IMG/VR virus record: IMGVR_UViG_3300048839_000437
Span: 1 to 48,298 of that record
Length of the DNA: 48,298 bases
From: a virus
Reading direction: 5' to 3' (one strand)
Shown: positions 1-48,298 of the stretch, in pieces
Numbering within the stretch: the stretch's first letter is position 1
Layout: every line of letters starts with the position of its first letter
Notes under the pieces: generated by a model
The model's input: the letters and a program-made list of their open reading frames with translations, nothing else
Databases searched by the model: none
What the model was told of the DNA's origin: nothing
Program-made: the position numbers and the translations under genes

Positions 1-26
1 CATTTTTGCGGAGTCTAACGCGAAAG
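1..26. repeat. Terminal direct repeat, left copy
   Basis: Bases 1-26 (catttttgcggag...) are identical to 48273-48298. Such exact end overlap is what an assembler leaves when a circular or circularly permuted genome is cut open, so the two ends can be joined and the unique length is about 48,272 bp. It could alternatively be a real short terminal repeat or an attachment-site duplication, but no integrase is present to support the latter. Confidence 0.85.
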
Positions 27-48
27 TGACCGGCCGCTTTACAGCTAG

Positions 49-270
49 TCAACTTCCAGCTTCGACCCCTCCCCCCCGGTCAGGGGTAAACCACGCCGAC
101 CTGGATGTCCACGTGTCACACACTCCTTGCCAATCGACAAAACATGGATCGCCAGGCCAACCTTGAATTGCACAGGCGTCTTGGCTTTCGACTGTGACGC
201 AACAGTAACACGTTTCACAGCATTCCTTGTCGTTGTCGCTCAGCCGGTAGTTGAATGGGTTTTCGTTCAC
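49..270 (-). CDS. Small cysteine-rich phage protein, unknown function
   Basis: A 73-residue protein starting at a GTG (268-270) preceded by a strong AGGAGG ribosome site that sits inside the end of the neighbouring membrane-protein gene. It is unusually cysteine-rich: nine cysteines, including CCETCYCC near residues 17-24 and three more between residues 32 and 51, suggesting metal binding or disulphides. No family is recognised. It is the last minus-strand early gene before the circular junction. Confidence 0.7.
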   Translation of the reverse strand: MNENPFNYRLSDNDKECCETCYCCVTVESQDACAIQGWPGDPCFVDWQGVCDTWTSRSAWFTPDRGGGVEAGS

Positions 271-272
271 GG

Positions 273-389
273 TTATTCCCTCCTAAACCAAAAGATCAGA
301 CACACCATACCATAAACCACCATAAGCCAATCGCCGTAGGCGGCAAAGCAGGCCATCAGCGCGACCTGACACGCAAAATTATAGACCAT
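273..389 (-). CDS. Short membrane protein (38 aa)
   Basis: Begins with ATG at 387-389, 5 bases after the HNH endonuclease stop, and ends with TAA two bases before the next start. Almost the whole peptide (residues 5-34) is hydrophobic and ends in FWFRRE, giving one or two membrane segments with a positive C-terminus. No ideal ribosome site is visible (GGTGGAA lies about 15 bases upstream), so expression is probably by translational coupling. Function unknown; small phage membrane proteins at such sites can be holin-like or superinfection-exclusion factors, but nothing shows this here. Confidence 0.55.
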   Translation of the reverse strand: MVYNFACQVALMACFAAYGDWLMVVYGMVCLIFWFRRE

Positions 390-394
390 AAGTG

Positions 395-691
395 TCACTT
401 GTTCCACCTGTGCCCCGGATCGATTGGATTGCCGTTGATATCGCAAGCCTGTGACACTCCATGCCGATCCGCGACTCTCTTGACACCGGAATGGCATGAG
501 GCGCACAGCGCTTGCCAGTTGTCAGGATTCCAGAACAGATCATAATCACCGTTATGTGGTGTGATATGGTCAACAACCGTTGCGGGCTCTGCCACACCAG
601 ACCGCTCGCAATAGGCGCAAAGTGGATGGGATGACAGAAACCACTTCCTTGCTTTTTGCCATCGGCGGCTGTTGTATAAATTCGGTCTCAT
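395..691 (-). CDS. HNH endonuclease (HK97 gp74-like)
   Basis: A 98-residue HNH nuclease. After an N-terminal Trp/Arg-rich stretch come CAYC (about residues 25-28), VVDHITPHNGD with the catalytic His, NPDNWQALC and CASCHSGVK, the usual ββα-metal fold with two Cys pairs holding a structural zinc. The start chosen is ATG at 689-691, which overlaps the upstream stop as ATGA; an in-frame extension of 16 residues upstream is inside the previous gene. In HK97-type phages a free-standing HNH protein beside the terminase genes helps specific cos cleavage. Once the genome is circularised this gene lies upstream of the terminase block (only about 3 kb away), which fits that role. Confidence 0.9.
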   Translation of the reverse strand: MRPNLYNSRRWQKARKWFLSSHPLCAYCERSGVAEPATVVDHITPHNGDYDLFWNPDNWQALCASCHSGVKRVADRHGVSQACDINGNPIDPGHRWNK

Positions 692-897
692 CGCTTTGTT
701 CCAAGCCAATAGTTTAAAGCGCACGTTTCGCGCTTGCACTCAAACATGCTTGCCGCGCATCTGCCCTTGAGTGATCCAGTATACCATGGGCACCATTCCC
801 GCTTCTGCTCCCACTTCGCCCGGTCCCGCTCTTTCCACGTGGTATGCTCACCCTCGGCCCCGGATTTCAGCAACTCGGTTTCCATTGATGAACTCAT
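688..897 (-). CDS. Small Cys-containing protein, unknown function
   Basis: A 69-residue hydrophilic protein (or 65 if it starts at the second Met). Its C-terminal half has Cys residues spaced as CPWYTG, GRC, FEC and ETC, a probable four-Cys metal site. The start at 895-897 overlaps the upstream stop as ATGA and has GGGGGAG 12 bases upstream. Family not recognised. Both ends are coupled to neighbours in the early operon. Confidence 0.7.
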   Translation of the reverse strand: MSSSMETELLKSGAEGEHTTWKERDRAKWEQKREWCPWYTGSLKGRCAASMFECKRETCALNYWLGTKR

Positions 898-1235
898 GTT
901 TGCGATTTCTCCCCCAGCATGCTGATTATTCTTATCATCTCGCCCATAAGCCTGCTTGCCTTTACCGATACTTTCATGCTGCCTTTTTTGTCTTGCAAGT
1001 CTTTTACAAGCCGATCCATATCAACCGTTTTGACTGTCCGGTTATATCCACACCCGTGAAGCATCCTTGTCATGCAGACATAGACCGGATTTTTGTAGTA
1101 AGACGTGTATCCGCGCCCAGGTGAGTATGGCCCCTTGTTGTAGCCCGGTTGGTAACAAGTCCGATACGGGCAAAGCGCATCGCACTCAGGAGGTAGTTTC
1201 GAGAAGTCGTCTTGTTCAGGTTTCGGTTTCGACAT
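894..1235 (-). CDS. Cysteine-rich protein, unknown function
   Basis: A 113-residue protein with a Cys cluster in its first half (ECDALCPYRTCYQ near residue 17, then VCMTRMLHGC near 53), followed by a helical, Lys/Met-rich C-terminal half. GGGAGGT stands six bases before the ATG at 1233-1235. It overlaps the upstream MazG-like gene by 20 bases. The layout suggests a zinc-binding fold; I do not recognise a family. Confidence 0.7.
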   Translation of the reverse strand: MSKPKPEQDDFSKLPPECDALCPYRTCYQPGYNKGPYSPGRGYTSYYKNPVYVCMTRMLHGCGYNRTVKTVDMDRLVKDLQDKKGSMKVSVKASRLMGEMIRIISMLGEKSQT

Positions 1236-1476
1236 TTTTACCTCCCAAACTCATGATGTACTTGATGCACATCGCCATGACTTGTATAGCTTCCTCAACC
1301 TGATGCTCAGTCGCGGTAACACCCTTTTCCGCCTTGATCGCATCCCATAATTCATCAACCTCCTCCCGAATGACTGCATATCCCTCATGGCATGAGTGAA
1401 ATCCGGGATAGAGACTGTTTGCGCGTTCGTATTCCTCCATAGCTGCATGGCAAATATCAACGACCTTGTTGTTCAT
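1216..1476 (-). CDS. MazG-like nucleotide pyrophosphohydrolase-type protein
   Basis: An 86-residue helical protein. The EEVDELWDAIK motif, followed by EEAIQVMAMCIKYI, follows the all-alpha NTP-pyrophosphatase (MazG-like) pattern, in which the acidic pairs bind magnesium and hydrolyse (d)NTPs to NMPs. A GTG at 1482 is also in frame, but it sits one base from GGAGGG; the ATG at 1476 has ideal spacing and makes an ATGA overlap with the upstream stop, so I prefer it. Phage MazG proteins are thought to clean nucleotide pools or alter (p)ppGpp. Family call is fairly good; substrate unknown. Confidence 0.75.
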   Translation of the reverse strand: MNNKVVDICHAAMEEYERANSLYPGFHSCHEGYAVIREEVDELWDAIKAEKGVTATEHQVEEAIQVMAMCIKYIMSLGGKNVETET

Positions 1477-1739
1477 TTCCACCCCTCCAATTCCATAATC
1501 AAGTCAACTTCATGTCTGATCTTCTCGAGATCCTCTTTCCCCTTGCCGGTCGGATGATCGTATCTGAGTATCCGACGAATGATCGCGGCTTTGTGATGGG
1601 GAATCTTGTTCTCGAAAAAGAACGTGTAAGGCTGAATTTTGAATTGTTTGTAATGGGTCCCGCCGACCTGGGATTGGAAGGCGGATGCCATCGGATCAAG
1701 TGTAGAAAGCCCTTGATTCCAACAACTTTCATCGCTCAT
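1473..1739 (-). CDS. DUF3310 protein
   Basis: An 88-residue protein containing the DUF3310 signature VGGTHYKQFKIQP (about residue 25), then HHKAAIIRRILRYDHPTGKG and a C-terminal helix ending in LIMELEGW. DUF3310 proteins are common in phage replication regions and are sometimes labelled nucleotide kinases, but their activity is unproven. Start ATG at 1737-1739 follows AGGGGGTGAGAT. It lies between the RusA and MazG-like genes, consistent with a DNA-metabolism role. Confidence 0.85.
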   Translation of the reverse strand: MSDESCWNQGLSTLDPMASAFQSQVGGTHYKQFKIQPYTFFFENKIPHHKAAIIRRILRYDHPTGKGKEDLEKIRHEVDLIMELEGWK

Positions 1740-1749
1740 ATCTCACCCC

Positions 1750-2187
1750 CTAAAAATTGATCTGGATTTCCGTCTTTTCGTCGCCCGGATACGTCCACCA
1801 CTTGACCGCTTCAATCCCCACTATTTGGCAATCGTCCCTCCAAACCCCGCAATGGTTCAGGCAATCGAGAACAAACTTTATCATGTTGTCAACGTCGGGT
1901 TTACAAGTATGCTCACGCGGCGCAGAATCCTTCAACATCTCGCTGTTTTTCCCGGTTCCAAAGTGCCCCTTTGGACGCTTGATAAGGAAGAACAGTTTTA
2001 TATCAATCGGCCCGGAAAGTGGATGCGGAAACAGCCCTTTACATTTTTCCATCGCCTGCACGATCCACAAGCCTTCCTCGCTCGCCTGGTCTGAATAGGC
2101 GTAAGCATGTTTACCCCGCACAGTGAACCTTGGCCGCTTTTTGGCAACCGGATTGCCTGGTATTTCAAACACTATGCTTCCGCTCAT
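1750..2187 (-). CDS. rusA: RusA-family Holliday junction resolvase
   Basis: A 145-residue endonuclease of the RusA family. It has the N-terminal IPGNPVAKKRPR strand/loop and the catalytic KPDVDNMIKFVLD motif (Asp98, Asp100) followed by WRDDCQIV (Asp118), the acidic residues that bind metal. RusA dimers resolve four-way junctions made during recombination and replication, which suits the RecT/exonuclease genes in the same operon. It overlaps the upstream gene by 23 bases. Confidence 0.92.
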   Translation of the reverse strand: MSGSIVFEIPGNPVAKKRPRFTVRGKHAYAYSDQASEEGLWIVQAMEKCKGLFPHPLSGPIDIKLFFLIKRPKGHFGTGKNSEMLKDSAPREHTCKPDVDNMIKFVLDCLNHCGVWRDDCQIVGIEAVKWWTYPGDEKTEIQINF

Positions 2188-2362
2188 TTTCCCTTATTTC
2201 CTCCATTCTGTTACATACATCCATACAGACTTCACGCATGGCCGCGTAAAGCCTCGCAACCCTATCCGGATGCTTGTGATACTTCTCTGCAAGGATTTCG
2301 ATTTCGTTCCGTATGGATCGAATCTCCCATTTGTGCAAAATCTCTTGTTCAGTCATTGCCAT
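2165..2362 (-). CDS. Small helical protein, unknown function
   Basis: About 65 residues, charged and strongly helical (TEQEILHKWEIRSIRNEIEI..., then a Met/Cys-containing helix). The start is either ATG at 2360-2362 (GAGGAA about 9 bases upstream) or ATG at 2354-2356, two codons in, which overlaps the upstream stop. No known family or metal motif is evident. Confidence 0.65.
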   Translation of the reverse strand: MAMTEQEILHKWEIRSIRNEIEILAEKYHKHPDRVARLYAAMREVCMDVCNRMEEIRENERKHSV

Positions 2363-2486
2363 GGTCGGGTTCCTCATACTTCCATGGCCTTTGAAATTGC
2401 TTGTATGAGTCGTTCCACTTTCTTGCTTCATGGATCGCGAAAATCACGAAAGCAAGTATGCCTATGCCGAAAAGGATGCTGTTCAT
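2349..2486 (-). CDS. Single-pass membrane protein (45 aa)
   Basis: Starts at ATG 2484-2486 after AAGGAGTC with seven-base spacing and an ATGA overlap with the preceding gene. Residues 3-18 (SILFGIGILAFVIFAI) form one membrane helix; the rest is soluble and charged, probably cytoplasmic. It overlaps the next gene by a few bases. Function unknown. Confidence 0.65.
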   Translation of the reverse strand: MNSILFGIGILAFVIFAIHEARKWNDSYKQFQRPWKYEEPDHGND

Positions 2487-2644
2487 GGCCTTGACTCCTT
2501 TTTCAGTTTTTGGTACACGGATCGAGGCGAATCTGGATGGTTGATAAGTTGTCCGGTTGCGGTGTTTCGGAGATGCTTCTTGAATCGAAACGAGTAATCG
2601 CCATATGCTTTTTTTCGAAGTGCCCTTGCTTTTTTGCCGTTCAT
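2483..2644 (-). CDS. Small basic protein (53 aa)
   Basis: A 53-residue, very basic protein beginning MNGKKARALRKKAYGDYS and ending with TGQLINHPDSPRSVYQKLKKESRP. GAGGTG lies five bases before the ATG (2642-2644), and both ends overlap neighbours as ATGA, which fixes start and frame. The basic amino end and the closing SVYQKLKK helix are like other very small phage early proteins of unknown function; nucleic-acid binding is a guess from charge only. Confidence 0.7.
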   Translation of the reverse strand: MNGKKARALRKKAYGDYSFRFKKHLRNTATGQLINHPDSPRSVYQKLKKESRP

Positions 2645-2907
2645 TCTTCACCTCTCAAATCCTCAACGATTTTGTATTTAACGTCCTTGCTACAGCATTC
2701 TATCAAAACGAAATGAGTTCCATCTTTTGGCGGATGATTGTTTCCTAAAAAAACAGGGTCCAAAGCCCCACGCTTATAAATGCCCTCAACAAAATAGTGG
2801 CACCTGTCCCCGCAAACATAGCGACCTTGCTTGTGACACCACGCCTTGACAAACCGCCCTTTTCGCTCGATATGAAGAACTCCGTTCTTGTCGATTTTCG
2901 CCCTCAT
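2641..2907 (-). CDS. Small protein with Cys/His pairs, unknown function
   Basis: An 88-residue protein starting at ATG 2905-2907, after GGAGGCGTGAAA; an in-frame upstream extension is part of the previous gene and unlikely to be used. Cys/His positions (AWCHKQG, VCGDRCHYF, LIECCSK) suggest a small metal-binding β-rich fold. The N-terminal MRAKIDKNGVLHIERKGRFVKAWC resembles small phage zinc-ribbon proteins, but no family is claimed. Confidence 0.7.
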   Translation of the reverse strand: MRAKIDKNGVLHIERKGRFVKAWCHKQGRYVCGDRCHYFVEGIYKRGALDPVFLGNNHPPKDGTHFVLIECCSKDVKYKIVEDLRGEE

Positions 2908-2909
2908 TT

Positions 2910-3371
2910 TCACGCCTCCACACTGAAAACTTCGTCCCAAACTTGACTCGCCCGCAACCCGGAATACATGCAAAGCGGTATTTCTTTTTCGAGGTCATTC
3001 GAGTAAATCCGGTAGACGTTCATGGCCGCGTCAATCACATCCTCGACGAGTTTCTTTCGATGCTTGTCCTTGACAGCCTCCCGGATGCCCTCGAGCTGCA
3101 TCAGCGAAAAATTGATGTAGGTCTGGATATGTTTCGGTTTGTTTTCCCATCCGACACGGACTATAAACTCGCTCAGGTGATCGTTGATTTGCCATATAGC
3201 CTTCCTGTTGATCGTGGCGCCCGGCCATTTCATCAAGGCCATGAAAGATGCATCCACAAGCCGGTGGTAAGCCGCCCGCCCTTCGTCGGTCACGTCCGGC
3301 TGCGTCAGCGCGTCTTGCGCTATGGCATGAATTAAGCTGAATTTTGATAAAACGTTCAGTACTGGCCGCAC
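2910..3371 (-). CDS. Conserved-looking helical phage protein, unknown function
   Basis: A 153-residue soluble, mainly helical protein with no signal peptide or metal motif. The start is GTG at 3369-3371 after AAGGGGTGAAAA. Composition and length match its neighbours and it is closely packed downstream, but I recognise no domain. It lies in the replication end of the early operon. Confidence 0.7.
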   Translation of the reverse strand: MRPVLNVLSKFSLIHAIAQDALTQPDVTDEGRAAYHRLVDASFMALMKWPGATINRKAIWQINDHLSEFIVRVGWENKPKHIQTYINFSLMQLEGIREAVKDKHRKKLVEDVIDAAMNVYRIYSNDLEKEIPLCMYSGLRASQVWDEVFSVEA

Positions 3372-3411
3372 TTTTCACCCCTTTTCAATTTTAAGGCACT
3401 TTTTAGACCGT

Positions 3412-3498
3412 TTAAGACGATTTGATATTGAACATATACGAATGTATTCGGTATGGTTTCAAATCGTCTCCATGGTCATCACGCTTTGAATTTTTCAT
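3412..3498 (-). CDS. Possible 28-aa peptide over an inverted repeat
   Basis: ATG at 3496-3498, five bases after the upstream stop, opens a 28-codon frame ending TAA at 3412. GGAGG lies 11 bases upstream, inside the tail of the preceding gene, so translation is plausible but not strongly supported. The frame encodes a hydrophilic peptide without recognisable features. The region also carries a 10-bp inverted repeat and may be regulatory rather than coding. Confidence 0.3.
   Translation of the reverse strand: MKNSKRDDHGDDLKPYRIHSYMFNIKSS
3416..3468. promoter_or_regulatory. 10-bp inverted repeat with nested operator-like dyad
   Basis: GACGATTTGA (3416-3425) is repeated exactly inverted as TCAAATCGTC (3459-3468), with a 33-base AT-rich loop. 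Inside the loop is a second, near-perfect dyad: ATAC-GAAT-GT-ATTC-G-GTAT (3436-3454). It lies in one of the few real gaps of the early operon (3372-3503). It could be a protein-binding site or an RNA structure controlling the downstream gene; no poly-U follows, so it is not a simple terminator. Confidence 0.45.
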
Positions 3499-3503
3499 GG
3501 TTC

Positions 3504-3695
3504 TTATCGCCTCCAAGAACACAACCCGCATTCGTATGCCAACTCCTGCATCCGGCGCAGAAATATTCTGGCATGATACGAATGTCTGATTTTCCGGTCT
3601 TTGGTCGATAGAATCTCATCACACCTTGCGTCTGCATACCGCTCGGCCTGCGGGATAAGCGCGTCTCGCGCCCGTTCGTATTCTCGATCTGTCAT
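3504..3695 (-). CDS. Small helical protein, unknown function
   Basis: A 63-residue charged protein, mostly helix (MTDREYERARDALIPQAERY...), with two Cys near the C-terminus. The ATG at 3693-3695 overlaps the upstream stop as ATGA and is preceded by GGGGGT. No family recognised. It sits directly after the helicase-loader-like gene. Confidence 0.65.
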   Translation of the reverse strand: MTDREYERARDALIPQAERYADARCDEILSTKDRKIRHSYHARIFLRRMQELAYECGLCSWRR

Positions 3696-4207
3696 ATCTT
3701 ACCCCCTATCTTTCGGACCATGCCGGACAATGATCGCGGCGGCTGTGACAAAAGCATGGTCCCGGTTTTGTATTCGGCGCGGTAGGCTTCTATGAATTCC
3801 TTCGCCCACCACTTCAGTTCAGTTTCCGTCATCTGGCACAGTGACCGGAACGTCCAACGCCCGGAAAGCAGGCGGAGCGTCAAGGGATCATCGAAAACAG
3901 GGTGTCCGTAAAAACCTACGGTCCGGATCTGTTTCATGACCTCTGCCACCTGGGAAGTGGCCGCTGTTTCGATCTGGGCGGATTCGGCTTCCGGTTTCCC
4001 GGCAATCATCTCGACCAGCTCCGCAGGCTTCGGGAAAAACTTCAGCGTCCCGATTGCCTGTGCCATCGCATTTTCAACCTCGGCCACCTGAAACGCGGAC
4101 AGCGCCCGGAAATACACACGGGTGATGATCGGAGACGTGGCCTTTTCAAAGACCTCGCACATGGTTCCAAAAGCGGCCCCGAAACGGTCAAAATCAGTCT
4201 GTTTCAT
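3692..4207 (-). CDS. Putative replicative-helicase loader-like protein
   Basis: A 171-residue protein. Its first 75 residues (KQTDFDRFGAAFGTMCEVFEK ... ITRVYFRALSAFQVAEVENAMAQAIGTLKFFPKPAELVEMI) follow the pattern of small helicase loader/inhibitor proteins of the G39P type: a helix bundle that ends at a Pro-rich turn. The rest is less conserved. The start is ATG 4205-4207, after GGGGGAATGCG, overlapping the end of the initiator gene by 14 bases. Order initiator then loader is the λ O-P arrangement. The likely job is bringing host DnaB to the phage origin. Assignment rests on position and pattern, not on a search. Confidence 0.6.
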   Translation of the reverse strand: MKQTDFDRFGAAFGTMCEVFEKATSPIITRVYFRALSAFQVAEVENAMAQAIGTLKFFPKPAELVEMIAGKPEAESAQIETAATSQVAEVMKQIRTVGFYGHPVFDDPLTLRLLSGRWTFRSLCQMTETELKWWAKEFIEAYRAEYKTGTMLLSQPPRSLSGMVRKIGGKI

Positions 4208-5084
4208 CGCATTCCCCCATGATTTCCGCTTTCGCCTGAGCGATGGCGGCCAGGTTGTGGTAATAGGTTTTAGATTGAGGAGCGCTAGATAGCGGCCTTG
4301 TTCCACCACGGTCTTGCTCTCGCTTTAGCCAAGTGATGATGTGGCGATGAACGCCTTTTGCCGTTTTACGTCTTTCAGGGTTTGCGATATTCCATTGCCG
4401 TATTTCTTTCAGAGACTGTAAAACGTTGACGGCTTTATAGGTTGACTGCCATTCATCGATCATGGATTGAGAAATTTGAAACCCAGAACATCCGTTCCCG
4501 ATGATCGGAATTTCAATCACCGGTGGTCCGATGGAGTCCGAAACCTCGGAGGCGTTTTTCGCCTCTGAGGTAAAAAACTCTGAACAACGTGAAGAGTTTT
4601 TACTATATTCCCCTTCCCTTTCCTTTTCCCCCGTGGGCACGCCTGGGCACGCCTGGGCACGCGTGGTTGACGCGTGGTTGACGCGTGGGGCACGCGTACT
4701 TAAACTATTTGATTTTGTTCGTGAATTTTTCTCAGAATTTTTACACTTTTCCGGATCAGGCAAAATGCTTTTTGATTCGCGGTGGTTGATAATTTGGTGT
4801 TGCCTGAAAGTTGGGATGAAACCGTAAATTTTCGATTCGGCTTCGTAACGCACGATAAAGCCACGCGTGGCCAACGCGTGAAGCACGCGTGAAAAATCAA
4901 TATTATCAAACGGTAAGATATCTAATTTGAGTATTTCCGGACGCCATTTAAAACGTCCTTCGCGGTCCGCAACTGTCCATAAGCCTGCGTATGCAACCCG
5001 CAAAGGCAACCCCTCTTCTTGCTCTGCAATGAAAAGCTCGAAGTGTCTAAAAAACTCCGGCTTGATTGTCCTGATACGGGCCAT
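4194..5084 (-). CDS. Phage replication initiator (O-like), origin inside gene
   Basis: A 296-residue protein starting at ATG 5082-5084 after AGAGGTGG. The N-terminal 100 residues (MARIRTIKPEFFRHFELF..., LPLRVAYAGLWTVADREGRFKWRPEILKLDILP, FIPTFRQHQIINHRES) are the winged-helix domain typical of phage replisome organisers. A low-complexity linker (about 110-170) follows. The C-terminal part (W...Y..., LKEIRQWNIANPERRKTAKGVHRHIITWLKRE) resembles DnaT/DnaD-type primosome domains. The linker and part of the N-domain are encoded by ACGCGTG iterons, so the protein probably binds its own gene as the origin, as λ O does. The following gene is the probable helicase loader. Confidence 0.8.
   Translation of the reverse strand: MARIRTIKPEFFRHFELFIAEQEEGLPLRVAYAGLWTVADREGRFKWRPEILKLDILPFDNIDFSRVLHALATRGFIVRYEAESKIYGFIPTFRQHQIINHRESKSILPDPEKCKNSEKNSRTKSNSLSTRAPRVNHASTTRAQACPGVPTGEKEREGEYSKNSSRCSEFFTSEAKNASEVSDSIGPPVIEIPIIGNGCSGFQISQSMIDEWQSTYKAVNVLQSLKEIRQWNIANPERRKTAKGVHRHIITWLKREQDRGGTRPLSSAPQSKTYYHNLAAIAQAKAEIMGECDETD
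4634..4696. repeat. Iteron cluster 1, predicted replication origin
   Basis: Six tandem 10-11 bp repeats lie inside the initiator gene: TGGGCACGCC twice, TGGGCACGCG, TGGTTGACGCG twice, TGGGGCACGCG. The core ACGCGT starts at 4659, 4670, 4681 and 4692, an exact 11-bp period (one helical turn). A very AT-rich stretch (about 4697-4755) follows directly and could be the unwinding element. Iterons plus AT-rich DNA in the middle of an initiator gene is the λ oriλ layout. Confidence 0.75.
4862..4891. repeat. Iteron cluster 2, predicted replication origin
   Basis: Three further copies of the same core, CACGCGTG (4862-4869), AACGCGTG (4873-4880) and CACGCGTG (4884-4891), again exactly 11 bp apart. They flank the AT-rich segment on the other side from cluster 1. 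Two sets of the same site around AT-rich DNA suggest cooperative binding of the initiator. Confidence 0.7.
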
Positions 5085-5134
5085 ATAAAACCACCTCTTG
5101 GGTTTACCCCGGCTTTCACCGGGGCAGTTTTGAA

Positions 5135-5395
5135 TCAATAAAGCCCCTTCACAGCCTTGATCGTCACAACGGTTTTTTCCGGAACCTCGACCTGTTCGCC
5201 GGTGCGCGGATTCCGGGCAAGCCTCGCGGCCCTGGTTTTGGTTTTGACTCTGCAAATCCCAGGAATGGTAACTTCTTCTCCCTCCCGGATCGCGCTTGCC
5301 ACCGCACCGGCAAGGGATCGAAAAACCTGCTCCACATCAGCCTTACTGATTTTCGCACCGCTTGAAATGATTTTGGCCAACTCCGGTTTGTTCAT
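5135..5395 (-). CDS. HU/IHF-family DNA-bending protein
   Basis: An 86-residue HU-type protein: N-terminal dimerisation helices (MNKPELAKIISSGAKISKADVEQVFRSLAGAVASAIREGEEVTI), then PGICRVKTKTRAARLARNPRTGEQVEVPEK with the β-arm and the ARNPRTGE hallmark, then VVTIKAVKGL. It bends DNA as a dimer. It lies just upstream of the initiator and its iterons, so it may help open the origin or aid recombination. Start overlaps the upstream stop as ATGA. Confidence 0.93.
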   Translation of the reverse strand: MNKPELAKIISSGAKISKADVEQVFRSLAGAVASAIREGEEVTIPGICRVKTKTRAARLARNPRTGEQVEVPEKTVVTIKAVKGLY

Positions 5396-5895
5396 TTTGG
5401 TAGCGCCTTTCTTTTGTTTATGGTGTCAATTGCGACAGCGACAAGAAATAAAACCTGCTGCCGCGAAGTCCTGAAATCCCTCCTTGCCATGGTTTCGACT
5501 TCATCCTTAATACTTTCGAACCCAGAAAAAAGTTGATTGATAAGCTCGGCTTCCTTCCGGTTGCGTGTATTTTTCCGGATAGCGCTCATACACGCTTTAC
5601 ACCAAGTTTGATGACCGTCGGAGTATGCCCTGTTTATTGAAAACTCGCCCAGCGGCTTTGACTTCTTGCAAGACATACATTCTTTTTCTGTAATCGGTTT
5701 TGGTTCCTTCCGCGCTTCAATCTTAACTTCCGCTTTTGGTCGTCCAGGCTTCTTTTTTTCCGGCTGTAAAACCGTGTTTTCGCCAGACTGACCACCAATA
5801 TAAGCGACATACTCAATTCGTTTTTCGCATTTTATACAAGAATCATTATTCTTGTCCTCACCCAAAAACTCACAGTCCCGGCATGGTGATTTCAT
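5392..5895 (-). CDS. Two-zinc-finger protein with AT-hook-like motif
   Basis: A 167-residue protein. A first Cys4 site (CRDCEFLG...DSCIKC, residues 5-23), a basic linker with KKKPGRPKAE (about 47-56, an AT-hook core GRP), and a second Cys4 finger, CMSCKKSKPLGEF ... GHQTWCKAC (about 73-102), are followed by a helical C-terminal region. The second finger is of the type seen at the start of some phage HNH-like and zinc-finger proteins, but no HNH residues follow. DNA binding is likely; the role is unknown. Confidence 0.75.
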   Translation of the reverse strand: MKSPCRDCEFLGEDKNNDSCIKCEKRIEYVAYIGGQSGENTVLQPEKKKPGRPKAEVKIEARKEPKPITEKECMSCKKSKPLGEFSINRAYSDGHQTWCKACMSAIRKNTRNRKEAELINQLFSGFESIKDEVETMARRDFRTSRQQVLFLVAVAIDTINKRKALPK

Positions 5896-6143
5896 TGTGA
5901 CGGCCTCGTTCCAGTTTTGGTTTCTGAGTCAATCGCGGCCCCGAACTGATCGACGCTATAAGCCATAGCCTTCGCTTCGGTATGGCATGTCTGGCAGTAC
6001 TTATATACCTGTCCTGTCCCATACCATCCATAGAGTTTGACGAGGTGAAACTTTTTACACATCGGGCACTTGGCGCGGCGGATGGTCATTTCTAGGTCTG
6101 AATAACTCCTCCAAGAGGATGTGTTTCGTTTTTTTCTTGCCAT
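5892..6143 (-). CDS. Zinc-ribbon protein
   Basis: An 83-residue protein with one Cys4 ribbon, CPMCKKFHLV ... YKYCQTCH. The start chosen is ATG at 6141-6143 (GGAGAAACCGGAA upstream); an upstream in-frame extension has no good ribosome site. It ends with an ATGA overlap into the two-finger gene. Function unknown. Confidence 0.65.
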   Translation of the reverse strand: MARKKRNTSSWRSYSDLEMTIRRAKCPMCKKFHLVKLYGWYGTGQVYKYCQTCHTEAKAMAYSVDQFGAAIDSETKTGTRPSQ

Positions 6144-6234
6144 TTCCGGTTTCTCCAAGCTAGTTTTTAAAAGTGAACGGGTCTCCAACCTTTCACGCGG
6201 TAACATGAGCGCATGGGAGCGCCGGTCCGCCCGC

Positions 6235-6408
6235 TTACGAGGATGGTTTGGTTTTGGCCGGACCCGTTACGCGGCCATCGGAGGCGCGGACCAACATGCT
6301 AATCGGTATATCTTCATCGTCATCGCTTTCGTAGTAATCCGGTGCAGTTGTTTTCCATCGGTCGTAAGCGATTCTGACGGATATATCTGTGAAGTCTTTT
6401 GGTTTCAT
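6235..6408 (-). CDS. Small acidic protein (57 aa)
   Basis: Opens at ATG 6406-6408, overlapping the methyltransferase stop as TAATG, and ends TAA at 6235. The peptide starts MKPKDFTDISVRIAYDRWK and has an acidic block SDDDED. No separate ribosome site is seen, so it is likely translated by coupling. The 91 bases between it and the next gene hold no further convincing gene. Confidence 0.55.
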   Translation of the reverse strand: MKPKDFTDISVRIAYDRWKTTAPDYYESDDDEDIPISMLVRASDGRVTGPAKTKPSS

Positions 6409-7481
6409 TAAAACAGCTTTTGTTGCCCCGTGGATACAGACGAACCGCTTCCGTTAAACATGTCTAGTGCTTTTTCGGTATTTTTTACCGCAAGCTCTTG
6501 ATAAGACTCTTTTAACTCAAAACCGACTACACTCCTACCCTGTTCGACACAAACATAAGCGGTGCTTCCGATGCCCATAAACGGATCAATGCAAGTGTCG
6601 CCAGGGTTAGAATATAATTTAAGGCATCGACGGATTACCTCGAGTTGCAACGGGCATACGTGCCGTTCATCATCCTTGTCTCGAGCGCACTTGTACCCAT
6701 CAAGAGTATCAATTTCGAGTATATCATCCCATATACCAGACGCCCAATGAATCCAGTCATTTTTAGTGAACCATCCTTTTTCATTGATGTGTTCTCCGCC
6801 CATCACGGTTTTGACTTGAGTTCCGGTTTTTTCATTCCATGTTTCAATGTCATACGGGATGTGTTTATACTCTGGCTTTATTACTTTCCGTCGCCCGTTG
6901 AGCTGATAATCAATAATCGGAGACGGTTCCACCAACTTGATTTCCCTGTTTGCCTCAATGATTCCCTGAACAGGCTCACCATCCCCGGGCTTTCGAAAAA
7001 ACAGAACATAATCGTTCATGGCCGGAGCAAGCGCCCGCGCGTCACGGTAGGCTGTTGCAAACATGAGGGAGTGAAGGTTCAGCCGCCTGGCAACTGCTTG
7101 CGGATTTTTTGGAATCACAACCTCGCCATGAGGTTGAAATCCGTGGTTTTTAAATAGGCTGATTACCGCCCCGCGAAAATCCCGCATACCCATATATCCG
7201 TGCTGAACCTTCCACGTCAAAAGTTGTTGAGTATGGACACAAGTAACGGTTCCCGGCTTCATAACCCTGTGAAGCTGTTCGATAAAAAATCGCATATGTA
7301 AGGCAAACTGGCCTTGATGCATGTCGATGCCATCCTGATTGTTGCCTATATCCTCTGCCTTGTGGCTATAAGAGAATAGTGCGCCAAACGGGATCGACGT
7401 AACGCACACATCAATCGAACCGTCCGGCACTTTTTCAGCCATGCCCGGAATACAGTCCAGGTTGTAAATAACAGCGCTCAT
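6408..7481 (-). CDS. DNA methyltransferase, β-class N4/N6 type
   Basis: A 357-residue amino-methyltransferase in β order. Motif IV lies first (TSIPFG, residues 28-33, a variant of S/D-P-P-Y with Ile for the first Pro), and the SAM-binding motif I comes late (DPFMGIGST, 299-307, with VVGFEL motif II). It is probably a solitary phage methylase modifying cytosine-N4 or adenine-N6; the recognition site cannot be read. It overlaps the upstream helicase gene by 4 bases, so the two are made together. It may protect phage DNA from host restriction or mark it for the helicase. Confidence 0.88.
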   Translation of the reverse strand: MSAVIYNLDCIPGMAEKVPDGSIDVCVTSIPFGALFSYSHKAEDIGNNQDGIDMHQGQFALHMRFFIEQLHRVMKPGTVTCVHTQQLLTWKVQHGYMGMRDFRGAVISLFKNHGFQPHGEVVIPKNPQAVARRLNLHSLMFATAYRDARALAPAMNDYVLFFRKPGDGEPVQGIIEANREIKLVEPSPIIDYQLNGRRKVIKPEYKHIPYDIETWNEKTGTQVKTVMGGEHINEKGWFTKNDWIHWASGIWDDILEIDTLDGYKCARDKDDERHVCPLQLEVIRRCLKLYSNPGDTCIDPFMGIGSTAYVCVEQGRSVVGFELKESYQELAVKNTEKALDMFNGSGSSVSTGQQKLF

Positions 7482-9094
7482 GCCGCCTCCTGAAAACCGT
7501 TCATGATTTGAGCGATTGCCCGTTTGTAGGCGAACTCTTGAACCGTCACGTCATGAACAAACTGATTTTGCTTTCTGATTACGTTGTTCCACACCACACC
7601 CTCAAGTTCTGGGATATATGGGATGTGAATCCTGACCGAATGTTTTTGGCCGTACCGGTATGCTCGGCGCACAGCCTGGTAATAATTTTCAAATGAATCA
7701 TCAAAGCCGGAAAAAATCATGCTGGTGCAATGTTGAAAATTTAAGCCATGGCCTATTAACGAGGCTTTGGATACCAAAACCCGGATGTTTCCAGACCGAA
7801 ACGCCTCTATGATTTCATCCCGTTTCTTTCTAGGCGTTTTTCCAGATATAGCGACAACGTCTCCGTCATACTGCCGCCTGATAATTTCGGTTTCCTCGTC
7901 AAAAACGGTCCACACGATAACCTGGTGTCCGGCGGCCACATCATCTTGAACCAACCTTGCTACAAAAGCAGGTTTTTGGCTTTCGATGTAAATCGGCGCA
8001 CCCTCATCCTGATACATAAAGCCCTTTGCTATCTGGCTATATTTGATTCTGTTTACCATCCCGAGTTTTGTGTCAGATGCCACGAAAAGGACCTGTTGGC
8101 CGTTCTTGTCCACCGTCATCCTTCTGACGGCCTCGCTTTGATCTGGTGTCATATCAAGTTTATATTCAAAAAACTGTGGCGGAGGCAGGTCCTTCAAGTT
8201 GTCCTTGAAACCGTAGTTTTTTGGAGACCTTAAATAAATAGACCACCCCGCCATGAAACGATAAAAAGCATCTTTGGCATACGGCCTGATTCCCCAATTG
8301 CCGTCCTTGTCGCGCCTAAAAAAGGTCCAAAGGATTTCGCCCTCATTCCTCAATTTTTCAAGAAAGGATCCTTGTGAAGCGTATTCCATGCACTCGTTTG
8401 GCGCAGGTGTAGCCGTTGCCGCTATTTTGTATTCGATCCCCCTGCAAGACTTAATCAGTGACCACTTGATTTTTCCGGCGGACGCTCGCAAAAGGCTGGC
8501 CTCATCCAGAATGACGCACCGGCAATGCCGGATTTCAGAAATTGATTCCGGTTCCCCGGATCGCGGTATGAACTTTTCAGGGTTCACAATCGCGACACCA
8601 GACTTGCCATCGGCGCACCACACAACCATATCCTCCCGGCTTTTCACACGGTGAATACTGAATGCATCTGGGCCATAGAATTTTTTGCATTCGTCGATTG
8701 TCTGGGTGATTATGTTTAGCGGTACGATCAGTAAGACTTTACATGTGTAGCGATGTAAAACCTGTCTAGCAATTTCTAAAAACATCGCCGTTTTGCCAGT
8801 TCCGGTATCACTCCATATCGCGAACCGCTTTAAAGTCAGCGCCTGCTCAACTATAAACTGTTGGTAATCGAATAGATGTGAGGCAATCGGCAACCAACCC
8901 TTATCAACTCCCGGAGGATTGATACCGAAAACGTGCGCAAACCTGGCCGGAGCTATAATTCGATATGTGTCGGCCTCCCAATCATATTCAATATTCTGTT
9001 CCGGGAGTTGTTTTGATTTAATAAACATGTCGTACTCGTCCGGCCCCCATCGGCTAAACGTCACTTGTAACGATGTGTCGTTGAATGTCAGCAT
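7478..9094 (-). CDS. SNF2-like superfamily 2 DNA helicase
   Basis: A 538-residue ATPase. Walker A SDTGTGKT (95-102), DEAS box (197-200), TATP motif III (227-230) and a C-terminal arginine-finger motif VI, YQAVRRAYRYGQ, define an SF2/SNF2-like helicase. The long segment between the lobes fits SNF2 enzymes. Such phage helicases next to a DNA methylase are frequent. It probably remodels or translocates on phage DNA during replication/recombination. Start ATG 9094; four-base overlap with the methylase. Confidence 0.9.
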   Translation of the reverse strand: MLTFNDTSLQVTFSRWGPDEYDMFIKSKQLPEQNIEYDWEADTYRIIAPARFAHVFGINPPGVDKGWLPIASHLFDYQQFIVEQALTLKRFAIWSDTGTGKTAMFLEIARQVLHRYTCKVLLIVPLNIITQTIDECKKFYGPDAFSIHRVKSREDMVVWCADGKSGVAIVNPEKFIPRSGEPESISEIRHCRCVILDEASLLRASAGKIKWSLIKSCRGIEYKIAATATPAPNECMEYASQGSFLEKLRNEGEILWTFFRRDKDGNWGIRPYAKDAFYRFMAGWSIYLRSPKNYGFKDNLKDLPPPQFFEYKLDMTPDQSEAVRRMTVDKNGQQVLFVASDTKLGMVNRIKYSQIAKGFMYQDEGAPIYIESQKPAFVARLVQDDVAAGHQVIVWTVFDEETEIIRRQYDGDVVAISGKTPRKKRDEIIEAFRSGNIRVLVSKASLIGHGLNFQHCTSMIFSGFDDSFENYYQAVRRAYRYGQKHSVRIHIPYIPELEGVVWNNVIRKQNQFVHDVTVQEFAYKRAIAQIMNGFQEAA

Positions 9095-9098
9095 TTCA

Positions 9099-10103
9099 TC
9101 ACCTATCGTTATCCCGGTCCACCATCACAGAGACAAGCCTTGCCAATTCCACACAATTTTCCACCGAGTCCGGCTTGAGCCCGGTGTCATAAACGGCTGT
9201 TTCATAATACTCACGGAACTCCTCTTTCAACTGCATCAACGCTTTGTATTCCGGCGAAAATGAAACGGGCGGAGCGGTCGGTTTTTCCGGTTCAGGCACG
9301 GCTTTTTCTTGCGCCTTGAGCCACTTTTTATAGGCTTTTGCGAAGCGGTCCCAATGCTCCACAGCCTGAGCTTTTACGGCCTCAACCGATGACTTGTTTT
9401 TACTCGCCGTTTCCTCAAGAAATGTCTCGAGCTCCGGCCCGGCAATGTCGGCTGCCAAACTTCCGAAAACATCCTCGGCCGGTTCCGGCTCATCCATCGG
9501 CGGCGGCTCATATTTCCCGGGCGCGGTCTCGGTCAACTCCATATCAAAGTCCATGGCCTCCTCGGCCACACGGAGACCCTTGAGAACATCCCCGAACCCA
9601 TCACGGAGGGTCCAGGATCGCGCCCGCATCTGCAACATCCGTTTCGGATACTGCTTCCATGGTCCGTCTTTTGACCACAGCCCGGCGGCCTTCGCATCGG
9701 ATACCGAAAATTCACGGATGATCGGCTTGCTCTGCCCCTTTCGGACTGCCACGCAAACGGCTTTCATGGCGTCGCCGGAGCCCTCAATTCGCTCGTCGAA
9801 GTCGTCCAGAAGTCCGGATGCGCGGATAAGAGCAAGCACCGCATCACCCCACATGGACGGTCTGCCATTGATTACCGCCACGTTCTGGACGGCCTGCATA
9901 GGAGACAAGCCAACCTCAAGCCCCATCTGGACCGCCACGAATACAGCTTCCGGGGTCTGAATCCCCTTCGGCATCAGACCGGATGCGGCCATGATTCCAG
10001 CCATGCGGTAAAGTCCCTCAAAATTTCGCGGGAGCAACGCAAGACCGGCGGATGGTTGCCCCAATTCGATTTCAGCTTTCGGTTTCATCAATTCATTTTC
10101 CAT
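9099..10103 (-). CDS. recT: RecT-family single-strand annealing protein
   Basis: A 334-residue protein. The N-terminal half, with LMPKGIQTPEAVFVAVQMG, EVGLSPMQAVQNVAVINGRP and MWGDAVLALIRAS, is the RecT/YqaK-type annealase core; the C-terminal 120 residues are Pro/Glu-rich and then helical, probably a flexible tail. It would anneal ssDNA made by the exonuclease encoded about 1.5 kb upstream in the operon. ATG 10101-10103 follows GGAGGCGAAA; the longer in-frame start is inside the previous gene. Confidence 0.88.
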   Translation of the reverse strand: MENELMKPKAEIELGQPSAGLALLPRNFEGLYRMAGIMAASGLMPKGIQTPEAVFVAVQMGLEVGLSPMQAVQNVAVINGRPSMWGDAVLALIRASGLLDDFDERIEGSGDAMKAVCVAVRKGQSKPIIREFSVSDAKAAGLWSKDGPWKQYPKRMLQMRARSWTLRDGFGDVLKGLRVAEEAMDFDMELTETAPGKYEPPPMDEPEPAEDVFGSLAADIAGPELETFLEETASKNKSSVEAVKAQAVEHWDRFAKAYKKWLKAQEKAVPEPEKPTAPPVSFSPEYKALMQLKEEFREYYETAVYDTGLKPDSVENCVELARLVSVMVDRDNDR

Positions 10104-10302
10104 TTTCGCCTCCGGCTTTGTCCCTAAAAACAACATATTGTATGGTTATATAACCCTTCTCGGCTACTACCATATTAGAGCAATCCAAGTCTGAAATTAG
10201 GTTGTTTTCGAACCGTCTAATATAAACAAGCCTATCAGCAGAGCTTTTAAGTATTGCATCGACCTTTCCTGCAATATCGGCAATATCAGAAGTAACAAAC
10301 AT
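10093..10302 (-). CDS. Small protein, unknown function
   Basis: A 69-residue protein (MFVTSDIADIAGKVDAILKSS...), mixed α/β with no Cys motif. GGAGGGATAGAA precedes the ATG at 10300-10302. Its last codons overlap the RecT start and carry its ribosome site. No family recognised. Confidence 0.65.
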   Translation of the reverse strand: MFVTSDIADIAGKVDAILKSSADRLVYIRRFENNLISDLDCSNMVVAEKGYITIQYVVFRDKAGGENGK

Positions 10303-10315
10303 TTCTATCCCTCCA

Positions 10316-10609
10316 TCACGGTTTCATGTGTCTCGGTTTTTCAGACGGTCCTTTTTTCCCCTCCCCCGGATAGCCAAACTCGAAATCAGGGCGCGGCATA
10401 ACGGGAGTGTCGTCAAGGACTTCCATCCTTGCGATATCAAACCAAAGCTGGTCCAACATTTTACAGTCTTTATCCATGCCACCGTGGACAAGGACCATGA
10501 TGCACCCATAGAGATCAAAAGAAAGGCTTGTAGCAATACCGGCAAAGCCTGTTATTTTGTCCTTCACCGCCAGCCCTAGAATTTCAAAATGCTTTTTCAC
10601 GTTTTTCAT
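10316..10609 (-). CDS. Conserved phage protein, SH3-like β-rich fold likely
   Basis: A 97-residue protein of a type I recognise from many phages: HFEILGLAVKDKITGFAGIATSLSFDLYGC followed by LWFDIARMEVLDDTPVMPRPDF and a closing GPSEKP. The pattern of short strands around a KDKITGF turn suggests a small β-barrel. Function has not been established for this group. Start overlaps the upstream gene by 4 bases. Confidence 0.75.
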   Translation of the reverse strand: MKNVKKHFEILGLAVKDKITGFAGIATSLSFDLYGCIMVLVHGGMDKDCKMLDQLWFDIARMEVLDDTPVMPRPDFEFGYPGEGKKGPSEKPRHMKP

Positions 10610-10857
10610 AACAGCCCCCTTTTAAGTCGTTCAATTAAGTGTTCAATTGGCGTTGACATTTGTTTTTTAGGCGCGGCACGGTATGTAAAGGTCACGGTGT
10701 GAAATCCGTTTGGCAAAAAATGTTTATACCCATCCGCTCCCCACTGCTCTGATATGTCTGTTTCGTGCCTGATCGTTTCAACAATAATCTCTCCCAACCT
10801 TGCTGTTTCGGCGATGTATTCAAGCCCAGAAGCGAACCCTTCAACGTCTTTTATCAT
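10606..10857 (-). CDS. Small protein, unknown function
   Basis: An 83-residue soluble protein with no recognisable domain; ATG 10855-10857 follows AAGGTGACGGG. It lies between the coiled-coil protein of the recombination cluster and the conserved SH3-like protein, and ends by an ATGA-type overlap. Confidence 0.65.
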   Translation of the reverse strand: MIKDVEGFASGLEYIAETARLGEIIVETIRHETDISEQWGADGYKHFLPNGFHTVTFTYRAAPKKQMSTPIEHLIERLKRGLL

Positions 10858-10868
10858 CCCGTCACCTT

Positions 10869-11576
10869 TTAAAATTTCATGTCGCCAGTCGGCACTGCGG
10901 CCGACCGAATCACGGTTTCAGACTCCTCATAAATCTCCACGCCCGGAATCACCCGGAGCCCGTTTTTCACAGCCTGATTGATCGCCACCGTGTTGATGCT
11001 CTTGTACTCATCCGGCACGGCGGAGAAGTCCGTCAAGTTCCACTTCCAAACCTTTCGCAAGCTGGCCGATCCGCTTTCCGTCCTTGTAACGGCTTTCTCA
11101 GGGATCACCGGAGCCATGACGCGGACCGGCTCCACGTTGGCCTCAACAGCCTTCTTGTTCAGCTCCTCTTGAATCTTTCTCGCCTCCTCAGCGGCTTTTC
11201 GCTGTGCCTCCATCTGAATCCGGCGCTGCTCCACCTGCCACCGATTGACCTTGGAAACCGTTTCGGATTCTATGGTTTCCAGCCTTGACGTGTACTGTTT
11301 CGCAAAGGCATTGACAGCCTTCACAAATTCGTTTGCGGGCCCGACGATTTGTTTCCGCACCGAGTCAATCCGCTTGAGGATCGCCTTGACCTGGCCGGCC
11401 ATGGCAACCGCTTTTTCGGCAGATGCGGTGTCAGTAATTTCGTGTCGCTTTGACTCATCCTCCATCTGACCGATGGCAATGTCGTATTGCCGGAGCTTTT
11501 CCCGCGCCGTGTCTAGGTCCAGCTCCGACCGGACAACGGCGGATTCGTCGTAAATCGCTGCTTCAAAATCAATCAT
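10869..11576 (-). CDS. Coiled-coil protein of the recombination cluster
   Basis: A 235-residue protein. After an acidic N-terminus, residues about 20-150 form long amphipathic helices (Glu/Lys/Arg-rich heptads, RWQVEQRRIQMEAQRKAAEEARKIQ...). A β-rich C-terminal domain follows (VWKWNLTDFSAVPDEYKSINTVAINQAVKNGLRVIPGVEIYEE). This architecture is common in phage genes lying beside recombination exonucleases (DUF1351-like context). It overlaps the exonuclease stop as ATGA and has GGGAGG upstream. Confidence 0.7.
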   Translation of the reverse strand: MIDFEAAIYDESAVVRSELDLDTAREKLRQYDIAIGQMEDESKRHEITDTASAEKAVAMAGQVKAILKRIDSVRKQIVGPANEFVKAVNAFAKQYTSRLETIESETVSKVNRWQVEQRRIQMEAQRKAAEEARKIQEELNKKAVEANVEPVRVMAPVIPEKAVTRTESGSASLRKVWKWNLTDFSAVPDEYKSINTVAINQAVKNGLRVIPGVEIYEESETVIRSAAVPTGDMKF

Positions 11577-12139
11577 AGTGCCTCCCAATCTATGGTTTTC
11601 GGTTTGAAAAAGTTGTATGCCGTCAGCGCCCCCATAAACACGCCCATGGCAATTCCATCATCCGTGTATTCCTTTACAATCGCTCCCGAACCATCCTTTT
11701 TTAACCGTACCGTCATGCCCCGTTTCGGAGCCTCGCCTTTTTTGCCGACCAGATGTCTGTACGCGGCGATCTGGACGCGCCATGAATCCATTGCGATTGC
11801 CCCGGTTTTCCAGTCGATCACAGTCAGTCCAAAATCGCCCCGTAACCGCGCAACAAGATCCACCTGCCCGGTGTAGCCAAGTGTTTCGTCCGTGAACCGA
11901 GTCTCAACAAAATGTGCGTACTCGATCATGTCCGACCATTTGAGAAAGGATTCGAAATACGGCTTTGCTTCCGGACTGAGAACCGGAAAGCCGCCGATGA
12001 GGTGCAAGGCAATTGCATCATGCACCTGAGTGCCCCGGAGCGCGGCGGCTTCAAGTGTTTTGACCGGTATCCGTGACCAGTCGCAAAAAGGCGACAAGAC
12101 TTGCGTCACGGATGGGTATGGTGTTGGGTTTTGGTACAC
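11573..12139 (-). CDS. PD-(D/E)XK exonuclease, RecB/Cas4-like fold
   Basis: A 188-residue nuclease. His40 (GTQVHDAI), Asp94 (GYTGQVDLV), Asp109-x-Lys111 (VIDWKTG) and Gln123/Tyr127 (QIAAY) give the full PD-(D/E)XK/RecB motif set. It probably resects DNA ends for the RecT-like annealase, the phage recombination pair. Start is GTG at 12137-12139, two bases after the upstream TAA, with only a weak ribosome site, so coupling is likely. Confidence 0.88.
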   Translation of the reverse strand: MYQNPTPYPSVTQVLSPFCDWSRIPVKTLEAAALRGTQVHDAIALHLIGGFPVLSPEAKPYFESFLKWSDMIEYAHFVETRFTDETLGYTGQVDLVARLRGDFGLTVIDWKTGAIAMDSWRVQIAAYRHLVGKKGEAPKRGMTVRLKKDGSGAIVKEYTDDGIAMGVFMGALTAYNFFKPKTIDWEAL

Positions 12140-12141
12140 GG

Positions 12142-12825
12142 TTATTGCGCCGGAGCTTCCATATAAGACGTTTTTGCGACTGGAACCGTTCCGAACACGT
12201 TCCGCAACTGTTCTTCCCTTTGCCGATAAACCTTGATGGTTTCTTTCAGCTTCGCGTTTTCCTCGTTGAGCGCATGGACGGTCAGCTTCAACTTGTCAAT
12301 CTGCTCATCCTTTTCTTTTATCTGTTGGATATATTCGGCAATTGTCTGCATCCGCCTTTGAGATTCGGCCTCGATTTCGCTTTTGGTAGGTCCAACCGGA
12401 GCTTGGTCCGCTTTCGGCTTGCTGTTGGCCTTGATGATCTTGTCGATTTTCAGCCGGTTGACGCCTTTGGTTTCCTCGATCTTCTTGACCACATCTGGAA
12501 CCTTGTCGGCCCCGCATTCGGCCTGGATTTTGGATACAAGCCCCGGACCCCACTTCGCGGCGGCTTCCGGATGAGCGATGAACGCGAACCGCTCCTTGTT
12601 GTAGGTCCATTCGCGCAAATTGTGCTTGTCCATCAGGTAAACCTTAAATGAGGCGCTTTTGTACACCGGATTTTCCCGGAAACGTCTTGTCCTTTCGAGG
12701 TAGTAAAGAGTCAAAATCAAGTCTTTCCGGTTACTTGCGGCGTTCCGGGAAAACTTCTCGCACTTCGTCTCAATTTCTCCGATTGCCGCTGAGTCATACT
12801 TCTTTTTCAGGTCGTCTAGTAACAT
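12142..12825 (-). CDS. Coiled-coil phage protein, unknown function
   Basis: A 227-residue protein: a helical N-terminal domain (about 1-130) and a long C-terminal coiled coil (150-210, IQQIKEKDEQIDKLKLTVHALNEENAKLKETIK) ending in a short tail. AAGGAG precedes the ATG at 12823-12825. It is the first ordinary gene downstream of repeat array 1, so its transcript would carry the array as leader. Role unknown. Confidence 0.65.
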   Translation of the reverse strand: MLLDDLKKKYDSAAIGEIETKCEKFSRNAASNRKDLILTLYYLERTRRFRENPVYKSASFKVYLMDKHNLREWTYNKERFAFIAHPEAAAKWGPGLVSKIQAECGADKVPDVVKKIEETKGVNRLKIDKIIKANSKPKADQAPVGPTKSEIEAESQRRMQTIAEYIQQIKEKDEQIDKLKLTVHALNEENAKLKETIKVYRQREEQLRNVFGTVPVAKTSYMEAPAQ

Positions 12826-12852
12826 TGTAAATCTCCTTTTTTAGGTTGTTTG

Positions 12853-13184
12853 GTTTTGCACCTGGACTGTGGGTTTAAGGTTTTTTGTGGCTTGCATGAA
12901 ATCGTTGGGTTTCATTCCCCTTCTGGCTTGCATTTTGAACATGGGTTTCAAACCTGGAACGGCTTGCATCGAGGACGTGGGTTTCTCCCGGCTTTTGGCT
13001 TGCATAGAAATTTTGGGTTTCAAAAGGATGCTGGCTTGCATGATGGTCATGGGTTTCACATAGCTGTTGGCTTGCACTCGCCGGATGGGTTTCAGAATGG
13101 GACCGGCTTGCACACGTTTCATGGGTTTCACGAGGTCAATGGCTTGCAAGCTTATAATGGGTTTCACACACGAGATGGCTTTCA
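12853..13184. repeat. TIGR-like array 1: 19 repeats, 18-bp period
   Basis: On the plus strand GGCTTGCA and GGGTTTCA alternate with exactly 10 variable bases between them; unit starts fall at 12853 + 18n up to 13177 without one slip. The two lowest-coordinate units are degenerate (GTTTTGCA, GGGTTTAA), unit 8 is GGGTTTCT, and the highest is a hybrid GGCTTTCA. All segments end in T or C, so the true layout is about 9 conserved plus 9 variable bases, and 36 bp per double unit. It starts six bases after the stop of the Nop-like gene. The match to TIGR arrays (36-nt guide RNAs with two spacers) is close. Transcribed strand unknown; minus would be co-oriented with the operon. Confidence 0.85.
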
Positions 13185-13190
13185 CAATGT

Positions 13191-14036
13191 TTACGAATTT
13201 AACTGAACATCCGGATTGTAGAAAAACGGTGGAATGATGCCGGTATGATCCAGGATTACATCGGCGTACACACCCCGAGTCGATTTGCCCTCGAATTCAC
13301 GGGCAATGTGCCAAAAGTGAGACAGGAACAACTTACACATCATCATCCGCGCCATGGAATGGCGGTGACCCTTTGTTTTTTCGGGATACTTCGCTTCCAG
13401 TTTGGCCTTGCTTTCCAGCAGAAACGCCTTGTAGGGGTGATCCGGTCCGAACTTGTTGAACGACTCGCCGACCTGGTAAGAAATAAGGCGGCCCTTCGGA
13501 CTCCACGCCACGACCTGGCCTTTTTTCATTTTTGGCTTTTTGCCGTCCACGACATGCTCCCCCATATATGCCCACCACTTGCTTACGTTCGGGAAGTCTT
13601 TCGAGTAATCGATTTTGTGCGCAAGAACGCCGTCGCCCTTGGCCTTTTTACCGCAACCGGCGCAAACAAACCCCGCTGGCTTGTCGTCCTCTTTTTCTTG
13701 CTTGACAAGTACACCGCCGCACTCCTTGCAAACCGAAACAAACCGATAGTAATAGAGCAGGATCAAATTTCCGGCGATGAACGGACCGATTCCGGGAATG
13801 TCTTTCATCCATGCCGTCCAGATCGGCCAAAACTCCAATTCCTTTTCGATCTGTCTGGACGCCTTACCCTTGAACGAATCCATGTTTTTGATAAGCTCGG
13901 AGTTTTTCATCTGCATTTCTGGGTTAATCGCCTGCAACCGGTTTTTGGTTCCGGTCGTCATTGTCACAATCGCATCATAGGTTTTGCATAAAAAGTTCAG
14001 GTTTTTGATTACATCGTCATTCGCTTGTGGTTTCAT
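13191..14036 (-). CDS. tas: Tas-like protein: Nop/IS110-C-terminal fold, zinc ribbon
   Basis: A 281-residue protein. Residues 1-78 are long helices like the Nop coiled coil. IPGIGPFIAGNLI (80-92) is a helix-hairpin-helix as in IS110 Transposase_20 domains. A Cys4 zinc ribbon (Cys103, 106, 125, 128) is inserted next. Then come FPNVSKWWAYMGEHV (148-162), WSPKGRLISYQVGESFNKFG and the C-terminal GHRHSMARMMMCKLFLSHFWHIARE (223-247), which follow the conserved end of that fold. There is no DEDD, RuvC or HNH nuclease domain. Flanked tightly by two repeat arrays, it best fits the nuclease-less Tas (TasA-like) protein of a TIGR-Tas system, binding DNA guided by array RNAs. An IS110 remnant is less likely. 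ATG 14034-14036 follows AAAAAGGAGCC. Confidence 0.75.
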   Translation of the reverse strand: MKPQANDDVIKNLNFLCKTYDAIVTMTTGTKNRLQAINPEMQMKNSELIKNMDSFKGKASRQIEKELEFWPIWTAWMKDIPGIGPFIAGNLILLYYYRFVSVCKECGGVLVKQEKEDDKPAGFVCAGCGKKAKGDGVLAHKIDYSKDFPNVSKWWAYMGEHVVDGKKPKMKKGQVVAWSPKGRLISYQVGESFNKFGPDHPYKAFLLESKAKLEAKYPEKTKGHRHSMARMMMCKLFLSHFWHIAREFEGKSTRGVYADVILDHTGIIPPFFYNPDVQLNS

Positions 14037-14060
14037 GTTCGGCTCCTTTTTGGTTTAGTG

Positions 14061-14518
14061 GTTTTGCACGCCTTCAATAGGTTTCAATATGAACGTGGCT
14101 TGCATGCATGGTTTAGGTTTCAAAATGGGATTGGCTTGCAATCTTTCATTGGGTTTCATAGTTGCGATGGCTTGCAGCCTTTTCGTGGGTTTCATCGGAA
14201 AATCGGCTTGCATCAAGGACGTGGGTTTCATTCCTGTACCGGCTTGCATTCATATCTTAGGTTTCAAAGGGAACATGGCTTGCATCATTTTTCTAGGTTT
14301 CATGAAATGCATGGCTTGCATTCTTTCATTGGTTTTCAAACATGCGATGGCTTGCATTCGCAGTTTGGGTTTCACTAGCGCCGCGGCTTGCACATGTATC
14401 TTGGGTTTCATGATCGCATTGGCTTGCATTTTAATCTTGGGTTTCATACGATCGATGGCTTGCATTCAATGTCTGGGTTTCAAAATCATCCTGGCTTTCA
14501 TTGGCTCAATAGATTTCA
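14061..14518. repeat. TIGR-like array 2: 26 repeats, 18-bp period
   Basis: Same build as array 1: GGCTTGCA alternates with GGGTTTCA (variants AGGTTTCA four times, GGTTTTCA once), unit starts at 14061 + 18n to 14511 with no slip. It opens with GTTTTGCA and has GGCTTTCA as the second-last unit (14493), the same end signature as array 1, plus a last degenerate AGATTTCA. All 25 variable segments end in T or C. It fills the gap between the preceding gene (stop at 14532) and the Nop-like gene, whose start lies 25 bases beyond. In the minus frame it contains stop codons, so it does not encode a protein there. Likely a guide-RNA array. Confidence 0.85.
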
Positions 14519-14531
14519 TTGATGTTTCGGA

Positions 14532-14783
14532 TCATTCCGCATCATCCAAACTCAACTGCCGTTCATTCGCATAAAACTTCGCCTCGCTCCGGACCTTTTC
14601 CTTGACGAAAGACAACTGCACCGCCACCGGGATTCCCTGCTTTCCAGGAAACCCGAGTTTCACGGCGATGCTGATGGATAATTCGCCGTCCTTTTCGTGG
14701 ACAGCGGAGATTGTGCCAAGATTATCGTCAAGCAATGAATCAAGGATGCTCAACAAATGCGCTTTGGTTTGTTCCCCGATCAT
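14532..14783 (-). CDS. Small protein, unknown function
   Basis: An 83-residue α/β protein (TKAHLLSILDSLLDDN, then GELSISIAVKLGFPGKQGIPVAVQLSFVKEKVRSEAKFYANERQLSLDDAE). The two β-strand runs suggest a small domain that may bind a partner; no family recognised. ATG 14781-14783 follows AAGGGGGATGA. It is the gene immediately upstream of array 2 in the direction of transcription. Confidence 0.65.
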   Translation of the reverse strand: MIGEQTKAHLLSILDSLLDDNLGTISAVHEKDGELSISIAVKLGFPGKQGIPVAVQLSFVKEKVRSEAKFYANERQLSLDDAE

Positions 14784-14875
14784 TCATCCCCCTTCAAATA
14801 GATCCAGCAGATTGTAAGTATCGTCCCTAGAAAACCGGTAAAAAGCCCGGCTGAAAAGTATGCGAATTCGTGCAT
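14780..14875 (-). CDS. Single-pass membrane microprotein (31 aa)
   Basis: ATG 14873-14875 after GGAGGTG (nine-base spacing) opens a 31-codon frame that ends in an ATGA overlap with the next gene. Residues 4-26 (FAYFSAGLFTGFLGTILTICWIY) form one membrane helix, followed by LKGDE. Position, ribosome site and coupling support it in spite of its size. Function unknown. Confidence 0.6.
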   Translation of the reverse strand: MHEFAYFSAGLFTGFLGTILTICWIYLKGDE

Positions 14876-14877
14876 GG

Positions 14878-15108
14878 TTATAACACCTCCACTTCATCCG
14901 CCAGCCATCGGAGAAACGCGGCAAGCTCGGCGGGCGGCCTGAATATTCCAAACTCCATCTTGGTTTCAACGTCGCTCAAGTCTACCGATACAAGCCCTCT
15001 GCCATCGGCGTGGATAGGCTGTTTTTCGATCACAACGTTTTGCGACCAGTCGGTTCCGTCTTTCAGTTTTGTATGCCTTTTCAATAAGTGCCGTTCAGAT
15101 AAAAGCAT
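14878..15108 (-). CDS. Small protein, unknown function
   Basis: A 76-residue protein starting MLLSERHLLKRHTKLKDG, with a C-terminal helix AELAAFLRWLADEVEVL. GGGGG lies upstream of ATG 15106-15108. No domain recognised; it is one of a run of small early genes. Confidence 0.6.
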   Translation of the reverse strand: MLLSERHLLKRHTKLKDGTDWSQNVVIEKQPIHADGRGLVSVDLSDVETKMEFGIFRPPAELAAFLRWLADEVEVL

Positions 15109-15116
15109 GATGCCCC

Positions 15117-15236
15117 CTACAGGCTAAAAAGGATGATCGTGAAAAGCCACGCCAGCCCGAGCGCGGCCCCGGCCCCAAGGCAATACGGGATCTGCTCTTT
15201 CAGCCATTCCTTGATAATCGAATCCGTCCAGTTCAT
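15117..15236 (-). CDS. Small membrane protein (39 aa)
   Basis: ATG 15234-15236 follows GGAGGGGC and overlaps the upstream zinc-ribbon stop. A soluble amphipathic start (MNWTDSIIKEWLKEQ) is followed by one membrane helix (residues about 18-38, LGAGAALGLAWLFTIILFSL). Function unknown. Confidence 0.6.
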   Translation of the reverse strand: MNWTDSIIKEWLKEQIPYCLGAGAALGLAWLFTIILFSL

Positions 15237-15382
15237 TTTTGCCCCTCCTCTTGTGTTTTGATAGAGAACGCCCGTAAACATCTTGTACACACGACTTCGA
15301 CCTCGTTTTTTTTCAAATATCTGAGGATGTGGTCCCGCCAGTTTTTCCGGACATCTCCGCAGTGCGGGCACTTTGGATTCAT
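15233..15382 (-). CDS. Zinc-ribbon protein (49 aa)
   Basis: A 49-residue protein: CPHCGDVRKNW near the N-terminus and VVCTRCLRAF near the middle form a four-Cys ribbon. The ATG at 15380-15382 overlaps the upstream stop as ATGA and its own stop overlaps the next start the same way, which fixes the frame. Likely a small nucleic-acid or protein-binding early factor; role unknown. Confidence 0.7.
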   Translation of the reverse strand: MNPKCPHCGDVRKNWRDHILRYLKKNEVEVVCTRCLRAFSIKTQEEGQK

Positions 15383-15561
15383 GCGGTGACCTCGCCGTCC
15401 AGCGAATCAATGAGGTCTGCAACTTCGCACTCCACCCCGGCCAAAATGCTCGAGGCGATGGTAAGGCCAACCAGCTTGCCGAAATAATATTCGGTCTGCT
15501 CCTGATTGTATTGCCTTTCCGCTTTCGCCCGCTCCGCCTGAATCCGTTCTTTTATGTCCAT
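15379..15561 (-). CDS. Small helical protein, unknown function
   Basis: A 60-residue protein, helical N-terminal half (MDIKERIQAERAKAERQYNQ) and an acidic C-terminus. GGAGGTGGGCAA precedes ATG 15559-15561; a longer in-frame start further upstream has no ribosome site and would overlap the regulator gene. Second gene of the early operon. Confidence 0.65.
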   Translation of the reverse strand: MDIKERIQAERAKAERQYNQEQTEYYFGKLVGLTIASSILAGVECEVADLIDSLDGEVTA

Positions 15562-15595
15562 TTGCCCACCTCCATAAACAAAAATGGCCGGTCCG

Positions 15596-15790
15596 CTATT
15601 GCAGATCGGCCTTGCCTTTGAGTAATCCCCGGACGGACTCCGGATCATCCATCCACAACTCCGGAGCTATTCCGGTTGCAGATGCCAGCTTTTTAGCGGT
15701 TTCCCATGATGGACGGCGATTACCGGCCAAGATGTTGTAAACCGCACTGAGTGAAATTCCCGTTATTTTTGAAAGCGTTTTTGGTTTCAT
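15596..15790 (-). CDS. Cro/XRE-like helix-turn-helix regulator
   Basis: A 64-residue DNA-binding protein. KTLSKITGISLSAVYNILAG (4-23) and RRPSWETAKKLASATGIAPELWM give the five-helix XRE/Cro fold with the recognition helix at about 13-23. It is the first gene of the early operon. The promoter -10 box ends seven bases before the ATG, so its mRNA may be leaderless, like λ cI from PRM. The dyad CGTTG-N5-CAACG over the -10 box is a likely operator for this protein, giving autoregulation and control of the entire early operon. Confidence 0.85.
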   Translation of the reverse strand: MKPKTLSKITGISLSAVYNILAGNRRPSWETAKKLASATGIAPELWMDDPESVRGLLKGKADLQ

Positions 15791-15796
15791 GGCTTC

Positions 15797-15811
15797 CGTT
15801 GTATTCCAACG
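15797..15811. promoter_or_regulatory. Operator-like dyad over the -10 box
   Basis: CGTTG-TATTC-CAACG is a perfect 5-bp inverted repeat with a 5-bp centre, overlapping the -10 element of the promoter in front of the HTH gene. The placement is that of a self-repression site. Confidence 0.6.
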
Positions 15812-15826
15812 AAATTACCATGTCAA
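15798..15826 (-). promoter_or_regulatory. σ70-type early promoter
   Basis: On the minus strand, perfect -35 TTGACA (15826-15821), 17-bp spacer, -10 TACAAC (15803-15798). The expected start is at about 15791, i.e. at or next to the A of the HTH gene ATG. It is the best promoter seen and would drive the operon from 15.8 kb towards 0.05 kb. Confidence 0.75.
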
Positions 15827-15836
15827 CAATTATTTT

Positions 15837-15851
15837 TATTCAATCTGAATA
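15837..15851. promoter_or_regulatory. AT-rich dyad upstream of -35
   Basis: TATTCA-ATC-TGAATA is a perfect 6-bp inverted repeat 11 bp upstream of the -35 box. It may be a second operator or an UP-like element. On the plus strand it is followed by six T, so a weak plus-strand terminator is another reading. Confidence 0.4.
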
Positions 15852-15855
15852 TTTT

Positions 15856-16233
15856 TTACCATCCCACAGAGTTCCGTTTCCAAAACGGCCATCCTGCGGA
15901 CCGGACCCCGGCATACATCGGATATCGGATATACCACGGCACCCCACGACACTCCATCGCCTCGAGGAAGATCCGGTCAGCCACGTCGCGGGAGACGCAC
16001 GGAGAACAATTTTGCCTATACAGGTAATCATGCACCACCGCCTCCCGGTGTGCCCGGTCTCCCCATGACACATAGACAATAGGAATGCGCGGTACGGTTG
16101 CCAGGTCGGTTTTGAACCCGCGCGGGATGCAGATGTGACCGGCGATATCGGACCGATAGACAAGAGGTTTTATCAGTAGCCATTCGTCTTCCCCAATCAG
16201 CTCCGCGTTCAGGTTGGATAAAAACTCAGCCAT
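15856..16233 (-). CDS. DUF1353 family protein
   Basis: A 125-residue DUF1353 protein: GFKTDLATVPRI (about 41-52), HREAVVHDYLYRQ with a conserved His-Asp pair, and RDVADRIFLEAMECRGVPWYIRYPMYAGVR. These are frequent last genes of lysis/tail modules in siphoviruses; biochemical role unknown, although the conserved His/Asp residues suggest metal binding or hydrolysis. ATG 16231-16233 follows GGAGGAAACCTC. It is the last gene of the late block. Confidence 0.85.
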   Translation of the reverse strand: MAEFLSNLNAELIGEDEWLLIKPLVYRSDIAGHICIPRGFKTDLATVPRIPIVYVSWGDRAHREAVVHDYLYRQNCSPCVSRDVADRIFLEAMECRGVPWYIRYPMYAGVRSAGWPFWKRNSVGW

Positions 16234-16459
16234 GAGGTTTCCTCCCCATGATCTCCGTTTTGTCCGCGCTGCCCTTTGAAGATCCCCAGAAGTAGCCGAC
16301 AATCGAATTCCCGACACCAAGCAGGTATGCCAGGACATACTTGGCCGCCTCCTCTCCGGACGCAGGGATAGGAACAAACACCAGGGCTGCCACCAGCAGA
16401 AAGACGATGACCAGTATCCCGACAGCCATCACCACGATAAACCGTTTTTCGGTTTCCAT
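16226..16459 (-). CDS. Probable holin
   Basis: A 77-residue membrane protein: charged start (METEKRF), a first membrane helix (about 8-30, IVVMAVGILVIVFLLVAALVFVP), a second less hydrophobic helix (EAAKYVLAYLLGVGNSIVGYFWG) and the polar tail SSKGSADKTEIM. The helix-GYFWGSSxGSxxK ending is typical of a phage holin group. It lies directly downstream of the endolysin gene. ATG at 16457-16459 follows AGGGGGTG. Confidence 0.75.
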   Translation of the reverse strand: METEKRFIVVMAVGILVIVFLLVAALVFVPIPASGEEAAKYVLAYLLGVGNSIVGYFWGSSKGSADKTEIMGRKPHG

Positions 16460-16468
16460 TTTCACCCC

Positions 16469-16954
16469 CTACGCTTTAAAATCCGTAGTGCTTCGCATCA
16501 GCCACCCCGCAATGAACCGTGGCTTGTTCTGATTTTTGTAGTGTTGATACAATTCCCCCTCAAAGGCTGCTACGATGGCTTGCGCATGTCTATACGAATT
16601 AATCCATAAAATAGTTGCTGGTCCGATCCTACCATCAACAACAAGACCAGCCCCCAAGGTATTGCAAGCCTCCTGCAGATACCGGATTGCACGTGAGGCA
16701 TTCATATTGACCACGGCTATGAAAACCTTGGCGGCGACTGCCGGAGAAATAAACAGGTTGCACTTGTACTTTGTCCAGTAGTCCCGCCAGTAGATTTCTT
16801 TAGCCTGGTGGATGGTCAGATTTTTAATGTCCAGGTCCGGATATTGCCGCTTGGATATCCCGTACTTGGTCTCCCCGCCGGGATCATCCGGGTCATTCGA
16901 ATATCCCCCCTCGAAAGCCATAAGATAATCAAACGCACAGTCAAAATTGGTCAT
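16469..16954 (-). CDS. Endolysin, GH108-type N-acetylmuramidase
   Basis: A 161-residue lysin. AFEGGYSNDPDDPGGETKYG (13-32), with catalytic Glu15, is the GH108 signature, followed by LTIHQAKEIYWRDYW, and a C-terminal peptidoglycan-binding-3-like half (LGAGLVVDGRIGPATILWINSY). It cuts the glycan backbone after the holin opens the membrane. No signal peptide. ATG 16952-16954 follows GGGGGATAAGTCC. Confidence 0.92.
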   Translation of the reverse strand: MTNFDCAFDYLMAFEGGYSNDPDDPGGETKYGISKRQYPDLDIKNLTIHQAKEIYWRDYWTKYKCNLFISPAVAAKVFIAVVNMNASRAIRYLQEACNTLGAGLVVDGRIGPATILWINSYRHAQAIVAAFEGELYQHYKNQNKPRFIAGWLMRSTTDFKA

Positions 16955-16958
16955 GGAC

Positions 16959-17240
16959 TTATCCCCCGAACGTCTTGAAGGCCATACCCAGAAGCGCCAG
17001 ACCCATCGGGATCTGAAAAACATAGACCCACTTCAGGGACGACCTGGGGCAGCTCGCCTGGTACAGAGCCACCGTATTGCACCTGGTGGACAGGTCATCG
17101 TATTTTTTCCACAGAGAAGAAATCTCCGCCTGGATCCTGCTGATCTTTTCGTCCTGGACTGCCATCTTGCTTAGTGTTTCCTTGATCTCGTCGAGCTGAA
17201 ATTCAATTTTTTCGAGGCGCTTTCCGGTATTATCGTCCAT
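16959..17240 (-). CDS. XhlA-like coiled-coil membrane protein of the lysis cluster
   Basis: A 93-residue protein: a coiled coil (10-65, KRLEKIEFQLDEIKETLSKM...) and a C-terminal membrane helix (about 70-90, WVYVFQIPMGLALLGMAFKTF). This is the haemolysin XhlA/holin-accessory architecture. Position next to the endolysin supports a lysis role; a spanin-like role is possible but there is no lipobox. Confidence 0.65.
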   Translation of the reverse strand: MDDNTGKRLEKIEFQLDEIKETLSKMAVQDEKISRIQAEISSLWKKYDDLSTRCNTVALYQASCPRSSLKWVYVFQIPMGLALLGMAFKTFGG

Positions 17241-17265
17241 CGTCAGATCTCCGCAGATGTCGAGG

Positions 17266-18570
17266 TTATTCAGTCTCTATGGAAAACATATGGGAGGGTC
17301 CGGACCGCCCGGCCTCCGTGCTGTTCAGCATGATATACAGCTTGTCCGTGGTCACCATGAACCCGGACGGCTGAATTAGACCTGATGACACGCCCGCCGT
17401 CGATTTCAGCCTGGTAAAGTCGGATTCGGCAAAAAGGGTTTGCCATCCGGAATCCGTCAACCGCATGACAACCGCCGACCCGTTGGACCTGACCCCGGAC
17501 GCGAACAAATAGCCCTGATACTGAGCGAAAGTTCCAAAGTTGTTGATGTTTTCGGGCAGGGTCTCCACCATGCAAAAGGTACCACCTTCAAGCCGGTATA
17601 TGGATGCGGTCCCGCCGTTCCTCGATCCGGCTCCGGCATACAGTGTCCCGGAATACGATATGGCATGGTGGAGTCCGACCCCGCCCGAAAAGACGCACTC
17701 CGTTGACAAGTCCGGATTCACCCGGTAAATCCGCCCGGAATCATAATCCGGATGCTGCCCAAACAAGTACAGACATCCGTCATGCTCTAGTAAGTGAAAT
17801 GTCATGATATCTGCAATGCAGACACCGGAATAGACCGACTTTGCGCCATCCCAATACCAAAGCTGGGTGCCTGAATTTCCGTTGTTGGCCGCGAAAGTGG
17901 CCGGATTCCAAGCGAACCATGGCACTCCATTCCAGGTATTTACGGCCAAGAGGTAGTGCCTGTAATCGCCTACGAAAGTACGATTGACGTTATCCCCGTA
18001 GGCATAGACCGCACCGCGCTCAGTAAGTACCAGTTGATTCGATCCATCCCAGAAAAAAGGCTTGCAAGACTCATGGTTGCCGGAGTCGGTGAGTTTGTAA
18101 GTGACATAAGACGAATACGGAGGAGACATTTTATAATACCGTTGCCATCTCGCGGTCCGGTCCGTCAGTTGCGGGTTTCTGGGATCGTCCCCGGATTGCG
18201 TGATGTAAGAACCCCAAAAGATATCAGATCCCCGGACCGCCCCATGCCAAAGGTATGCTTGGATAGAAGTGACAAACGAAAGTTTATAAGTTGGTTGATA
18301 TGTTGATTCAGTTCCAGTTGCAGTTGCCAGGATCAACGTCAGCCTTTCGCCGTCCAGATAAAAAGGAATCCCGGATATGCTTCCTATCGGTTCCGGCTCC
18401 GAATACGGGAAGTTCCATTCGTATCCGCCCGACGTGATAAAAGCTGTCCCTGAGCGAAACGAGAACCGGAACACCGAGCTTTCGAGGGTCACATCATAGG
18501 ATTTACCATCCACCCCGGCAAAAGCGATTGTGGCGGAAATCAGGCTGAATAAAACGGCAAGTATCTTCAT
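17266..18570 (-). CDS. Secreted protein, paralogue of downstream-strand neighbour
   Basis: A 434-residue protein with a classical signal peptide (MKILAVLFSLISATIAFA, 1-18). After it, GVDGKSYDVTLESSVFRFSF and ...ISGIPFYLDGERLTLIL match, in the same order, the short secreted protein encoded just upstream (18567-18869). The rest is β-rich with repeated aromatic/Gly motifs (LYLFGQHPDYDSGRIYRVNPDLS, TLYAGAGSRNGGTASIYRLEGG, LFASGVRSNGSAVVMRL), like a β-propeller. Export by the phage suggests an effect on the host envelope or surroundings. Function unknown. Confidence 0.7.
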   Translation of the reverse strand: MKILAVLFSLISATIAFAGVDGKSYDVTLESSVFRFSFRSGTAFITSGGYEWNFPYSEPEPIGSISGIPFYLDGERLTLILATATGTESTYQPTYKLSFVTSIQAYLWHGAVRGSDIFWGSYITQSGDDPRNPQLTDRTARWQRYYKMSPPYSSYVTYKLTDSGNHESCKPFFWDGSNQLVLTERGAVYAYGDNVNRTFVGDYRHYLLAVNTWNGVPWFAWNPATFAANNGNSGTQLWYWDGAKSVYSGVCIADIMTFHLLEHDGCLYLFGQHPDYDSGRIYRVNPDLSTECVFSGGVGLHHAISYSGTLYAGAGSRNGGTASIYRLEGGTFCMVETLPENINNFGTFAQYQGYLFASGVRSNGSAVVMRLTDSGWQTLFAESDFTRLKSTAGVSSGLIQPSGFMVTTDKLYIMLNSTEAGRSGPSHMFSIETE

Positions 18571-18869
18571 TTTTTTACGAACACAAGCGGGTCAGAGAAA
18601 AACAACCTGATTTCACCGTCCTTGTATAGGAATGGCAACCCCTCAATATCCCCACAACCAGAATCATAAGTATAGTTCAGCCAGACTTCCATATTGTTGG
18701 AGTCTGTCAGCAGCACTTGCCCGCACTCCCCGCCAGAGAATGGTGTTTTCTGGAAAGTCAGTTCGAATACTTGGCCGTCAAAAGCGGTTTCAAAAGTCTG
18801 GCCATCCAGCTCAGCGAAAGCCGGAATTGCGAATAGAACAGCAATCAAAACAACTAGCAGTCTTTTCAT
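18567..18869 (-). CDS. Small secreted protein
   Basis: A 100-residue protein with a signal peptide (MKRLLVVLIAVLFAIPAFA). The mature part ELDGQTFETAFDGQVFELTF ... GDIEGLPFLYKDGEIRLFF is related to the first 90 mature residues of the next gene, so the pair probably arose by duplication. Overlaps that gene by 4 bases. Two Cys might form a disulphide in the periplasm. Function unknown. Confidence 0.7.
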   Translation of the reverse strand: MKRLLVVLIAVLFAIPAFAELDGQTFETAFDGQVFELTFQKTPFSGGECGQVLLTDSNNMEVWLNYTYDSGCGDIEGLPFLYKDGEIRLFFSDPLVFVKK

Positions 18870-18894
18870 GGTCCCATCTCCCCTTTATTGTGAG

Positions 18895-19440
18895 TCACCA
18901 CACAAGCCATATTCCAGGCTCCGAAAGCGTCATGTAACTTTCAAACGCGTAACCGGACGCACTTCCCACCAAAACCACACCCCGTTGCAACCAGCACAGC
19001 ATCCACTCCCCAGCTACGCATACCAGATGATTCACTCCGCCCACCTCGCACCGGACTAGGCTGATCTTGTCCGGTCTGACTCCTTCTCGCCACAGCAGCT
19101 CCGCCACCGTGCAAGCGAAGTCGTCACAGTCACATGTAAACTGGATGTTATTTTCAACTTCGTCTGCATAGCTTTTCCAATAATCCTCAACCCCGAATTG
19201 ATCCCAATCAGCGGACCATGACGATGTTGCAAGCCCAATGACCTTTTGAAAGATTCTTTCACATGTCTCCCGGTCCGCCTCTTTTGCTCCCCCGCCTTGG
19301 TACATGCAGAAGATCGATTGAGGATAGTCCCGGCACAGATACCCGTAGCCGGAAGCATAGGGAGCTATGTCGGATTCCTCGCCTCCACCACCGCAGCCGA
19401 GGCTAAGCAGGATCAGAATCAGTACCAGGATTTTTAACAT
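18895..19440 (-). CDS. Lipoprotein with transglutaminase-like cysteine peptidase fold
   Basis: A 181-residue protein: signal peptide with lipobox LSLGC (Cys16 lipidated), then a domain with FTCDCDDFACTVAELL (Cys105 in the D-C-D-D-F context) and VNHLVCVAGEWML (His138), the Cys/His order of bacterial transglutaminase-like cysteine proteinases. It would sit on the inner or outer membrane facing the periplasm. Near the fibre and lysis genes it could act on the envelope or block superinfecting phages. Asp/Glu third residue not fixed. Fold assignment from motif only. Confidence 0.65.
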   Translation of the reverse strand: MLKILVLILILLSLGCGGGGEESDIAPYASGYGYLCRDYPQSIFCMYQGGGAKEADRETCERIFQKVIGLATSSWSADWDQFGVEDYWKSYADEVENNIQFTCDCDDFACTVAELLWREGVRPDKISLVRCEVGGVNHLVCVAGEWMLCWLQRGVVLVGSASGYAFESYMTLSEPGIWLVW

Positions 19441-19636
19441 ATTGAAGTAACTTAATTATTTTATGTCTAATTTTCATTGCCTCCAAAGCATATGTGTTGT
19501 TATAGTATGCTAAAAACGCAACGTGATTATGTATATGCCCACCACCATAATTGTGAACACTGTTTAATAAATAGCACTGCAATGCAATTGCTTCTTTATT
19601 GGATAATTCAATTATTATTTTATCGTTCAGTTTCAC
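19403..19636 (-). CDS. Small protein, unknown function
   Basis: A 77-residue protein starting at GTG 19634-19636, overlapping both neighbours (17 bases with the upstream, 38 with the lipoprotein). Helical, with HNYGGGHIHNH in the middle (four His), perhaps metal binding. The AT-rich DNA here (19441-19620) differs from the surrounding sequence and suggests a recent arrival of this part. Confidence 0.55.
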   Translation of the reverse strand: MKLNDKIIIELSNKEAIALQCYLLNSVHNYGGGHIHNHVAFLAYYNNTYALEAMKIRHKIIKLLQYVKNPGTDSDPA

Positions 19637-19928
19637 TTATTTCAATCTCCGGAAATATCTCAGGCTCCGTACCCGGTTCCCATCCGTCTAGAATCCTGAC
19701 GACCTTCAACCTCGGATCAAGCATCAATAAATCCATTATTTCGTCAAGCGTTGTAACGCCTACGGCGATGTAGTCCTCGTCGATGCGGAATAACTGATTC
19801 CATCCACATCCTTCCGTAGGTGTTCCGTTTTCATCCCGTGCGAAGATGATATCAGCTTCTTGGAGCAAGCTCGAAATTCCTTCCGCGTCGTCAGCGCGGG
19901 AGGGGAGTTTGAAGATTTGAGTTTTCAT
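19620..19928 (-). CDS. Small acidic protein, unknown function
   Basis: A 102-residue acidic protein (MKTQIFKLPSRADDAEGIS...). AAGGATT precedes the ATG at 19926-19928. No domain recognised. It follows the receptor-binding-like fibre gene, a place often used for fibre chaperones. Confidence 0.6.
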   Translation of the reverse strand: MKTQIFKLPSRADDAEGISSLLQEADIIFARDENGTPTEGCGWNQLFRIDEDYIAVGVTTLDEIMDLLMLDPRLKVVRILDGWEPGTEPEIFPEIEISETER

Positions 19929-19947
19929 TTTGAGAATCCTTTAGTGT

Positions 19948-22734
19948 TTAAAAGCAGAGCCGCCCGCCGATATTCGAATACGCAAGCGTCGCCCCGTAAC
20001 TCGAATTCCAACAGAACACCCCCGCAACCGTCCCATAAAGCGCATCACCACCCCGAAGGGCCACCCGCCAGCCGATATCTGGATCATTATCAAAATAGGT
20101 GTAATAATAGTCAGCCAGATATATGGCAGGCCCTCCACCCACACCAGCAGGATAAAACCCGACCCCGGTCTTAACCAGAGTCTTAAAATATCCGTCCGTT
20201 TCTGCCAGTGTTCCGATCAGCGTATACCCGCTGTCGGTATCATCTGCAAAACTCCCTCGATTATTACACAGATAAAGTCTGGATCGGTTCGCAGAGGAGT
20301 TGTGGATATTAATTCCGTCCACAAATTTCCAGATATGGCCATACCAGTTTTCGATGCCTCGATAGGACATGTACAACGCGATTCGGACGCACGTCCAGAC
20401 AACGGTTCCATCTGTAACCGTAGCTCCTATCGTGGTCGGCCACGTGGGCTGACTGCCATCGGTTGTGCCTGGCGTTGTGCATTGATAGGTATACCCGTTA
20501 GCTACAGTTGGCGTGACCATTTGCCCGAGAGTTTTTCCAGTAGTGGCTGCCCAGGCCGGTACACTGGCGCTGCTGCTGTTTGTCGCGTTTCCAACGGAGT
20601 TGCTGTTTCCTGTCAGCGCCTGCGGACCACCAGGCCAAACAGAATATTGTGTTATCCCCTGGCCTATAAACGCCTGCGTATCAAAGTCGGCATACTCGAC
20701 TGCATACAGCAGTTGAACAGCACCAACTAAATATGCATCCTCCAACCCACCAGAATTGGAAGAAGCGTATCCTCGAAAAGTGCTTCTTATTTGGCTTACT
20801 GTCGGAAGAACACCAGAAATGCTCCTCAGTTTATTTGAACCGTCCTTATATCCTTCATAAGCTGAATACAGCCTATAATCATGGCTTTCCTCATTGAGTT
20901 CAAACGCCGGGTGAACAGAGTATCCGTCATGTTGTGTCAGGCTGATTTGCCAAGAATGAAGCGTACCGACACAGCTATATTTGTAGTAAAACCGAGGTAC
21001 ATAAACCATCACATCGCCATCTGTTCCGTCCAGAACAGCCGCAGTTCCATCAGCCTTTTTCGTTGAGTCGTTTGGATCAAGGAAATAAGCGATGGTTTTT
21101 GGACCAGAGGCAACGCATCTTCGCATCAGTTTTTGGATTGGTAGATAGTTATCTCCAGGTGAAACGCCTAATGGGAAATTAGTCAAATCATCCGTTCTGA
21201 CATAAACGTCAGTTGACTCATTCCAGGTAAGGCCAAGTATCGACTGAGCGTTGTTATATCCATAATCGGTACTAATAATGCGATTTAAGTGGCTGTATTC
21301 GCTGCTTGTTCCAATATATCTTACTGACACACCAGCAAAACTATTTAGTGCGGAAGTGCTAAAAAGGCCTGCTCTTGTTCCAGACAAGTGATTGCTCTCG
21401 TTAGCAGAAAGCGTTGTGGTAGGTCCAGTTCCAATGATCGCGTTGTTATAATAAACCCAAATATTCCTTCCATGCCGCCTCACTCTCAGCGGCGCATCGG
21501 CGGAATAGGCTTTTGCAACGGTTGCTTTGGTGGTGTAGATTCCGTTCTCACAGATTTCGAGGACTACCGATCCAGCTCCATTGTGGTATGCTCGTCCAAA
21601 ATAAGTACCCGTAGCGTCAAGACCGAAAATGATACCAACTTGCAACCCCGTATCCATAGACGGATAGCAAGTGATATCAATGTCTTTGCTTGAAAGGTCA
21701 ACATAGTTGTACGACGTTGCATGAGTCATCAGTTTGACTTTGTTGTCAGCTGATAACGTTTTTGCGGTAGTACATCGAAAAGTATTGCCTACGGCGCATC
21801 CTGTGTAAAAGAAGTTGGCTTGTGTTGCAGTGATCTGATACCAGTTCCCAACTATGATATCGCCGGAATTCAACTCATCGCCGAAAGTCGGAGTGATAGC
21901 CAACCTCCCACTTCCATCTACCGCCCCACTTGCACCACTCCATGCTACCCCACTTCCGCCCATACCTGGGCCGGTTGTTTCCGCATGACCTAGGCCGTCA
22001 GAAAGCCTTCCGTCGTTGGTCCCTGCATCCCCGGTGAAGGAATCAGACAGTACCGGAGCCGGGAGATAACGGTAGTTGCACTGTCTGATAAAATCGACTG
22101 TTGCAGCCGCGGAATAGTTGGACACGCCAAGATACCCTGAGTCGGTGTTTGTCGTTGTCTCGCCAAGAAAGATATAATCGCCCTCGGATTCTTTGAGGAA
22201 AAACAACGCTCCGGCGGCCCTGAGGACGATAACGAACACGTAATCACGCCCATCAGTGGGGATGAAGCAGATAGGATGTGCTGTTGTGCCGTCATAATAG
22301 AGTATCGTGTCGGCTGTGATTCGGACCCGGTGAACCGTCAGCTCCCCGGTCTTGTCAGCGTCAAGGCCAAGCTCCACTTTCGAGGTGACATCGGTTACAT
22401 TGATCTTGAAAGCGATCACTTGCCCGGCAGCCCGTGTGATTGCCTTGTCCAGCCAAAAACCAGGATCACCCCATGCCGGCACAGCCTGCCCGCCAGAGCA
22501 GGTAAGCCTGTCTGACGCGATTGTGATTTTGCTTGCAGTGTCAACAACGGTCCGAGTCGTTCCCGGTGGAGTCGTCGCCGTCCCATGGACATTTCCGGCA
22601 GTCAACGCAAGTTCAAATTCATCGTTTTGCCGATACGTTGACCGGTTGAAAACCGTTCGAAACGGACTTGCCGGCTGAGTGTTGCAAAATTTTTTTATTT
22701 TCGGCGTGCGGTTGATAAAAACTGAGGATGCCAT
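19948..22734 (-). CDS. Tail fibre / receptor-binding protein with lectin-like tip
   Basis: A 928-residue structural protein. The N-terminal part (MASSVFINRTPKIKKF...) and the long β-rich middle contain jelly-roll-like segments (e.g. FGLDATGTYFGRAYHNGAGSV). The last about 270 residues (YVPRFYYKYS..., HWR-type WYGHIWKFVDGINI, DPDIGWRVALRGGDALYGTVAGVFCW...NIGGRLCF) look like the C-type-lectin/FGE-type domain found at phage fibre tips. It is the best candidate for host recognition. ATG 22732-22734 follows GGAGTC. Confidence 0.75.
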   Translation of the reverse strand: MASSVFINRTPKIKKFCNTQPASPFRTVFNRSTYRQNDEFELALTAGNVHGTATTPPGTTRTVVDTASKITIASDRLTCSGGQAVPAWGDPGFWLDKAITRAAGQVIAFKINVTDVTSKVELGLDADKTGELTVHRVRITADTILYYDGTTAHPICFIPTDGRDYVFVIVLRAAGALFFLKESEGDYIFLGETTTNTDSGYLGVSNYSAAATVDFIRQCNYRYLPAPVLSDSFTGDAGTNDGRLSDGLGHAETTGPGMGGSGVAWSGASGAVDGSGRLAITPTFGDELNSGDIIVGNWYQITATQANFFYTGCAVGNTFRCTTAKTLSADNKVKLMTHATSYNYVDLSSKDIDITCYPSMDTGLQVGIIFGLDATGTYFGRAYHNGAGSVVLEICENGIYTTKATVAKAYSADAPLRVRRHGRNIWVYYNNAIIGTGPTTTLSANESNHLSGTRAGLFSTSALNSFAGVSVRYIGTSSEYSHLNRIISTDYGYNNAQSILGLTWNESTDVYVRTDDLTNFPLGVSPGDNYLPIQKLMRRCVASGPKTIAYFLDPNDSTKKADGTAAVLDGTDGDVMVYVPRFYYKYSCVGTLHSWQISLTQHDGYSVHPAFELNEESHDYRLYSAYEGYKDGSNKLRSISGVLPTVSQIRSTFRGYASSNSGGLEDAYLVGAVQLLYAVEYADFDTQAFIGQGITQYSVWPGGPQALTGNSNSVGNATNSSSASVPAWAATTGKTLGQMVTPTVANGYTYQCTTPGTTDGSQPTWPTTIGATVTDGTVVWTCVRIALYMSYRGIENWYGHIWKFVDGINIHNSSANRSRLYLCNNRGSFADDTDSGYTLIGTLAETDGYFKTLVKTGVGFYPAGVGGGPAIYLADYYYTYFDNDPDIGWRVALRGGDALYGTVAGVFCWNSSYGATLAYSNIGGRLCF

Positions 22735-22736
22735 GG

Positions 22737-23033
22737 TTATGACTCCAATCTCAGTACCACCGTATCGGTACCGTACCCGCCCGTTTTGACACCGGCCCGG
22801 TACACCCATCCGGCGTTAGCAACCGTGCCGACATGGACGGTATTATCAGTTGCCGGAACGTTGAAGGTCTCGATGTCATAGACGGTTGACCCGCCATCAG
22901 GCGACCCCTGAAATGTCACAGTGGAATCAGACAGCCCGGAAATTAGCAGGTGAAACACGTTCCGCAATTTCGTCCATGCGGTAAACGTGTTTTCAGCGGT
23001 GATTTCAGCGGTTACGCTTTGAGATATTCCCAT
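22737..23033 (-). CDS. Small virion-associated protein
   Basis: A 98-residue β-rich protein (MGISQSVTAEITAENTFTAWTKLRNVFHLLISGLSDSTVTFQGSPDGGSTVYDIETF...). This pattern is common for small phage structural or decoration proteins; here it lies beside the fibre gene. AAGGAGAAATAATC precedes ATG 23031-23033. Confidence 0.7.
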   Translation of the reverse strand: MGISQSVTAEITAENTFTAWTKLRNVFHLLISGLSDSTVTFQGSPDGGSTVYDIETFNVPATDNTVHVGTVANAGWVYRAGVKTGGYGTDTVVLRLES

Positions 23034-23045
23034 GATTATTTCTCC

Positions 23046-23279
23046 TTATATTCCAGCAATAAGTTTCCACCGGACCCAATACCAGGCCCGACAGCCGGTA
23101 AACATGATACGCGCAATGATCCGATGCCCTTTTCTGCAAACACAGGCATATAGCCTGCAATCCGCTTTCAGTCGATCTTCCGCCGACCTTTGAAGCCATG
23201 CGTCGGTGGACTCGATATCATGCCAAACACAGCATTCCAGCCAATTGCCGTTTGGAAAGAAAGTACAACGGTTATCCAT
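23046..23279 (-). CDS. Small protein, unknown function
   Basis: A 77-residue Cys/Trp-rich protein (MDNRCTFFPNGNWLECCVWHDIESTDAWLQ...). The C-terminal third is hydrophobic (IARIMFTGCRAWYWVRWKLIAGI) and could be a membrane helix. ATG 23277-23279 overlaps the upstream stop by 8 bases. Family not recognised. Confidence 0.6.
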   Translation of the reverse strand: MDNRCTFFPNGNWLECCVWHDIESTDAWLQRSAEDRLKADCRLYACVCRKGHRIIARIMFTGCRAWYWVRWKLIAGI

Positions 23280-23760
23280 TGGCAGCAGCTTCAGTATTGA
23301 CGTAAATCGCATCTTTCATCGTCCAAGTTTCCGCTAAGTACGATTGCCCCCATGCGAAAACCTCACCAAGCATCTGCATTGCATCTTGGAGGGAAACCAT
23401 ATGAACGATATCATCATAATCGCGGATATAAACTTGTGGAGGCTGAAAAGCCAATAATCCGGTCATCAATTGAGTCCACCGGATCAAATCATATTCCCGT
23501 ACTTGCAACTTGATTCCGTTTAAACAAGTGTATCCAGCCTCCGCAACCGCTTCGCGCTCTTTTTCCAGGTCGGCCAACGGCTGACGTACCAAATATTCCT
23601 TAATTTCTTGTTTTGTCATTGGTTCCGATCTGATATCCTCTGGAAAATTTTCTCCATACCAGATAATCCATCCGTCAGTGGTTGTGTTTCCAGTTGATCC
23701 TTCTGGAGCCTGTTGGCCTGGAGATAATTCAAACCTTCGGTATTCCATATCATTCTCCAA
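23272..23760 (-). CDS. DUF4376-type tail-fibre-associated protein
   Basis: A 162-residue protein. A Pro/Gly-rich N-terminus (FELSPGQQAPEGSTGNTTTDGWIIWYGENFP) is followed by a helical domain with CLNGIKLQVREYDLIRWTQLM ... VHMVSLQDAMQMLGEVFAWGQSY, which fits DUF4376, often found on fibre-assembly or fibre-associated proteins. Lies between kelch and fibre genes. Confidence 0.7.
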   Translation of the reverse strand: MENDMEYRRFELSPGQQAPEGSTGNTTTDGWIIWYGENFPEDIRSEPMTKQEIKEYLVRQPLADLEKEREAVAEAGYTCLNGIKLQVREYDLIRWTQLMTGLLAFQPPQVYIRDYDDIVHMVSLQDAMQMLGEVFAWGQSYLAETWTMKDAIYVNTEAAANG

Positions 23761-24535
23761 TCATAGATGCCGTATCAAATAGCGTCATGCCCTTATTTTT
23801 TGCAAAAAGTAACGCCCTGTTTTGGTACTTGTATCCCATTTCAATAAGCCATTTATGGGTAAGCTCATGCTCCGGGATAATTCCTTTTTGGAGCAATTGC
23901 CCTTCCTGTGTTAAAAATGCGCTGACTTCGTATTGAGCGGCAGTACCGGAAATCCCAATCTGAAAAAAGTAAATGTGATTCCCCTCATCTATCACGCCAC
24001 CGTGTGACCGAGCCGCACACAATCCTTGTTCAAACGCCTTCATGACGTGATACCTGGCCTCGTCCGCTTCAAAATCCTCCTCAGTAAAAGTTTCCTTGCC
24101 ATATTTTTTTAAAATGTTTTGGTACTGAGTAAGATAGGCGGAGACCTTGCGAATAGCCGCCTCGATATAATTTTGTGAGGATAAAAGCTGATGCTGTTTT
24201 TGCTCTATTTCAATTTGGAATAGCTCCCGATCTAGGTCATCTTCCGTCATTTCGTACTTACATTTCAGTTTTGCTATTTTAACCTTTGTTTTTCTGGTTT
24301 TGAAATACGCCTCATCCAGAGCCATTTTTGTTTTATTGATTTCCGCACAAATCTGACGTAGGGATCGAAGTTCCGTCAGTGGATGGATAGACATCATGTT
24401 ATCCATAAACTGACTTTGAGACTTATAAAAAACCCTTGAGGCTTTTTCGACAAGCGGATATTCTTTTTGGATTTTTTCAAGCATTCCATGATATTGCTTG
24501 GAAATATCTGTTTTCTGTAAAATTAACTCATTCAT
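23750..24535 (-). CDS. Coiled-coil protein of the tail-fibre region
   Basis: A 261-residue protein; residues 1-150 are long helices and the C-terminal third is α/β with EHELTHKWLIEMGY (HELTH resembles a metalloprotease HExxH but is HELTH, not HExxH). Overlaps the kelch gene as ATGA. Function unknown; possibly a fibre chaperone or hub component. Confidence 0.6.
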   Translation of the reverse strand: MNELILQKTDISKQYHGMLEKIQKEYPLVEKASRVFYKSQSQFMDNMMSIHPLTELRSLRQICAEINKTKMALDEAYFKTRKTKVKIAKLKCKYEMTEDDLDRELFQIEIEQKQHQLLSSQNYIEAAIRKVSAYLTQYQNILKKYGKETFTEEDFEADEARYHVMKAFEQGLCAARSHGGVIDEGNHIYFFQIGISGTAAQYEVSAFLTQEGQLLQKGIIPEHELTHKWLIEMGYKYQNRALLFAKNKGMTLFDTASMIGE

Positions 24536-25503
24536 GCAAGACCCCCATGCCCGTTAGAACAACCGCCCAGGCTTGCCCTTGAAACAGTCAAATCCCCGAA
24601 GTCTGTTGCGTTTCCGGTTGTTGCAATTACCACAAACTCAATGATATTGACTTCACTTGACATGGTGTTATCATATCCTCCACCAAATGCCCCGCGAATA
24701 TTATTCGAAACCCCACCCGGTGTTTCGTCTCTCTGTGCGGTCAGGTCTCCGAAGTCGGTTGCATTTCCGGTGGTTGCGATGGTAATATAGTCAATAACAT
24801 TGCTATAGCTTGGCTCGGCTTCCCCACCAGCGAATATACCGCGAGTTGAACTTGAGCAGGACGCAAGCTCCATCCTTGCCGTTGTCAAATCCCCGAAGTC
24901 TGTTGCGTTTCCGGTTGTTGCGATGGTTAAATATTCAATGATGTTGTACCACCCATATCCACTTCTCCACCCACCGCCGAACACCCCCCTGGTAGGAGAA
25001 GCACATCCACCCATATAGTATCGCCATACTGTTATTTCGCCGAATGAAGTACTGTTGCCAGTTGTTGCGATTGTGATATATTCGTACCCATCAGAAAAAT
25101 CGTATGACGAAAAAATTCCCCTGGTATCGTTTGAACAAGCCGACATTCCAGAAGCAGAATAGTCTAAATCCCCGAAGTCTGTTGCGTTTCCGGTTGTTGC
25201 AATTGTAATGTAATCAATTACATCTGAATCGCTTCCGTCATATCCACCGCCGAATATGCCCCTTGTGGCGGATGCCAATCCAGCCAGTTCGTACCGTGAA
25301 ACGGTCAAATCCCCGAAGTCAGTCGCATTGCCAGTGGTTGATATGGATATGTAATCAATTACATTAAAACCTCCACTATCGTATCCGCCACCGAAAATGC
25401 CTCTGTCCCCGCGCCACGAAAAAGCAACGCCCAATATTTTTGCAGGATTTTCAATCCCAATAGCCTTAGCAATGGCCTCAACGCTGATGAATTTCTGAGT
25501 CAT
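24532..25503 (-). CDS. Kelch-like six-repeat tail protein
   Basis: A 323-residue protein made of six copies of a roughly 47-residue unit RGIFGGGYD...DVIDYITIATTGNATDFGDL..., after a 30-residue N-terminal anchor. It resembles kelch/galactose-oxidase β-propellers; six units could close a six-bladed propeller. Such proteins occur in tail tips/fibres and may bind sugars. The DNA of the TTGNATDFGDL block is nearly the same in each repeat, so unit gain or loss by recombination is likely. Confidence 0.8.
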   Translation of the reverse strand: MTQKFISVEAIAKAIGIENPAKILGVAFSWRGDRGIFGGGYDSGGFNVIDYISISTTGNATDFGDLTVSRYELAGLASATRGIFGGGYDGSDSDVIDYITIATTGNATDFGDLDYSASGMSACSNDTRGIFSSYDFSDGYEYITIATTGNSTSFGEITVWRYYMGGCASPTRGVFGGGWRSGYGWYNIIEYLTIATTGNATDFGDLTTARMELASCSSSTRGIFAGGEAEPSYSNVIDYITIATTGNATDFGDLTAQRDETPGGVSNNIRGAFGGGYDNTMSSEVNIIEFVVIATTGNATDFGDLTVSRASLGGCSNGHGGLA

Positions 25504-26711
25504 CAGGCCACCTCAACATACGCCGTATCCGGGTCAAACCAGATAACGTCTGCTGTGTAGGCATACCCAACAATTCTTACAACATCCCCTGACCCGGAAG
25601 GCTTTGTCGCTGTCGGATTTCCTGGAGTCGTATGCACGAAAAGCTCTGCGCCGACTGTCCAGTTCCATGTATCATCACGAATAAAGCCTTTGCGAAGAAA
25701 AACGCCAGTTGCGTTTTGTGAAATTGACGCTGTTGCCATGACAATTAATCCTTTTGCCGTTGCTTCAGCATCCGCATCAGCTTTCCAGAATTTACCATCG
25801 GACTTGAGATAACACACATCACCTATAACAACATTTTCTCCTGCTGTTGCTGGAAAAACATCACCGCTCCAGGCGTGATCGTTTGTTGGTGTTGGATCAT
25901 AAACAAAAGATTTTTGGTTTAAATCCAGATCCCCACCCAATTGCGGGGTAGTATCCTCTACTACATTTGAGATTGCACCTCCGGTCCCAATCTCTGTTTT
26001 AAGCTCCCCAATGGTTATTTTTTTCAGTACGTTGGATGCCTCAGAGTCAATAAGGGCTACCTCGTCATTATTGTGCGCGTCCGACTTACCGGATACTCCA
26101 TGAATAGTACTCGCTATATTCCCGGCATCAGTTACGTCCGCGCCATCTTCCACGTTCAAAATCGTCCGGACCTCCGTTGCAGATAGTGCGGCAATATTTC
26201 CTCCAGTCTTACGCCCAACGATCGTTTGTTCTGCCAACGTTACCGCCGCAGGTGTATTATCTGTTGTGGCGGCAAGTACCGTTTGCGCGTCGAACAGTGC
26301 TTTAGGCACCATCAAACCAAGCGCAACGTCCACACCCTTTAGGTGACTCGAAAGATGATCCACGGAAGTTGTTTGCGCAACGGTCTCCGGTGTAGAATTG
26401 GAGGGATTCCAATCAATGTCTACCTTATCGCCGTCAACCTCATCGGAACCGTCTTTGATGTGATTGGAGGCATGGTCCGGCATTGTGACCGCCACCAACA
26501 GCCAGCGCTTGTCTCCGGCGTTCGTGTCTGGGGAAATCACATCCGGGGAGCTTTCGGCGGCTCCTGATGAGGGGTCCAGCTTATGGAAATAGACTGTCCC
26601 GGAAGCCTCAGTTATCGCGAAGTCGCCGGATGCCAGGCCTGTTCCGTCGAGAGCATCCAAGGCCCCGGACGCCCCGCCGGTCAGGTTCGTGCATCTATAA
26701 GTGTTTGCCAT
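25503..26711 (-). CDS. Tail fibre-like structural protein
   Basis: A 402-residue protein with fibre features: repeated short β segments, SDAHNNDEVALIDSEASNVLKKITIGELKTEIGTGG (a common phage fibre trimer-type motif), and a C-terminal domain (NVVIGDVCYLKSDGKFWKADADAEATAKGLIVMATASI) known from phage fibre/capsid-fibre proteins. Starts overlap neighbours as TAATG/TGATG. Probably part of the tail tip. Confidence 0.7.
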   Translation of the reverse strand: MANTYRCTNLTGGASGALDALDGTGLASGDFAITEASGTVYFHKLDPSSGAAESSPDVISPDTNAGDKRWLLVAVTMPDHASNHIKDGSDEVDGDKVDIDWNPSNSTPETVAQTTSVDHLSSHLKGVDVALGLMVPKALFDAQTVLAATTDNTPAAVTLAEQTIVGRKTGGNIAALSATEVRTILNVEDGADVTDAGNIASTIHGVSGKSDAHNNDEVALIDSEASNVLKKITIGELKTEIGTGGAISNVVEDTTPQLGGDLDLNQKSFVYDPTPTNDHAWSGDVFPATAGENVVIGDVCYLKSDGKFWKADADAEATAKGLIVMATASISQNATGVFLRKGFIRDDTWNWTVGAELFVHTTPGNPTATKPSGSGDVVRIVGYAYTADVIWFDPDTAYVEVA

Positions 26712-27421
26712 TAAACGGCCTCCTGTACTTCTATATCAACGCCGATATTCTGCGCCTGAATGTATTGACCCTCGGGCGGATCGAGTATATGAAAAAACCC
26801 CCCCCATCTATCATCATCGCCAGCTTTTTCACTTAAAAGCATCGCAAGCGGCAGACTCCCGTTCGTGTTAAAAAGTGAGTCAAGCGAATTGAATTGCGTT
26901 CGGCTCATGATGAAATCAAGCGCGTATGCTCGCGGAGTGTTCCGCTTGTAAACGTACAGGCCACCATTACTCAGTTCTTCCTTGACGGAGTAATCGACCC
27001 GGTTTTGCTTTAATCCGTAACGAGGATCTGGAAAATCAATCAAAGTGCCACACCGCGCCACACCGACATAAACATCATCGGCGGCAGTCAGCTCGATGAT
27101 GATGTGCAGTATTTCAGTATATTCAGAAGCGAACTCAACGAAAAACCGGCACAGTGTCCCGGACAGCGCAAATGTCTCATACGTCGTATCCTCGGCCTCG
27201 TTCTTTACATCGACGGTCCCGGACGTTGCGTTAGTATTGAAAAGCCCCAGGCCATTGACCGCGCCCGTTGTTGTCACGATTGTGACCGTTTCGGTTGTCT
27301 GCCCAGACCCGGCAAGCCAGTATTTCTGAGGATGGTTGTCAAGCATGTTGCTTGCCGGATAATCGGAATCAGCAGAACCGGCGCTAATCGTGTTGATACA
27401 GTCAGGATAAAGAATTTTCAT
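26711..27421 (-). CDS. Tail tip-associated structural protein
   Basis: A 236-residue β-rich protein without signal peptide or catalytic motif (MKILYPDCINTISAGSADSDYPASNMLDNHPQKYW: a discoidin-like carbohydrate-binding start, then an immunoglobulin-like/jelly-roll part). Lies between hub and fibre genes, where distal tail components reside. Confidence 0.6.
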   Translation of the reverse strand: MKILYPDCINTISAGSADSDYPASNMLDNHPQKYWLAGSGQTTETVTIVTTTGAVNGLGLFNTNATSGTVDVKNEAEDTTYETFALSGTLCRFFVEFASEYTEILHIIIELTAADDVYVGVARCGTLIDFPDPRYGLKQNRVDYSVKEELSNGGLYVYKRNTPRAYALDFIMSRTQFNSLDSLFNTNGSLPLAMLLSEKAGDDDRWGGFFHILDPPEGQYIQAQNIGVDIEVQEAV

Positions 27422-28770
27422 GCAATAGACCCCTCGCCGGATAGCCTGATTATTCGCCTATCGAAATCATACTCAATGTCACGGGCATGGATCGTAATAT
27501 TGATCGCCTGCCCCATGGATTCATCTAGCGCCACCACTTTTTGACCGGGAACAGGGAAAGTGCTTTCAAGCGGGATAGAAGTTTCCCACCGGACCGAGGC
27601 CATGTACCCATAAATAGCAGCAAGCGCCGTTTGGATGCTCGCCCGGACAGACTGAAAGCATTCGGTGGTTTCCTCGTTGCCATACGGGTGCGTCCCGGTT
27701 GCGGACTCCTCGTTACTTGTTTCCTTGATGTATTTTCCGATGGTCTCCTCAACCGCATTGCGCTCAAGCCATGTCGTCTTGAGTACTGAAACCGGCCTTG
27801 CAAACGTGATTTTCGACGGGAAAAAGTCATTTTCGGTTAATTCAATGTCGGTTCCGTTATCCTCGGCCATACTCACAAGATACAGGTCGTCGCCGTTGAC
27901 ATAGAACAGATGGCAAGCGTAAGCGCACAGTTCATCCAGGAAAGACACCAAAGTTTTCTGGCTTGTCGCCCAATAGGAAACAGTAAAGGCGGCAGCTAGC
28001 GTCGATGTAAGGCTCAAATTTAAATAACTTGCCCCACAAGCCCATGTAAAGATTTCAACGAGCGTTGTTGCCGATCCGGTCCCGGAAATCGTTACCTCGC
28101 CGACCGGGGCAACGCTTAATTCAAACGTTGTTGCAGTCACGTTTGTGACGTTCGCACACACATCAACGCCATCGTCAAACACGTGCCAGTCAGTATCAAG
28201 CGTTCCGGTGATGCCGGACAAGGCATAAACCTGGTTCCCTCCGCCGGCGTCTGGAAGTCGGACTGGATTTTGATGTTGGATTGCCCCGAAAGCCCGAGGG
28301 ATAGCGACCGTATCACCATCGTAGTTTTCCATCTCATCGAGCAAGAGCGCGTCAAAGGTCCGCTCATAAAGCTGATACGTGATGCCATCCCGACTGAGTG
28401 CTTGCCGGTGGAGCGTCCCGTTGAAAAGCTGAGTGATAACGTCGTCCTCATCGGCATACGAAATCACCACCGGACATGAATCGGGAGGCGGCCAGATGCC
28501 TGCATCTTGAAAAGTGTCAAGTGTGAAAGTAATGTCCCCGAATCCAAGTTTGCAGTACCCGCCGGAAAGATGATCCAAGCGGAATTGCGGCGGCGTCATG
28601 CTTATGATGAGTTGGTCCCAATACCGATCACCGGCGTAGGAGACATTCGATGCCTTGACGGTCACATCCGAATCGGCCCAGGTGTTGTAAGCGTCGTCCA
28701 GCCACGTGTTATAGGCGTCGTCAGTCCACCGATTTCCGGTGAATAATGTCATTTCGACAAGTACGGGCAT
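27418..28770 (-). CDS. Tail hub / distal tail protein
   Basis: A 450-residue protein following directly after the tape measure gene (TAATG overlap). It is β-rich, with segments such as LSGGYCKLGFGDITFTLDTF, SCPVVISYADEDDVITQLFNGTLHRQALSRDGITYQL and a C-terminal VPGQKVVALDESMGQAINITIHARDIEYDFDRRIIRLSGEG typical of hub (gp27/Dit-like) barrels. Probably forms the tip hub of the tail. Confidence 0.65.
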   Translation of the reverse strand: MPVLVEMTLFTGNRWTDDAYNTWLDDAYNTWADSDVTVKASNVSYAGDRYWDQLIISMTPPQFRLDHLSGGYCKLGFGDITFTLDTFQDAGIWPPPDSCPVVISYADEDDVITQLFNGTLHRQALSRDGITYQLYERTFDALLLDEMENYDGDTVAIPRAFGAIQHQNPVRLPDAGGGNQVYALSGITGTLDTDWHVFDDGVDVCANVTNVTATTFELSVAPVGEVTISGTGSATTLVEIFTWACGASYLNLSLTSTLAAAFTVSYWATSQKTLVSFLDELCAYACHLFYVNGDDLYLVSMAEDNGTDIELTENDFFPSKITFARPVSVLKTTWLERNAVEETIGKYIKETSNEESATGTHPYGNEETTECFQSVRASIQTALAAIYGYMASVRWETSIPLESTFPVPGQKVVALDESMGQAINITIHARDIEYDFDRRIIRLSGEGSIA

Positions 28771-31700
28771 TAATACAGCCTCCGCCGAGAAACGCCTTGT
28801 CGTTCGTTCGCGCTGACCCGAACCACATCAGCCTCTTTCCGAATGTAGCCGGAAAGCCGCTCGCCTGAGTCAAGCACGATTTCACACCGCTGTTTTGACT
28901 TGCTCACAGACACCAACTCCCGCAAAAGGGTTTTGGTTTCCTCATCCATGCTCGACCCGGTAAACCGCACCGGGATTGCCCCACTCGCAAGCGGAACGAC
29001 AGCCTCAACGCCATGCAGGGTCACCGGATAACCCGACGTCGGTCCGGATGCGACGCCGCCCTCAGCGTAGCCAGGAACACCAAGAGCCTTATTAAGATCC
29101 CGCTGTGCGTAATAGGATGCAAAGTTCAGGGCAGCATTGGAAAACGTTTTCCCGGAACTTGGATCGTAATAGCTCAGCTTCCCGGACATGGTAGTCATGA
29201 CGTTTTTCAGGTCAGTAAGCAGGGATTGTGTTGTTGCGTCCCGCGCGGCCTGATTCGTGTCAAGGGTGTAAAGTGCCTGCCCAAGTTGCTCGGTAAAGGC
29301 GTTCATGTAGTCATAGAATTCGGCGTAAGTCATCCCGGAGGTTGTCCCTCCACCACTATAGCCCATGATAGCGGCTATCAGTCTGTCGGTGTTCGCGGTG
29401 TTGTTTTCATCCATGGTCTGCAAGAACCCGCCGACCCCGCCCATGAACAAGTACAAAGTGTCGTTGATATCGCCAAGGGACGCGCCCACCAGCGCGGTGG
29501 AAAGCCCGTTGATAACATCCTGAATGCCGGTCCAGAGCAGAGACAACAGGCTTGCAACGTCCTCCATCTCATCGGAAATCATGCTGTCAAGGATGTTCAG
29601 GCTTTCGATAATGGTATTGTCCAGCGTCGCAAGTTCTTGTTTCATGGATTCTTCGAGGCTTGCAATCAAGTCGTTCTGTTCTTCCGTCAAATCCTCAAGG
29701 CTTTTCCCGGATACCGATGCGGCGGAAAGCCCAAGTGATGCCAGATCCGACATGACTTGATTGTACATGTCCTGATAAGCTGTGCTTGATTTGAAAGCAT
29801 CCTGCCCGGCTTGCAAGTAAGTATCTATGAAGTCAAGATAATCGTTGACCGCATCTTCTTCCATGGTCTGTGCTTCTGCGAAAAGCGTAGCGTAATCCTG
29901 AATCGCCTCCTCAGCTTTCGCCGTAGGCAAGGCAAGGTTGTAGCTCGAGTATTTCAAGTCCTGGATCTTCTTGTTGACACTTTCGAGGATGTTGACCAGT
30001 GAGGCCATTGATTCGTAGGTGTCGTTGATCGCGTCCATCTCCGTTTGGTATCTGTCCTCGATTGCTTCCTTTTCGGCGGAGTAGTAGGACAGGAGCGTAT
30101 CGTAAATATCGCTTGTAAGCTCAACCGCCTCCTCCACCCGATCCGTAGGCAAATCAGCCAGTTGATTCAGTTTGTCATAAAGTTGCCCGGCATAGTAGAT
30201 GGATCGATCCGCAAGCGCCATACCGGATACCTGAATGGATTCGATCTTGTCAGCGATGGTCCCCTGTTGGGAAATAAAGGATTCGTAAGCGGAGGAAAGC
30301 GCGTTGAATACCGATTGAAAATAGGCCTCAAGATCTTGTGAGTATTCGGAAAGATCGGATTCGCTCAGGCCCAGGAAATCGAATATCCCTCCAGAACCGA
30401 ATTGCGACCGAGCATAGACAAGCGCGTAATAAGCATTCTCCAAGTCTCCGGCCGTATTCGTTACCTTGCCGACCCATGAGGCAATTGAAAATTGCAAGTC
30501 CCTCAGCCCTTGCGACATGTCCTTCAAAGCGTCGGTAATCGCCTTGACAATCGACGCGATTTCCAAAGCCCTCAATTCTGCTTCCGTTGTGCCGGGGTCA
30601 AGTCCGTTTTCGATCAGCGTTCCAAGATCATCAATCCACTCATTGAATTGGTCTCGGATATCAGAGAGGGAATCCCGGAGACCGCCGGACAGTCCGAAAG
30701 TGTCACGGATCGCGTCCTTTACACCTTTGATCCAATCGTCGGCGGATGCTTGCAGGGATTCGGACCACATTTCATAAATGTCGTCCAGTTCCTCTTGAGT
30801 CGCGCCGACTTCCTGCGCTGTTTCGATGTAGTCCTCAAAAGTCTTGTTGATATCCTCGATCTCTTTTTGCAGATCGGTCAGCAAGTCAAGGAAGTCGGTA
30901 ACCGAGGCATAAAGGGATTCCCACATCTCTTGTTCAGTCGTCCCGCTGGAATGCGTTGCCGGATCTTCGTACCACTTCAAGGATGCGGTTCCGGAAGCAT
31001 AGCCTTTGATTCCCATGGCAAGCAAACGCTGCGTATCACTATGATTTAAAATATGTCCCGACGTGGTCGGCCAGAACATTTCAGTGCCTTCCTCGCCTAC
31101 TATATATGGAGTATTCGCGGAGACTGGCCCGCCGGATGCTCTAGCATCGATATTCATTGGATCAACACCGGCCATATCAACCCCGATTTTCAGCTTGTAC
31201 CACTCGTCGGAAGGATCCAGTTCGAAAGTAGCAAGCAACTCCTCAAGCTCAAATTTGATGGTTTCGGCAGACTTGTCAACAAGTGCCGCGTTGAACCAAT
31301 CGAGCAACCCGGCTTCTTGCCGGAGAGCAATATCAAGCTCCGCCCGCTTCTGTACCAAGGCGTCCATTTGATCGACGGTCAGCCCGAGATATGCGGCGTA
31401 CTCGTTTTGGAGGGAAATAGAGTCTTTCATGGCTTGCGCGTCGATGCCGGTAAAATCCGACATGTATGCCGCCTTGTAGTAGGTCAGTTCTGCATCGGTC
31501 AAATCACGGACCCCTGCGGCCCATTCGTGGAGCATGTCGTATGCGGACGGTCGACCACCGCCGAAAAGAACCTCATCCAGCCCCAAGGACCCGGCCAAAG
31601 CCGCGCCCAAGGGAATCAAGGCACCGGTCAAGGCCAGCGCCCCGGTAGTGGCGGCGGTCGTGCCGGCCCCGAATTCGTACATACCGTTTGCCACAACAGT

Positions 31701-33965
31701 GGTTTCAGAGGCCAGACCCGAAACAGCCTTTGTGGTCAGCCCAAGAGCAGATGCAAGGCTGGAAACCCCGGATGTTATCTTATCCCATCCGGCAGCTAGC
31801 GCACCGCCGACGCCGAGCCCCAGGACTCCATCTCCGGTAGACGATTCAGACCCGAAAAGCCCGCTCAGGCTAAACCCGGAGCCGGTCCCGGTGAAAAGAC
31901 CTTTCAGACCCGAAACAAGCCATGCGGCCACCATGTTCGCAAGCATCTTCTTGAACAAATCGAGGATGGAGTCAAAAAAGTCTCCCCACGAATCAAGCCC
32001 CTCATCGAACATGTCATAGATGGTGTCGGCGAAGCTGTTCTGAATGCCGTTCCACATCTCATCGTAGATTTTTTGATAAAGTTTTTGCTGCTCTTTAAGG
32101 TGCTTTTCTGTTGCTTTTTGTTCCTTCAAAAGGTTTTTGTTGTATTCTTCGTCAGATATAAAAGACCGTTTTTGAACATGATCCAACCACGCTTCCTCTT
32201 GTTTTTGGTATGACTTGACCATTGAGTTATATTCATCATCAATGGCTTTTTGCCGAGAGCGCATTTCCTTGTTGTAGTCTGCATCCGAGATATAAGACCG
32301 CTTTTCAATCTGTTCGATCCATTCTTTTTCGGCGGCGGCCATTGAACGGATTAGCTTGTTTGTTTCAGCAAGTTCTTTTTTTCTTTCCTTTTCAGCAGAC
32401 AAAAGATCTTGGGTTTTCTTTACTTGCCAGTCGGCAGATGCGGCGGCTACGTCGTTTTGAGCCTGCGTATTCTCAACAAAGGCTTTTGTCTGTTCGTAAT
32501 ACTTGGCAATTGAATCGGCTACCCCATCGGTAACAAGATCGAAGCTTGCCGATGTTAGCCGGCCAGCTTCCGCGTAAAAACCTTGAATATCGGCCCAATT
32601 TTTCTTTGCCGCTGCGAACTGGCCGGTTGCGGCATTCGCGGCCAAAGCAGCGCCAGACGCAAGAATTTTCACCCACTGATACGCGCCCTCAATAAGATTT
32701 CCGATGGCCGTTGCAATCGGCTTTATCACGGCAAGAACCCCGCCCCACCCGTAAGCAATCGTCATTACGACTTCGGCCATGTTTTTAAGTAAAGGCCCAA
32801 AGCCCTTCAAAACACCCCAGACAGAACCGAGCGTGTTATAGACAGTCGCCCATGCAATCGCGATCCCGCCAGCAATAAGGCTTCTGTTTTCATCAACAAA
32901 CGAATTTAAACCTTTTACAAGCTCGATAATGTCTGAATACGCCCCACCCATTCCGGCGCGAAGCGTTTGCGTCGCGGTAGTATCAAGTGTTGACTTGACG
33001 GCATTCCACTGTTGTTCAAGTAGGGAAGTAGCTGGACCAAAACCAACCAACAACTCCCCTATATTTTCAAGCACCGTTCCTTGATTGCGCCACGTCTCTA
33101 AATGTTTTTCAATTTCCGGATCAATTGCCTTCAAAGTGGTAAGCAGCATGCTTGTTGACTCGTTTGTGCCAAGCATCAACGACCGAATTTCGGTATTGAT
33201 TTGCCTCATAATCTCTTGGCCTTGAGTCAACAGCGGCAGTGCATTTGATATTCTTGTAAACGCTTCCACCTGCTTATCGTTTGATGCGCTCAAAAACACC
33301 CCGGCACGCGCGAAAGCGTTTGCAAGAGCGGTCGTTTCCTCGCCGGAAAGAAGCGTTTTTGCTGCAATATCCTCTAAAATTGGCACCATCGCAGACGAAT
33401 ACGAAAGCGCCTTTTGCCACTGCTGTTCAAGACTGACACCCTTTGACCGCTCTGTGAAACTAACCACCATGGCGGCCAAGGATGCTACAGATGTATTGTA
33501 TGTCTCAACGGCCTTAAACCCTTTTTCGAATGTCTCCTTTAGCGTGTAGCCGAGCGTAGCGACGGCGCCGGTTATCAGCCCTACGGCGGATATTGAACTG
33601 CTTGCAAGGTCTGAAAACCCCTGCTTTGCCTTATCCAAAAAGCCTTGTTGTTCCCCAAACTGCTTTCGGTTCAGCTCACTAATTTTTTCGTTTTTGGCTT
33701 TTTCCGCCCGGACAATATCATCAGCGGTAGAACCGGCGTGGTTTTTGATGAGGTCGAAAGATTTTTGAGCGCGGTTTTTGAGTTCCTCGAAATGTGCTGC
33801 GGAGCTGACGCCAAGGTTCTTGAAGTGTTTCTCAATTCCCTTTGTAGTCATTCCGGCCGGGGTTTCGAGAAACTTGATTTGTTCCTGAGCTTTATCAAGA
33901 TCCATCTTGAGCTGAGTCATGTCAGCCCGAATCTTGATATAAGCGTTGCCGAGGGAATTGGACAT
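28770..33965 (-). CDS. Tape measure protein
   Basis: At 1731 residues the longest protein here. N-terminus NAYIKIRADMTQLKMDLDKAQEQIK is typical, followed by long coiled coils (residues about 30-120, 500-620), hydrophobic Gly/Ala stretches (about 125-145, 440-470, 740-830) and repeated helical segments. With the usual ~0.15 nm per residue it would set a tail of roughly 250 nm. It lies just after the frameshifted chaperones, its standard place. A C-terminal TGSSMDEETKTLLRELVSVSKS tail ends the protein. Confidence 0.93.
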   Translation of the reverse strand: MSNSLGNAYIKIRADMTQLKMDLDKAQEQIKFLETPAGMTTKGIEKHFKNLGVSSAAHFEELKNRAQKSFDLIKNHAGSTADDIVRAEKAKNEKISELNRKQFGEQQGFLDKAKQGFSDLASSSISAVGLITGAVATLGYTLKETFEKGFKAVETYNTSVASLAAMVVSFTERSKGVSLEQQWQKALSYSSAMVPILEDIAAKTLLSGEETTALANAFARAGVFLSASNDKQVEAFTRISNALPLLTQGQEIMRQINTEIRSLMLGTNESTSMLLTTLKAIDPEIEKHLETWRNQGTVLENIGELLVGFGPATSLLEQQWNAVKSTLDTTATQTLRAGMGGAYSDIIELVKGLNSFVDENRSLIAGGIAIAWATVYNTLGSVWGVLKGFGPLLKNMAEVVMTIAYGWGGVLAVIKPIATAIGNLIEGAYQWVKILASGAALAANAATGQFAAAKKNWADIQGFYAEAGRLTSASFDLVTDGVADSIAKYYEQTKAFVENTQAQNDVAAASADWQVKKTQDLLSAEKERKKELAETNKLIRSMAAAEKEWIEQIEKRSYISDADYNKEMRSRQKAIDDEYNSMVKSYQKQEEAWLDHVQKRSFISDEEYNKNLLKEQKATEKHLKEQQKLYQKIYDEMWNGIQNSFADTIYDMFDEGLDSWGDFFDSILDLFKKMLANMVAAWLVSGLKGLFTGTGSGFSLSGLFGSESSTGDGVLGLGVGGALAAGWDKITSGVSSLASALGLTTKAVSGLASETTVVANGMYEFGAGTTAATTGALALTGALIPLGAALAGSLGLDEVLFGGGRPSAYDMLHEWAAGVRDLTDAELTYYKAAYMSDFTGIDAQAMKDSISLQNEYAAYLGLTVDQMDALVQKRAELDIALRQEAGLLDWFNAALVDKSAETIKFELEELLATFELDPSDEWYKLKIGVDMAGVDPMNIDARASGGPVSANTPYIVGEEGTEMFWPTTSGHILNHSDTQRLLAMGIKGYASGTASLKWYEDPATHSSGTTEQEMWESLYASVTDFLDLLTDLQKEIEDINKTFEDYIETAQEVGATQEELDDIYEMWSESLQASADDWIKGVKDAIRDTFGLSGGLRDSLSDIRDQFNEWIDDLGTLIENGLDPGTTEAELRALEIASIVKAITDALKDMSQGLRDLQFSIASWVGKVTNTAGDLENAYYALVYARSQFGSGGIFDFLGLSESDLSEYSQDLEAYFQSVFNALSSAYESFISQQGTIADKIESIQVSGMALADRSIYYAGQLYDKLNQLADLPTDRVEEAVELTSDIYDTLLSYYSAEKEAIEDRYQTEMDAINDTYESMASLVNILESVNKKIQDLKYSSYNLALPTAKAEEAIQDYATLFAEAQTMEEDAVNDYLDFIDTYLQAGQDAFKSSTAYQDMYNQVMSDLASLGLSAASVSGKSLEDLTEEQNDLIASLEESMKQELATLDNTIIESLNILDSMISDEMEDVASLLSLLWTGIQDVINGLSTALVGASLGDINDTLYLFMGGVGGFLQTMDENNTANTDRLIAAIMGYSGGGTTSGMTYAEFYDYMNAFTEQLGQALYTLDTNQAARDATTQSLLTDLKNVMTTMSGKLSYYDPSSGKTFSNAALNFASYYAQRDLNKALGVPGYAEGGVASGPTSGYPVTLHGVEAVVPLASGAIPVRFTGSSMDEETKTLLRELVSVSKSKQRCEIVLDSGERLSGYIRKEADVVRVSANERQGVSRRRLY

Positions 33966-34375
33966 TATTTCACCGTTTCCTGTTGTTTCTCCGCCAACCT
34001 TTTTTCATGGACGCCTGAAATTTCAAGGCGGATCGCATTCACCACCCTATCAAAGACTGTCCAGTTGCCCCAGCAACCATATCGTTCCATGATTACTTTC
34101 AAAGCCGGGATGTTTACGTCAAGAGGTACTCCTTCCATCCCTGCGAGTATAAGCTGATTTTTCGCTTGTTGATAAATTCGGAACGTCAGTTCATTTTCGC
34201 GCCGGAGCTGCACCGGCATACAGGCGTCACAATCGGGATCTTTGTTGTACATCGCCCAGGTCCGCCGGCACAGCTCACAGTCAATCCGGTTTTTAGCCTG
34301 GTCGATGTATTCCCTCAGTTTTTTTCGGCCTCCTCGATTGCCTCCTTGACATCCGGAGTTAGCTTTTCGAGGCAC
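33965..34375 (-). CDS. Tail assembly chaperone GT extension (frameshift product)
   Basis: This frame (136 codons open) overlaps the G-like gene and is best read after a -1 ribosomal frameshift at 34318-34324, giving a G-GT fusion of about 257 residues. The GT part continues LREYIDQAKNRIDCELCRRTW... with a Cys4 site (CELC ... CDAC) and a helical C-terminus. As in λ, the fusion should bind the tape measure while G binds the tube. No good ribosome site exists for independent start. Stop and tape measure start overlap (TAATG). Confidence 0.8.
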   Translation of the reverse strand: MPRKANSGCQGGNRGGRKKLREYIDQAKNRIDCELCRRTWAMYNKDPDCDACMPVQLRRENELTFRIYQQAKNQLILAGMEGVPLDVNIPALKVIMERYGCWGNWTVFDRVVNAIRLEISGVHEKRLAEKQQETVK

Positions 34376-34737
34376 TTGTCAATGACGGATTGGAATGCCG
34401 GCCAGGAAAGCATGAACTTTGCCTTGTTTTCGGCTGTGCATGGGATTTCCTTGCTGGACTTGTCAACGAATCCGCCCCAATCAGTAATCACGTAGTCCCA
34501 AAGCATCCGTTTCATTTTGTTGTCGTCAGTTGCCGTGTACTCGATGCGCTGAAACGGCCCATGCTTTGATACTCGTTTGTATTCAACCTCCTGCTTGACG
34601 CACTCCTTGCGGATCAGTTCAAGCGCTTCGTTCGTGTAGGCGCGGACCTTAACCCATGAAAGGGTTTTGCCCTTTTTATCTTCTTCAAACGGAAATTTCG
34701 CGCCAGGATTCAAGTTATCAAAATCGACTACGGTCAT
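34315..34737 (-). CDS. Tail assembly chaperone G-like
   Basis: A 140-residue protein (MTVVDFDNLNPGAKFPFEEDKKGKTLSWVKVRAYTNEALELIRKEC...) located between tail tube and tape measure genes, the position of λ G-type chaperones. Its last codons GAA AAA AAC TGA contain a perfect slippery heptamer. Ends in the overlap with GT. Acts as a tail assembly chaperone and is not part of the virion. Confidence 0.8.
   Translation of the reverse strand: MTVVDFDNLNPGAKFPFEEDKKGKTLSWVKVRAYTNEALELIRKECVKQEVEYKRVSKHGPFQRIEYTATDDNKMKRMLWDYVITDWGGFVDKSSKEIPCTAENKAKFMLSWPAFQSVIDKCLEKLTPDVKEAIEEAEKN
34318..34324 (-). promoter_or_regulatory. -1 programmed frameshift slippery site
   Basis: Minus strand reads A AAA AAC in the G frame, directly followed by the TGA stop: a canonical X-XXY-YYZ heptamer. 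Slipping one base back continues into LREYIDQ of the GT frame. Confidence 0.85.
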
Positions 34738-34761
34738 AAGGATGCCCCTTTCGTGAGGAAA

Positions 34762-34800
34762 GCCCCGGGCAGAAAAGGATGCCGGAAATACCGCCGGGGC
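34762..34800 (-). promoter_or_regulatory. Stem-loop upstream of chaperone gene
   Basis: GCCCCGG (34762-34768) pairs with CCGGGGC (34794-34800) around a 25-base loop in the gap between tail tube and G genes. On the minus strand it is followed by TTTCC only, so it is more likely an attenuator or processing/stability hairpin than a full terminator, reducing G relative to the tube protein. Confidence 0.4.
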
Positions 34801-34841
34801 AAACGGTACTTGTCAGTATTACCCTATCCGGCACACCACCG

Positions 34842-35303
34842 TTAAACCAGAACCATCACACCAGTGACGCGCCCGGTAAACTCGATGTTCATCAGTCCGG
34901 ACTTGTCCGAACTGACATTGTATGACGTGATGTTGACGTGAGACAGAAAAGTATCGTACCCGGTGGACAACGCGCCCGGCCCGAAATACTGAGTGGTCTG
35001 GCAAGGCTCGAAGTAGCTTGTGTTGTCCACGTACAGCCGGAGCGTCGTCACGTCGGTGTTCTGCACATTCGCGGCGCGGAGGGTGTTTTGTCCGGTCACG
35101 TCGGCAGGATCGAAAAACCCTGAAAAAGAGATCGTTCCGCCATCCTTCATGCCGAACTCATATCTTTTCCAGTTGTCTCCAAATTCGGAGCATTCCAGCT
35201 CATCCGCCGTGATGCCTGACAGCGACCATGTACCCATGCCGAGGATAGAGCTTGTCCCGAGGGTAACCTTGCAATTTTTTCCAATTTTGACAGATGCGGG
35301 CAT
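34842..35303 (-). CDS. Major tail (tube) protein
   Basis: A 153-residue β-rich protein (SVKIGKNCKVTLGTSSILGMGTWSLSGITADELECSEFGDNWKRYEFGMKDGGTISFSGFFDP...) that fits phage tail tube proteins, in the standard place upstream of G/GT. AAGGAGAACTGAAA precedes the ATG at 35301-35303. Confidence 0.85.
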   Translation of the reverse strand: MPASVKIGKNCKVTLGTSSILGMGTWSLSGITADELECSEFGDNWKRYEFGMKDGGTISFSGFFDPADVTGQNTLRAANVQNTDVTTLRLYVDNTSYFEPCQTTQYFGPGALSTGYDTFLSHVNITSYNVSSDKSGLMNIEFTGRVTGVMVLV

Positions 35304-35359
35304 TTTCAGTTCTCCTTGTAAAGTCGTTTCGCCCCGGAATTAACAAGTAGGATTCAGGC

Positions 35360-35411
35360 CAAAACAAAACGGGCACAGATTAAGTGGGTAAGCACTTACC
35401 TGCGCCCGTTT
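35360..35411 (-). terminator. Rho-independent terminator after the glycan cassette
   Basis: On the minus strand AAACGGGCGCAG (35411-35400) pairs with CTGTGCCCGTTT (35378-35367), 12 bp with one G-U, and is followed by TGTTTTG. The 21-base loop itself holds a small GTAAG-TG-CTTAC hairpin. It lies in the largest gap of the tail region (35304-35473), between the glycosyltransferase and tail tube genes. Confidence 0.75.
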
Positions 35412-35473
35412 GAAGTCTTGCTTGCGTCTTTAGCCGGGGGATCAGTCCGGAAAAAGAACCTGAATTTTAAAAG

Positions 35474-36703
35474 CTATACTGCTTTTCTGAATCCTTTTAT
35501 GGTTTTGAAAAGTTCATAAGTTTGCCGGTTGACTTCAAAATCCGTCATGTGTCCGACGATAATGGAAGTGTCCACATAGATCGGTATCCCGAGTCCACGC
35601 ACACTGGAACAGAACCCGATATCCTCACCGATTGGTTTTCCGGTTTCGGCGTGAGTCGCAAGCCTGAAATAGGGCTCATCCAAAAAGTCGAAAACATCCA
35701 TTTGAATCAGGATACAGCCCGTTCCGGTTGCGTCCACTTCAAGAAGATCCCCGGAATAAACCTCATCATCCGATATGTACTTGTATTTGCCTAGGTCGCC
35801 GCGATAGAGGATCGCGTCAAAAGGCGGATACCGCCGATGGACCGGCGCACCAATCACAGCCTTGTCATGGGATAACATTTTCGGGATCATGTCCCGGGTC
35901 CGGTATATCTGGTCAGTATCCATCATGAGCAGGTGCGAACAGCCTTCATGAAGCGCCTGCAAAACCAGGTTGTTCCGGACAGCGGCTATGTCGTGCGGGA
36001 AGTCGCCGGTTGCGAATTTCGGAACAAGCAATGTGAAATCGGGCTTTTCGAGTGTCACGAAACTAACCGTAAAGTCGATGTGGCACCGCTTATCAACGAT
36101 CGGCCATCCGATGCCTAGCTTGAACCCGAAACGCTTGCGCTTGCGCTTGTAGTACGTCTTGCGGTCATGGTTCAAAAACTCCGGAGAGTACACCCGGTCA
36201 TAGTCCGGATCAGTCCCAACGGTCTGAAAAGCCGGATGATTGTGTATCAGCTTCGCGTCGTCGCAAAACGTGAACCGGCCCTGCTCAATGGCAATGTCAG
36301 TCAGCTCGTTATCACAAAAGCAATGGTGGTAATCCGTGCTGAAAAACTCGCCGTCCGGGAGCTTTTCAAGCATGGCTCGAGACGCAAGGAAATGGGCAGC
36401 ATGGCGGCTTTGCTGGCTATTGAACGCTACCACACCGATTCCGTCCGGGAGTCCTTCCAGCGCGGCCAAGGCGTTTTTCAGGAAGTCCTTGCAAGGGATC
36501 GTGTCGTCACCGATAAAAGCGATCTTGTCGCCCTTCGCTTTTTTGACAAGGTTCTTGAGCATCCGAGGACAGCCGATGCGCTCCCGGTCATACTCCCAGA
36601 TGATTTCATACTCAGTCGGCATAAGCCCGGCGTTCTGGTAAATCGCTTTGGTCAAGGCAGGAATATTTTCAGGTCGAATTGTAGGAATGAGGATGGATAT
36701 CAT
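35474..36703 (-). CDS. Two-domain GT-A glycosyltransferase
   Basis: A 409-residue protein with two GT-A units. The first (1-190) starts MISILIPTIRPENIPALTKAI and has a GDDTIP acidic motif near residue 65. The second (from about 215, PDFTLLVPKFATGDFPHDIAAVRNNLV) has MDTDQIY near 265 and ATGTGCILIQMDVFDFL near 325. No membrane segments. It likely adds one or two sugars to a virion protein or other phage target. It overlaps the methyltransferase gene by 4 bases and is followed by a terminator, so the pair behaves as a cassette inside the tail operon. Confidence 0.82.
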   Translation of the reverse strand: MISILIPTIRPENIPALTKAIYQNAGLMPTEYEIIWEYDRERIGCPRMLKNLVKKAKGDKIAFIGDDTIPCKDFLKNALAALEGLPDGIGVVAFNSQQSRHAAHFLASRAMLEKLPDGEFFSTDYHHCFCDNELTDIAIEQGRFTFCDDAKLIHNHPAFQTVGTDPDYDRVYSPEFLNHDRKTYYKRKRKRFGFKLGIGWPIVDKRCHIDFTVSFVTLEKPDFTLLVPKFATGDFPHDIAAVRNNLVLQALHEGCSHLLMMDTDQIYRTRDMIPKMLSHDKAVIGAPVHRRYPPFDAILYRGDLGKYKYISDDEVYSGDLLEVDATGTGCILIQMDVFDFLDEPYFRLATHAETGKPIGEDIGFCSSVRGLGIPIYVDTSIIVGHMTDFEVNRQTYELFKTIKGFRKAV

Positions 36704-37155
36704 TTCACCGCCTCCAATTGCGCAACGGTATGAATGATATGCAAAGCGTCATTGGTCACCACATCCTGAACGGTCCCGACAAATGCCGCCTTGATGCCGT
36801 ACAAGTCACGGTACTCATCTTCCATGTAGTACAGCCATGAATTTCGGTTCCAGAAACTAACGTGCGTAGGATCTTGAAACGCCCCGCGCCCATCGGTGGA
36901 AGGCGTCCAGCTTTCGAATTTCCCGCCAGGTTTCAATACCCGGTAGATTTCCTCGATGACCTGAACCGTTTTCCCGATTGGAATGTGTTCAAGAAAATCT
37001 GTTGCAAGTACGGCGTCAACATGATTATCCGGAAACGGCAGGCCTTCAATGACATCACAGACAAGATCCGGTTCGACTTCCGGCCTGTTGTCGATGTTGA
37101 TCCAGCCGTCCATCTTCCGGTATCCACATCCTAAATTCAGTTTGATTTCTTCCAT
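36700..37155 (-). CDS. SAM-dependent methyltransferase, class I
   Basis: A 151-residue enzyme. LNLGCGYRKMDGWINIDNRP (motif I and II), LPFPDNHVDAVLATDFLEHI (motif IV region) and EIYRVLKPGGKFE (motif VI) make a small class I methyltransferase of the Methyltransf_11 type, related to those in polysaccharide clusters. Paired with the glycosyltransferase it may O-methylate the sugar. GGGGCGTT precedes the ATG at 37153-37155. Confidence 0.85.
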   Translation of the reverse strand: MEEIKLNLGCGYRKMDGWINIDNRPEVEPDLVCDVIEGLPFPDNHVDAVLATDFLEHIPIGKTVQVIEEIYRVLKPGGKFESWTPSTDGRGAFQDPTHVSFWNRNSWLYYMEDEYRDLYGIKAAFVGTVQDVVTNDALHIIHTVAQLEAVK

Positions 37156-37164
37156 AACGCCCCG

Positions 37165-37557
37165 TTATTTTAGAATTTCACAGTTGTAAATGACTGAAAC
37201 TTGCCTGATTCCCTGGTCCGGATCATGCATTGCGTTTGAAACATCGCGCTGCATGAACACATGGGTATAGCCCGTGACGGTCAACGAACAGTCGTCAAAA
37301 AGCGAATAAAGTGCATTCTCAAGTCCTGTAATCTCTGATTCGCTTGCCGATTTCGAAAAAAGGTTGAAATAAACGTCAAGATCCTCGATGGTTTCCGTGA
37401 ACGTCCAGCCATGGGTAATCGTCGGAATATCGACCACCGCAAAAGGGAACTGAGTGTTTTCCGGAGCATACCGGCTGTAAACCCGGCCACCGAGCAACGA
37501 TGATAGCGTTGATCCAGACAGTTTACTTGTTATGCCGGCCAAAACGAGGTTACGCAC
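37165..37557 (-). CDS. Tail terminator (DUF3168-like)
   Basis: A 130-residue protein fitting tail terminators: SGSTLSSLLGGRVYSRYAPENTQFPFAVVDIP, then a β-rich middle and DPDQGIRQVSVIYNCEI. Start is GTG 37555-37557 after AAGGTGATC. It caps the tail tube and joins the head. Order connector, closure, gp10, terminator is canonical. Confidence 0.8.
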   Translation of the reverse strand: MRNLVLAGITSKLSGSTLSSLLGGRVYSRYAPENTQFPFAVVDIPTITHGWTFTETIEDLDVYFNLFSKSASESEITGLENALYSLFDDCSLTVTGYTHVFMQRDVSNAMHDPDQGIRQVSVIYNCEILK

Positions 37558-37990
37558 CTTCGATCACCTTTTTTATCTTGTAGGGGAGCATCCGCCGTGC
37601 AGCTTTGACGGCAGGACGCAAAAACGGTTTGGCTGGTACGTAAGTCCTTCCTTCCTTGGAGTCATGCCGATCATATTTGCCGTACATACTCGAAAAGTGC
37701 CCAAGCTCAATGAAAGAAGCATAGAATTTTGTATAGTTGTCCGGCCCTTGCGCCGTCACGGCACGGCCACCGGCCTTGAACTTGCTTTTCTTAATTTCGA
37801 TTTCACTTGAAAGTTTTCCGGTGACGTAGTTTTTTTGGCCGACACCCTGAACCTTTGAAAGGCTTTTTGCCATACTCAAGGCCATGTCAGCCACCTCATC
37901 AGTAACGCCGTCGATCCTTTCGGCAAGCGAACCAAAATACTCATCACCGCCCCAATCCACTTGCAAATTTTTTCCGCGATACCGCCTCAT
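37550..37990 (-). CDS. HK97 gp10-like head-tail joining protein
   Basis: A 146-residue protein with helix VTDEVADMALSMAKSLSKVQG, then ...YTKFYASFIELGH... and KPFLRPAVKAARRMLPYKIKKVIEGA, the typical HK97-gp10 end. Overlaps both neighbours slightly (ATGA upstream). Part of the neck. Confidence 0.85.
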   Translation of the reverse strand: MRRYRGKNLQVDWGGDEYFGSLAERIDGVTDEVADMALSMAKSLSKVQGVGQKNYVTGKLSSEIEIKKSKFKAGGRAVTAQGPDNYTKFYASFIELGHFSSMYGKYDRHDSKEGRTYVPAKPFLRPAVKAARRMLPYKIKKVIEGA

Positions 37991-38307
37991 ACGTTGGTTT
38001 CCCTTACAAGGATATCAAGCCATTCGTTCTTTTCTTCCGGATTCACGATACCGATGATCTGGAAAATCCGGCCACGGAACAGGCCCCGCCATGAGGATAA
38101 AAACGGGTTTCGGTATCGAATCCTGACCGTGTGAGTAACATTCGTTGTCATTTGTTCCGATTGCCTGATTTCCTTTGCGCTTTTCGGGAGAATCCTCGCC
38201 CACGTTTCACATACGGTTGTCCATGTGACGGTTTCCCCGAGCATTCCATCTGATGTTTTGGCAGGATGCTGCCACGTGATTCGCTTATCTAGCTTGCCGA
38301 CTTGCAT
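37987..38307 (-). CDS. Head closure / head-tail adaptor protein
   Basis: A 106-residue β-barrel-like protein: VGKLDKRITWQHP, then VTWTTVCETWARILPKSAKEIRQSEQ, VRIRYRN and IFQIIGIVNPEEKNEWLDILVRE, the profile of SPP1 gp16/HK97-type head closure proteins. Overlaps its neighbours by 1-4 bases. Confidence 0.85.
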   Translation of the reverse strand: MQVGKLDKRITWQHPAKTSDGMLGETVTWTTVCETWARILPKSAKEIRQSEQMTTNVTHTVRIRYRNPFLSSWRGLFRGRIFQIIGIVNPEEKNEWLDILVRETNV

Positions 38308-39269
38308 CAGAATTTATGACCCCAAAGCCGTTGAGAGCTGAGCAAGGCGTCAAAGGCGACGTTCTGACTGTAGGCGTTTTCGACGTTGAACCCGGCAACA
38401 AGTTGACTTTCGCGGTTCTGGTACAAGTCAGTCGCAAGCATCTTGATTGCGGTCTTGATCGAATACGGCACAAGCGCGGCTGTTGTCCAACCGCAAACAA
38501 AAACAATTTTAATCGGATTCGATCGGTATAGCGTTCCGGACGGCCAAGTTTCCGCGTAGGGCAAGACCACCGCACCGCATTGATCGCCGTTTGTTTCAAC
38601 CAGGTAATCCGTGCCCGCCGTCAGCGTAGTTTCGGTTCCGTCGGTGTCTTTCCAGGCTACCGATGTGACCGATTGCAGGTTGCCGTATGGGATTGATATT
38701 CGGTCGTCGGCCGGCCAGTCGTCCAGATACAAGTTCCATGTCTGGGTAATGAGTCTGCGGCAAGTGATTTCCTCTACCCGCGTACGCGCGGCATAAAGAA
38801 TACTTGTCAACAAGTCGTCCTCATCGGTTGCGGCGGATTTCACAAGTATGGATGTTCCGAACTCGCAATCGGCTACAAGTGTTTTTGCTACGGTCCGGAT
38901 ATACCGCTTTGCCCCTGTGTATTGCTTTTCCTGAATAGCGGTGTCATTCGCTTCTGTGACCTGCGTAAACGCTCCGCCGGACCAATCAGTATAGGTCACG
39001 TTATCGTCAGACTCCTGAATCTTGACGTCAACGGTTCCGCCAGCGCCGTTATCGACCGGTTGCAAGTACACGATAGCCTGATAACCAATCACCTCCACGC
39101 CTGTTCCAAGCAAGGTATAGCCTGCAACCACCGGATGGCTTTCGGCCGGTATGCAGGCATAAAGCGCTGTGGAGTCGGCCAGCGTGTCAGAGTCAAGGCG
39201 GAGATGAGATTTCAACTCCGCCATGCTCACGGGCTCAAGAGTCGGCGCGGTATGAAGGATCAGCTTCAT
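38307..39269 (-). CDS. Head-tail connector with inserted β-domain
   Basis: A 320-residue protein. The ends fit the gp6-like/phiE125-gp8 connector: PVSMAELKSHLRLDSDTLADS at the start, and DEDDLLTSILYAARTRVEEITCRRLITQTWNLYLDDWP ... IPYGNLQSVTSVAWKD at 150-215. Between residues about 35 and 145 there is an added β-rich domain (TVDVKIQESDDNVTYTDWSGGAFTQVTEA...AKRYIRTVAKT) of the kind seen as phage decoration or virion proteins. The usual family length is near 190-200 residues, so the insertion accounts for the excess. It could project from the portal or neck. Confidence 0.78.
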   Translation of the reverse strand: MKLILHTAPTLEPVSMAELKSHLRLDSDTLADSTALYACIPAESHPVVAGYTLLGTGVEVIGYQAIVYLQPVDNGAGGTVDVKIQESDDNVTYTDWSGGAFTQVTEANDTAIQEKQYTGAKRYIRTVAKTLVADCEFGTSILVKSAATDEDDLLTSILYAARTRVEEITCRRLITQTWNLYLDDWPADDRISIPYGNLQSVTSVAWKDTDGTETTLTAGTDYLVETNGDQCGAVVLPYAETWPSGTLYRSNPIKIVFVCGWTTAALVPYSIKTAIKMLATDLYQNRESQLVAGFNVENAYSQNVAFDALLSSQRLWGHKF

Positions 39270-40009
39270 GACCTGTTCTGAAATACTCGCACATAGTCGA
39301 TGGACATGACGCCCAACCCAGCCCCGGACGCTTTATAAAGCCCGATGTGAGGCTGCACTTTGCTGTTGGCAGCGCTCGCCGCGTTTGCGAAAGTAGTGGT
39401 GCTGCAAACCTGCTCACCGTCGATGAAAAACCGGATTGCGCTTTGTGCGGTGCAATCAATCCGAAACACATGATACTCGCCGGCTACCAGCGTTTCGGTA
39501 GATGCGGCGGCTGTATCGGTTGCGTTATCGTCTGACTCGCATGTGACCACTCCGCCGGCGGGCACTTCGAAACCGACCCTGTAAGCCGATCCGCCGTCGC
39601 CCCATGCGCCCCAAAGACCGAACGAGGCTATGGCGTCCAGCGTCGGGATGGTTGTCAGCGCAAGCCGAGCTTCGAAAATAGCGCCCTGGGCGATACTGAA
39701 CATCAGCTCATCGTTCATGTGAAGGGCAGCGTCTTGTTTTTGGTCATCGGCGGTCAGTGAGCAAAGCACAAATCCGTTGACACCATCGGCGGTTTTTGCA
39801 ACGGTCGGAGGCGCGGCACCGACAATCTTCTTGCTCCACTTGCACCCAGACTCAACCGATCCGGATGCCGGAATCACCACATCTGCACCGATGAAATCAT
39901 CATAAAACTGCACAGGGAACATGCCTTGCAGGGTTTCAAAGCTGCTTTGGTCATAGAAAACCTGGTGCCCTGTTTTTTGCCAGTTGTATTCTGCTTTTGT
40001 TCGTCCCAT
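39266..40009 (-). CDS. Concanavalin/LamG-like virion decoration protein
   Basis: A 247-residue protein with lectin-like jelly-roll features (FYDDFIGADVVIP, IFEARLALTTIPTLDAIASFGLWG, GEYHVFRIDCTAQSAIRFFIDGEQVCSTT, VMSIDYVRVFQNR), a known phage head-decoration fold. AAGGAGAAATCAG precedes the ATG at 40007-40009. It lies between capsid and connector genes. Confidence 0.7.
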   Translation of the reverse strand: MGRTKAEYNWQKTGHQVFYDQSSFETLQGMFPVQFYDDFIGADVVIPASGSVESGCKWSKKIVGAAPPTVAKTADGVNGFVLCSLTADDQKQDAALHMNDELMFSIAQGAIFEARLALTTIPTLDAIASFGLWGAWGDGGSAYRVGFEVPAGGVVTCESDDNATDTAAASTETLVAGEYHVFRIDCTAQSAIRFFIDGEQVCSTTTFANAASAANSKVQPHIGLYKASGAGLGVMSIDYVRVFQNRS

Positions 40010-40023
40010 CTGATTTCTCCTTC

Positions 40024-40062
40024 ACCTTTGAGGCACCCGGCCCATGCGGACCGGGCAAAGGT
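40024..40062 (-). promoter_or_regulatory. Stem-loop between capsid-accessory genes
   Basis: ACCTTTG (40024-40030) pairs with CAAAGGT (40056-40062), and within it CCCGG (40036-40040) pairs with CCGGG (40051-40055), leaving an interior bulge. No poly-U follows, so it is probably an RNA stability/processing or partial-termination hairpin. Confidence 0.4.
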
Positions 40063-40236
40063 TTATTCCTTGTGTTTTTTGCCGGCTAGCAATTGCTTTT
40101 CGATTTTGGAAATGCGCTCCGACAGGCTTTTAATCGCGGCAGAAATGCCTTGAATTTCATCTAAAATCGGCTTTGTCGCCTGTCTCGCTTCCCACTTCGC
40201 GATTTCTTCACACTGCTTCACTTCTTCGCGTAGCAC
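40063..40236 (-). CDS. Small coiled-coil protein (57 aa)
   Basis: GTG start at 40234-40236 after AAGGCGGTG, 11 bases beyond the upstream stop. The peptide is an amphipathic helix almost throughout (LREEVKQCEEIAKWEARQ ... ISAAIKSLSERISKIEKQLLAGKKHKE). It may be a small virion or assembly factor. Too small to name. Confidence 0.65.
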   Translation of the reverse strand: MLREEVKQCEEIAKWEARQATKPILDEIQGISAAIKSLSERISKIEKQLLAGKKHKE

Positions 40237-40247
40237 TTGTCACCGCC

Positions 40248-40736
40248 TTATGTCAGCGCGGTAGGCGATTGAGCATTGGTGTATCTGGGCTCCAAAACGG
40301 CGATGACAGCCACATTTCCAGTTGCGCCGGTGTCGGTGTCCTCAAAGGTCAGCGTGAGCCATTCTTCGTCGTTCGCCAGGTCCATGGCGGACGCGCTGAT
40401 ATCAATCACCAGCAGGTAGTCGTCGTATGTCGCATGAGCGATAGACAGGTTTGCCGATGTTGCCCATGCAGTCAGTACGTCGCAATTGGCAGAACCGGCG
40501 GCAGCTCCGCCAAGCGCATACCGGAAAGTCAAAGCGCTCGTTTTCGCGCCATCAGTAGCGCCGGAATAGCACTTCACATAGATCGCGGCCCCGCCAAGGT
40601 CTTGGAGCTGGCAAAGGAATGTCGCCCGGTGAAAATTCTTCATGTTGATCGAATCGCAGTCGTTCGCGGCCGCACCATTCAGATCAATGTCAGACCCGAC
40701 CGGAACCAGCTTGAAGTTTTCAATAAAGGTATTCAT
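40248..40736 (-). CDS. Capsid-associated structural protein
   Basis: A 162-residue β-rich protein (MNTFIENFKLVPVGSDIDLNGAAANDCDSINMKNFHRATFLCQL...) that resembles head-decoration or stabilising proteins. It lies directly downstream of the major capsid gene after a strong hairpin. AAGGAGAATCCC precedes ATG 40734-40736. Confidence 0.7.
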   Translation of the reverse strand: MNTFIENFKLVPVGSDIDLNGAAANDCDSINMKNFHRATFLCQLQDLGGAAIYVKCYSGATDGAKTSALTFRYALGGAAAGSANCDVLTAWATSANLSIAHATYDDYLLVIDISASAMDLANDEEWLTLTFEDTDTGATGNVAVIAVLEPRYTNAQSPTALT

Positions 40737-40759
40737 ATCGGGATTCTCCTTATAGGATG

Positions 40760-40777
40760 GCCCGGCCATAGCCGGGC
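40760..40777 (-). promoter_or_regulatory. Hairpin after the major capsid gene
   Basis: GCCCGGC-CATA-GCCGGGC, a perfect 7-bp GC stem with a 4-base loop, lies 8 bases past the capsid stop. It lacks a U-run; it may protect the capsid mRNA 3' end or partly stop transcription. Confidence 0.55.
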
Positions 40778-40785
40778 GTCATGGT

Positions 40786-42090
40786 TTAAGCTCTAGTCGC
40801 AAGCGCAACAAAGTGGCTCAGGGTGTCACTACCCTTGTACGGGGTAAGCGCAGACGCGCGGACAGGTTGACCGTCAATTCGCATGACAAACCGGAAAACG
40901 GATTCGTCATAAATAAATTTCACATGAATGCTGACATCGGTCCGGATTCCGCCTTTTTCGGCCAGGATGTATCCGTTCCGGAAGTCGGCCAGGATGATAT
41001 CGCCGGTTGTCCCGAGAGTCTGGCATTGTTCAATCGGCATGACCGGGCGGCCCAGAAGGGTTCCATATGGAGACTGAGACAACCCGCCGGGAGGCATGTA
41101 GATCAGTTGTCCGCCAGTTCCGACAGCCACCGACATGGTGTAAAGTTGCGGGAGGACGTTTTGATTGACCAGCCAAACAGCGTCGGTCAGAGAGGACGCG
41201 AACAGCCGCGAGTGCATTTTAATGACATTCTCGGCCACAATTGTGGCGGCTGCCTGCCCGGTCTCCTTGGCAACGCTGACCAAGCATCCGGCGTTCATGA
41301 TGCCCAAAGGCTGTCCGGCTCCGGTCCCGTTCACGATTGCATCATCAATCAGAAACCCGAATTCGGAGGTAAAGCCATCCCGAATGTAGCCCTCAAGCGC
41401 GGCGGAGTCGTCCAAAAGCTCATCGGTGGCATAGCAAAGCCCGATCAGCTTCTTTAGGCTCAGTTCGATTTTCCGGAATTTCGGCTTGCTCGCGGTTTTT
41501 TCCGAGGCTTCATCAACCCAATATCCACGGATGCCACCGCTCCGGCTTCCAGCCACGCGGGAGGTTTCATCGACGCCATTGATTTTGATGGAGTTTGCGT
41601 TTCCGGAGATTGTGATTCGGCGGCACAGCTGCGCAAGTCGCCCGGTTTGCCACACGTCTTTCAGCAGTTCGGCGATGAAGTCCTGCTGGACCAAAAACCC
41701 GCCCTCAGAGGGGATTGTCTCGTTCAGTCCGGTGGCATTGAAAAGGCGCGGATCGACGGTGCCTCCGGGCAACCCGGCACGCATAATCGCGGAAAGCTGC
41801 TCCCCAAAAGATCCAAATCGATCCTTGTCCCGGACCTCGGCGGGAGCAACGCGGTTGCGCGGCATCGTTTCAGGCGGAGATGTTTCCTCGAGAGACTGAG
41901 CAAGCCGTTCTTGCCGTTCAGCGATTACAACGGTTTTTCGAAGATCCTCCACCGCGTCCAGGATTTCGTTTTTAAGGGCAAGCTCAGCTTCGGTCAGGTC
42001 GCGGCCCTCATGCGTCGCTTTTTTGTCGATATCAGAGACCTTTTTCATCAGGTTTTTGATATCCTCTTTGTACTGAGAAATAGTTTTCAT
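40786..42090 (-). CDS. HK97-type major capsid protein
   Basis: A 434-residue capsid protein. Residues 1-100 are a charged helical scaffolding (delta) domain likely removed by the neighbouring protease; then the HK97 fold (ETIPSEGGFLVQQDFIAELLKDVWQTGRLAQLCRRITISGNANSIKINGVDE, RKIELSLKKLIGLCYATDELLDDS, WLVNQNVLPQLYTM, GRPVMPIEQCQTLGTTGDIILADF). AAGGAGAATTTCT precedes ATG 42088-42090. Confidence 0.95.
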   Translation of the reverse strand: MKTISQYKEDIKNLMKKVSDIDKKATHEGRDLTEAELALKNEILDAVEDLRKTVVIAERQERLAQSLEETSPPETMPRNRVAPAEVRDKDRFGSFGEQLSAIMRAGLPGGTVDPRLFNATGLNETIPSEGGFLVQQDFIAELLKDVWQTGRLAQLCRRITISGNANSIKINGVDETSRVAGSRSGGIRGYWVDEASEKTASKPKFRKIELSLKKLIGLCYATDELLDDSAALEGYIRDGFTSEFGFLIDDAIVNGTGAGQPLGIMNAGCLVSVAKETGQAAATIVAENVIKMHSRLFASSLTDAVWLVNQNVLPQLYTMSVAVGTGGQLIYMPPGGLSQSPYGTLLGRPVMPIEQCQTLGTTGDIILADFRNGYILAEKGGIRTDVSIHVKFIYDESVFRFVMRIDGQPVRASALTPYKGSDTLSHFVALATRA

Positions 42091-42101
42091 AGAAATTCTC
42101 C

Positions 42102-42974
42102 TTATTCGTTATCAGTGGTATTTGGAGCTGCTTTTTCCGCCCGAATAAGCAAGTCGGCGACACGATCCTTGACAGCCGGAGCGGTCACAGCGTCCCGCTG
42201 TGCCTCAGCCGGTGGAGCGGAATCGACTCGAACAGCGTCCCGCAGTTCAGGCCTAAAACCCTCCGTCAAAATCGCTTTGGCCTGGCTCCGAGAAAACCCG
42301 GCATCCCGCAGGATCTTCTCCAATTCTCTTTCGGTCGGAGTCGGTCCGGAGTCCCGGAGCTTGTCCGGAACGTTCGCATAAATAGACAGGTCGAAAAGAT
42401 TTGATACTTCCTTGTCCTCAACGTCCTTGTCGATTGAATCAATAAGCCCAACATCAAGAGCCTCGCTCGCTGTGAACCATGTCTCATCTTTCATGTAGTT
42501 CAGGATCTCTTTTTCCGGACGGCCCGACTTTTCGATATAAGTTTTCGCGATCATCGCACCAGCTTTGTCCAGCAACTCGGCGTCTTTTCTCAGAATTTCC
42601 GCGTTGCCAACGCTGATAGACCAGGGATCGTGAATCATAAAAAAAGCCTTGTCGCTCATTACCACTTCATCGGCGGCAAGTGCGATAACGGACGAAATAG
42701 ACGCGGCCAAGCCGTCAATATGCGCGACGACCTTTGACTTGTGCTGACGGATTGCGTTGTAAATCGCCATTCCGTCAAAAACAGACCCGCCCGGAGAGTT
42801 GATACGCAAGTGAATTGTGCTGGAATCAATTTCACCCAGATCCTTTACAAAAGCCTCGGCGGACACACCGAAAAAACCAATCTCATCATAGAGATAAACG
42901 GTTGATTCGGTTTGGCTTTTTTTGTTTTCAGGGCTCTTTACTGTTCGCGCGAATGGACTTTTTCGGTATGTCAT
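42102..42974 (-). CDS. ClpP-like head maturation protease
   Basis: A 290-residue S14-type protease: LRINSPGGSVFDGMAIYNAI (57-76), the catalytic Ser92 in GLAASISSVIA, His115 in MIHDP and downstream Asp residues for the triad. The C-terminal about 80 residues are an acidic Pro-rich tail. It should trim the capsid delta domain. Overlaps the portal gene as ATGA. Confidence 0.93.
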   Translation of the reverse strand: MTYRKSPFARTVKSPENKKSQTESTVYLYDEIGFFGVSAEAFVKDLGEIDSSTIHLRINSPGGSVFDGMAIYNAIRQHKSKVVAHIDGLAASISSVIALAADEVVMSDKAFFMIHDPWSISVGNAEILRKDAELLDKAGAMIAKTYIEKSGRPEKEILNYMKDETWFTASEALDVGLIDSIDKDVEDKEVSNLFDLSIYANVPDKLRDSGPTPTERELEKILRDAGFSRSQAKAILTEGFRPELRDAVRVDSAPPAEAQRDAVTAPAVKDRVADLLIRAEKAAPNTTDNE

Positions 42975-44236
42975 GGCGCATCCTCTTTTTTATCAGGGGC
43001 AGTTGATTTGTTTTGCAGGGATAAGTACTCATCAATTCGGGAAAGCGGGATCATGTTCAGCGGCACAAACCGCTCATCCCCGCCGTCTATCGGGTCCCAA
43101 TTTTCCTTTTCCCTGACATCGTTAATACTCATGGCCCCGATGCCGAACATCGTTCGGTAGTACTCCGCGCGATCTTTCGCACTTCCTCGCAAAAGTCCGT
43201 CTACGTTGTGCCGTGTATAGTATTGCTCCTTTACTCGCTGCGACCTGGTGAGCAACTGATGGTCATAGACCTGCTCTAGCCTGACAAGCCACGGGAGGAT
43301 GGAGTCGGTAACAAAGTTGATTTGTTCGGCCTCGATATTGTTGTAGTTGGCCTTGGATAGGTCTTTCAGTTTGTGAGGCGGGAGGTTGAACCACCGGGCG
43401 ACTTCAGGTATCTGAAACTCGCGGCTTTCGATAAACTGAGAATCTTCGGGAGGGATGCCGATTTTCTCGATCTTCATCCCATCCTCGAGCAGCATCAGCC
43501 GGTGAGACTGCCCAAGCCCGGAATGAGCCTCCAAGAGGCTTTGTTTCAGGTTGTTGTGAGCCTCTGCGCTCAGTTTTGTAGGATGGAAAACGACTACTCC
43601 AGGATGCGTACCGTTGCCAAAATACAGCGCACCGAAACTTTCCATGGCCATGCCAAGCCCAAGCGACTTTCTTGCCATGGCGATAGGTGAGTATCCGACA
43701 AAACCATCATATCCAAGGCCCGGAATGTGAAGTATCTTGCTTCTTGTCAGTATGATTTTCCGGTCATCGACGGATACTTCATAAATGACATCCCCACCAT
43801 CAACCTTGACGGAAACCCTGTTCGGTGGAATCGGCCATATCTGACGGATGCGCCCGACCGGATCACGTATAACCTCTGCATAGGCGTTTCCCCATGTAAG
43901 CAAGTGCGCCATCATGGTTTCGCGCCCGATCTGAGCGGTCATATAAGGATTGAAAGCGGAATGGAGTACGTCAAAAAGGGTTTCATCACGGGCAAAAACA
44001 GATTTTTTATCGTCTTTTCGGAGCAGGTGGAGCGGCAAGGATGAGACGGTTCCGGCTATCAGCGAAACGGCACACCAGACTGCGGAGTATGTCAGCGCCG
44101 TGTACTCGTTCACGGTTTCGCCGGAAAGCGACTTTGCGCCGACCATGTTCCATAACGACTGGTCCCACGCTTTCGGATCGTCCAAAGCAAGGTTTTTTAT
44201 CGCCTTTGGCTTGTAAAGCCTCGAAGCAAGGCTCAT
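42971..44236 (-). CDS. HK97-type portal protein
   Basis: A 421-residue portal: VNEYTALTYSAVWCAVSLIAGTVSSLPLHLLR, AYAEVIRDPVGRIRQIWPIPPNRV, SREFQIPEVARWFNLPPHKLKDLSKANYNNIEAEQINFVTDSILPWLVRLEQ and the closing NDVREKENWDPIDGGDERFVPLNM are all standard. Forms the dodecameric DNA channel. Confidence 0.95.
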   Translation of the reverse strand: MSLASRLYKPKAIKNLALDDPKAWDQSLWNMVGAKSLSGETVNEYTALTYSAVWCAVSLIAGTVSSLPLHLLRKDDKKSVFARDETLFDVLHSAFNPYMTAQIGRETMMAHLLTWGNAYAEVIRDPVGRIRQIWPIPPNRVSVKVDGGDVIYEVSVDDRKIILTRSKILHIPGLGYDGFVGYSPIAMARKSLGLGMAMESFGALYFGNGTHPGVVVFHPTKLSAEAHNNLKQSLLEAHSGLGQSHRLMLLEDGMKIEKIGIPPEDSQFIESREFQIPEVARWFNLPPHKLKDLSKANYNNIEAEQINFVTDSILPWLVRLEQVYDHQLLTRSQRVKEQYYTRHNVDGLLRGSAKDRAEYYRTMFGIGAMSINDVREKENWDPIDGGDERFVPLNMIPLSRIDEYLSLQNKSTAPDKKEDAP

Positions 44237-44436
44237 TTCTCACCCCTCATAAGGTATCCGATCACCATCATGAGGAATCCGGACACGGAAAAGCCTACCC
44301 ATGGCTTGAACAGCCAAAGTCCATATCCGATCAACCCAAGCCCGCACAAAATAAAAAAGTCCCTGATATCAAACGCCTGCCAAGCGCCGATAAGCAGAGA
44401 CTTTAGAAGTCCAGCAAATTTTTTAAGTGTTTGCAT
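44233..44436 (-). CDS. Small two-helix membrane protein
   Basis: A 67-residue protein: basic amphipathic start (MQTLKKFAGLLKSLLIGAWQAF), two membrane helices (about 28-43, FILCGLGLIGYGLWLF, and 47-62, VGFSVSGFLMMVIGYLM), and RGEK end. It overlaps the portal as ATGA. Its ribosome site lies in a hairpin (44440-44457). Membrane proteins are unusual between terminase and portal; function unknown. Confidence 0.65.
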   Translation of the reverse strand: MQTLKKFAGLLKSLLIGAWQAFDIRDFFILCGLGLIGYGLWLFKPWVGFSVSGFLMMVIGYLMRGEK

Positions 44437-44439
44437 ATC

Positions 44440-44457
44440 GCCTCATGAGTATGAGGC
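44440..44457 (-). promoter_or_regulatory. Hairpin covering the ribosome binding site
   Basis: On the minus strand GCCTCAT-ACTC-ATGAGGC is a perfect 7-bp stem whose 3' arm contains the GAGG used by the membrane-protein ATG at 44434-44436. Closed, it would block translation of that gene. Confidence 0.65.
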
Positions 44458-44574
44458 AATTGAAACTTACTTATTTAGGAATGTAAATACTTTGACTCGT
44501 TTTCGGTGTATAAACACGGAAAAGAGATGAAATGATAAGAAAAATTAGGAAATAATATGAAAAATTAGGAAAAA
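44458..44574. other. AT-rich gap with short direct repeats
   Basis: This gap between the HTH and membrane-protein genes is strongly AT-rich. On the plus strand GAAAAATTAGGAAA occurs at 44539-44552 and again, exactly 20 bp on, at 44559-44572, followed by the partial copy CTAGGAAAC. It may be a binding site or promoter region for the adjoining HTH protein; no clear -35/-10 pair was found. Confidence 0.5.
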
Positions 44575-44769
44575 CTAGGAAACTTCTTTTCCGTCTTTGT
44601 TGAATTTACAAGTCAAAACAGATATTCGTGGTATCCGAATTATGCCGACCTTCCGGACGCAATCGAGATGCCCATGGGCAATCCAAAGTCTCACCGTCCG
44701 CTCGGTCACGCTGAAATATTCGGCCACCTCATCGACCCTCAAAAGCTCTTTTCTAGGCAGTTCCATCAT
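44575..44769 (-). CDS. Excisionase/MerR-like helix-turn-helix protein
   Basis: A 64-residue winged-helix protein: LLRVDEVAEYFSVTERTVRLWIAHGHLDCVRKVGIIRI is the HTH_17/excisionase type. It overlaps the large terminase stop. A TTG and two ATG codons are possible starts; AAGGATGG lies about 10 bases upstream of the first ATG (44767-44769). Position inside the packaging module is odd; it may regulate the AT-rich repeat region directly after it. Confidence 0.75.
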   Translation of the reverse strand: MMELPRKELLRVDEVAEYFSVTERTVRLWIAHGHLDCVRKVGIIRIPRISVLTCKFNKDGKEVS

Positions 44770-46364
44770 CAAAAGGCCATCCTTTTCTTGATTTCATCAA
44801 CAGTGAGCCCATCATATGCTGACTCGGGCACCTCTTTTGCCATGTCCCGGCTTTTCAACCCTTGCGCCATGGCAAGCGCAACAGCGCCATCAATCCGGAA
44901 ACGAGTTTTTGACTTGTCCAGTTTTCGGTTTCCGGCTGCGTCCTGAATCGGCAAAGCATTCGCGATATTCCAAGTCAAGACCGGATTGCCGTCGTGGACC
45001 AGGTTCCGGCCAACAACGGCCGTTTCCAGCGCCTCAACAGCCGGAGACATGTCGGCATACCCTTGCCCCCATGGAACGAGGCGGAGAGCGCCGTCACGCG
45101 GATCGTCTTTTTTGTCCACGTAGGCATCTAGCCCTATTTTTTGCATGGCCTTAAGCATATCATCTATGCGCCATCTGTCGAATGCCATGCCCAAAACCTG
45201 ATATTTCGTGATGATTTTTGCCAGCCTGAGCGCAACAAAATCATAATCAATCGCCCGGCCCGGAGTCGTTTCGATGTGATTGGCTCTTTCCCATGCCATG
45301 TATGGTACGCGGTCCCGGCGTTCATGCTCATCTAACGAGTCGCCAGGCTTCCAGAACCAGGCCATGACCCGAGAAGGATCGTCGGCGGAAACCCCGACAA
45401 GCGCGGTAAGGTCCAGTTTTCCGGAAAGGTCTAACCCCAGATAAACCGGATCGCCGTGTTCAATCTGGTATTGCCCCCTGCATCCCTCCCATTCAGCCCG
45501 TGGTATCAAAGGCGTTTCGGCTTTCACCCTTTGATTTAGGTATAAATTTCTAAAAGAGGACTCGAAAGACGGCATCCGCTGCGCCCGCTTCGCGGCCACT
45601 CGCATCTCATCAAGAGACCGGAATTTTCCGAGCGCCGGATTTGCAAGTCTCCATACATTTTCATCAGTGAAAATATTCTCCGCATCTTCCGGAACAGCGT
45701 ACAGATGGCACACGGTAGACGGATCGCGGCCAGATAGCCCATCATCTATGAGCTGGGATAGGATATGCTGGGGATCGTCGGACTGAGTGGAGATCACGAT
45801 GAAAAGAGGCTCCTCGCGTGCGGCCATGGATGTGTCAAGCGCGTCGTACAGGTCGCGGTTTTTGGCCTGGGCAAGCTCATCGAAAATGACAACAGAAGGA
45901 TTCAACCCCATTTTCGTTCCGGCCTCGGCGGAAATTGCCCGGTAAACTGAACCGTTTTGATAGCATATCATGGTCTTGGTAGATCGTACAATATCGATCA
46001 GCTTTTTAAGCTCCGGCTCTGACTCAACGATTTGTGCAGCGTACTTGAACACAATGGCGGCCTGGTCTCTGTCATTCGCGGCGGAGTAGATTTCCCCGTT
46101 TTGAATGGATTCAGGGCCCACAAGGTGAGAAAGCGCAAGCCCGGCAATTGTCGCCGTTTTCCCGTTCTTGCGCCCGATGCTGAGAATCGCCCGGCGGACG
46201 ATGCGCTTGCACTCAGAACATGGTCCGTATACATCCCGGATGAAGTCTTTTTGAAACTTCAGCAGTTTGAACGGCTCCCCGGCTCCGACGCCGGATGGAA
46301 CAGTCAATGCCTCCAAAAAAGCGATGTTGCGCCTTATGCGGTCCCTATCGAGTTTTTTTACCAT
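44769..46364 (-). CDS. terL: Terminase large subunit
   Basis: A 531-residue packaging motor. ATPase: adenine-binding region FKLLKFQKDFIRD, Walker A variant IGRKNGKT (63-70), Walker B VVIFDEL (158-164), and coupling motif VISTQS. Nuclease domain: LGLDLSGKLDL, AFDRWRIDD, DGAVALAMA acidic residues. It is of the HK97/Terminase_1 group, usually linked to cos-type packaging. GAAGGGCTATTG precedes ATG 46364. Confidence 0.95.
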   Translation of the reverse strand: MVKKLDRDRIRRNIAFLEALTVPSGVGAGEPFKLLKFQKDFIRDVYGPCSECKRIVRRAILSIGRKNGKTATIAGLALSHLVGPESIQNGEIYSAANDRDQAAIVFKYAAQIVESEPELKKLIDIVRSTKTMICYQNGSVYRAISAEAGTKMGLNPSVVIFDELAQAKNRDLYDALDTSMAAREEPLFIVISTQSDDPQHILSQLIDDGLSGRDPSTVCHLYAVPEDAENIFTDENVWRLANPALGKFRSLDEMRVAAKRAQRMPSFESSFRNLYLNQRVKAETPLIPRAEWEGCRGQYQIEHGDPVYLGLDLSGKLDLTALVGVSADDPSRVMAWFWKPGDSLDEHERRDRVPYMAWERANHIETTPGRAIDYDFVALRLAKIITKYQVLGMAFDRWRIDDMLKAMQKIGLDAYVDKKDDPRDGALRLVPWGQGYADMSPAVEALETAVVGRNLVHDGNPVLTWNIANALPIQDAAGNRKLDKSKTRFRIDGAVALAMAQGLKSRDMAKEVPESAYDGLTVDEIKKRMAF

Positions 46365-46815
46365 TCAATAGCCCTTCAAACTTGCTTTTCGGCTCCTCTT
46401 TTTTGTCAACCTTCATCGTGGCCCGGCTCGCCGGCGACATGCCGATCAGAACGCCAGCCTTTATCATCTGGTCAAAAGCCGTTTGCGCTATTTTGACGGC
46501 CGGATGGAGCGTAATTCCTTTTTTCGTCTGCTGAAACATCTCTTTTTGTGCTATCTGTGTTGCCTTGATCCATCGGGAATAGGCATCACAATAGGCGGCA
46601 AGGATCATCATATCCAAATCCGTCATGAGTCCGATCCTGTCAAGGATCTTCCCGGCCCGGTTCCACTCGGCTTTTGCGATGTCGTCAAGATGATCCGGGC
46701 ATTCCGGCATTCGGCTTTCCGGTGTCGGTTCCTGGGATCGCGGCGGCCTATGGGTATGAGCGGTCCCGCCCTTGAGGTCGATGATTTTTGTAGGAATTGC
46801 TTTTCGTCCTTTCAT
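46345..46815 (-). CDS. terS: Terminase small subunit, P27 family
   Basis: A 156-residue protein with CPDHLDDIAKAEWNRAGKILDRIGLMTDLDMMILAAYCDAYSRWIKA, then GITLHPAVKIAQTAFDQMIKAGVLIGMSPASRATM, the P27 small terminase hallmark. It recognises the packaging site. ATG 46813-46815 follows AAGGAGATTCC; an earlier in-frame start adds six residues. Confidence 0.93.
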   Translation of the reverse strand: MKGRKAIPTKIIDLKGGTAHTHRPPRSQEPTPESRMPECPDHLDDIAKAEWNRAGKILDRIGLMTDLDMMILAAYCDAYSRWIKATQIAQKEMFQQTKKGITLHPAVKIAQTAFDQMIKAGVLIGMSPASRATMKVDKKEEPKSKFEGLLNGKKTR

Positions 46816-47210
46816 TTTGGAATCTCCTTCCATTCTTGGATTTCAGCGGTATAAAGAAAGTTTCCGCCGACAATTAGCCACCCAGACGCGAATGTGCATG
46901 ATCCTGGAAACACATACAGGTTTTCCCATTTAACTATTCTGACGCCAAAACTTGTTTTCGCTAAAATTTCCGTTCCATTTTTCGGCGGCGGATCGGTTCT
47001 CCATAGCGACGCGCGACGGTCCCAGGCTTCGGCGGCTTCTTCGGGGGTGTCGTAGTAGCGTTCAAGGTCGTTCACAGTACAGTCATCGGTTTCGCATTCA
47101 GGTTCAAAAAACGTTGTTTCCAAGTCGGCGCCTGGAAATACCTCAAAAGATACCACTATCAATTTCTTCCCGCAAAACGGGCATGAGTTTTTTAATTCAT
47201 AAGCAATCAT
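46812..47210 (-). CDS. Lar-like zinc-ribbon protein with C-terminal extension
   Basis: A 132-residue protein: N-terminal Lar-type ribbon (SCPFCGKK ... CETDDC ... YYDTPEEAAEAWDRRA, residues 9-67) and a second part (WRTDPPPKNGTEILAKTSFGVRIVKW...) of the DUF551 type found in many phage accessory proteins. Lar (restriction alleviation) proteins reduce type I restriction by modulating EcoKI-type enzymes. ATGA overlap with terminase small subunit. Confidence 0.8.
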   Translation of the reverse strand: MIAYELKNSCPFCGKKLIVVSFEVFPGADLETTFFEPECETDDCTVNDLERYYDTPEEAAEAWDRRASLWRTDPPPKNGTEILAKTSFGVRIVKWENLYVFPGSCTFASGWLIVGGNFLYTAEIQEWKEIPK

Positions 47211-47227
47211 TGTTTGAGCGCCTCTGT

Positions 47228-47554
47228 TTATTTGGTTTTACTAAAAACCCTGTTGTCGAAACGTCTTGGTTTTCTGTCTGTTTGATTTCTGCAATTACAA
47301 CATATTGGTCTGCTTCTTATTGTCGGAATGCGATTGTTCCATGCTTCAATGGCTGCTTCCTTGCTGCAATACCATTCGCCGTTTGGGTTTAATCCCACTC
47401 TTGCGCTAGGTATTGCTCCTCTGCACATTGGAGTGATGCATCCTATCTGATATCTGGATGTGTGTATAGAGCTTCCACTTACATAGCTGATATTTTGCGC
47501 TATGATCGCCTGCCCGCCGCAGAATGGGCAAGGTTTCAATTGAACATTGGTCAT
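47228..47554 (-). CDS. Lar-like zinc-ribbon protein
   Basis: A 108-residue Lar-like protein: LKPCPFCGGQA, CITPMCRGA and KEAAIEAWNNRI are the conserved elements; a second Cys cluster (ICCNC) and a basic tail follow. Second of three tandem paralogues. Confidence 0.8.
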   Translation of the reverse strand: MTNVQLKPCPFCGGQAIIAQNISYVSGSSIHTSRYQIGCITPMCRGAIPSARVGLNPNGEWYCSKEAAIEAWNNRIPTIRSRPICCNCRNQTDRKPRRFDNRVFSKTK

Positions 47555-47557
47555 TCG

Positions 47558-47938
47558 TCAAATACCTCCAATTTTGTCACAGATTTTCAAGAAAAACTTA
47601 GTTGCAAAATTTTTAAAGCACTCACAGCACATAATGACATCACCTTTTCCCTTGAACAATGGCCTGGCGCATTCTGTTAATTTCTTTTCACAGAAGCTGC
47701 AAATCATATCTGTTTCCTGTTTGATAATTTCTGTTGGCAATGCGCGACGGTCCCAGGCTTCGGCAGCTTCTCCTGGTGTGTCGTACCACGCCTCTACTTT
47801 ATCCAGTAAACAATTGTATGTCTGGCACTGCGGCGTATAATATGGCCGCTTTCCGCAAACAGGATTTCCCCCAATAGCAACTATTTCGCCGACATTGCCG
47901 CAAAACGGGCAACGCTCTTTTAATTTGATATCAGTCAT
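47558..47938 (-). CDS. Lar-like zinc-ribbon protein with second zinc finger
   Basis: A 126-residue protein: Lar-like part (KERCPFCGNVGE, CQTYNC, YDTPGEAAEAWDRRA) and a second Cys4 site (MICSFCEKKL ... VIMCCECF). The DNA around GEAAEAWDRRA is almost identical to that in the gene at 46812-47210, showing recent duplication or exchange. AAAGGGTGGTAAA precedes ATG 47936-47938. First gene of the late/packaging side. Confidence 0.8.
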   Translation of the reverse strand: MTDIKLKERCPFCGNVGEIVAIGGNPVCGKRPYYTPQCQTYNCLLDKVEAWYDTPGEAAEAWDRRALPTEIIKQETDMICSFCEKKLTECARPLFKGKGDVIMCCECFKNFATKFFLKICDKIGGI

Positions 47939-47983
47939 TTTACCACCCTTTTTTGTAAGTTGTTGAAATAATAGACATAAAAA

Positions 47984-48211
47984 ATTTTAAAATATTTTTC
48001 ATTCCAGGGCAGCGACTTCGGCGCATGGCGCGGGGAAACCCCGGCTCATGCTCTGAGCAAATTGCACCGCGCCGCCGGATACCCGGCCGTGAAATGGGAC
48101 CGGGAAACCGATACCATCATCTTCCCGGACGAGGAAACCCTGGATCTTTGCGGGGATGTCGATAGCTGGAAAATAGTTTATACAAAGTTTCATCTTGCTA
48201 TCAGATCTTAA
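47984..48211 (+). pseudogene. Rightward gene lacking a normal start, probably 5'-truncated
   Basis: This plus-strand frame is open from 47981 to TAA 48209-48211 and reads FQGSDFGAWRGETP-AHALSKLHRAAGYP-AVKWDRETDTIIFP-DEETLDLCGDVDSW, a coherent small-protein pattern with no ATG, GTG or TTG at a sensible place. Codon use is GC-rich and protein-like from 48002 on, while the DNA just before it is extremely AT-rich. An ATT start cannot be excluded. It is the only convincing rightward coding stretch and probably a truncated remnant. The overlapping minus-strand frame (47999-48244) looks like its shadow. Confidence 0.5.
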
Positions 48212-48216
48212 CGTAA

Positions 48217-48247
48217 ATCTTGGCGGAGAAAACTTCTCCGCCAAGAT
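48217..48247. terminator. 14-bp perfect hairpin after the rightward frame
   Basis: ATCTTGGCGGAGAA (48217-48230), loop AAC, TTCTCCGCCAAGAT (48234-48247): a perfect 14-bp stem beginning 6 bases after the rightward stop. No U-run follows on either strand. It probably stops or insulates transcription between the end of the early operon and the late genes, or stabilises an RNA end. Confidence 0.6.
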
Positions 48248-48260
48248 AACCTATTGAAAT

Positions 48261-48286
48261 TATAGAAAACTCCATTTTTGCGGAGT
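48261..48286 (-). terminator. Possible early-operon terminator at the junction
   Basis: On the minus strand ACTCC (48286-48282) pairs with GGAGT (48273-48269) over an 8-base loop, followed by TTTCTATA. After circularisation it lies about 80 bases beyond the last early gene (stop at 49). The stem is short, so it is a weak candidate. Confidence 0.35.
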
Positions 48287-48298
48287 CTAACGCGAAAG
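48273..48298. repeat. Terminal direct repeat, right copy
   Basis: Identical to bases 1-26; see the left copy. Joining the ends makes a circle without breaking any gene. Confidence 0.85.

What the first reader, a model, noticed from the sequence alone, without database searches (positions are those of the whole stretch)
12853..14518. TIGR-Tas-like RNA-guided system in a phage early operon
Seen: a protein with an IS110-Transposase_20/Nop-like core (IPGIGPFIAGNLI at 80-92, GHRHSMARMMM at 223-233) but no nuclease domain sits between two repeat arrays. In the arrays two 8-base repeats (GGCTTGCA and GGGTTTCA) alternate every 18 bp with 10-base variable segments, a 36-bp double unit, 45 repeats in total. 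Established: TIGR-Tas systems have Nop-domain Tas proteins related to IS110 and box C/D snoRNP proteins, and arrays processed to 36-nt tigRNAs carrying two short spacers for tandem DNA targeting. Inference: this is a nuclease-less (TasA-like) member that may bind DNA of rival phages or host genes, perhaps as a silencer.
Basis: partly seen in the sequence, partly recalled or inferred. Interest (0 to 1): 0.96.

Follow-up and report, generated by a model that had tools for sequence, protein, structure and literature searches.

The report
Phage TIGR-TasA system with zinc ribbon
This stretch of an uncultivated phage genome carries a TIGR-Tas system, a recently discovered RNA-guided DNA-binding system, in a nuclease-free form whose protein has an added zinc-binding insert and which travels with an undescribed partner gene, giving a concrete lead on what the nuclease-free versions do.

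Summary
The finding is real. On the minus strand, two arrays of alternating 9-nt repeats (edge TGCAAGCCA, loop TGAAACCCA) and 9-nt spacers, period 36, 12 + 9 units, flank a 281-aa gene. Sequence, NCBIfam and structure tests all put the protein in TIGR-Tas: NF052498 above cut-off, TasR as the best PDB match by profile (1e-51) and by Foldseek, then TasH, then IS110 recombinases. It has no nuclease domain, so it is TasA-type. The repeats carry the TIGR box D (UG) and box C (CCA) motifs and the truncated terminal edge repeats. New here: it belongs to a monophyletic phage subclade (28 loci found) whose Tas has a four-cysteine zinc-ribbon insert. 24 of 27 testable loci also encode an undescribed helical/coiled-coil partner (window 12142-12825), seen in none of the other Tas loci. 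Arrays sit between the operon's genes and end about 25 nt before tas or the partner gene. No targets were found in the window, in related phages, or in the five MAGs searched. Most likely it makes 36-nt tigRNAs that direct TasA, perhaps with the partner, to bind and silence foreign DNA; that last step is inference. Verdict: new variant of a known kind.

The parts
13191..14036 (-). tasA: 281-aa Nop-domain TIGR-associated protein, no nuclease domain
   Evidence: NF052498 TIGR_Tas_endo 1.3e-30, 107 bits against cut-off 100; PDB profile TasR 9mty 1.4e-51, TasH 2.1e-23; AF2 pLDDT 89, Foldseek top hit TasR E 1.4e-10
13596..13754 (-). zinc-ribbon insert of TasA (residues about 95-147; C103, C106, C125, C128)
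   Evidence: four Cys invariant in all 24 clade members that cover the region and absent from other Tas; gap opposite TasR/TasH in alignments
14060..14500 (-). TIGR array 1, 12 units, upstream of tasA; 5' edge TGAAAGCCA (14492-14500), 3' truncated edge TGCAAAACC (14060-14068)
   Evidence: ends 24 nt before the tasA start codon
14510..14518 (-). degenerate leader repeat TGAAATCTA in register before array 1
12852..13184 (-). TIGR array 2, 9 units, between tasA and the partner gene; 5' edge TGAAAGCCA, 3' truncated edge TGCAAAACC
   Evidence: starts 6 nt after the tasA stop codon and ends 27 nt before the partner's start
12142..12825 (-). partner gene c1 (227 aa): helical N-terminal domain (1-133) and long C-terminal helix (148-211)
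   Evidence: conserved beside Zn-ribbon TasA in 24 of 27 loci, in none of the other Tas loci; AF2 pLDDT 91.7; no family beyond coiled coils
14321..14356 (-). unit of array 1: spacers TCGCATGTT / ATGAAAGAA (diverged duplicate, copy 1)
14141..14176 (-). unit of array 1: spacers TCGCAACTA / ATGAAAGAT (diverged duplicate, copy 2)

Best explanation
This is a TIGR-TasA system of an uncultivated tailed phage. Shown by sequence: a co-oriented unit array1 - tasA - array2 - c1, with arrays in the gaps between genes and no terminator. Follows from the characterised members of the family: the transcript is cut inside the edge repeats into 36-nt tigRNAs (edge - spacer A - loop - spacer B - edge); a TasA dimer binds box C/D of edge and loop; spacers A and B pair with opposite strands of an 18-bp DNA site (5'-A-rc(B)-3'). 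As TasA has no nuclease, it binds and bends the site without cutting. Inferred here: the zinc ribbon and the conserved partner c1 are parts of this subtype's effector complex (c1 a possible DNA-binding, coiled-coil protein), and the bound site is silenced (transcription or replication blocked) in competing mobile elements rather than in the phage's own genome. Probabilities: family identity about 0.97; RNA-guided DNA binding about 0.85; foreign mobile-element DNA as the natural target about 0.55; c1 acting in the complex about 0.6.
For: Repeat architecture identical to the published one: two alternating 9-nt repeats with 9-nt spacers, UG...CCA in both, C-G inner pair in the edge, truncated terminal edges. 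NCBIfam TIGR-Tas model above cut-off; TasR and TasH best in PDB by sequence and fold, then IS110. No nuclease domain. Arrays adjacent to tas in every related locus. Zn Cys invariant, clade SH-aLRT 99. Partner c1 in 24 of 27 loci, none in other Tas loci, and never found away from this TasA. Arrays end 14-40 nt before tas or c1 starts in most loci. No own-genome or related-phage target with at most 1 mismatch. Spacers almost completely different where tas is 93% identical (L038/L040).
Against: No target identified anywhere, so foreign-DNA targeting rests on absence of self-targets and on spacer diversity. No expression data. c1's role rests on gene association alone; its fold has no confident match. 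Three Zn-TasA loci lack c1 nearby (L043, L057, L124), so it is not strictly required. Published TasR gave no phage or conjugation immunity in E. coli.
Confidence: 0.85

Rival explanations
1. Same TIGR-TasA machine, but the natural targets are host genes: the phage uses a bank of guides as programmable repressors of host functions.
For: Phage-encoded, nuclease-less, multi-guide; diverged duplicate guides and recurring half-spacers (TTGATTGAA in three units of L123) fit families of related target sites.
Against: No exact 18-bp site for the L059, L060, L061 or L123 guides in the MAGs in which those contigs lie, with a working positive control in G001; spacers turn over almost completely between closely related cassettes.
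Confidence: 0.2
2. The RNP aids phage recombination or integration: RNA-guided bending of DNA assists the neighbouring RecT/exonuclease module or an integrase, as Faure et al. speculate for TasA.
For: In the window the cassette lies just upstream of exonuclease, RecT and helicase genes; TasR bends its target by about 180 degrees.
Against: The recombination genes are not conserved neighbours across the clade; only c1 is common. No self-targets in the window.
Confidence: 0.08
3. The partner c1, or another recruited protein, supplies a catalytic activity, so the system cleaves or modifies the bound DNA despite the nuclease-less TasA.
For: Strict co-occurrence of c1 with this subclade only.
Against: The c1 model is all-helical plus a coiled coil with no nuclease or other enzyme fold or family match.
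Confidence: 0.12
4. A non-guide repeat such as a protein-coding 12-aa repeat, operator array or IS110 remnant.
For: Arrays are partly open in frames (LKPxxxMRAxx-type peptides); the protein has IS110-like C-terminal motifs.
Against: Spacers vary freely, only box C/D positions are kept; the protein matches TasR/TasH far better than IS110 and has no DEDD domain; the same array organisation recurs in all relatives.
Confidence: 0.02

Closest known systems
TIGR-TasA (Faure et al. 2025, PMC12045711; Flavonifractor plautii FpTIGR)
   Same: Solo Nop-domain protein without nuclease, dual-repeat arrays of 36-nt units with 9-nt spacers beside the gene, phage setting
   Different: The window's protein carries a zinc-ribbon insert and is linked to an undescribed partner; arrays run straight into the ribosome-binding sites of tas and c1, with no terminator
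TIGR-TasR (PDB 9mty) and TasH (Salicola phage CGphi29; 21kl, 9vzx and others)
   Same: Homologous Nop domain (profile E 1e-51 and 2e-23), UG/CCA repeats (TasR), same array geometry
   Different: No RuvC or HNH nuclease domain in the window protein; the Zn ribbon is absent from them
TasA with TasParB (Faure et al. 2025, fig. S14)
   Same: A TasA operonised with a second gene, arrays around and between the two
   Different: c1 is all-helical with no ParB/CTPase fold and no profile similarity to ParB; their arrays have 10-nt repeats.
IS110/IS621 bridge-RNA recombinases; box C/D snoRNP (Nop5)
   Same: Shared RNA-binding fold (Foldseek prob 1.00 to ISCro4 and IS621)
   Different: No DEDD recombinase domain, no bridge RNA, long guide arrays instead

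Membership tests
TIGR-Tas | Nop-domain protein of the Tas clade | tested here: met
   NF052498 above cut-off; PDB profile best TasR/TasH; Foldseek best TasR/TasH
TIGR-Tas | Adjacent array of two alternating 8-12 nt repeats with about 9-nt spacers, 36-nt units | tested here: met
   9-nt edge and loop repeats, 9-nt spacers, 12 + 9 units
TIGR-Tas | Box D (UG) and box C (CCA) in both repeats; truncated first and last edge repeats | tested here: met
   TGCAAGCCA / TGAAACCCA; TGAAAGCCA first, TGCAAAACC last, in both arrays
TIGR-Tas | Terminator after the array (typical in the paper, not defining) | tested here: not met
   No minus-strand terminator-like site at either array end; arrays run into RBS + start codon
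TIGR-Tas | Array processed to 36-nt tigRNAs bound by Tas | not testable with these tools
   needs RNA sequencing
TIGR-Tas | tigRNA-guided tandem-spacer DNA binding | not testable with these tools
   no target found in silico
TasA type | No nuclease domain | tested here: met
   281 aa, helical Nop fold + Zn ribbon only
TasA + TasParB | ParB-like partner gene | tested here: not met
   c1 against host ParBs by hhalign, prob 0.3%, P 0.19; all-helical, no ParB fold
IS110 transposase | N-terminal DEDD (RuvC-like) domain and element ends | tested here: not met
   no such domain in the 281-aa protein; IS110 ranks below TasR/TasH; element ends not searched for

The most novel reading that the evidence does not exclude
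A distinct two-protein TIGR subtype: a zinc-ribbon TasA and an undescribed HTH-like/coiled-coil partner form an RNA-guided, multi-target DNA-binding complex that silences competing mobile elements without cutting, in effect a phage-borne dCas-like interference system with hypervariable guide banks.
Probability: 0.4. Interest if true: 0.85.

Novelty: new variant of a known kind. Interest (0 to 1): 0.6.

Why it matters
The role of the nuclease-less TasA proteins, the commonest Tas type, is an open question stated by the discoverers, who saw no clear accessory partners apart from occasional ParB-like genes. A subclade with a fixed zinc ribbon and a clade-specific partner gives a defined two-protein system to test, and the pattern of spacer turnover and diverged duplicate guides gives data on how TIGR arrays change.

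Tried and rejected
Targets: all 302 unique guides (A + 0-2 nt + rc(B)) against the window and all loci held, on both strands: none with at most 1 mismatch, re-paired controls 1-4. MAG-linked guides against their own MAGs: none exact; positive-control 18-mers in G001 were found. Window and L060 guides in 155 genomes of the L060 class: no full 18/18 match, one 17-nt match in two genomes. Degenerate pattern of the window's duplicated unit in IMG/VR: 15 hits in mostly unrelated contexts, none exact to either unit, read as chance. Exact search for the window's repeat triple in IMG/VR: none. Spacer A/B symmetry (operator-like palindromes): none; a slight depletion at equal positions (z -3.7) left unexplained. 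Single-protein scan of IMG/VR found nothing; only alignments did. c1 as ParB: not supported; c1 as a DUF3102-like HTH: weak only (BFVD E 0.03-0.8; hhalign P 0.014). A first hhalign run used a wrong-strand ORF for one ParB and was repeated. Integrated hosts: Zn-TasA in 1 of 155 and 3 of 390 genomes at full length, so the window's host cannot be named. IS110 remnant and protein-coding repeat readings rejected (see rivals).

Full report
OBSERVATION. The window (an IMG/VR virus record) has two arrays on either side of a 281-aa ORF on the minus strand. Read on the minus strand, the unit is TGCAAGCCA - 9 nt - TGAAACCCA - 9 nt, 36 nt in all; 12 units lie upstream of the gene (14060-14500) and 9 downstream (12852-13184). 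42 repeats match with at most one mismatch in perfect alternation; lag-36 identity is 0.67 inside and at most 0.44 elsewhere.

IDENTITY. Faure et al. (PMC12045711) define TIGR arrays as two alternating 8-12-nt repeats with 9-nt spacers beside a Nop-domain Tas gene, beginning and ending with truncated edge repeats; in TasR arrays both repeats begin UG (box D) and end CCA (box C), and the edge has an extra C-G pair. The window's repeats fit exactly: edge UG-C-AA-G-CCA, loop UG-AAAC-CCA; both arrays begin with TGAAAGCCA and end with TGCAAAACC. The protein passes NCBIfam NF052498 (TIGR-Tas) above its cut-off, matches TasR 9mty (1.6e-21 alone, 1.4e-51 by profile) and TasH, and its model (pLDDT 89, pTM 0.87) finds TasR, then TasH, then IS110 recombinases in the PDB. 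There is no RuvC or HNH domain, so it is TasA-type. Family identity is therefore tested and met; RNA processing and DNA binding are inferred from the family.

A ZINC-RIBBON SUBCLADE. Compared with TasR, TasH and other Tas, the window protein has an insert of about 50 aa after the GIGP helix with CxxC...CxxC. Scans with alignments found 29 broader Tas loci, each with a 36-nt-period array beside tas, and a Zn-ribbon group: 26 IMG/VR loci and 3 GTDB genome contigs, plus two more in Desulfobacteria genomes; 28 distinct loci in all. The four cysteines are invariant in all 24 aligned members that cover them and absent from other Tas; the group is one side of a branch with SH-aLRT 99. Arrays are present in every member, with edge TGCGAGC(C/G/T)A or TGCAAG(A)CCA and loop TGAAACC(C/T)A in nearly all.

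A PARTNER GENE. Clustering neighbours showed one family (c1; window 12142-12825) next to tas or its array. An HMM finds it in 24 of 27 testable distinct Zn-TasA loci (not in L043, L057, L124; L034 ends too early) and in none of the other Tas loci. An independent scan for c1 in IMG/VR returned only contigs already known to carry Zn-TasA. It has no family in Pfam, PHROGs or NCBIfam beyond coiled coil and no relative in 50,697 phage records. Its model is confident (pLDDT 91.7): a helical domain (1-133) and a long helix (148-211). Foldseek finds nothing in the PDB and only weak DUF3102-type phage proteins in BFVD; hhalign gives no similarity to ParB and a weak alignment to the DUF3102 helix-turn-helix. 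Faure et al. reported a ParB-like partner of some TasA; c1 has no ParB fold, but their sequences could not be compared directly.

ARCHITECTURE. In the window and most relatives the arrays sit between genes: they start a few nucleotides after a stop codon and end about 14-40 nt before the start codon of tas or c1, immediately followed by the ribosome-binding site, with no minus-strand terminator at either window array end. This implies co-transcription; cutting at the last edge repeat would leave the mRNA with a short leader (inference).

TARGETS. None found: not in the window or relatives, not in the MAGs of L059, L060, L061 and L123 (18-mer positive controls worked in G001), not in 155 genomes of one class, and a degenerate pattern of the window's duplicated unit hit IMG/VR only in scattered, mostly unrelated contexts. 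The BLAST-based genome searches cover only gap-free, near-exact sites. Diverged duplicate units exist beyond chance (4 pairs with at most 4 of 18 mismatches, null mean 0.05), including window units 14321-14356 and 14141-14176. Cassettes L038 and L040 share 93% of tas and 88% of c1 at DNA level amid mostly different flanks, but only one clearly related unit. The protein pair thus appears to move between phages while guides turn over fast, which fits changing foreign targets better than a fixed self-regulatory role; this is an inference.

CONTEXT. The window order is terminase-portal-capsid-tail-endolysin, then the TIGR cassette, then exonuclease, RecT, helicase, DNA methyltransferase, replication initiator and RusA.

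VERDICT. The system is a member of a known kind in a variant that the main text of the founding paper does not describe (zinc ribbon: the word zinc is absent from the main text; clade-specific non-ParB partner). The supplement of that paper could not be read, so some of these sequences may already be in its tables.

Noticed in passing
L002:4710-5435 and 5430-5750 (Microcystis phage Mvi-JY20, PP438412.1): A cultured-phage record, annotated 'hypothetical protein', encodes a solo-Nop Tas (241 aa) followed by an unannotated 36-nt-period array (TGCGAGCC / ACGAAACCC), possibly a tractable TasA model.
   Followed up: partly
L003:4641-5324 (Arthrobacter phage Talia1610, PQ559666.1): A distant Tas-like protein with no dual-repeat array detected within about 4.5-5 kb on either side; it could have a stem-loop array or none.
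   Followed up: no
L048:8877-9290: An array with strongly diverged repeats (TATAAATCA / TTAAAATCA), in which edge and loop have changed together (CCA to TCA).
   Followed up: no
L123:4594-5876 (reverse complement of coordinates 8126-9408 used; 31 units parsed): The largest array seen (37-nt units, edge TGCAAGACCA) in a Desulfobacteria genome; spacer B TTGATTGAA recurs in three units with different spacer A. Its TasA is 59% identical to the window's.
   Followed up: partly
all Zn-TasA arrays (308 units): Spacers A and B of the same unit agree at the same position less often than re-paired ones (0.233 against 0.265, z -3.7); this may reflect avoidance of palindromic targets or self-pairing.
   Followed up: no
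window 44529-44582 and 4632-4697: Short unexplained tandem repeats: A+T-rich 20-mer repeats near the terminase gene and a G+C-rich 10/11-mer repeat inside the replication-initiator ORF.
   Followed up: no
L035, L036, L044, L045, L046, L049, L053, L056: Extra arrays beyond the tas-c1 pair, up to several kb away in the same direction (for example L046:11736-12177, L035:10631-10891).
   Followed up: partly
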